From IMG/VR virus record IMGVR_UViG_3300037245_004459, positions 1-23,141 of that record: DNA of 23,141 nucleotides; one strand, given 5' to 3'. Position 1 is the stretch's first letter; every line of letters starts with the position of its first letter. The position numbers were made by a program, and so were the translations under genes. This document shows, piece by piece, positions 1 to 23,141 of the stretch. This DNA is from a virus. Below the pieces are notes generated by a model. It did no database searches, had not been told where the DNA came from, and saw nothing but the letters and a program-made list of their open reading frames with translations.

Positions 1-18
1 GTATGGGGTGCCGTTTTA

Positions 19-396
19 TTGAATATCATTATTGAAAAAGTAAGGAATCATATCAAAGATTTTTTCGAGTTGAAAACAATAATGACCAAAAAAATGAGCT
101 ACCAAGATCAAATGACCAATTACAAAAAAGAAATGCAAAGCGAGTTATTAGACAAGTATCGGGAATTTGAAGAAACAATGATGGCGTCTATTAAAGATAG
201 CAAATTGCTCGCGGCTGTATTGAAGGATTCTGGATATTCTGACATCTTGACCTCATATAATAATTCCATCAAAATGTTTTTGAGTGAGATTCATGGTTCA
301 GATAGAAAATTGAATGAATTGAAAGCAAAAATGCTCACGAAACAGAGTGACAAATTCGGTTATGGTACATTTTTACCGAGAAATTTTAAAATTTAG
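19..396 (+). CDS. Hypothetical protein, start uncertain (possibly 5'-truncated)
   Basis: I do not recognise this protein. From the TTG at 19 it is 125 residues, charged and largely helical, with no cysteine, signal peptide or membrane segment; residues 20-60 are rich in K, E, Q and M and could form a coiled coil. The frame is open to the left edge of the window (no in-frame stop in bases 1-18), so the true start may lie outside. A GGGGTG at 5-10 could act as a weak ribosome site for the TTG. It is followed 11 bases later by the dNMP kinase gene on the same strand, so the two are probably co-transcribed. It points towards the main late operon, so this plus-strand block is likely a separate, perhaps early, transcription unit. 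Confidence 0.6.
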   Translation: MNIIIEKVRNHIKDFFELKTIMTKKMSYQDQMTNYKKEMQSELLDKYREFEETMMASIKDSKLLAAVLKDSGYSDILTSYNNSIKMFLSEIHGSDRKLNELKAKMLTKQSDKFGYGTFLPRNFKI

Positions 397-407
397 ACGG
401 AGGGTTA

Positions 408-977
408 TTGTTAAAAATCGCATGTATTGGACAGCAATGTTCAGGTAAGACAAGTTTAGCAAAATTTTTTATTAACAAGTTCTCAGCAGTATTTCATATC
501 AAAATGGCCGATCCAATATATAACGCATTGGACGGCTTGAAACAAGAGAAACACAGAGCATTTATGCAACAGTTTGGTGACCTGGCAAAAAAACATTTCG
601 GCGAAGAAATTTTCCCGCAGATATTCGAAAGACAGGTGTTAGAAATCGAAAACGAATCCTTTGAAAAGGAAGTCGGTGAACCATTAAAATTCACAGACCA
701 AATTTTAATAATAAATGACGATGTACGTTTTGAATACGAATTGAAATATGTTAAGAAATTGGGTTTCAAGTTGTGTTCGATTATTTGTCCTGTTGAGGTA
801 CGAGCCGCCCGCGCACATGCGCAGGGACTTGACTTCATAGAGAATCATCAAAGCGAAACCGAAATTCCAAAACTACTTTACAAGGCAGATTTTGTGTTGA
901 CACGGGGTGAAATGTCAATGAAAAAACTCGGTGCTGCAGCAGATGAAATTTTAGAAAAAATAAGGGTGCAAGGATGA
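408..977 (+). CDS. Deoxynucleoside monophosphate kinase-like P-loop protein
   Basis: This 189-residue protein probably phosphorylates dNMPs to dNDPs in the cytoplasm to feed phage DNA synthesis, the role of T4 gp1. A Walker A P-loop GQQCSGKTS lies at residues 8-16. A DDVRFEYE segment near residue 104 matches the DVRFxxE motif of phage dNMP kinases, and NHQSETE followed by ADFVLT matches their H-x-SE...D-x-(V/I) C-terminal signature. The start is a TTG with GGAGGG at 399-404 just upstream; the spacing is short (3-4 bases). The next small gene overlaps its stop as ATGA. At 189 residues it is shorter than T4 gp1 (about 241). Another P-loop nucleotide kinase such as a dephospho-CoA kinase relative is possible, but the DVRF and HxSE motifs favour dNMP kinase. 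Confidence 0.72.
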   Translation: MLKIACIGQQCSGKTSLAKFFINKFSAVFHIKMADPIYNALDGLKQEKHRAFMQQFGDLAKKHFGEEIFPQIFERQVLEIENESFEKEVGEPLKFTDQILIINDDVRFEYELKYVKKLGFKLCSIICPVEVRAARAHAQGLDFIENHQSETEIPKLLYKADFVLTRGEMSMKKLGAAADEILEKIRVQG

Positions 978-1153
978 AAAATCTTTGGTGGGGATATCAA
1001 CGTTGCAATGATACATTTCAGATAAACCGATATTATGGTGAATCAGAACTTAATGTGGCCCGGGGGCAGTGGGATATTGTATCTGTTATCGGGCCATTTG
1101 AAGCCAAAGACTGGCAGACAGCCATTGATTATGTTGTATCAGAACTGGGTTAA
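974..1153 (+). CDS. Small hypothetical protein (59 aa), ATGA-coupled to the dNMP kinase
   Basis: The ATG at 974 overlaps the kinase stop codon (ATGA), and AGGATG-like sequence within the kinase's last codons could assist initiation, so translation is probably coupled. The 59-residue product starts MKNLWWGYQRCNDTF and is rich in aromatic residues (five W, four Y). It ends at TAA 1151-1153. I do not recognise a family. Support comes from the exact stop/start overlap, the open frame and the fact that it fills the space up to the convergent baseplate gene, whose stop begins only two bases further on. A longer open frame at 1035-1232 covers part of the same DNA, but it has no ribosome site and runs into the opposing gene, so I prefer this one. 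Confidence 0.55.
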   Translation: MKNLWWGYQRCNDTFQINRYYGESELNVARGQWDIVSVIGPFEAKDWQTAIDYVVSELG

Positions 1154-1155
1154 AA

Positions 1156-2052
1156 TTACTTATATGAACCCTGTGGTGAAGGTTCGTGGTATGTCGGCTC
1201 CGTGTCCGAACTGCTTGGATTTACTCGGATAATTGTGCCGGCTTTAATTGTATTTTCGAATAACGGACTCATATCTGTAAAATTCAGTGTCAAATTACAT
1301 CTGGTCGGATATCCTTTGATGTAAGGGTATTGCCATGTTGGCTGAATAGATGTAATTGCAGCGTGTTCCATCAAAATTAGACCTTCTGGTTCCGTTTGAA
1401 CTTTAAAAATATGTGGAAATTCTATACCAAGCACAGACGTTGACCGTGGCGCAGCGAATGATTCCATTAATTTTACAGCTTGCACTACTGTTTTTCCGCC
1501 TTGGCTATCTGCTAAAACAAATTCAAATTGATATTGTCGTCTTTGACTTGTTTTATATGATAACGGCGTATCCATTTTCCGGCTTGGTACCGGCAAATTT
1601 ACTGAACCAGCATAATCTTCAATTGATTTTAATGATGGTAAATCTGCGCCGTTTTGAATAACACCTGAAATGTCTTTTCCTAATTTACTTAAAAGATTTT
1701 GACCATGTTCTGTCATTGTTCGGAGTTGACTTACCTTTTCCAATAATCTGGAAGCCAGACTTGCATATTCTTCCCATTCATGGTTGTGCATTTCTAAAAT
1801 TTCAGGCGGCGCTAAGAATCTAAATTGTGTTTTTGTTCTACCCAGTGTCAAGTTTCCACCACGGCCGCCTGTTGCAATACCGCGTAATTCTCTGGCCTGC
1901 ATTGAAATCCATAAAGCGTCTTTAAATGATGCATGTGGAAACCGATCTCCCGGAATCCGTAAAAACGAAGGAGGATTATTTAAAATCTCATTGTTTCTGG
2001 ATTCAAATGTTGGTTCATCAATCTCTGAATTTATATAATCCCAATCTGACAT
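1156..2052 (-). CDS. Baseplate tube-cap/initiator protein, T4 gp48/gp54-like
   Basis: This 298-residue protein probably forms the ring that caps the baseplate hub and starts tail-tube polymerisation. The C-terminal half carries the pattern seen in gp48/gp54-type proteins: a strand segment QYQFEFVLADSQ, then a helix KTVVQAVKLMESFAAPR, then SIQPTWQYPYIKGYPTRC and NLTLNFTDMSPLF. These are tube-like beta strands, with the phrase YIKGYPTRCNLTLNF typical of phage baseplate proteins with the tube fold. Length is close to T4 gp54 (320) and gp48 (364). It follows the tape-measure gene by nine bases, the same 29-48-54 order as T4. AAGGAG precedes the ATG. The assignment between gp48 and gp54 is not certain. 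The gene ends two bases from the end of a plus-strand gene with no obvious terminator between them. Confidence 0.65.
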   Translation of the reverse strand: MSDWDYINSEIDEPTFESRNNEILNNPPSFLRIPGDRFPHASFKDALWISMQARELRGIATGGRGGNLTLGRTKTQFRFLAPPEILEMHNHEWEEYASLASRLLEKVSQLRTMTEHGQNLLSKLGKDISGVIQNGADLPSLKSIEDYAGSVNLPVPSRKMDTPLSYKTSQRRQYQFEFVLADSQGGKTVVQAVKLMESFAAPRSTSVLGIEFPHIFKVQTEPEGLILMEHAAITSIQPTWQYPYIKGYPTRCNLTLNFTDMSPLFENTIKAGTIIRVNPSSSDTEPTYHEPSPQGSYK

Positions 2053-2061
2053 AATTTCTCC

Positions 2062-3657
2062 TTAAAACATTACCATCGGCAAAGCAGAATTTCCATCTGG
2101 GTCAGGAACATCACCACCGGCTCCAGTTTTATCGCCGTGTACAGTGTTACTTGTGCTATTGATTTGAATATTGTTACTTTGTTCTATCCGGGTTCCTATT
2201 TTTTCAATGGCCTGGGCTAATCTTTTAATTTCTTTAAGTGACGTGCCAGGATCATGCCGATCATATGCTTTTTGACTTTCTGTCCGGGCCTTCATCAATT
2301 TATCACGTGCAGAAAGTTGCCATCCTTTAACATCGGGATTTTCATTTGCTAATTTCAATGCAGCATTTGCTTCTTTCATCGCTTTGGAACTTGATCCTGC
2401 CGTTCCCGTTGCTATATCTAAACCTAAAAAGTCAGGAATCATTGCGTTTACACCATTTATTACTTTGACTCTTATCATATTAAACATTTCTGTTAAAAAC
2501 TCTTCCATATCCGACATAAAAAGTTGAATCGTGTCATTCATTTCTTTAATGAAATCGCGAGTATTTTCATCTGATAATGATTCTTTAAATTTTGACCCGT
2601 CGAAACCATAATAATCTAATACCTTTTCGCCGATCCAACCAATTATTTTTCTCGGCAAACTTGTAATACCGGCAAGCAGTCCTTCCGAAGCACCTGTTAA
2701 ACCGTCGGCCTTCCAACCTTTTATCGCTCCATTGACTGCATCAAATAAGAATTTACCAATCAGAGCAAGTAAACTTGTTTTTAATGCCATCATTGCTGCA
2801 CCAGCAAGTAATCCGCCGGCACCAGCAAGTAATCCGCCGGCAAGAAGACCTTTTAATCCCAAAAAGCCCAAAAGTTTATCTATAAAGCTACCGGCGCCTT
2901 TTTTTACATCTGAAATTTTATCAAGTTTTTCGCCTTTGACTAAAAAGCCAATACCATCTTTGATTTTTTGTAAATGGTCGACCATCTTTTGTTCACGTTT
3001 TTCTTTTCGGCGTTGTTTAACGATATCAAATAATCCAGTAAAAGCACCGGTAATCGATTTATAAACTAATGAAATTCCCTGTTTGACAAAATCAAATACC
3101 TGTTGAAACTCGCCCAGAATATCTGACATATGCCCTTTTATAATGCCGGCAACTTGACTTACCATACCGCGAAGTTTTTTGATCGCTTCCGAGTTCCAGA
3201 ATTTCTTGGCTGATTGTAAAACAATACTATTTTCTTTTGTCCATTTCCACCAATTTTTTACTGCGGCTCCGAATTTTCCAACCGTTTCTTGCCATGATTG
3301 TCGCATCATTTCAATATTAGAACCAATTTTGCCGAAACCAGATTTGACAAAATCATCTTTTGTCAATTTAGCCGCTTTCAACTGTTCAATCGTTGCTTTA
3401 CCTGTTTTGAAATCAGCGGCAATCTTATCACGTGCCCGAACTTTGCTTTGTGATTCTGTTGTCTCTAAAACACGCAACATTTCTTTTTGGATTTTAGCTC
3501 TGGGCTTTTGATTCGTTTCAAGATTGTCAATTAAGTCAAGGGCATGATCATCCAATTTTGCTTGCCAGCGCTTGGTGATTTTAAAATTCTCTTTTGTTTC
3601 ATCGACTAATTTTTGAAGTTTTTTGTCGATATCTTTAAAGGTTTTTGTGTCTGCCAT
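2062..3657 (-). CDS. Tail tape-measure protein, T4 gp29-like
   Basis: At 531 residues it is close to T4 gp29 (590) and is likely the ruler that sets tail length inside the tube. The N-terminal 250 residues are charged and helical. Residues about 255-305 are a strongly hydrophobic, glycine- and alanine-rich stretch (FLGLKGLLAGGLLAGAGGLL and beyond), as in the membrane-active region of many tape-measure proteins. The C-terminal third is again helical and ends in a polar N/S/T/G-rich tail. Position supports the call: it follows the tail-chaperone-like frameshift pair and precedes the gp48/gp54-like gene, the conserved order tube - chaperone - tape measure - baseplate. AGGA precedes the ATG. A strong hairpin lies just upstream. 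Sequence similarity alone is weak, so the call rests on context and architecture. Confidence 0.68.
   Translation of the reverse strand: MADTKTFKDIDKKLQKLVDETKENFKITKRWQAKLDDHALDLIDNLETNQKPRAKIQKEMLRVLETTESQSKVRARDKIAADFKTGKATIEQLKAAKLTKDDFVKSGFGKIGSNIEMMRQSWQETVGKFGAAVKNWWKWTKENSIVLQSAKKFWNSEAIKKLRGMVSQVAGIIKGHMSDILGEFQQVFDFVKQGISLVYKSITGAFTGLFDIVKQRRKEKREQKMVDHLQKIKDGIGFLVKGEKLDKISDVKKGAGSFIDKLLGFLGLKGLLAGGLLAGAGGLLAGAAMMALKTSLLALIGKFLFDAVNGAIKGWKADGLTGASEGLLAGITSLPRKIIGWIGEKVLDYYGFDGSKFKESLSDENTRDFIKEMNDTIQLFMSDMEEFLTEMFNMIRVKVINGVNAMIPDFLGLDIATGTAGSSSKAMKEANAALKLANENPDVKGWQLSARDKLMKARTESQKAYDRHDPGTSLKEIKRLAQAIEKIGTRIEQSNNIQINSTSNTVHGDKTGAGGDVPDPDGNSALPMVMF
2798..2839. repeat. Perfect 21-bp tandem duplication inside the tape-measure gene
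   Basis: Two identical 21-base units lie head to tail (2798-2818 and 2819-2839), and a few bases of a further copy follow. They keep the frame and encode the repeated GGLLAGA-type hydrophobic segment of the tape-measure protein. The identity at the DNA level, not only the protein level, suggests a recent duplication or slippage event. Confidence 0.85.
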
Positions 3658-3668
3658 AGTATCCTAAT

Positions 3669-3707
3669 AAAAAAGGTCTCTAAAGGAATAACCCCTTGAG
3701 ACCTTTT
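3669..3707 (-). terminator. Intrinsic terminator-like hairpin between tail-chaperone and tape-measure genes
   Basis: On the minus strand AAAAGGTCTC pairs perfectly with GAGACCTTTT (arms 3698-3707 and 3671-3680). An inner AAGG/CCTT extension can add further pairs, and a run of six T follows (A-run at 3669-3674 on the plus strand). It lies 18 bases after the stop of the -1 frameshift extension and 13 bases before the tape-measure ATG. It could end or attenuate the upstream transcript, lowering tape-measure expression relative to tube and sheath. Confidence 0.75.
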
Positions 3708-3724
3708 GATCCGTTAGCTGTATG

Positions 3725-3910
3725 CTAAGTGGGAATTTTCTGCGTTTGCAATTCTAATTGTAGTTTTTCATATTTCAAACAAATATTAGCAAATGCTTGC
3801 CGTTCAAAATCAGCTATATTATTCGATTCCGTTAATGGTATTCCGTATTTTGCCAAAATCCATTGTTCATGGATTATATCATCCATGCTTGTTTCAAACA
3901 AATTATTTAG
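3725..3910 (-). CDS. -1 frameshift extension of the gp26-like protein (GT-like tail chaperone domain)
   Basis: This reading frame is open from 3967 down to a stop at 3725 and lies exactly -1 relative to the upstream 253-residue gene. Slippage on TTTTTTC at 3910-3916 would join ...DADNFFF to LNNLFETSMDDIIHEQW... and add 61 residues, giving a fusion of about 314. The extension is acidic then helical (DFERQAFANICLKYEKLQLE). It has no good ribosome site: the only internal ATG (3886) is preceded by GAAACAAGC. This is what is expected if it is translated by frameshifting, like the T part of lambda GT. An independent small gene (T4 gp51 position) started at 3886, or at an ATG at 3967, is the alternative. 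Confidence 0.6.
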   Translation of the reverse strand, partial: LNNLFETSMDDIIHEQWILAKYGIPLTESNNIADFERQAFANICLKYEKLQLELQTQKIPT

Positions 3911-4668
3911 AAAAAAAAATTGTCCGCATCCATCTTTTGGTCTGACTCTTTGCCACAATGGACGCATTTTAGATTTTTATTCATATCGACACCAAAATGG
4001 TTATCATCATGCCATTTTGTCAATTTTCTATATAACTGTTGTGGAATATTATCAGTAAAATAAATTCTGTCCTGTAATGATAAATTATCTTGGCTGCCTT
4101 CCGGTGAAATAATCGCTTTTATACTAACAGCAATCACGGATAATAATAATTCCGTTTCGGATTCCATGCCCATATCTAAAATTTCTTGTTCATCCTTAAT
4201 CTTAACATAATCCATTTGCACGGATAAATTATCGTCTAAAATTACAATTGGATTCATTTGAACAGGCATCGGTAACACAGTAATATTGTTTAAATTCTCT
4301 GTTATGATGCTTTGGGATTTACATTCCGGGCATTTGTATTCAAATTTAAATTCTGCGCCTTTGGAAATCTTCCGTAATTCGAGTATTAATGCAGGACGGT
4401 CGTTCAAATAAATTTCGCCCATATCAAAATCACCGACAATACAGGATTTTATCATTTCATACATTGCTTGACTCAATTCCTGTACTGATTCTTCATCTTT
4501 AATGCTGGTCATAAATTTCTTTAACTGACCAGCATTTATTGGTTTCAATTTTAACTTAATTCCACTCGGTAATTCAACGTCAAACTCATAGACGTTCAAA
4601 TATTTCCGGTAGTCTGGTTTTTCAACAGTTTTCACGGTTTTGGTTTCGACCTTTTCAATTACTGACAT
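3907..4668 (-). CDS. T4 gp26-like baseplate protein / probable tail assembly chaperone (G-like)
   Basis: This 253-residue protein resembles the 'T4 baseplate protein' family (gp26 type, usually about 200-250 residues). Features are YLNVYEFDVELPSGIKLKLKP near residue 25, a YKCPECKS knuckle near residue 112, LQDRIYFTDNIPQQLYRKL near residue 200, and a second knuckle CVHCG near residue 237. The two CxxC/CxxCG pairs probably bind one zinc ion. It lies between the tube and tape-measure genes, the position of tail assembly chaperones in most tailed phages. It ends in F-F-F followed by TAA on a run of nine T, with an open -1 frame beyond (see 3725-3910). AGAGGTG precedes the ATG. Whether it acts as a baseplate hub component or a tape-measure chaperone cannot be decided from sequence; the context favours a chaperone. 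Confidence 0.7.
   Translation of the reverse strand: MSVIEKVETKTVKTVEKPDYRKYLNVYEFDVELPSGIKLKLKPINAGQLKKFMTSIKDEESVQELSQAMYEMIKSCIVGDFDMGEIYLNDRPALILELRKISKGAEFKFEYKCPECKSQSIITENLNNITVLPMPVQMNPIVILDDNLSVQMDYVKIKDEQEILDMGMESETELLLSVIAVSIKAIISPEGSQDNLSLQDRIYFTDNIPQQLYRKLTKWHDDNHFGVDMNKNLKCVHCGKESDQKMDADNFFF
3910..3919 (-). promoter_or_regulatory. Slippery sequence for -1 programmed frameshift (T9C just before TAA)
   Basis: Minus-strand bases read AAT TTT TTT TTC TAA in the zero frame. The last seven before the stop are T TTT TTC, a canonical X XXY YYZ heptamer on which both tRNAs can re-pair after slipping back one base. The stop codon follows immediately, which usually stimulates slippage. 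The -1 frame then stays open for 61 codons. I did not identify a stimulatory pseudoknot; the hairpin at 3669-3707 is about 200 bases away and too far to act. Confidence 0.65.
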
Positions 4669-4682
4669 TTTTCACCTCTTTA

Positions 4683-5222
4683 TTATTTACCTGTTGGCTT
4701 ATCTGTTAATGTATGATAACTATATCTAAATGTTACATCAAATTGAGTAATTTCAGATGTTGAATAGTCCAATGTTGCTGGTTCAACTGTCATCGGCCAG
4801 CAATCATGTAATGTAAATTCAATCACGGCTTCTCCGTCATTTCCCAAAAGTTGTAATCTTTGATCGAGCATATACTCATTTAACATTGCATATTCATTTG
4901 TTACTGGGTTATGAATTTTATTAATCCAGTTTTCAAAATTCTGACGAATCCGTGCATCATGATCCGTGTTGAATGTCACGTTTAATGCTTGATATGTGTG
5001 TTTGCCAGCTATTGGAAAATCAAACCCTTGCCAATTTAACATAATTTCTTCTAATGAAGTACCTGGCAATGAGGTTGTTCTGACCAAATATACTGACCGG
5101 TCATTGTTCATATCTCCGACGGTTACATCTGCCGGGAATTGCGGCAAGAAATAAAATAAATTTGATCTTTGACCATCCCTGAAATGTGATTTGAACCCGT
5201 CAATGGTAAATCTGACTGGCAT
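4683..5222 (-). CDS. Major tail tube protein, T4 gp19-like
   Basis: At 179 residues it matches the T4 gp19 family (163 residues), whose hexamers stack into the tail tube inside the contractile sheath. Diagnostic features are an N-terminal RSNLFYFLPQFP strand, TTSLPGTSLEEIMLNWQGFDF, a helix RIRQNFENWINKIHNP, and the C-terminal VIEFTLHDCWPMTVEP segment; the D/W-P motif near the end is characteristic. It directly follows the sheath gene, as gp18-gp19 do in T4, with AGGAGG before the ATG. A second protein of the same fold lies upstream of the sheath (7202-7711). This copy is the likelier main tube subunit because of its position after the sheath. Confidence 0.85.
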   Translation of the reverse strand: MPVRFTIDGFKSHFRDGQRSNLFYFLPQFPADVTVGDMNNDRSVYLVRTTSLPGTSLEEIMLNWQGFDFPIAGKHTYQALNVTFNTDHDARIRQNFENWINKIHNPVTNEYAMLNEYMLDQRLQLLGNDGEAVIEFTLHDCWPMTVEPATLDYSTSEITQFDVTFRYSYHTLTDKPTGK

Positions 5223-5247
5223 ATTTTTATCCTCCTAAATTATCTTT

Positions 5248-7122
5248 TTATACGCCGCTTGTTGGCGTTTGTCCGGCTGCAACTAATTCAGTGAAACTTG
5301 CGCCGGTTTTTGTTGCTATGAAATTCAATACGATAAATTCAGCCGCTTTCGTAGGCTTAATGTAAAGGTCGCACCAAAGTTCGTTTCTATCAATTCTTTC
5401 TGCGGTATTGTTTGAACTGTCGCAAACAACCAAGTAATCATATATACCGCGGCGGGATTTGACATCCCGTAAGAATGGTTCTATCATATTTATCAATTGT
5501 AATCTTGTAAAACTATCGTTTGGCTCAAATAAGAAATATTTGACGGCCGTGCTGATCGCTTTTTCAAGTATGATAAACAATCTTCGTACATTTACCCGAT
5601 TAAACGCTGAATTTTTGTCCAACATTGTTTTCTGACCCCAGACAACTTTTCCTTGTCCGGCGAAACTTACGATTGGATTGATACCATTTTTATAACAAAT
5701 ATCTCTGTTAGCTTGATTTGGATTATATCCCAATTTTCGAACATTTGTTATAAGTGCTCTGTTCAGTCCTGCTGGTGCAAACCACGGATCACTAATATCA
5801 TCCGTTTTTGCGTAAATTCCGGCCATATGTCCTGCCGGTGGAATCCAACGATATCGACCGTTCCATTTATCATAAATTTCCAGCCAATTTCCGTAAAGAG
5901 CAGCATAACTTGTATTTTCATTCAAATTATATGTTGAATGAATACCAAGTCGGAAATCCCTCATATCGCCTGTTTCATTACCTCTGTTATTTACGACTAA
6001 TGAAATCGGAACATCTAAAATTGCCATTGAATCCTTTCTCGCTTCGGCAATCGTTATCATGTCAGATTTAACAGCGGTTGATTTGTCTGCATCGATGAAT
6101 AAATTGACATCGATTGTTTCTGGATCCTCATATAATGCGTGCGCAGCCATAATATCAGAATCTTGAATACCTGTGACCGGTGGATCAGCAGGATTAGCAA
6201 TTTCCGTACCTCTGTTTGTTCCGCCGCCGAATTGTTCATATTCGGATGTTGCGTAATTTGTCATAATTAAGTCTTCAGATGTTGACTTTAAATTTACTCT
6301 GATATATCTTGAATAAGCATTAAGAAATTTTTCACAGAATATATTTTGTCCTTCATCGTCAAGTTTTCTTTGACTGGTTGATAACATCCAAACTTCCTTG
6401 ATTGTGTAAACCCTTGAAGCCGCGGCAACTGAAAGTTGGTCTTGATCAGCAACCCTTATAATTATTCCAAATTCTGTACTGCTTGAACTATCGAAAGATA
6501 AATCAATATCGTCAATATCGCTGTACATATCGTCACTTATTCCCAGTGTGTTTGCTGAAATAACTCCTTTTCGAACCTTATCGTAAATTTCAGAGCCGAA
6601 CATACAAACCTTAATCAAATTTCCCCATTGACCTCTACTTTTTGCGATAAATGAAATTTCAGATAATTCATCTTCTCTGTTGGCACTGAATACAACTGTT
6701 TCTTCGCCGTATTCGTCTGGGTCTTCACTATCAAAATCGCTTAAAATGTATGATCCAGTGATATCTGTTGTATATGGATCAAACTCTCCAGCGGATGCTG
6801 CAACGCCAGGCGTTTCTCCGACTTGAACATCTCCGTGAACACCAGCAAATGATGCGCTTGGTGCGAAAACTGCCGTAGTATAAAGTTTATTGCCGTATTT
6901 CAAATAACCTGTTGCCGCTAAAATATCTTTGTATGAACCAGAAGTTGGCTCGCCATATGTGGTTATTAGCTCCTCAATCGTTGTGATTAGTTGTTTTTTC
7001 AATTCCGGGCCTTTGTACGGGTCTCTGATTGCGAGTACCGCAACAGAACTGGCAACTGCCGGAATTGTGGTTGATAAATCAACTTCGTTGATATCAACTA
7101 ATGGTGATAAATAAAGCGCCAT
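5248..7122 (-). CDS. Contractile tail sheath protein, T4 gp18-like
   Basis: This 624-residue protein is the sheath subunit that contracts to drive the tube into the cell. Length matches T4 gp18 (659). The N-terminus MALYLSPLVDINEVDLSTTIP is the typical linker arm of myophage sheaths. The C-terminal domain holds WFAPAGLNRALI, VRKLGYNPNQANRDICYKNGINPI, GKVVWGQKTML, NRVNVRRLFIILEKAI and FEPNDSFTRLQLINMIEPFL. This is the highly conserved sheath core shared with type VI secretion and tailocin sheaths. The last residues provide the C-terminal arm for the inter-subunit mesh. AAGGAG precedes the ATG. A TATAAATA late promoter at 7181-7188 lies in the 79-base gap upstream, so sheath and downstream genes can be expressed strongly late. 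Confidence 0.93.
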   Translation of the reverse strand: MALYLSPLVDINEVDLSTTIPAVASSVAVLAIRDPYKGPELKKQLITTIEELITTYGEPTSGSYKDILAATGYLKYGNKLYTTAVFAPSASFAGVHGDVQVGETPGVAASAGEFDPYTTDITGSYILSDFDSEDPDEYGEETVVFSANREDELSEISFIAKSRGQWGNLIKVCMFGSEIYDKVRKGVISANTLGISDDMYSDIDDIDLSFDSSSSTEFGIIIRVADQDQLSVAAASRVYTIKEVWMLSTSQRKLDDEGQNIFCEKFLNAYSRYIRVNLKSTSEDLIMTNYATSEYEQFGGGTNRGTEIANPADPPVTGIQDSDIMAAHALYEDPETIDVNLFIDADKSTAVKSDMITIAEARKDSMAILDVPISLVVNNRGNETGDMRDFRLGIHSTYNLNENTSYAALYGNWLEIYDKWNGRYRWIPPAGHMAGIYAKTDDISDPWFAPAGLNRALITNVRKLGYNPNQANRDICYKNGINPIVSFAGQGKVVWGQKTMLDKNSAFNRVNVRRLFIILEKAISTAVKYFLFEPNDSFTRLQLINMIEPFLRDVKSRRGIYDYLVVCDSSNNTAERIDRNELWCDLYIKPTKAAEFIVLNFIATKTGASFTELVAAGQTPTSGV

Positions 7123-7180
7123 GTTTTTCTCTCCTTAGTATTATTTCAAAATCTCTTTTGAAAAGCATTCCTTTCTATTA

Positions 7181-7188
7181 TATTTATA
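7181..7188 (-). promoter_or_regulatory. T4-type late promoter upstream of the sheath gene
   Basis: The octamer TATAAATA, identical to the T4 late-promoter consensus, reads on the minus strand in an AT-rich intergenic gap, 58 bases before the sheath ATG. No sigma70 -35 is visible at the right distance. The most abundantly needed tail genes lie directly downstream. Confidence 0.7.
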
Positions 7189-7201
7189 TTTATTTAATTT
7201 T

Positions 7202-7711
7202 TTAGATAATATCTGCTACCTGGAAGTAATCATAAACAAAAGTTCCGCCGGATTCTAATAAAACCTCACCTTCTTTATATGAGAATGAAACCTCCTGCAT
7301 ATTTGTCGGCCACATATCGATGAATTTGACAGCTAAAATATTTTGGTTGAAATTGTTTATAACTTTCAAACTGGAGTCCACGGTATATAATCTATGATTC
7401 TCCATCATTTTATCACGACCATTTGCAATAAATGTCATCCATTGAAACAATATTAACCAATTTCTAAATGAAGCATCCACATTGAACTGGACGCTCATAA
7501 TTTCAAATTCCAACGGTGAGCCTGCGACTTTATGCAAAGCGCCTTGCCAATTAACATCGATTGGATTTATGCTTAATGCTGGTAAAACTACACTGTGAAT
7601 ATTAAGAGTCAATTCGACATTTGCAGCTATTCCTGTTTGTCCCGGAACCACTGGAAAAACTAACTGAAAATTTGTTGGTGTAGCTTTATTTAGCTCTGTT
7701 GAAATTGCCAT
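7202..7711 (-). CDS. Second tail-tube-fold protein (gp19 paralogue)
   Basis: This 169-residue protein shares the pattern of the tube protein at 4683-5222: FQLVFPVVPG near the N-terminus, VLPALSINPIDVNWQGALH, a central strand FEIMSVQFNVD followed by helix FRNWLILFQWM, and C-terminal AVKFIDMWPTNMQEVSFSY. The NWQG and (D/C)-W-P positions align between the two. It could be a minor tube subunit at one end of the tail, a baseplate-proximal initiator ring, or a duplicate main tube protein. The start ATG lies two bases after the previous stop with no clear Shine-Dalgarno, suggesting translation coupled to the upstream gene. It lies just upstream of the late promoter for the sheath, so it belongs to the preceding transcript. 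Confidence 0.75.
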   Translation of the reverse strand: MAISTELNKATPTNFQLVFPVVPGQTGIAANVELTLNIHSVVLPALSINPIDVNWQGALHKVAGSPLEFEIMSVQFNVDASFRNWLILFQWMTFIANGRDKMMENHRLYTVDSSLKVINNFNQNILAVKFIDMWPTNMQEVSFSYKEGEVLLESGGTFVYDYFQVADII

Positions 7712-7713
7712 AA

Positions 7714-8112
7714 TTAAATTTTAGTACTTATTTTATTTGATAATTTTACTGTTGCATCCAAAAATTTTTCTGCTGTGTTTTGAAGTCCTCTAATTTCTGG
7801 TAAACTATCTTTATGCTCGTCGCCTGCTGCTTGTTCTAATTTTCTAAGCAAGGCTTTTATAGCCTTTTTCGCTGCATTATGTTCACTTGCTTCAATCAAC
7901 AGTCCTTCGGTCAATTTTAAACCTCTTTTCGCAGCTTCTTTTTTGGCCTGTTTTATTTGGTTTCCAAATACGGCACCGACACCTGGTTTATCAGTATCGT
8001 TTTTCTTAATCCAGGCAATAAGTTTATCATCTTTTAATTTTACAACTGATTCACCTTCATTCAATTCTGGTTTTTCTTGTGCCCAAGTGGCCAATTTTGT
8101 TTCAAATCTCAT
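7714..8112 (-). CDS. Candidate internal head protein with capsid-targeting N-terminus (132 aa)
   Basis: I recognise no family. The protein is lysine-rich and basic, with helices in the second half (KKAIKALLRKLEQAAGDEH). The N-terminus reads MRFETKLATWAQEKPELNE followed by G. PELNE|G fits the (L/I)-x-E|(A/G) cleavage motif of the T4 prohead protease gp21, which would release the first 19 residues. It is less like the other targeting peptides in this window than the four clear cases, so packaging into the head is tentative. AAGGAG precedes the ATG. It sits between another small tagged gene and the tube paralogue. Confidence 0.7.
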   Translation of the reverse strand: MRFETKLATWAQEKPELNEGESVVKLKDDKLIAWIKKNDTDKPGVGAVFGNQIKQAKKEAAKRGLKLTEGLLIEASEHNAAKKAIKALLRKLEQAAGDEHKDSLPEIRGLQNTAEKFLDATVKLSNKISTKI

Positions 8113-8122
8113 GTTTTCTCCT

Positions 8123-8533
8123 TTAACTTACATATGATACTATTTCGTATTTTCCTGACTGCATTTTATAATATGTCATAATCAATACAGCATTTTTTAT
8201 TGCTTTATATCGTTTTTTCCCTTGGTCGCGTTCATATTCATCTTTCCAAGCAAGATTGAAAGTTACCATTTCTGTTTTTTTAACACCGCCGAGTAGCCAG
8301 CCAGCCCATTCTGTGTTGTCTTCCTGGATCGGCTTGATACCATTTTTATCTAAAATATCAAATAGATCATCCAAAGGAATTTCTTTGAAATATGTCGGTT
8401 TCAAAACTTTTTGAATTTGTGCATTTATTTTTTTTCTCACACCGACTTTTAATAATTGTGAGGATAACCATTTCTTCGGGATATGATCCGTTATTTCTGT
8501 CAAATACATATCAAGTTTTTTTAATAATTCCAT
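8123..8533 (-). CDS. Candidate internal head protein with capsid-targeting N-terminus (136 aa)
   Basis: The product begins MELLKKLDMYLTE|I, almost the same as the start of the 75-residue protein at 11659-11886 (10 of 13 residues identical; 16 identical bases at 8505-8520 and 11858-11873). The LTE ends a T4-like capsid-targeting peptide, so the prohead protease would cut after Glu13. The remaining 123 residues are mixed alpha/beta and basic (IPKKWLSSQLLKVGVRKK near the start, FNLAWKDEYERDQGKKRYKA later, a hydrophobic strand NAVLIMTYYKM). I do not recognise a fold. It is likely packed with DNA and delivered into the host; its function there is unknown. AGGAG precedes the ATG. Confidence 0.75.
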   Translation of the reverse strand: MELLKKLDMYLTEITDHIPKKWLSSQLLKVGVRKKINAQIQKVLKPTYFKEIPLDDLFDILDKNGIKPIQEDNTEWAGWLLGGVKKTEMVTFNLAWKDEYERDQGKKRYKAIKNAVLIMTYYKMQSGKYEIVSYVS

Positions 8534-8541
8534 TGTTTCTC

Positions 8542-9396
8542 CTATTCGTGTGTCCAGTCTCCTGGATGGTTTATATGTGTTACGCCGCCGGAAACATGAT
8601 CAGAGCCGGTTTTAACACCGTCATTGAAAAGTTCATAATCATAAATTGGGTCATTATCAACTGTTAGCCAAGGCGCCTGGACAGTAAATTGCTGACTCTC
8701 ACCTGAAGCACCACTACTGAATGTTGATGATAATGCGGCTTGTTCTCCGGCCGCCATAAATGTGTTTTCATTTGTGTAATAATTCAATAAAATTTCTTGA
8801 ATTACACCGACGGTTTCCATCGGTTTAAACATATACGTTTGAACTGTGAAATCCAATGTATATTTTAAAATTCTAAAGGTATCATCCGTATATTCAAATT
8901 CGTGTTCAGGTGTTACGCTGTTAAAAATTACTTTGATATCGAATGTCGAAACAAGTTCCGGTGAGTGAATACGGATCATTACATATGGTTGAAACCAAGG
9001 TAAAATCTGTTCTAAAATTTGGTCAATATCTGACATGTATAATGTCCACAAACTCACTTGAAATGTTAAATCATATGGTACTGGATTCAAGTATGATCGG
9101 ACAGCACCCGCGCTCGCAGTAATTGTATCAGTTAAATATTGGTGTTTGTTTACTGCACGTTCAAGTGAATAGTCCACACCTGTAAGTGTTGCACTCATGA
9201 TCGGTAACACTTCATCGTCTTTGCGTTCATTCAACCAAAACCAAATTTTTTCTTTGGGTGAATATTTGATCGGTACTTTAATAAACCGTTGAAACGCGCC
9301 GGCTTGATCAAATCGTTGTATCTCAATATCATTAAATAAGTCCAAAAATTGGACCGTTGTTTTTCTGAATGATTTATAATGATAAAAACTTTTCAT
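8542..9396 (-). CDS. Tail sheath stabiliser / tail terminator, T4 gp15-like
   Basis: This 284-residue protein (T4 gp15 is 272) forms the hexameric ring that ends the tube and sheath and joins the tail to the neck. I could match it to gp15 along much of its length: KSFRKTTVQFLDLFNDIEIQR at the N-terminus, RFIKVPIKYSPKE, VLPIMSATLTGVDY, LNPVPYDLTFQVSLWTLY and DQILEQILPWFQPYV correspond to the gp15 segments SFRR, DLFSNIQIKR, FIRVPITYASKE, ILPRINLHLVDFSY, NPSPIKMIYELSIFT and QIVEQILPYFQPH. The C-terminal tail is polar and variable as in T4. The start overlaps the stop of the preceding small gene (TAATG), so the two are translationally coupled. Confidence 0.9.
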   Translation of the reverse strand: MKSFYHYKSFRKTTVQFLDLFNDIEIQRFDQAGAFQRFIKVPIKYSPKEKIWFWLNERKDDEVLPIMSATLTGVDYSLERAVNKHQYLTDTITASAGAVRSYLNPVPYDLTFQVSLWTLYMSDIDQILEQILPWFQPYVMIRIHSPELVSTFDIKVIFNSVTPEHEFEYTDDTFRILKYTLDFTVQTYMFKPMETVGVIQEILLNYYTNENTFMAAGEQAALSSTFSSGASGESQQFTVQAPWLTVDNDPIYDYELFNDGVKTGSDHVSGGVTHINHPGDWTHE

Positions 9397-9611
9397 TATA
9401 TTTTTTCACCTATTGTACTTTTGTAATCTTTATGTTTTTTGTCAGTAATATTGAAATAAAATAGTCTGCCCAAGTCGCCATAATCTTCAGCACCAATAAA
9501 CTGTAAATGTTTTTCTTTAACAGTCTTGCGTTTTGCTGCAGCTTTTGCGGCCTTTTTTATTTCTTCAGGACTTGCTTTATATGCTTCTGTTAAATATTTA
9601 TTGAATCTCAT
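9396..9611 (-). CDS. Small candidate internal head protein, capsid-targeted (71 aa)
   Basis: The product starts MRFNKYLTE|A and then becomes a basic, alanine- and lysine-rich helix (EEIKKAAKAAAKRKTVKEKH). The first nine residues match the T4 internal-protein targeting peptide, whose T4 version ends FIAE|A, so cleavage after Glu9 is predicted. The mature product of 62 residues is basic, as expected of a protein packed with DNA. Its ATG follows the gp14 stop directly (TAAATG) and its own stop overlaps the gp15 start (TAATG). It is therefore embedded in the neck-gene operon without any spacer. Confidence 0.75.
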   Translation of the reverse strand: MRFNKYLTEAYKASPEEIKKAAKAAAKRKTVKEKHLQFIGAEDYGDLGRLFYFNITDKKHKDYKSTIGEKI

Positions 9612-10286
9612 TTAGTATCCATATATCGATTCATCGACATCTCCGTAATTATAAATTTCATCCGATTCAGTCTCTATAACTGGATTATCACCGAATGCCG
9701 GTACCCCAGCAGAAACTAAAATGCTCGGAGTAGTTGGATCAATTGTCATTACATCGTCATCCGATAAATTAACAGTAATTGCCGCAGCACTATCTGATTG
9801 TTCGCTGAAACGGTAAGGTCTCAATATAAAGTCCCAAACTAATTTTGTCAGTTGGAAAATCCTTTCTTCTTCGTGGACATCCGCTATTTCATATGACCGT
9901 GTATTCCAAACTGTTTGAATAACGTCTCCTGGCTTCGGCACTCCAACAGCAGAAACGTCCCTTGACCATGTAAATTTCGGCATTGAAGCATATTGAACCA
10001 TATCCTCTGAATTTATACCAAATCCTGTTGTCAAATGTGGTTCTTCTGTCACTTCATACAATAATTTTGTTAAAACCGGCGCTCTATAATGTGTGTTGAC
10101 ATATTTTGGCTCGCCATAAATGTCGTCAACTTCAACTCTGCTTTCATCTCGAACATAATACCATATTTCAATGCCAGCTATGTCTGTAAATTCTACAATA
10201 TAATCCCGCATTAATTCGTGTTCAGGATTATTGTTTAAATCGTGTAATTGCCAGGTCGGTTTTATTAAACTATTGATATTAGCCAT
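9612..10286 (-). CDS. Neck protein, T4 gp14-like head-completion protein
   Basis: This 224-residue protein (T4 gp14 is 256) joins the portal-capped head to the tail. Matches to gp14 are IEIWYYVRDESRVEVDDIYGE (gp14 has [20 protein letters not shown]), FGINSEDMVQYASMPKFTW (gp14 FGMQVQDEVTLSINPNLF), VPKPGDVIQ (gp14 EPKEGDLIY), and YEIADVHEEERIFQLTKLVWDFILRPYRFS (gp14 FEINWVEPYDPFYQLG...GKFIYSGE). The C-terminal 60 residues are acidic and variable. The ATG lies inside the last codons of the preceding gene (8-base overlap) with no clear ribosome site, which points to translational coupling. It sits between gp13-like and gp15-like genes as in T4, but with small tagged genes in between. Confidence 0.85.
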   Translation of the reverse strand: MANINSLIKPTWQLHDLNNNPEHELMRDYIVEFTDIAGIEIWYYVRDESRVEVDDIYGEPKYVNTHYRAPVLTKLLYEVTEEPHLTTGFGINSEDMVQYASMPKFTWSRDVSAVGVPKPGDVIQTVWNTRSYEIADVHEEERIFQLTKLVWDFILRPYRFSEQSDSAAAITVNLSDDDVMTIDPTTPSILVSAGVPAFGDNPVIETESDEIYNYGDVDESIYGY

Positions 10287-10617
10287 TTAATTTGATTTTG
10301 TTTATGAGTTTGGTCTGTACCTTCATAATTTCGACCAAAAGTTCTTCAATTTCCTTTACTCGTTTTTCAAGTGGATTTGTATTTTCATTCACCGGTCCGG
10401 CCTTTTGTCTTGCGGCCATTCTGGCATCAACTCCAGCCAAATAAGAATTTTCTTCCGCGGCATGTGGATCGATTTTCTGTTCCGGTATTTTTGCCATATC
10501 AGCGCCGCCTGTGTCCCGGCCTGACGGCATAGGTTGTTTCATTGTACCGCTTGATGAAACTCTATTATCTGGATTTTGTAACATTTTTTCATACGCACTT
10601 TGAACTGCTGACGACAT
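10279..10617 (-). CDS. Hypothetical protein between neck genes (112 aa)
   Basis: I recognise no family. The first 70 residues are polar and probably disordered (SSSGTMKQPMPSGRDTGGAD). Residues 80-112 form a heptad-like coiled coil, LEKRVKEIEELLVEIMKVQT, ending in basic residues. There is no targeting peptide like those of the neighbouring small genes. GGAGAATAAT precedes the ATG and contains the stop of the gene before it. It overlaps the gp14-like gene by eight bases. A structural or scaffolding accessory role in the neck is possible from context only. Confidence 0.65.
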   Translation of the reverse strand: MSSAVQSAYEKMLQNPDNRVSSSGTMKQPMPSGRDTGGADMAKIPEQKIDPHAAEENSYLAGVDARMAARQKAGPVNENTNPLEKRVKEIEELLVEIMKVQTKLINKIKLNG

Positions 10618-10618
10618 A

Positions 10619-10834
10619 TTATTCTCCTTTATTCATTGCCTTTATAGCCTTTAACAAATCTGGTATTACTTTTTTTTGAATGACACCCGCAAGTTTTATG
10701 GCACCATCTTTATTTCCATTGTCAACCATTGTTTTTAAATCATCTAAAAATCCATGAGAAACTTTAAATAAAGCATCAATCATGTGCATATAATTGGATT
10801 TAGCCTCATTCAAATATTTTTTATAAGTTTCCAT
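10619..10834 (-). CDS. Small candidate internal head protein, capsid-targeted (71 aa)
   Basis: The N-terminus METYKKYLNE|A closely resembles the T4 IPI-IPIII capsid-targeting peptide MKTYQEFIAE|(A/S): both have M-x-T-Y, a basic or amphipathic middle and a hydrophobic-x-E cleavage site. Cleavage after Glu10 would release a 61-residue helical, lysine-rich protein (FKVSHGFLDDLKTMVDNGNK then IKLAGVIQKKVIPDLLKAIK). AAGGAG precedes the ATG. It lies between gp13-like and gp14-like genes. Function after injection is unknown; T4 IPI protects DNA from a type IV restriction enzyme, but no similarity to IPI beyond the leader is visible. Confidence 0.8.
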   Translation of the reverse strand: METYKKYLNEAKSNYMHMIDALFKVSHGFLDDLKTMVDNGNKDGAIKLAGVIQKKVIPDLLKAIKAMNKGE

Positions 10835-10841
10835 TTTCTCC

Positions 10842-11654
10842 TTAAAAACCTATCAAAATTGGATAACCATCATAGGCTTCTTCTTCTTTTAATCGTTCCA
10901 TCAACTCGGCTTTTTCTTCTTTGCCTTCACTGACCATATCTCCACCATCTAATGAAATTCCAGTGTTGCCAATAGAAGCAAAATTCTCAAATTTTCTTCT
11001 AATGTATCCGATACGTTCTTTACAGTCAGCAAAGACATAATCGAAAATCCAATCTAAACCATAAAAATCTGGATCAGCGGTTCCGTCTGTCCATGTGGTT
11101 GAAGTTGTGCTGCCCTCAATTGTGTAACACTGTAATAAAACGAATCCCGGCGAGTCATATACAACTTCATTTATTGTCAGTGTATTTCCTGTTTCCGGTG
11201 TTGGAATTATCTCAATCTGATTTATATATGGATGATATCGATATGCGTATTTACTTGGTGTATATTTTCTAACCGTTTCAAGAAAATCTCTGGCAATATG
11301 GTATGAAATTAGGTTATAACCTGAATAACTACCTCGCCCTAATATTGAGTCATAATATCCTTGTTGATACAAGTAATTGTCAATTGTAAACAAGGTATTT
11401 ATTCCAGATGATCCGCCATGATCAGTGTACGCAACAATTTCTGTTGTTCCCAACGGCATATCATATAATGCTTGCCCACCGGATAACATCATTGTGTAAA
11501 AAACTTCATGTGTTGATTGACCGACGGCCCACTTGATAAATTTATTGCGTGCTTCATCGATTGAATCATAAATCTGCGTTTGATCCAATTCGACTTTGAC
11601 TTTTGGATATCCAAATTTTCTTATAATTTTGTCCGCAAGATTTTTCTTTGTCAT
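10842..11654 (-). CDS. Neck protein, T4 gp13-like head-completion protein
   Basis: This 270-residue protein (T4 gp13 is 309) probably forms the first neck ring on the portal after DNA packaging. The N-terminus MTKKNLADKIIRKFGYPKVKVEL followed by IYDSIDEARNKFIKWA is typical of gp13-like neck proteins. Further on are YDMPLGTTEIVAY, SGYNLISYHIARDFLE, RYHPYINQIEIIPTPETG and, near the C-terminus, DWIFDYVFADCKERIGYIRRKFENF and LMERLKEEEAYDGYPI. It is placed after terminase and before gp14 as in T4. The ATG has only a weak ribosome site. The assignment rests on these motifs and on position. Confidence 0.8.
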   Translation of the reverse strand: MTKKNLADKIIRKFGYPKVKVELDQTQIYDSIDEARNKFIKWAVGQSTHEVFYTMMLSGGQALYDMPLGTTEIVAYTDHGGSSGINTLFTIDNYLYQQGYYDSILGRGSYSGYNLISYHIARDFLETVRKYTPSKYAYRYHPYINQIEIIPTPETGNTLTINEVVYDSPGFVLLQCYTIEGSTTSTTWTDGTADPDFYGLDWIFDYVFADCKERIGYIRRKFENFASIGNTGISLDGGDMVSEGKEEKAELMERLKEEEAYDGYPILIGF

Positions 11655-11658
11655 TTAT

Positions 11659-11886
11659 TTAAAACCTCAAAATATTTGCTCTTAAAAGTGCTTCTTCTGC
11701 TGTATCGAACTGATCATCGTCAATTACAAAATCCAGACCTTTATTAACAAATTTGACACCACGTTTTTTGAGTACTTTTTTGGCCGATTTTTCGTCTTTG
11801 ACTTTCAAACCGTATTGATTTGCCTTCATTGTGTACATACTCGGCGCTTCATTCAGGTACATATCAAGTTTTTCCATTAGTTCCAT
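11659..11886 (-). CDS. Small candidate internal head protein, capsid-targeted (75 aa)
   Basis: I start this gene at the ATG 11884-11886, not at the upstream end of the open frame, because GAGGGAG lies at the right distance and the upstream codons are a shadow of the terminase gene. The product begins MELMEKLDMYLNE|A, so cleavage by the prohead protease is predicted after Glu13. The rest looks like a compact alpha/beta fold (YGLKVKDEKSAKKVLKKRG, KFVNKGLDFVID, TAEEALLRANIL). The first 13 residues are nearly identical to those of the protein at 8123-8533. An exact T4-type late promoter lies 23 bases upstream. Confidence 0.78.
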   Translation of the reverse strand: MELMEKLDMYLNEAPSMYTMKANQYGLKVKDEKSAKKVLKKRGVKFVNKGLDFVIDDDQFDTAEEALLRANILRF

Positions 11887-11908
11887 TTTTATCTCCCTCT
11901 CATAATAA

Positions 11909-11916
11909 TATTTATA
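11909..11916 (-). promoter_or_regulatory. T4-type late promoter upstream of the small tagged gene and neck genes
   Basis: An exact TATAAATA octamer on the minus strand lies in the gap between the terminase stop (11921) and the 75-residue gene. Transcription would begin about six bases downstream, leaving a short leader containing the GAGGGAG ribosome site. It would drive the tagged gene, gp13, gp14, gp15 and the tube paralogue. Confidence 0.72.
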
Positions 11917-11920
11917 TATT

Positions 11921-13483
11921 TTAGTCTGTAAAAGGATTAGTTTCTTCGAGCCAGGTCCAATCTTCAACAAAATCATCAATATCTCCGAGTACACCCCAGA
12001 CATCTTCGTCCTCTTTTTTCTCAATAAACTGGTATTTGTCGTCAAACATATCCATTTCCAAGATATATGTACCCCAAAATAGTGCTGAAACAAGGTCATC
12101 GCCCGTATCTTTACCGAAAAATTTTCCGTTTTCTTCAATATATGAGCCAAGTTCCATCAAAGTACTGACATCATGTAGTTTTAATGAACCATCTTCAATC
12201 AGTTTTTTCAGTAATAAGACGGCTTTTGGCTTTGTGCCTGTCTTTTCGCCGCCGGTTGATCGAATACCAATAGCATTTGCTTTTGAACCTGAATTTACTA
12301 AGTGTTCATACTCTAAATCCCACCATAAACGGTTACAGACTGACGATCCTTCTCCATTATTTTCAACTAAGACATATGCTTCATTGTAATAAATCGCAAG
12401 CTTTCTGATAATGTCTGCGAAGTCGTAAACATCTGTCATGTTGTCATGAAATACAGCAACTTGATCCAATTTCACTGGCATTATGCTATCAACTCTGATA
12501 ACCTGAATTGCTGAGTAATTTTCTCCTGTGCCCTTCGCAGGATCACATCCTAAGACGTAGGAAGCGCCATCCTCCGGCTTCTTCCAAATTTTTAGACGCC
12601 TATTAAGGTCTCGTTGTTTAGGCTCTGTATCTTGCGATAAGATCACACCCAAACAATCAGGCGAAATAAGCGTATTTGTTGAACCAATAAATTCAACTGC
12701 AAATTCCTGAGCGAATTGGCGTTCTCCCAAGTTCTTAACTTGATCTTCGGCCCATTGCGCATCTCTGCCCGGAACTGCTTCCCAAGTGACCTTTGTCGGC
12801 GTGAATGTATTTTTTCCAATTTCTGCTTCAGAATAGATACGATGAAATATATTGAACATTCCGTTTGGTGTCGAAATGATAACAATTTTAGCAGTTTTTG
12901 ATGCTGAAATTGTCGGATAATTGGCAGACCAAAATTCTTCAGCCTGGTTTCCTGGTACGAAAGCAAATTCGTCACATACTAACAAGGTGATTGACTCACC
13001 ACGGAAAGCGTCCGGTGAAGTGGCTGAAATAATCATTTTTGAACCATTATCAAAAAGGATTCCAGTCTTTTGATATTCGAGTACGCCTGGCTTTAGCCAC
13101 ATTGGCAAACCTTCATACATTCGTTTGATACGTGATAAAATCATTTTAGCAGATGCTTCTTTATTAGAAACAATGCCTATGACTTTATCCCTATTGAATA
13201 AAGCGTACCATAAACAGTATGCACCAACGATTGTAGTTTTTCCAGATTGTCTTGACCATAATCCAACTGAATATCGGGAATTTTGCAGAGTATCTAATAG
13301 GTCGTTCTGATAGTCGTAAGGCTCAAAGAGAATTTCGCCTTGATCGGGATTAACAATTTTGATGTATTTAAGGAAGTGTTTGACATCATCCTGACACTTC
13401 ATTAAACTGTCCACTTGTTCAGTGGTGTACTCTAATTCTTCATTCGGCCGTTTTATAAACCGTTCATCATATTTTATTGGCAC
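11921..13483 (-). CDS. Terminase large subunit, T4 gp17-like packaging ATPase/nuclease
   Basis: This is the DNA-packaging motor that pumps and cuts the genome at the portal. I place the start at GTG 13481-13483 (520 residues), because the GGAGGT just upstream is its ribosome site; a TTG at 13498 would put that site inside the gene. ATPase domain: Walker A SRQSGKTT at residues 77-84, Walker B LLVCDE at 167-172, coupling motif ISTPNG near 203-208. RNase H-like nuclease: first aspartate in LGCDPAKGTG (Asp314), glutamate in VLVENNGEG (Glu374), and a late acidic pair in TGDDLVSALFWGTY. All key residues are present. T4 gp17 is longer (610). A 14-bp hairpin covers its ribosome site (13487-13520). 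Confidence 0.93.
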   Translation of the reverse strand: MPIKYDERFIKRPNEELEYTTEQVDSLMKCQDDVKHFLKYIKIVNPDQGEILFEPYDYQNDLLDTLQNSRYSVGLWSRQSGKTTIVGAYCLWYALFNRDKVIGIVSNKEASAKMILSRIKRMYEGLPMWLKPGVLEYQKTGILFDNGSKMIISATSPDAFRGESITLLVCDEFAFVPGNQAEEFWSANYPTISASKTAKIVIISTPNGMFNIFHRIYSEAEIGKNTFTPTKVTWEAVPGRDAQWAEDQVKNLGERQFAQEFAVEFIGSTNTLISPDCLGVILSQDTEPKQRDLNRRLKIWKKPEDGASYVLGCDPAKGTGENYSAIQVIRVDSIMPVKLDQVAVFHDNMTDVYDFADIIRKLAIYYNEAYVLVENNGEGSSVCNRLWWDLEYEHLVNSGSKANAIGIRSTGGEKTGTKPKAVLLLKKLIEDGSLKLHDVSTLMELGSYIEENGKFFGKDTGDDLVSALFWGTYILEMDMFDDKYQFIEKKEDEDVWGVLGDIDDFVEDWTWLEETNPFTD

Positions 13484-13486
13484 AAA

Positions 13487-13520
13487 AAATACCTCCAAGT
13501 ATTCAAACTCGGAGGTATTT
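13487..13520 (-). terminator. 14-bp hairpin overlapping the terminase ribosome site; terminator or translational switch
   Basis: Minus-strand RNA can form AAATACCTCCGAGT paired with ACTTGGAGGTATTT, 14 pairs including one G-U, with a six-base loop, followed by T to make a run of six just before the terminase GTG. The mispaired position is A-C on the plus strand but G-U on the minus strand, so the structure is best formed by the minus transcript. The right arm contains the terminase Shine-Dalgarno GGAGGT. It can therefore end transcripts from the upstream cassette, hide the terminase ribosome site, or both. Confidence 0.75.
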
Positions 13521-13541
13521 AGAGAAAAATGTTAAACAATT

Positions 13542-13964
13542 TTACGGGGTTTCAACTATTTTTTCAAAATCTTTCGGCTGTTGCATTATATCGCTTTCAG
13601 TCTTTTCAACAACATGTAACAATTCTTCTGAATATGCACTTTCGTTTTTTTTATCATCCAAGGCTGTTGCTGCAAAATAATTGTTTCCGTCTAATAAATC
13701 TGGAATTATTATTTCGCAACATTCAGATTTAAACGGATTATATTCGGTACCGCAAACAGGATTCCACATTTCCGGATGCTCGGATAATATATATGCCTTA
13801 TTATACTCTCCTGGGGCTTGCCCGTGGTAAATAACGTAATCTTTTAAATCCGGTTCAGTGTTCGCATCCCAGGCTAAAGTGACTGAGGCGGCTTGACTGA
13901 TTCCAACAAAAAATACCAGTAAAGTTAGATAATAAACAACTACAAACATTATTCGTTTTTTCAT
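13542..13964 (-). CDS. Secreted fibronectin type III-like protein
   Basis: This 140-residue protein starts with a clear Sec signal peptide: MKKR, then a hydrophobic core (residues 5-20) and GISQA|ASV, with cleavage likely after Ala25. The mature part is one fibronectin-III-like domain: VTLAWDANTEPDLKDYVIYHG is the classic W...D.DL..Y.(V/I)Y pattern, and NNYFAATALDDKKNESAYSEE is the matching YYF.VTA.D..GNES..S end. Three cysteines (PVCGTEY, ECCEI) could form disulphides in the periplasm or outside. The C-terminal 25 residues are charged. It is the last gene of the cassette, nine bases after spoVR with AAGGAGG. Being exported, it is not an obvious virion part; a host-envelope role is an inference. 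Confidence 0.78.
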   Translation of the reverse strand: MKKRIMFVVVYYLTLLVFFVGISQAASVTLAWDANTEPDLKDYVIYHGQAPGEYNKAYILSEHPEMWNPVCGTEYNPFKSECCEIIIPDLLDGNNYFAATALDDKKNESAYSEELLHVVEKTESDIMQQPKDFEKIVETP

Positions 13965-13973
13965 TTGTCCTCC

Positions 13974-15575
13974 TTAAATCATATTGCTGGTATATCGACT
14001 CGTGCAATTAGATACCATATCTAATGTTGCGGGTTGTTTTCCGTCAGGATCATCAACTTTCCCTCTCTCTTCAATTTTCGGGTCTTTATTATGATCCTCT
14101 GCAACCATGAAAACCTTGGTTTTGTTAATAACGGTTTCCAGAATGACCGGACGCCCCCAGACTCGATGCAGATGTTTCAAAGTCTCAATTGCATATTTCA
14201 TCAACAAATCGGAGCCGGCCCATTTGTGCTTCAACATCAATACACCGGCATCCTTATAATTTATGTTGACTATTTCAACTTGCGGAATATGACTGTGAGC
14301 GAAACTTGCCACAATCAGTTCCCGGATTTGATCGAAGTCATGCTTTGTCCTGACAACATCAATTGACTGATAATTATCCTTGACAACGAAAATATACATT
14401 TTCAATTTATCAATCAATTCCGGAGTTAAGAAGTCCTGCATAAAAAACCAGTCTGTATATGTTTCGACAATATCAAACATTTTTTGGATTCCGGCACCGG
14501 CTTTCGTATCCCACTTTTCCTTGATTTTATAGTCTTCGCAGTCGTCATATTCGCGGCCGTGTAAACCTTTATCCCACCGTTCGACAATATCCTTCCACAT
14601 ATCACAGCCTATCAGATATGGATTCATTGACGTTTTTGACATCGCCTGAACCAAGGAATTTGAATAATTAAATTCAGCATATTCTAAATCCGTAATCATA
14701 TCTTCTTCATAAAGCCGTTTAACAAGACGTTCATGCCAGAATGAAGCAAATCCTTCATTCATATATTTGGTTTTCATTTGAGGCCAAAAATACTGTCCCT
14801 CAATTCGTAAAATTTCCAGAATATCTTTTTGCCATTCTTCTAATGATACAGAATGATCAATAACATATCTTAACAAGTCCGCGGCTGGTTCAACCGGTGT
14901 GCGTTGATCGATCAGGCGTTTCAACTTCATATTATAAAGGTTGATATCTGTTTTCATTTTATCGGCTTCATCGTCACTTTCCAGAACATCCGCAAATTCG
15001 GATTTTTTAACACGATTCATTTTCCGCCGTTCCATTTCAAAAACCCGGGCCTTTTTGACAAGTTCAATTTCCGTGTCAAAAGGCGACGAATGTAATTGCA
15101 GGGCATGACCGGCGTCCACGATTGCTTCAACTTCATCGATGCCATAATTTTGTTCATACTTTGTAAATCGTTTATTCGCGGCGTCCATTACCTGAATAAT
15201 GTCTTTGCGGGTTTCCTGAAAAAACTTATTCATTGTAAAAAAGGCCACGTGGCCGATAACGTGCGCAATGACCAAAATCTGTTGACCGATTGTATTTGAC
15301 TTCATGAGATATGCCCGACTTGGATCAGAATTTATGACAACTTCAAGCGGCAGACCATCATGGACTTGCTCATTTATTGTGCGAATCCGTTCATAATCAC
15401 GGCCATATTTCCAATTCGAAATGTTGCCGGGAATACGATAAGCCATAATTTCAAACATCTTTTGATCAGGAATTATGTCCCATTCAATATCGCAGAAAAC
15501 CAGACCTTCTTCTCTGGCCATTTCACATAGACGTTCTTCAATTTTTTTAAGTCGGGCTAAATCTTTTTCTTCCAT
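13974..15575 (-). CDS. SpoVR/YcgB family protein
   Basis: This 533-residue protein (E. coli YcgB is about 510) is a full-length SpoVR-family member. Signatures are PDQKMFEIMAYRIPGNISNW near residue 36, GRDYERI, LEVVINSDPSRAYLM, LVIAHVIGHVAFFTMNKFF (His105 and His109), GIDEVEAIVDAGHALQLHS (His157, His162), YFWPQMKTKYMNEGFASFWH (near 262-281) and MNPYLIGCDMWKDIVERW. The conserved histidines and acidic residues suggest a metal site, but the family's activity is not established. In Bacillus SpoVR affects spore cortex formation, and in enterobacteria YcgB goes with YeaG/YeaH. Here it follows the DUF444 gene by 11 bases with AAGGAG, so it belongs to the prkA-yeaH-spoVR operon. No key residue looks lost. 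Confidence 0.93.
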   Translation of the reverse strand: MEEKDLARLKKIEERLCEMAREEGLVFCDIEWDIIPDQKMFEIMAYRIPGNISNWKYGRDYERIRTINEQVHDGLPLEVVINSDPSRAYLMKSNTIGQQILVIAHVIGHVAFFTMNKFFQETRKDIIQVMDAANKRFTKYEQNYGIDEVEAIVDAGHALQLHSSPFDTEIELVKKARVFEMERRKMNRVKKSEFADVLESDDEADKMKTDINLYNMKLKRLIDQRTPVEPAADLLRYVIDHSVSLEEWQKDILEILRIEGQYFWPQMKTKYMNEGFASFWHERLVKRLYEEDMITDLEYAEFNYSNSLVQAMSKTSMNPYLIGCDMWKDIVERWDKGLHGREYDDCEDYKIKEKWDTKAGAGIQKMFDIVETYTDWFFMQDFLTPELIDKLKMYIFVVKDNYQSIDVVRTKHDFDQIRELIVASFAHSHIPQVEIVNINYKDAGVLMLKHKWAGSDLLMKYAIETLKHLHRVWGRPVILETVINKTKVFMVAEDHNKDPKIEERGKVDDPDGKQPATLDMVSNCTSRYTSNMI

Positions 15576-15586
15576 TTTGAATCTCC

Positions 15587-16906
15587 TTAGATTTTTCTTG
15601 AAGTTTTATCAAATAACATATGTTTCAGAGCCGGATAAACATGTTTTCGATCTTTAATCACACCCAGCAAAAAGTGTTCATCGTCATTTCTGAAAAACTG
15701 GGTTCCTTCGGTCTCGGTTTTTCTAAATTCCCAGGTTTTCTGAATTTCCTTCATTAATGTATGGTTCGACCAACCCCATGCCGTGTTGTCTGGCTTAATT
15801 TCAAGATATGCTAACATATTTACCTTTTTGTCAAGCATTTCCTTCATTTTCGGAACTGTGGATTTTGGATCCCAGTCCTCGCCATCTGAATTATAAACAC
15901 AATAGACATTCCACGATTCCATTGGATATTCAGTTTCAATGATATAATTTGCTAAGTCAAAAGCCGAACCACAATCCGTGCCGCCTGACTCGCCTTTTTG
16001 GAAAAAGGTTTCTTCATCAACCACTTTGGCTTCGGTCGTATGCGTTATGAATTTTATTTCAACATTATCATAACACTTTTTGAGAAATTCAATCAGCCAG
16101 AATAACATTGACCGGGCCAGATATTTTTTGTCCCTTGTCATTGAACCAGACACGTCCATCATACAAATGACCGCTGCCTGAGATTGATATTCCATATCGG
16201 GCTCGATTTGCTTATATCGCATATCGTCATCCTCAATGAAAACACCCGGTTCGTCGCCGTTCAATTTTCCGTGTTTAATAACTTCAATAGCATCATTGAT
16301 ATCACCGTGCGCCTGCATTAAAGCCCTGTTTGCGTCATTCTCTGAACAGCCTGTATCTTCCATTATTTCGTAACAGTAACAGACCATTCTTTTAACGGCT
16401 TCCATCATTGTGCGTTTTTTGTGAAGTCGCGGCATGATACCTTTTTTTGTAATTGTATCAAATTTCCAGCCGGCCGGGACAAGTTGCTCTTTGCGAGTTT
16501 TTTCTTCAATCCACGGCAGTCCCAAGTCTTCAAACATTATTTTAATCAGATAATCAATATCAACTTCCGCTTCCATATAATCGGTGCCTTTACCCTTTTG
16601 GCTGGGTTTACCGTCACCGTCTCCCGGTGACTTGTCTTTACTGTCAATAATGTCACCTGGTTTGCCCTTACCTTGGCCAGCGCCGCCGGCTTGCCCGTCA
16701 TTTGAGCCGTGCACAAAACGATAATCCTTCAAACCACGGACGGGAATCCTGATTTTCCGACCCCGTTTTTTCGTGATAATTGATTCTTCTGAAATGACAT
16801 CCTTCATATTTTTTCTGATAGAATCGTCGATTTTTTCTTGGTGCCGTTCAGCATCCTTTGTACCTTTATCTGACAAATCCCAATCATCATGTTGTACAAT
16901 AGCCAT
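15587..16906 (-). CDS. DUF444/YeaH (YhbH) family protein with von Willebrand A domain
   Basis: This 439-residue protein (E. coli YeaH 427) is the usual partner of PrkA. The N-terminus is charged, followed by a G/K-rich linker near residues 68-108 and the conserved YLIKIMFEDLGLPWIEE segment. The C-terminal half is a von Willebrand A domain: MIDAS motif MMDVSGSMTRDK (Asp251, Ser253, Ser255), then VEIKFITHTTEAKVVDEETF, GESGGTDCGSAFDLA and a YNSDGEDWDP segment equivalent to SDGDNW in YeaH. Residues about 178-213 (YEIMEDTGCSENDANRALMQ and on to IEVIKHGKL) read like a UBA/TS-N three-helix module, which I do not recall in E. coli YeaH. The gene starts one base after the 52-residue gene's stop, with AAGGAG. 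Confidence 0.92.
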   Translation of the reverse strand: MAIVQHDDWDLSDKGTKDAERHQEKIDDSIRKNMKDVISEESIITKKRGRKIRIPVRGLKDYRFVHGSNDGQAGGAGQGKGKPGDIIDSKDKSPGDGDGKPSQKGKGTDYMEAEVDIDYLIKIMFEDLGLPWIEEKTRKEQLVPAGWKFDTITKKGIMPRLHKKRTMMEAVKRMVCYCYEIMEDTGCSENDANRALMQAHGDINDAIEVIKHGKLNGDEPGVFIEDDDMRYKQIEPDMEYQSQAAVICMMDVSGSMTRDKKYLARSMLFWLIEFLKKCYDNVEIKFITHTTEAKVVDEETFFQKGESGGTDCGSAFDLANYIIETEYPMESWNVYCVYNSDGEDWDPKSTVPKMKEMLDKKVNMLAYLEIKPDNTAWGWSNHTLMKEIQKTWEFRKTETEGTQFFRNDDEHFLLGVIKDRKHVYPALKHMLFDKTSRKI

Positions 16907-16907
16907 A

Positions 16908-17066
16908 TCATTTCTCCTTTATGAATCCAGGTTTATTTTTAAGTTTATCTTTTTCATTCAAGACTTCGATTTTATCCAACCAAGGTTTGATACTTTTGAT
17001 ATCCTCAAATTCAGATGAAACAACGGTTTTCTTTTTATTGTTAAATGTTAAAACCAATTTTATCAT
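16908..17066 (-). CDS. Small hypothetical protein (52 aa) within the prkA-yeaH operon
   Basis: The start at 17064-17066 is chosen because GGAGG lies five bases upstream; the open frame extends to 17213, but that part overlaps prkA and has no ribosome site. The product MIKLVLTFNNKKKTVVSSEF continues with a lysine-rich, amphipathic C-terminal half (IKPWLDKIEVLNEKDKLKNK). The first 15 residues look like a beta hairpin. No family is recognised. The stop is one base from the DUF444 start, so the two are probably translationally coupled. A small adaptor or regulator of the kinase module is possible from position only. Confidence 0.65.
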   Translation of the reverse strand: MIKLVLTFNNKKKTVVSSEFEDIKSIKPWLDKIEVLNEKDKLKNKPGFIKEK

Positions 17067-17090
17067 TTCCGCCTCCGGTTGTAAAGTGAA

Positions 17091-17130
17091 AAAAGCCCGA
17101 ACCCGACATTCATTATGGGCCAGGGCTTTT
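17091..17130 (-). terminator. Terminator-like attenuator between prkA and the rest of the cassette
   Basis: On the minus strand AAAAGCCC (17123-17130) pairs with GGGCTTTT (17091-17098), with a further CCC/GGG inside the loop (17117-17119 with 17102-17104). A run of six T follows (A-run 17089-17094). It starts about 25 bases after the prkA stop and lies just before the ribosome site of the 52-residue gene. It would make prkA transcripts more abundant than those of yeaH and spoVR. Confidence 0.6.
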
Positions 17131-17154
17131 CCTGATGGAAACCCGATTTCAGGA

Positions 17155-19113
17155 TCAGGTTTTGCGGAGTATTTCTCCGACAAATGAAAGCAACATGTTC
17201 GCACAATGCTCACAATAGCCCTTATCTAACAGGGTTTTGAAGGCCCGGGTGCGGGATGCTTTCTTTTTAGGATCGGTGTTGACCGTATTGGCAATTGACA
17301 AGTTGACAACATTTTTCAAGTCGCTCATCAACTTCTTTTCAATCGCCTCGGCGAGCGGCTTATATGAAGTAAATCTAAACTCTTCTTTTTTCTCCAGCGC
17401 CGCAGATTTGTGAACATAAATGCCGTTCCTAAAAGTCTCTTTTGATGCTTCAGGCACGCCGATCAAGTCTTCAAGTGAGCGCATCAATTTTTCATCCGGG
17501 TTACTGAACTCGCCGGTAATTGAATCCTCAATCTTTTCCTTTTTGCAGAAAGCATCGCAATTAATCATGTATCTGTTGAATAACTCGTTTGCCTGTTCAT
17601 CGTAAGCATAAAGGAAAGCCCGGTTCACTTCTTTTTTGGCAACTTCCTTATACTCGCTGGCGACTGAATGTTTTTCACCGGTCAACAGGTTGTTAAAGTT
17701 TTTGATATCTTCATCCTTGATACCGATATGATGATCAAAATTGTTTCTCATTGCCCGAATCAAGTCAATCGGGTTGATACACTTTTTGGATTCCTTCGCA
17801 CCAAGGCAGACGTTCATTGCGTTGATGATAAAACGAGGTGAGATACCGGACATTCCTTCGCCGTTTCTTTTGCCTTCTTCGATCAATGCCTTAATATCAA
17901 TTTCGTTTTTCTTAAACTCATTTGTCACCTCACCGTTATACAGTTTCATCTTTTGAACCAGATTTGAAACTTTGGTGGATTTTGTCAGGCGGGACAATAC
18001 GGCAAATTCCGCGGCGACCTTTAAAGTATGTGGGGCAATGTGAATATCCCGGAAGTCGGATTCATCGATCATTTTTTCGTAAATCTTTATTTCATCATTC
18101 ACCCGAAGATTCCAAGGGACTTTGACGACATACATTCTATCGTGCAATGCCTCGTTTTTCTGGTCGGCCCGGAAACTGTCAAATTCCGTCTGATTGGTGT
18201 GTGACAGAATCAGCGTGTCAACATAAATCTGCGGGAAGCCAGGTGATTTGATAAGTTGTTCCTGGGCGGCCGAAATAAGAACATAATGAAACTTGATATC
18301 AGCTTTCAAAATTTCAATATATTCAATCATGCCACCGTTTGCGACTTGCAGTTCACCATCGAACTGATAAGCGCGGGGATCGGTTTCACCGTAACGGGCG
18401 ATTTTCGACATATTGACACGACCAATCAATTCGGTCACGTCCTGGGACTTGGGATCACTGGGTTGAAATGTCCCGATGCCGATGCGTTTTTGTTCTGACA
18501 AGTGAATTTGGTGTACAGGAATTTCATCCCATTTCACGGCGCCCTTTTCATTGGTGAAATTTTCTTCAATTTCCCGTTGACAATGAGGACACAGATGTCC
18601 CTCAATTTTAACGCCGAGTTTTTCTTCCCAGAACGGGCGATCTTCTTCAGGAATTGCGTGAAGGGGTTCTTCATTCAACGGGCAGCCCTTGATAACGAAT
18701 TTTTCAACTTCATCCCGTTCAAGGCCTCTTTTAAACAGAGCGGCGATTGTGGATTTGCCAGATGAAACAGGGCCAACCATCATAAGGATGCGTTTGCCGG
18801 TTTCTGTACGGCGGGCGGCAGCCTTCATGAAACGCATCAGGTCGTGAAGCGGCTCCAGGGTGCCGAAAATTTTGCCTTTGAAAAAATTGTAACTGACTAA
18901 ATCTTCATAGCCACGGGTTTTCAGATTATTGTCAATTTCTTCCGTGCCGAACTTCATGATCATGTTATAAACACGGCCGGGCGCGAAATTCGCAATAACC
19001 GGTGTATCCTGAACTTTTTCTAAATAGTCCAGAACTGTACCTTCCCAATTTGCAACATTTTTTGTTTTGCGCTGCGACAAAATAATATCTCTGAAATCTT
19101 TGTTTTCCATCAT
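17155..19113 (-). CDS. prkA: PrkA/YeaG family serine protein kinase (AAA+ and kinase domains)
   Basis: This 652-residue protein (E. coli YeaG 644) is a full-length PrkA. The N-terminal AAA+ domain has Walker A GPVSSGKS at residues 114-121, followed by FVIKGCPLNEEPLHAIP and a CPHCQR knuckle (Cys175, Cys178). Then come the highly conserved IGTFQPSDPKSQDVTELIG and YQFDGELQVANGGMIEYIEI segments, QIYVDTLILSHTNQTEFDSF and RMYVVKVPWNLRVNDEIKIY. The C-terminal region has the PrkA-type helical/kinase-like part (GISPRFIINAMNVCL, PIDLIRAMRNNFDHHIGI). PrkA kinases act on stress and sporulation regulators in bacteria; the phage target is unknown. The start is the first of two ATG codons, six bases after AAGGAG. 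A good sigma70-like promoter lies upstream. Two sampled 60-base lines (18361-18480) are 52-53% G+C, above the neck and tail genes. Confidence 0.95.
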   Translation of the reverse strand: MMENKDFRDIILSQRKTKNVANWEGTVLDYLEKVQDTPVIANFAPGRVYNMIMKFGTEEIDNNLKTRGYEDLVSYNFFKGKIFGTLEPLHDLMRFMKAAARRTETGKRILMMVGPVSSGKSTIAALFKRGLERDEVEKFVIKGCPLNEEPLHAIPEEDRPFWEEKLGVKIEGHLCPHCQREIEENFTNEKGAVKWDEIPVHQIHLSEQKRIGIGTFQPSDPKSQDVTELIGRVNMSKIARYGETDPRAYQFDGELQVANGGMIEYIEILKADIKFHYVLISAAQEQLIKSPGFPQIYVDTLILSHTNQTEFDSFRADQKNEALHDRMYVVKVPWNLRVNDEIKIYEKMIDESDFRDIHIAPHTLKVAAEFAVLSRLTKSTKVSNLVQKMKLYNGEVTNEFKKNEIDIKALIEEGKRNGEGMSGISPRFIINAMNVCLGAKESKKCINPIDLIRAMRNNFDHHIGIKDEDIKNFNNLLTGEKHSVASEYKEVAKKEVNRAFLYAYDEQANELFNRYMINCDAFCKKEKIEDSITGEFSNPDEKLMRSLEDLIGVPEASKETFRNGIYVHKSAALEKKEEFRFTSYKPLAEAIEKKLMSDLKNVVNLSIANTVNTDPKKKASRTRAFKTLLDKGYCEHCANMLLSFVGEILRKT

Positions 19114-19155
19114 TGATTGCTCCTTTTTTTCAGGTTTATTTTGTGATTTGAAGTT

Positions 19156-19184
19156 ATTATATCAAAGCGAGTGCTCTTTGTAAA
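19156..19184 (-). promoter_or_regulatory. Sigma70-like promoter for the prkA cassette
   Basis: On the minus strand TTTACA (19179-19184) is followed after exactly 17 bases by TATAAT (19156-19161), with one mismatch to the full consensus. It lies in the 89-base gap between terS and prkA, about 43 bases before the prkA ATG. It would allow host RNA polymerase to transcribe the cassette independently of late phage promoters. Confidence 0.8.
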
Positions 19185-19202
19185 CAACCTATTTTATATA
19201 TT

Positions 19203-19661
19203 TTATGAATCTCCTTCAGCGTTATGCCGGTCATTTATAAGTCGTAAAACATCTTCCCTTGACGCGACGATTAAATTTTGTTGTGGCGGTCTTCTACCTT
19301 TTAATTCCTTTATTTCAACTTCACGTTTTTTTAATCTAACAAGTGATACCCGAATATCAAGATATTTATTGTAATTTGTGTCATCCATTAATACCTTCGA
19401 TGCCGTGGTAATCGAATTTATGATATTCCCGGCAACTTCAACCATTCTGGCAGAAAAATTCCCGTTCTCCATTTCTTCTTTCACTCTATCAAGTATTGTG
19501 TTCGCTGATTCGATATTTTGCCGTAACACTTCCGGGTCTTCGTTTTCTTTTTTCCATTCTAATTCAAATGGATCAGATTCTAATTCAACAATTTCTGGTT
19601 CAATGGATTCTGGCTCTAAACCAAGATCATTTTCCAAAGAACTCCTATCTAATTCTGGCAT
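19203..19661 (-). CDS. Terminase small subunit, T4 gp16-like
   Basis: This 152-residue protein (T4 gp16 is 164) is expected to assemble as a ring that recognises DNA and stimulates the large terminase. The layout matches gp16: an acidic N-terminal segment (DLGLEPESIEPEIVELESDP), a central helical oligomerisation region starting VLRQNIESANTILDRVKEEM and GNFSARMVEVAGNIINSITT (gp16 has VRRNMHFQQQMLMDAAK and RHMEVFATLMGQMTT), and a C-terminal QNLIVASREDVLRLIND matching gp16 [20 protein letters not shown]. In T4 gp16 and gp17 overlap; here 5.7 kb of inserted genes separate them. AGGAG precedes the ATG, and both a sigma70-like and a near-consensus late promoter lie upstream. Confidence 0.78.
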   Translation of the reverse strand: MPELDRSSLENDLGLEPESIEPEIVELESDPFELEWKKENEDPEVLRQNIESANTILDRVKEEMENGNFSARMVEVAGNIINSITTASKVLMDDTNYNKYLDIRVSLVRLKKREVEIKELKGRRPPQQNLIVASREDVLRLINDRHNAEGDS

Positions 19662-19679
19662 ATTTTGTCTCCTGGTTTA

Positions 19680-19687
19680 TATTTATG
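19680..19687 (-). promoter_or_regulatory. Possible T4-type late promoter for the small terminase gene
   Basis: CATAAATA on the minus strand is one base from the TATAAATA consensus and lies 19 bases before the terS ATG. Transcription would start just upstream of the AGGAG ribosome site. The strong sigma70-like promoter overlaps the same region, so terS could be expressed at two times. Confidence 0.45.
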
Positions 19688-19691
19688 AAAT

Positions 19692-19720
19692 ATTATATAA
19701 TATTTTGTGATATTTGTAAA
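19692..19720 (-). promoter_or_regulatory. Sigma70-like promoter for the small terminase gene
   Basis: TTTACA (19715-19720), a 17-base spacer and TATAAT (19692-19697) read on the minus strand. Hexamers and spacing are the same as in the prkA promoter, and 22 of 30 bases over the whole element are identical to it, including TTTACAAA and CAC in the spacer. Confidence 0.72.
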
Positions 19721-19727
19721 TAAACAC

Positions 19728-19755
19728 TTGACATTACTGGAAGGTTTGATAGGAT
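19728..19755 (+). promoter_or_regulatory. Sigma70-like promoter for the divergent 119-aa gene
   Basis: A perfect TTGACA (19728-19733) is followed after 16 bases by TAGGAT (19750-19755, four of six consensus bases). It lies 40 bases before the ATG of the plus-strand gene. Its -35 box is only eight bases from that of the opposing terS promoter, so the two are back to back. Confidence 0.65.
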
Positions 19756-19795
19756 GGAACCAGAGAGTGAGAAAAACCCAAACTAAGGAGAAAAA

Positions 19796-20155
19796 ATGAA
19801 TACTTTCGCAACTTTGACAATATCTAAATTTGATCGTTTGAAGGCAAATCTTGAAAACGTGTTAAAAATATTTACAGGGTTGAATTACTTGAAACTTGAA
19901 ATGTTAGTTGACCGTGATAAACAAGGAGAATTTCTGGGAATTACATCGAATGAACTGGTCGGTTTTCAGTATCCCAAAATGTTCAAAAGCTTGAAAGTTG
20001 AAACTTTCGGCAGCGGTTGGACGGACGATAATTATTGGTTCACGATCAATTATCGTTATGAGCATTTTGATTGTGGTACGAATGGGTCAGCGATTGCCAG
20101 TTTTTTGATAACTCCGGACGGTGTGTTACTGAATTGTAGAAATATGCTGAAATAA
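19796..20155 (+). CDS. Hypothetical protein with its own promoter (119 aa, opposite strand)
   Basis: I recognise no family. The 119-residue product looks like a small alpha/beta protein: an N-terminal helix (FDRLKANLENVLKIFTGLNY) followed by strands (LKLEMLVDRDKQGEFLGI, KSLKVETFGSGWTDDNYWFT) and a final hydrophobic hairpin (SAIASFLITPDGVLLNCRN). No signal peptide or membrane segment is present. AAGGAG lies seven bases before the ATG. It is the only plus-strand gene among the head genes, has a sigma70-like promoter and ends at the hairpin it shares with the capsid gene. This suggests an early or constitutive accessory gene (moron-like). Function is unknown. Confidence 0.78.
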   Translation: MNTFATLTISKFDRLKANLENVLKIFTGLNYLKLEMLVDRDKQGEFLGITSNELVGFQYPKMFKSLKVETFGSGWTDDNYWFTINYRYEHFDCGTNGSAIASFLITPDGVLLNCRNMLK

Positions 20156-20162
20156 AATAAAA

Positions 20163-20191
20163 AAGCCGGCACCCTAAAAGGGAGCCGGCTT
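20163..20191. terminator. Bidirectional intrinsic terminator between capsid gene and the 119-aa gene
   Basis: AAGCCGGC (20163-20170) pairs with GCCGGCTT (20184-20191), with an inner CCC/GGG stem and a TAAAA loop. On the minus strand it is followed by TTTT and then ATTTTATTT, a good terminator for the very strongly expressed capsid gene. On the plus strand the T-tract is poorer (TTGATTTC). Confidence 0.85.
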
Positions 20192-20220
20192 GATTTCTGA
20201 TTCAGTGAGTTATCATGATG

Positions 20221-21441
20221 TTAATCAGGTAAGTCAGTGAGTCTAACCTTTCGGTAATACTCTTTAGCACCGAATATGTGACTATGAATGCCATAACGGC
20301 TCATAAGTCCAATTGCAGGCTGGAATGAATCTTCAAATGTTGCTCTTGAAGCCAATAATTGAATATACGGCAGATAAATAATGCCAGTATCGTATTCACT
20401 CGGACCCTTGTAACCAACCAAAAAGGAAGGTATCAATTGGAACGTATCACGATATACAGTGATTCGACCATCCAAACTTCCAACACGGGAAACACCAACT
20501 GCGGCAGTATTCACATTACTTGGAACTGGTGCGATTGTAAATGATGCCATTGACTCGAATATTGCTATTGAGTAAGGATCACCGACAACCCAGTTACCAG
20601 AGCCACGTCTTGTGGTACGAGCGATATCCTGAGCACGTCTTAGGATGAAATGATATAATTCACGATATCTTTCCATTTCCCAGCGACCACCAGGCACGCC
20701 TGTTCCAGAAGCGGCTACATAACTCCAGTTGTAATCATAACCTGTACCACCTGCAACTACTGTGGTGTCGATCTGTTCAATCAGTTCCCTATCGATTTCA
20801 GCGGTAATTTCATATGCCAAAATATCCATCATTTCTTCTTCAAGGTTAAGACCGTGCATTGCTTTCAAATCTTGTGCAACCTCTAAAGACCAACGACTTC
20901 TTAGCTTACGAGTTTGTGCTTCAATCTGGGCTTTTTCAACAGTTAAGTTGACTTCACGAATGGCTGTACCGTTTCCGATACCAAGACCAATGTCACCGCT
21001 GGTGTTCGATCCAAATCCTTCTGCAGCAGATGTTGCGAATGATCCAGAATAACTGGAATCAATTGTGTTGTAACCAAGTTCTGTGGTATTTGCTGTATAA
21101 TCACCGTTGCTGTTGCCAGCGCGGAAACGTAATGCAAATGCCAAACCGACGGGGCCGGTCATTGGCTGAACACCGACTAAATCATGTGCTACTAATTCAG
21201 GAAATGTACGTCTAACCATTGGAACAGCGATTTTGTGAAACATACCAGAAGTTGCGTAATTGGCACTACCAAGAGCGTCAATATTTGCGCCGCCTGCTGC
21301 GGAATATCCTGTTGTTTCCATCAACCAATTGTGCTGATTTTCAAGCATAATTGCGGTTGATTTCCGAATGTTCATATTCTTAATTTCATTACCTTCGTTA
21401 ATCACTTCGTCCCACTTTTTAAGTAAGGTATTAATGTCCAT
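20221..21441 (-). CDS. Major capsid protein, T4 gp23-like
   Basis: This 406-residue protein (T4 gp23 is 521) forms the head lattice. It has the gp23 signature after the N-terminal arm: AVPMVRRTFPELVAHDLVGV, then QPMTGPVGLAFALRFRAG, matching gp23 VRRAIPNLIAFDICGVQPMNSPTGQVFALRA. Later segments (ELIEQIDTTVVAGG, RRGSGNWVVGDPYSIAIFES, YKGPSEYDTGIIYLPYIQLL, SRYGIHSHIFGAKEYYRKVR) also follow the gp23 pattern. A prohead protease would probably cut at NWLME|T (after Glu42), removing the N-terminal piece as in gp23; an INE|G also occurs at Glu16. It is shorter than gp23, perhaps through a reduced insertion domain. AGGAGG lies about ten bases before the ATG. Confidence 0.93.
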   Translation of the reverse strand: MDINTLLKKWDEVINEGNEIKNMNIRKSTAIMLENQHNWLMETTGYSAAGGANIDALGSANYATSGMFHKIAVPMVRRTFPELVAHDLVGVQPMTGPVGLAFALRFRAGNSNGDYTANTTELGYNTIDSSYSGSFATSAAEGFGSNTSGDIGLGIGNGTAIREVNLTVEKAQIEAQTRKLRSRWSLEVAQDLKAMHGLNLEEEMMDILAYEITAEIDRELIEQIDTTVVAGGTGYDYNWSYVAASGTGVPGGRWEMERYRELYHFILRRAQDIARTTRRGSGNWVVGDPYSIAIFESMASFTIAPVPSNVNTAAVGVSRVGSLDGRITVYRDTFQLIPSFLVGYKGPSEYDTGIIYLPYIQLLASRATFEDSFQPAIGLMSRYGIHSHIFGAKEYYRKVRLTDLPD

Positions 21442-21487
21442 CTTCTTTTGTCCTCCTATAATATTTTACAGATTTCTTATAACGGAT

Positions 21488-22312
21488 TTAAAATTTGTTT
21501 TCTGTCAATACTTTCAAGTATTGTTTTTTGAAACCGGCGAACGGACTGTCATCTTCATTCAGATTTTTGTTCTTGTCGTTATCGTCAATTTCGATTTTGC
21601 CTTTTCCTTTTTCCAAGTCTTCCTGAACTTGATCCTCTCCCTTTTTCGGGTCACCCTTTTTCTTTGATTTAGCTTTCGCCTTTTCAGCTTCGGGGTCCTT
21701 ATTTGGGACTGGGTCAAATCTTTCAGAGTCAGATATGATAGTAAACTTATTATCAATTTCTGAAACATCAGTAATACCTTGCAAAATATCAAAAACTTGT
21801 TTGCGCTGTGACTCTGTTAAACCTTCACATTTCTTGTAAAGATATAGTTCAGCAGCCATGTTTTGAGCATCTTCTTTAAGTTCAAGCTCTTTTGCGATTC
21901 CAGCGTCAGCATTATCACGCAATGTAATAATTTCATCCTTCGCTTCCTTCAAAAGACTCTTGACTTCTTCATCAAGCAAACCTTGGTCAACGCCAATGCG
22001 AACTTTGAATTGTTCAATCAGATCATTGTAAAGCTGGCCTTTTTTCGCAAATTCCTGAATCTGATCCGGAATTGTTAGCTCATCTTCTAATACAGTGTCT
22101 ACAAAGTTTGAAAACTTACTTGTAATTTCTGACTTATAAGTTTCAAATTTTTCTTCGTAATCCTCTACCAAAGCATTCTTTGCTTCATCCAATTCAGTTT
22201 CGGAAAGCTTTTTGGCTTCGATTTCAATAATGGCTGAAAGTTTATCTTTAAGTTCCGCCTGAACGCCTTCGTCAAGTTTGTTTGCGCCCAAAAGTTCTAA
22301 AATTTTGTCCAT
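21488..22312 (-). CDS. Prohead core scaffolding protein, T4 gp22-like
   Basis: This 274-residue protein (T4 gp22 is 269) forms the assembly core of the prohead and is then degraded by the prohead protease. It is highly charged and helical with long coiled coils, and has the conserved YLYKKCEGLTESQRKQVFDI block (near residue 160) typical of gp22. A lysine- and acid-rich linker (KAKSKKKGDPKKGEDQVQED) follows, then a C-terminal FKKQYLKVLTE|NKF. Protease-type sites occur at KLDE|G (Glu15), GLTE|S and VLTE|N. The C-terminus resembles the targeting peptides of the small packaged proteins. AGGAGG precedes the ATG. It lies directly upstream of the capsid gene as in T4. Confidence 0.85.
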   Translation of the reverse strand: MDKILELLGANKLDEGVQAELKDKLSAIIEIEAKKLSETELDEAKNALVEDYEEKFETYKSEITSKFSNFVDTVLEDELTIPDQIQEFAKKGQLYNDLIEQFKVRIGVDQGLLDEEVKSLLKEAKDEIITLRDNADAGIAKELELKEDAQNMAAELYLYKKCEGLTESQRKQVFDILQGITDVSEIDNKFTIISDSERFDPVPNKDPEAEKAKAKSKKKGDPKKGEDQVQEDLEKGKGKIEIDDNDKNKNLNEDDSPFAGFKKQYLKVLTENKF

Positions 22313-22343
22313 AGCTTATCCTCCTGTTAAGATTTTCTGGATA

Positions 22344-22351
22344 TATTTATC
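22344..22351 (-). promoter_or_regulatory. Probable T4-type late promoter upstream of scaffold and capsid genes
   Basis: GATAAATA on the minus strand is one base from the T4 late consensus and lies 31 bases before the scaffold ATG, downstream of the terminator at 22421-22447. It would drive the scaffold and capsid genes. Confidence 0.55.
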
Positions 22352-22420
22352 AATAAGATGTGTGTTTAGGGATTGGTATGTAAAGGTGTGATATTATTGT
22401 AGAATAAAACGCAATAAAAT

Positions 22421-22447
22421 ACCCGGGACACGATTAAATGCCCGGGT
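22421..22447 (-). terminator. Intrinsic terminator downstream of the 170-aa head gene
   Basis: On the minus strand ACCCGGG (22441-22447) pairs with CCCGGGT (22421-22427) across a 13-base loop and is followed by ATTTTATT. It separates the upstream gene block from scaffold and capsid. The rest of the 167-base gap (22313-22479) holds a small AAAACC/GGTTTT hairpin and the late promoter; I see no gene in it. Confidence 0.8.
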
Positions 22448-22479
22448 GACCTGTAAAACCTTGGTTTTAAAGGGATGAT

Positions 22480-22992
22480 TTACATTTTTTCAACAAAATC
22501 AACTGCTGGTCCAATAGCCAAGAGTCCTTCTTTTGATTTCGGTACTTTTAGCTTTTTTATCGCCAATAATTTTGCAGGATAAATTCCTTTTGCTTCTTTT
22601 TTTGAAATTTCAACTTTTTTGCCATTATAAATTGCAATCCATCCAGCAAAATTATCGTCAAAAGCTTCATTGGCTTTCGTGGCTTTCGGATAAATGTATG
22701 GTTTTTTGTCTGAAATTGTGCCTAACATGTCTTTCTGATCCTTTTGTGCACTATTTAGCCATTCCTTGAATTTTTCCGCTGTCGCTTTTTCAGCGAAAGG
22801 AGTTGTTACAGGAATCCATTCGTCGCCTTTCTTAGCGAAAACAGCCCATGCATTGGTTCCGTCAGCATCAACTTTGTATTTATTGCCATATACTTTCTTG
22901 ATATGCGCAATTGACGTTGTATGGTTTATATGTGTGCCATCATATGGTAATGTATATTCATTTACCAATATAAATTTTTCAAATCTGCTCAT
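22480..22992 (-). CDS. Hypothetical head-region protein with capsid-targeting-like N-terminus (170 aa)
   Basis: I recognise no family. The N-terminus MSRFEKFILVNE|Y resembles the targeting peptides of the other small genes, although the residue before N-E is V instead of L or I. The rest contains two short repeat-like modules with conserved W: NAWAVFAKKGDEWIPVTTPF followed by helix AEKFKEWLNSAQK, and NFAGWIAIYNGKKVEIS followed by a lysine-rich helix (AKLLAIKKLKVPKSKE). Both look like small beta-sheet folds that handle a basic surface. It lies upstream of the scaffold gene, where T4 has its protease gene 21, but it has no protease motif that I can see. AAGGAG precedes the ATG. Confidence 0.7.
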   Translation of the reverse strand: MSRFEKFILVNEYTLPYDGTHINHTTSIAHIKKVYGNKYKVDADGTNAWAVFAKKGDEWIPVTTPFAEKATAEKFKEWLNSAQKDQKDMLGTISDKKPYIYPKATKANEAFDDNFAGWIAIYNGKKVEISKKEAKGIYPAKLLAIKKLKVPKSKEGLLAIGPAVDFVEKM

Positions 22993-23015
22993 GTTTTCTC
23001 CTTATTTAATTCCAC

Positions 23016-23141
23016 TTACTCCATAAAGTCCATTTGTCGTAAATCTTTGCTATATTCTTTTACTATTTTTCCTAATCTGGTCAAAGCGTCCTGAGAATTT
23101 TTCATATGTTTGACTCTAACCGCACGTTCAAAAAAATCCAT
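23016..23141 (-). CDS. Partial or small hypothetical protein at the window edge
   Basis: An open frame runs from the window edge to TAA 23016-23018. An ATG lies exactly at the edge (23139-23141), giving at least 41 residues: MDFFERAVRVKHMKNSQDAL and on to KEYSKDLRQMDFME. It is helical and charged. It is either the whole of a tiny gene or the C-terminus of a longer one cut by the window. By position it could correspond to a small prohead core protein (T4 gp67/gp68 region), but no similarity can be claimed. The next gene starts 24 bases downstream with AAGGAG. Confidence 0.5.
   Translation of the reverse strand: MDFFERAVRVKHMKNSQDALTRLGKIVKEYSKDLRQMDFME

Follow-up and report, generated by a model that had tools for sequence, protein, structure and literature searches.

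The bacterial prkA-yhbH-spoVR operon, known also as yeaG-yeaH (ycgB), is widespread, and starvation induces it strongly. Its function is unsettled, kinase, protease and neither having all been claimed, and so is the biochemical activity of the trio itself (PMC13001217). In E. coli, yeaG and yeaH mutants have a common nitrogen-starvation phenotype and adapt poorly, the genes behaving as a unit (PMC4664914). Proteins of the three families also occur in phages. They are encoded close together in the Thermus phages phiYS40, TMA, phiLo, MN1 and Lalka, in some cases near terminase or head genes, and have already been annotated one by one (serine kinase, SpoVR). The Ralstonia jumbo phage RsoM2USA has annotated SpoVR (ORF28) and PrkA (ORF30) genes with one ORF between them (PMC8504454), and in viromes of an oxygen minimum zone, spoVR was reported to be more abundant than any other sporulation-related gene (PMC8940887). 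The open-licence literature searched yielded no description of a T4-like lineage in which the complete operon is a core early-type unit, and nothing on these three genes as a phage module, on their repeated capture as a whole or on inteins within them.

The window analysed here is a complete virus record of 23,141 bases. It derives from a T4-like myovirus, as judged by the gp23 capsid, T4-type terminase and contractile tail genes (sheath, tube), all of which were found. Transcription of the minus strand runs from the gp23-like capsid gene through probable terS, prkA, a 52-aa ORF, yeaH (DUF444), spoVR, a secreted FN3-like ORF and terL to the tail genes, with the following coordinates:

20221..21441, minus strand: major capsid protein, gp23-like (Pfam Gp23, 308 bits).
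19203..19661, minus strand: probable terS, terminase small subunit (phrog_445).
17155..19113, minus strand: prkA, probable AAA+ ATPase of the PrkA/YeaG family, 652 aa (Pfam, Walker A K120, AlphaFold).
16908..17066, minus strand: small ORF of 52 aa in the prkA-yeaH gap.
15587..16906, minus strand: yeaH/yhbH (DUF444), vWA-type with a full MIDAS motif, 439 aa (Pfam DUF444).
13974..15575, minus strand: spoVR/ycgB with HxxxH and NEGFA motifs, 533 aa (Pfam SpoVR, SpoVR_C).
13542..13964, minus strand: FN3-like secreted protein of 140 aa between SpoVR and TerL, accessory cargo outside the trio.
11921..13483, minus strand: terL, terminase large subunit (Pfam Terminase_6N and 6C).

The trio proper occupies 13974-19113 of the minus strand, head to tail (from 19113 to 13974), between the probable TerS and TerL genes, and each of its genes has a Shine-Dalgarno sequence at its start. 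The original prediction of a complete, intact bacterial-type trio between the terminase subunits of a real phage was thus borne out, with full-length ORFs, motifs kept and flanking virion genes, among which TerL, the gp23-like capsid protein, tail sheath and tail tube were identified. The range it gave, 13542-19113, does contain the trio; it starts at 13542 because it takes in the unrelated 140-aa FN3-like ORF. This ORF gave no match in the family search and has no homologue among the relatives. The SpoVR-TerL junction in which it lies (13542-13964) is a variable cargo site, which in one relative (L083:5231-9884) holds DnaJ-like, methyltransferase, weak PilX-like and Kelch-like ORFs. As to TerS, the match of the window protein to phrog_445 is weak (24 bits), and 13 of 19 homologues match this family. 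Small ORFs resembling the 52-aa ORF (16908..17066) are present in some near relatives, and inspection by eye of the PrkA-YeaH gap pointed to free-standing homing endonuclease-like ORFs (L005:11220, L007:6331) and a macrodomain-like ORF (L104:6614). Close to the contig edge, a deoxynucleoside monophosphate kinase gene lies on the opposite strand (window 408-977); phiYS40 has a gene of this kind as well, which there adjoins PrkA.

All three trio proteins score far over the Pfam cut-offs: PrkA with 366 bits for AAA_PrkA and 222 bits for the PrkA C-terminal family (gathering cut-offs 25), YeaH with 323 bits for DUF444, SpoVR with 338 bits for SpoVR and 40 bits for SpoVR_C. The NCBIfam equivalog cut-offs were missed by PrkA (296 bits, cut-off 576), YhbH (347, cut-off 468) and SpoVR (230, cut-off 679). 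Residues of the trio conserved from E. coli to Clostridia are kept in the window proteins. The Walker A lysine K120 of PrkA is intact and invariant in every sequence compared, and together with 60 further near-invariant columns it is common to E. coli and Clostridia. The MIDAS of YeaH (D251-x-S253-x-S255, T310, D341) is likewise intact, its residues being invariant in 81 of 81 sequences, and so are the conserved residues H105, H109, E150, E274 and H281 of SpoVR. The window trio has the families, the conserved residues and also the gene order of the bacterial operon (as in Clostridia, Thermomicrobium, Legionella and Mesorhizobium), and differs from it by its place in a phage late region, its phage-type promoters, the inteins of its relatives and a PrkA that is at best 45-47% identical to the bacterial PrkA sampled.

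A PrkA scan of viral contigs retrieved 76 loci, 45 of them in the window lineage (40 metagenomes, 64-76% identity). The order TerS-PrkA-YeaH-SpoVR-TerL is complete in 34 of these 45; in the remaining 11, at least one of the five genes is missing from the fetched stretch, mostly at a contig or match end. Two loci (L020, L034) have a complete trio and neither TerS nor TerL nearby. The entire five-gene block was seen inverted with respect to the adjacent virion genes in L023, L029/L078 and L079/L201. A scan seeded with TerL, independent of the trio, gave 35 lineage loci, and the module, SpoVR included, is carried by all 19 that have at least 8 kb upstream, whereas TerL relatives at 36% identity are without the trio. 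How often phages carry the trio, a point on which the original prediction did not commit itself, can be answered as often: with a SpoVR profile, at least 533 viral-contig stretches encode SpoVR, and among the 79 SpoVR-seeded loci that were kept, nearly all those with long enough flanks have the complete trio. Among 50,697 deposited phages, all three families were matched only in Thermus phages and uncultured huge phages, with partial matches in Enterobacter phage LAU1 (PrkA and YeaH) and Bacillus phage CM1 (DUF444-type). Since every one of these matches is below 60% identity, the 50,697 phages include no cultured member of the window lineage. As judged by these scans, the window lineage is a widespread uncultured T4-like family, of which the trio is a standard, core gene set.

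Other phages carry the same genes in other arrangements. In the Thermus phages the order is YeaH-SpoVR-PrkA, PrkA forms a separate, highly diverged clade, and the trio does not lie between terS and terL. A second group of viral contigs (lineage B, L047-L071) also has the complete trio on phage contigs, again in the order YeaH-SpoVR-PrkA, with a PrkA sister to that of other Clostridia and no window-type TerS or TerL homologue within the fetched flanks. RsoM2USA, absent from the phage collection searched, differs in that its closest homologues are proteobacterial. In L072 and L073, from another viral lineage, a tRNA-His guanylyltransferase gene lies within a few kb of the trio.

We placed these copies in a quick maximum-likelihood tree with SH-aLRT support, built from 98 PrkA proteins. 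The window-lineage PrkA proteins form a single clade (SH-aLRT 100) near Bacillota and Thermomicrobium, so that the phage copies do have a clade of their own, as the original prediction had proposed to check. Those of lineage B form one clade (99) beside other Clostridia. Thermus phage PrkA is also one clade, whose long branches leave its exact placing unsure, and the copies of other huge or unclassified viruses group with proteobacterial PrkA. These are at least four separate phage groups, and the operon was therefore probably captured by phages at least four times. Within the window lineage, the bacterial gene order is retained and the operon has a single origin; it may have been taken whole by an ancestor of the T4-like lineage, and the explanation of which this capture forms part has, in our estimate, an even chance of being right. 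Window-lineage PrkA is about 45-47% identical to the closest bacterial PrkA sampled, from Bacillota, donor sampling having covered Bacillota and a few plasmid-borne copies only. A recent transfer from a sequenced host was rejected, the best match in one genome pattern scan being 38% and sampled Bacillota reaching 45-47%. In two Bacillota genomes (G006, G042), PrkA comes as two pieces separated by 4-17 kb; the break, at about residue 300, is near the HTN motif, the site of one phage intein, and possibly reflects an insertion or a split gene.

Between near relatives, dN/dS of the trio is 0.02-0.19, similar to that of TerL and MCP, which indicates strong purifying selection on each of the three genes. 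In some relatives, all three are also interrupted by inteins with LAGLIDADG endonucleases. PrkA has three sites, namely SQD, the HTN motif and a position following the ELLK/EILK motif, and YeaH has one, in the SGGT MIDAS loop. In SpoVR the site is NEGxA, used in three phage lineages. Inteins tend to persist where residues cannot be lost by the protein, and those of the trio would thus mark functional centres and a long residence in phages. Inteins were also seen to break TerL in L027, L037, L187 and L190, at up to 2 sites each; between some TerL halves there are frame changes and stops, as in split inteins or an endonuclease in another frame.

The following transcription signals were predicted in the window:

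19692..19720, minus strand: promoter of the same class as that of prkA, before the TerS gene.
19156..19184, minus strand: sigma-70-like promoter TTTACA-N17-TATAAT, 71 bases before prkA (11/12 consensus).
17089..17130, minus strand: hairpin and T-run just 3' of prkA, a putative partial terminator.
17057..17085, minus strand: candidate weaker promoter-like site TTTACA-N17-TAAAAT before yeaH (10/12, extended -10).
13484..13520, minus strand: hairpin and T-run ending the module before terL.

Across the lineage, TTTACA-N17-TATAAT stands before prkA in 9 of the 44 unique upstream regions and before terS in 12 of 41, as compared to a background of 50 in 14338 windows; none was found before terL, capsid, scaffold or sheath genes. 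In two large relatives, this promoter class recurs genome-wide, with 19 and 18 copies where the reversed control has none. The T4-type late motif TATAAATA shows another distribution, being present before terL (36/55), sheath (10/10) and terS (23/41) for a background of 4%, and before prkA, yeaH and spoVR in 1, 0 and 0 of 44-46 regions. Counted over whole genomes this motif is in no excess over the reversed control, and it is informative only by its position before late genes. The late motif of the window terL is imperfect, TCTAAATA. A hairpin with a T-run is found in the SpoVR-TerL gap in 41 of 51 cases (5 in shuffles) and in the PrkA-YeaH gap in 17 of 46 (1 in shuffles), the shuffles being mononucleotide ones. 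A generic terminator scan with a loop limit of 8 did not flag the longer-loop hairpins of the module. All these promoter and hairpin counts come from related sequences and are hence not independent.

The hairpin at 13484..13520 carries GGAGG in its 3' arm, directly before the GTG start of terL (13483). A hairpin lies near the terL start in 29 of 54 unique upstream regions, with an SD-like 3' arm in 19 of the 29, and in 13 of the 19 terL regions where hairpin and late motif are both present, the motif starts at -3 to +17 of the hairpin start. In T4 genes e and soc, such hairpins silence read-through transcripts, and late transcripts that start inside the hairpin are translated. The prkA promoter, the hairpin before terL and the late promoter of terL together suggest that the trio is an early or middle transcription unit insulated inside the late region. 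The 'structural operon' of the original prediction is thus correct as regards the location among virion genes; a promoter class and a terminator of its own seem to serve the module itself. The full-strength prkA promoter is present in only part of the lineage, and terS bears both promoter types in some relatives; members without the full prkA promoter may rely on read-through from terS. The partial terminators after prkA suggest unequal expression of the trio genes.

PrkA has been proposed as a Ser/Thr kinase, and the original prediction described the locus as a stress-kinase module. The listed fold matches of the PrkA AlphaFold model (pLDDT 85.5), searched as a whole, are AAA+ proteins. The top match, at Z 14.5 over 239 residues and 4.2 A, was NorQ from its complex with the vWA domain of NorD. 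A sequence search also found solved PrkA structures (entries 9xip, 9xiq and 9xir). NorQ/CbbQ are thus nearest, yet many other AAA+ proteins score 13. The NorQ match extends to residue 486, reaching the part assigned by Pfam to the kinase domain, and it takes in the GxSPR segment, which we take, going by MoxR proteins, to be the AAA+ sensor 2. The proposed catalytic lysine, K426 in E. coli YeaG, lies four residues past the invariant arginine of GxSPR. It is absent from the lineage, with N in 38 and D in 2 of 40 PrkA proteins. Its loss as a phage-specific change was rejected since the bacterial sister clade has Asn too. The K426A variant of YeaG is defective (PMC4664914); given the proximity of K426 to the AAA+ invariant arginine, this defect need not mean kinase activity. 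B. anthracis PrkA, moreover, showed next to no kinase or protease activity in vitro (PMC13001217). With the AAA+ fold matches, the Asn or Asp at the K426 equivalent in 40/40 and the B. anthracis result, the description as a stress-kinase is not supported. The 'kinase' label is probably wrong, the model pointing to an AAA+ ATPase of MoxR type, nearest to NorQ/CbbQ. The MoxR-type pairs NorQ-NorD, CbbQ-CbbO and BchI-BchD likewise combine AAA+ and vWA proteins, and the complete MIDAS of YeaH is as expected for a vWA partner. In contrast to these pairs, PrkA is extended by a long C-terminal part, SpoVR comes in as a third partner, and YeaH belongs to a separate vWA family (DUF444).

For SpoVR (model pLDDT 86.2), Foldseek gave no significant match. 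The ten best VIA-align matches were gluzincin M1/M61/M2/M32-type peptidases or peptidase-like proteins (Z 6.7-11.1). When SpoVR was compared to M1 peptidases by hhalign, HVIGH was aligned to HExxH and NEGFA to the motif of the third zinc ligand, at an unconvincing significance (P 0.25 and 0.016). Both histidines of HVIGH are invariant, and the catalytic Glu of HExxH is missing, Val being in its position. SpoVR may therefore bind metal without being a standard peptidase.

Taken together, these results lead us to favour, with a confidence that stands midway between doubt and belief, an explanation in which the phage owns a functional copy of the operon, encoding an AAA+/vWA remodelling machine that would be made early and support infection of starved hosts. 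Going by the anatomy of the trio, a host-type sigma-70-like promoter would drive it before the late genes are transcribed, a hairpin terminator would close the unit, and a T4-type late promoter would turn on terL downstream independently. As the trio seems to have early-type switches of its own, the phage probably uses it to manage a stressed host cell. PrkA, probably as a ring, would be the AAA+ motor, similar to MoxR/NorQ, with YeaH as its vWA (MIDAS) adaptor and SpoVR as a metal-binding, peptidase-like third component. Jointly they may remodel or hand over cellular proteins, as in bacterial starvation, and an early phage-made set could keep a starved, slow or stationary host productive with no dependence on host stress regulators. 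The benefit in starved hosts is here an analogy with the bacterial homologues only, and a Rhizobium etli prkA mutant in which a stress phenotype was not clear (PMC3188799) counts against it. Sporulating hosts, also invoked in the original prediction, received no direct support, the operon being found as well in non-sporulating E. coli, Legionella and Mesorhizobium.

Other explanations were weighed against this one. Position suggests as the main rival a role in virion assembly or DNA packaging, with the AAA+/vWA machine acting on the terminase or capsid and hence located between terS and terL. The TerS-TerL position is indeed constant within the lineage, the TerS-to-TerL block is inverted as a single unit in some relatives, and the trio is near terL or portal genes in the Thermus phages Lalka8 and phiYS40. 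However, the promoter class and the terminator set the trio apart from the late genes, L020, L034, L184 and L196 have the trio without TerS or TerL nearby, and no clearly recognised packaging gene lies beside it in the scanned lineage B and C loci. Starvation and sporulation, moreover, are where the bacterial homologues act, and we consider packaging rather unlikely. Comparably unlikely is interference with the host, the phage copies poisoning or competing with host PrkA-YeaH-SpoVR and thereby blocking growth arrest, sporulation or dormancy. Their divergence, both from the nearest sampled bacterial PrkA (about 45-47%) and from the NCBIfam equivalogs, would be consistent with such a role, and the predicted early expression would fit a takeover function. 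But catalytic and metal-site motifs that are all kept, together with low dN/dS, are unexpected for a dominant-negative version, and poisoning would need just one inactive subunit.

An anti-phage or counter-defence module, for superinfection exclusion or protection from host defence, seems improbable: although AAA+ plus partner-protein modules are frequent in defence systems and the SpoVR-TerL junction of relatives holds variable cargo, PADLOC gave no meaningful match, the trio is a uniform core set whereas defence cargo varies, and the bacterial copies are stress-response genes. An assembly chimera of a bacterial and a phage contig, the artefact named in the original prediction, has a negligible probability. 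The G+C of prkA is slightly higher (up to 0.46), but the same synteny recurs in dozens of independent contigs, which excludes a chimera, and one pattern scan of bacterial genomes revealed no near relative (best 38%). Finally, a broader reading, which we put forward tentatively and below an even chance, sees in the trio a general, portable AAA+/vWA/metallopeptidase-like machine, captured repeatedly as a whole, with an early core function here and insulated by a hairpin that would hide the ribosome site of terL. If this portable-machine reading is true, the phage copies show that the three proteins are one functional unit.

Exactly these three genes appear to have been captured repeatedly by unrelated phages, and loss of a single member is almost nil in the loci examined. 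Such whole captures would constitute natural evidence that the trio proteins work jointly and that infection benefits from what they do. The inteins indicate loops that would be functionally untouchable, and the Thermus phages, which have laboratory hosts, make the question of the trio testable. For phage ecology, the explanation we favour, an early phage-owned copy of the starvation operon, would put a name to a common host-physiology module of uncultured T4-like phages.
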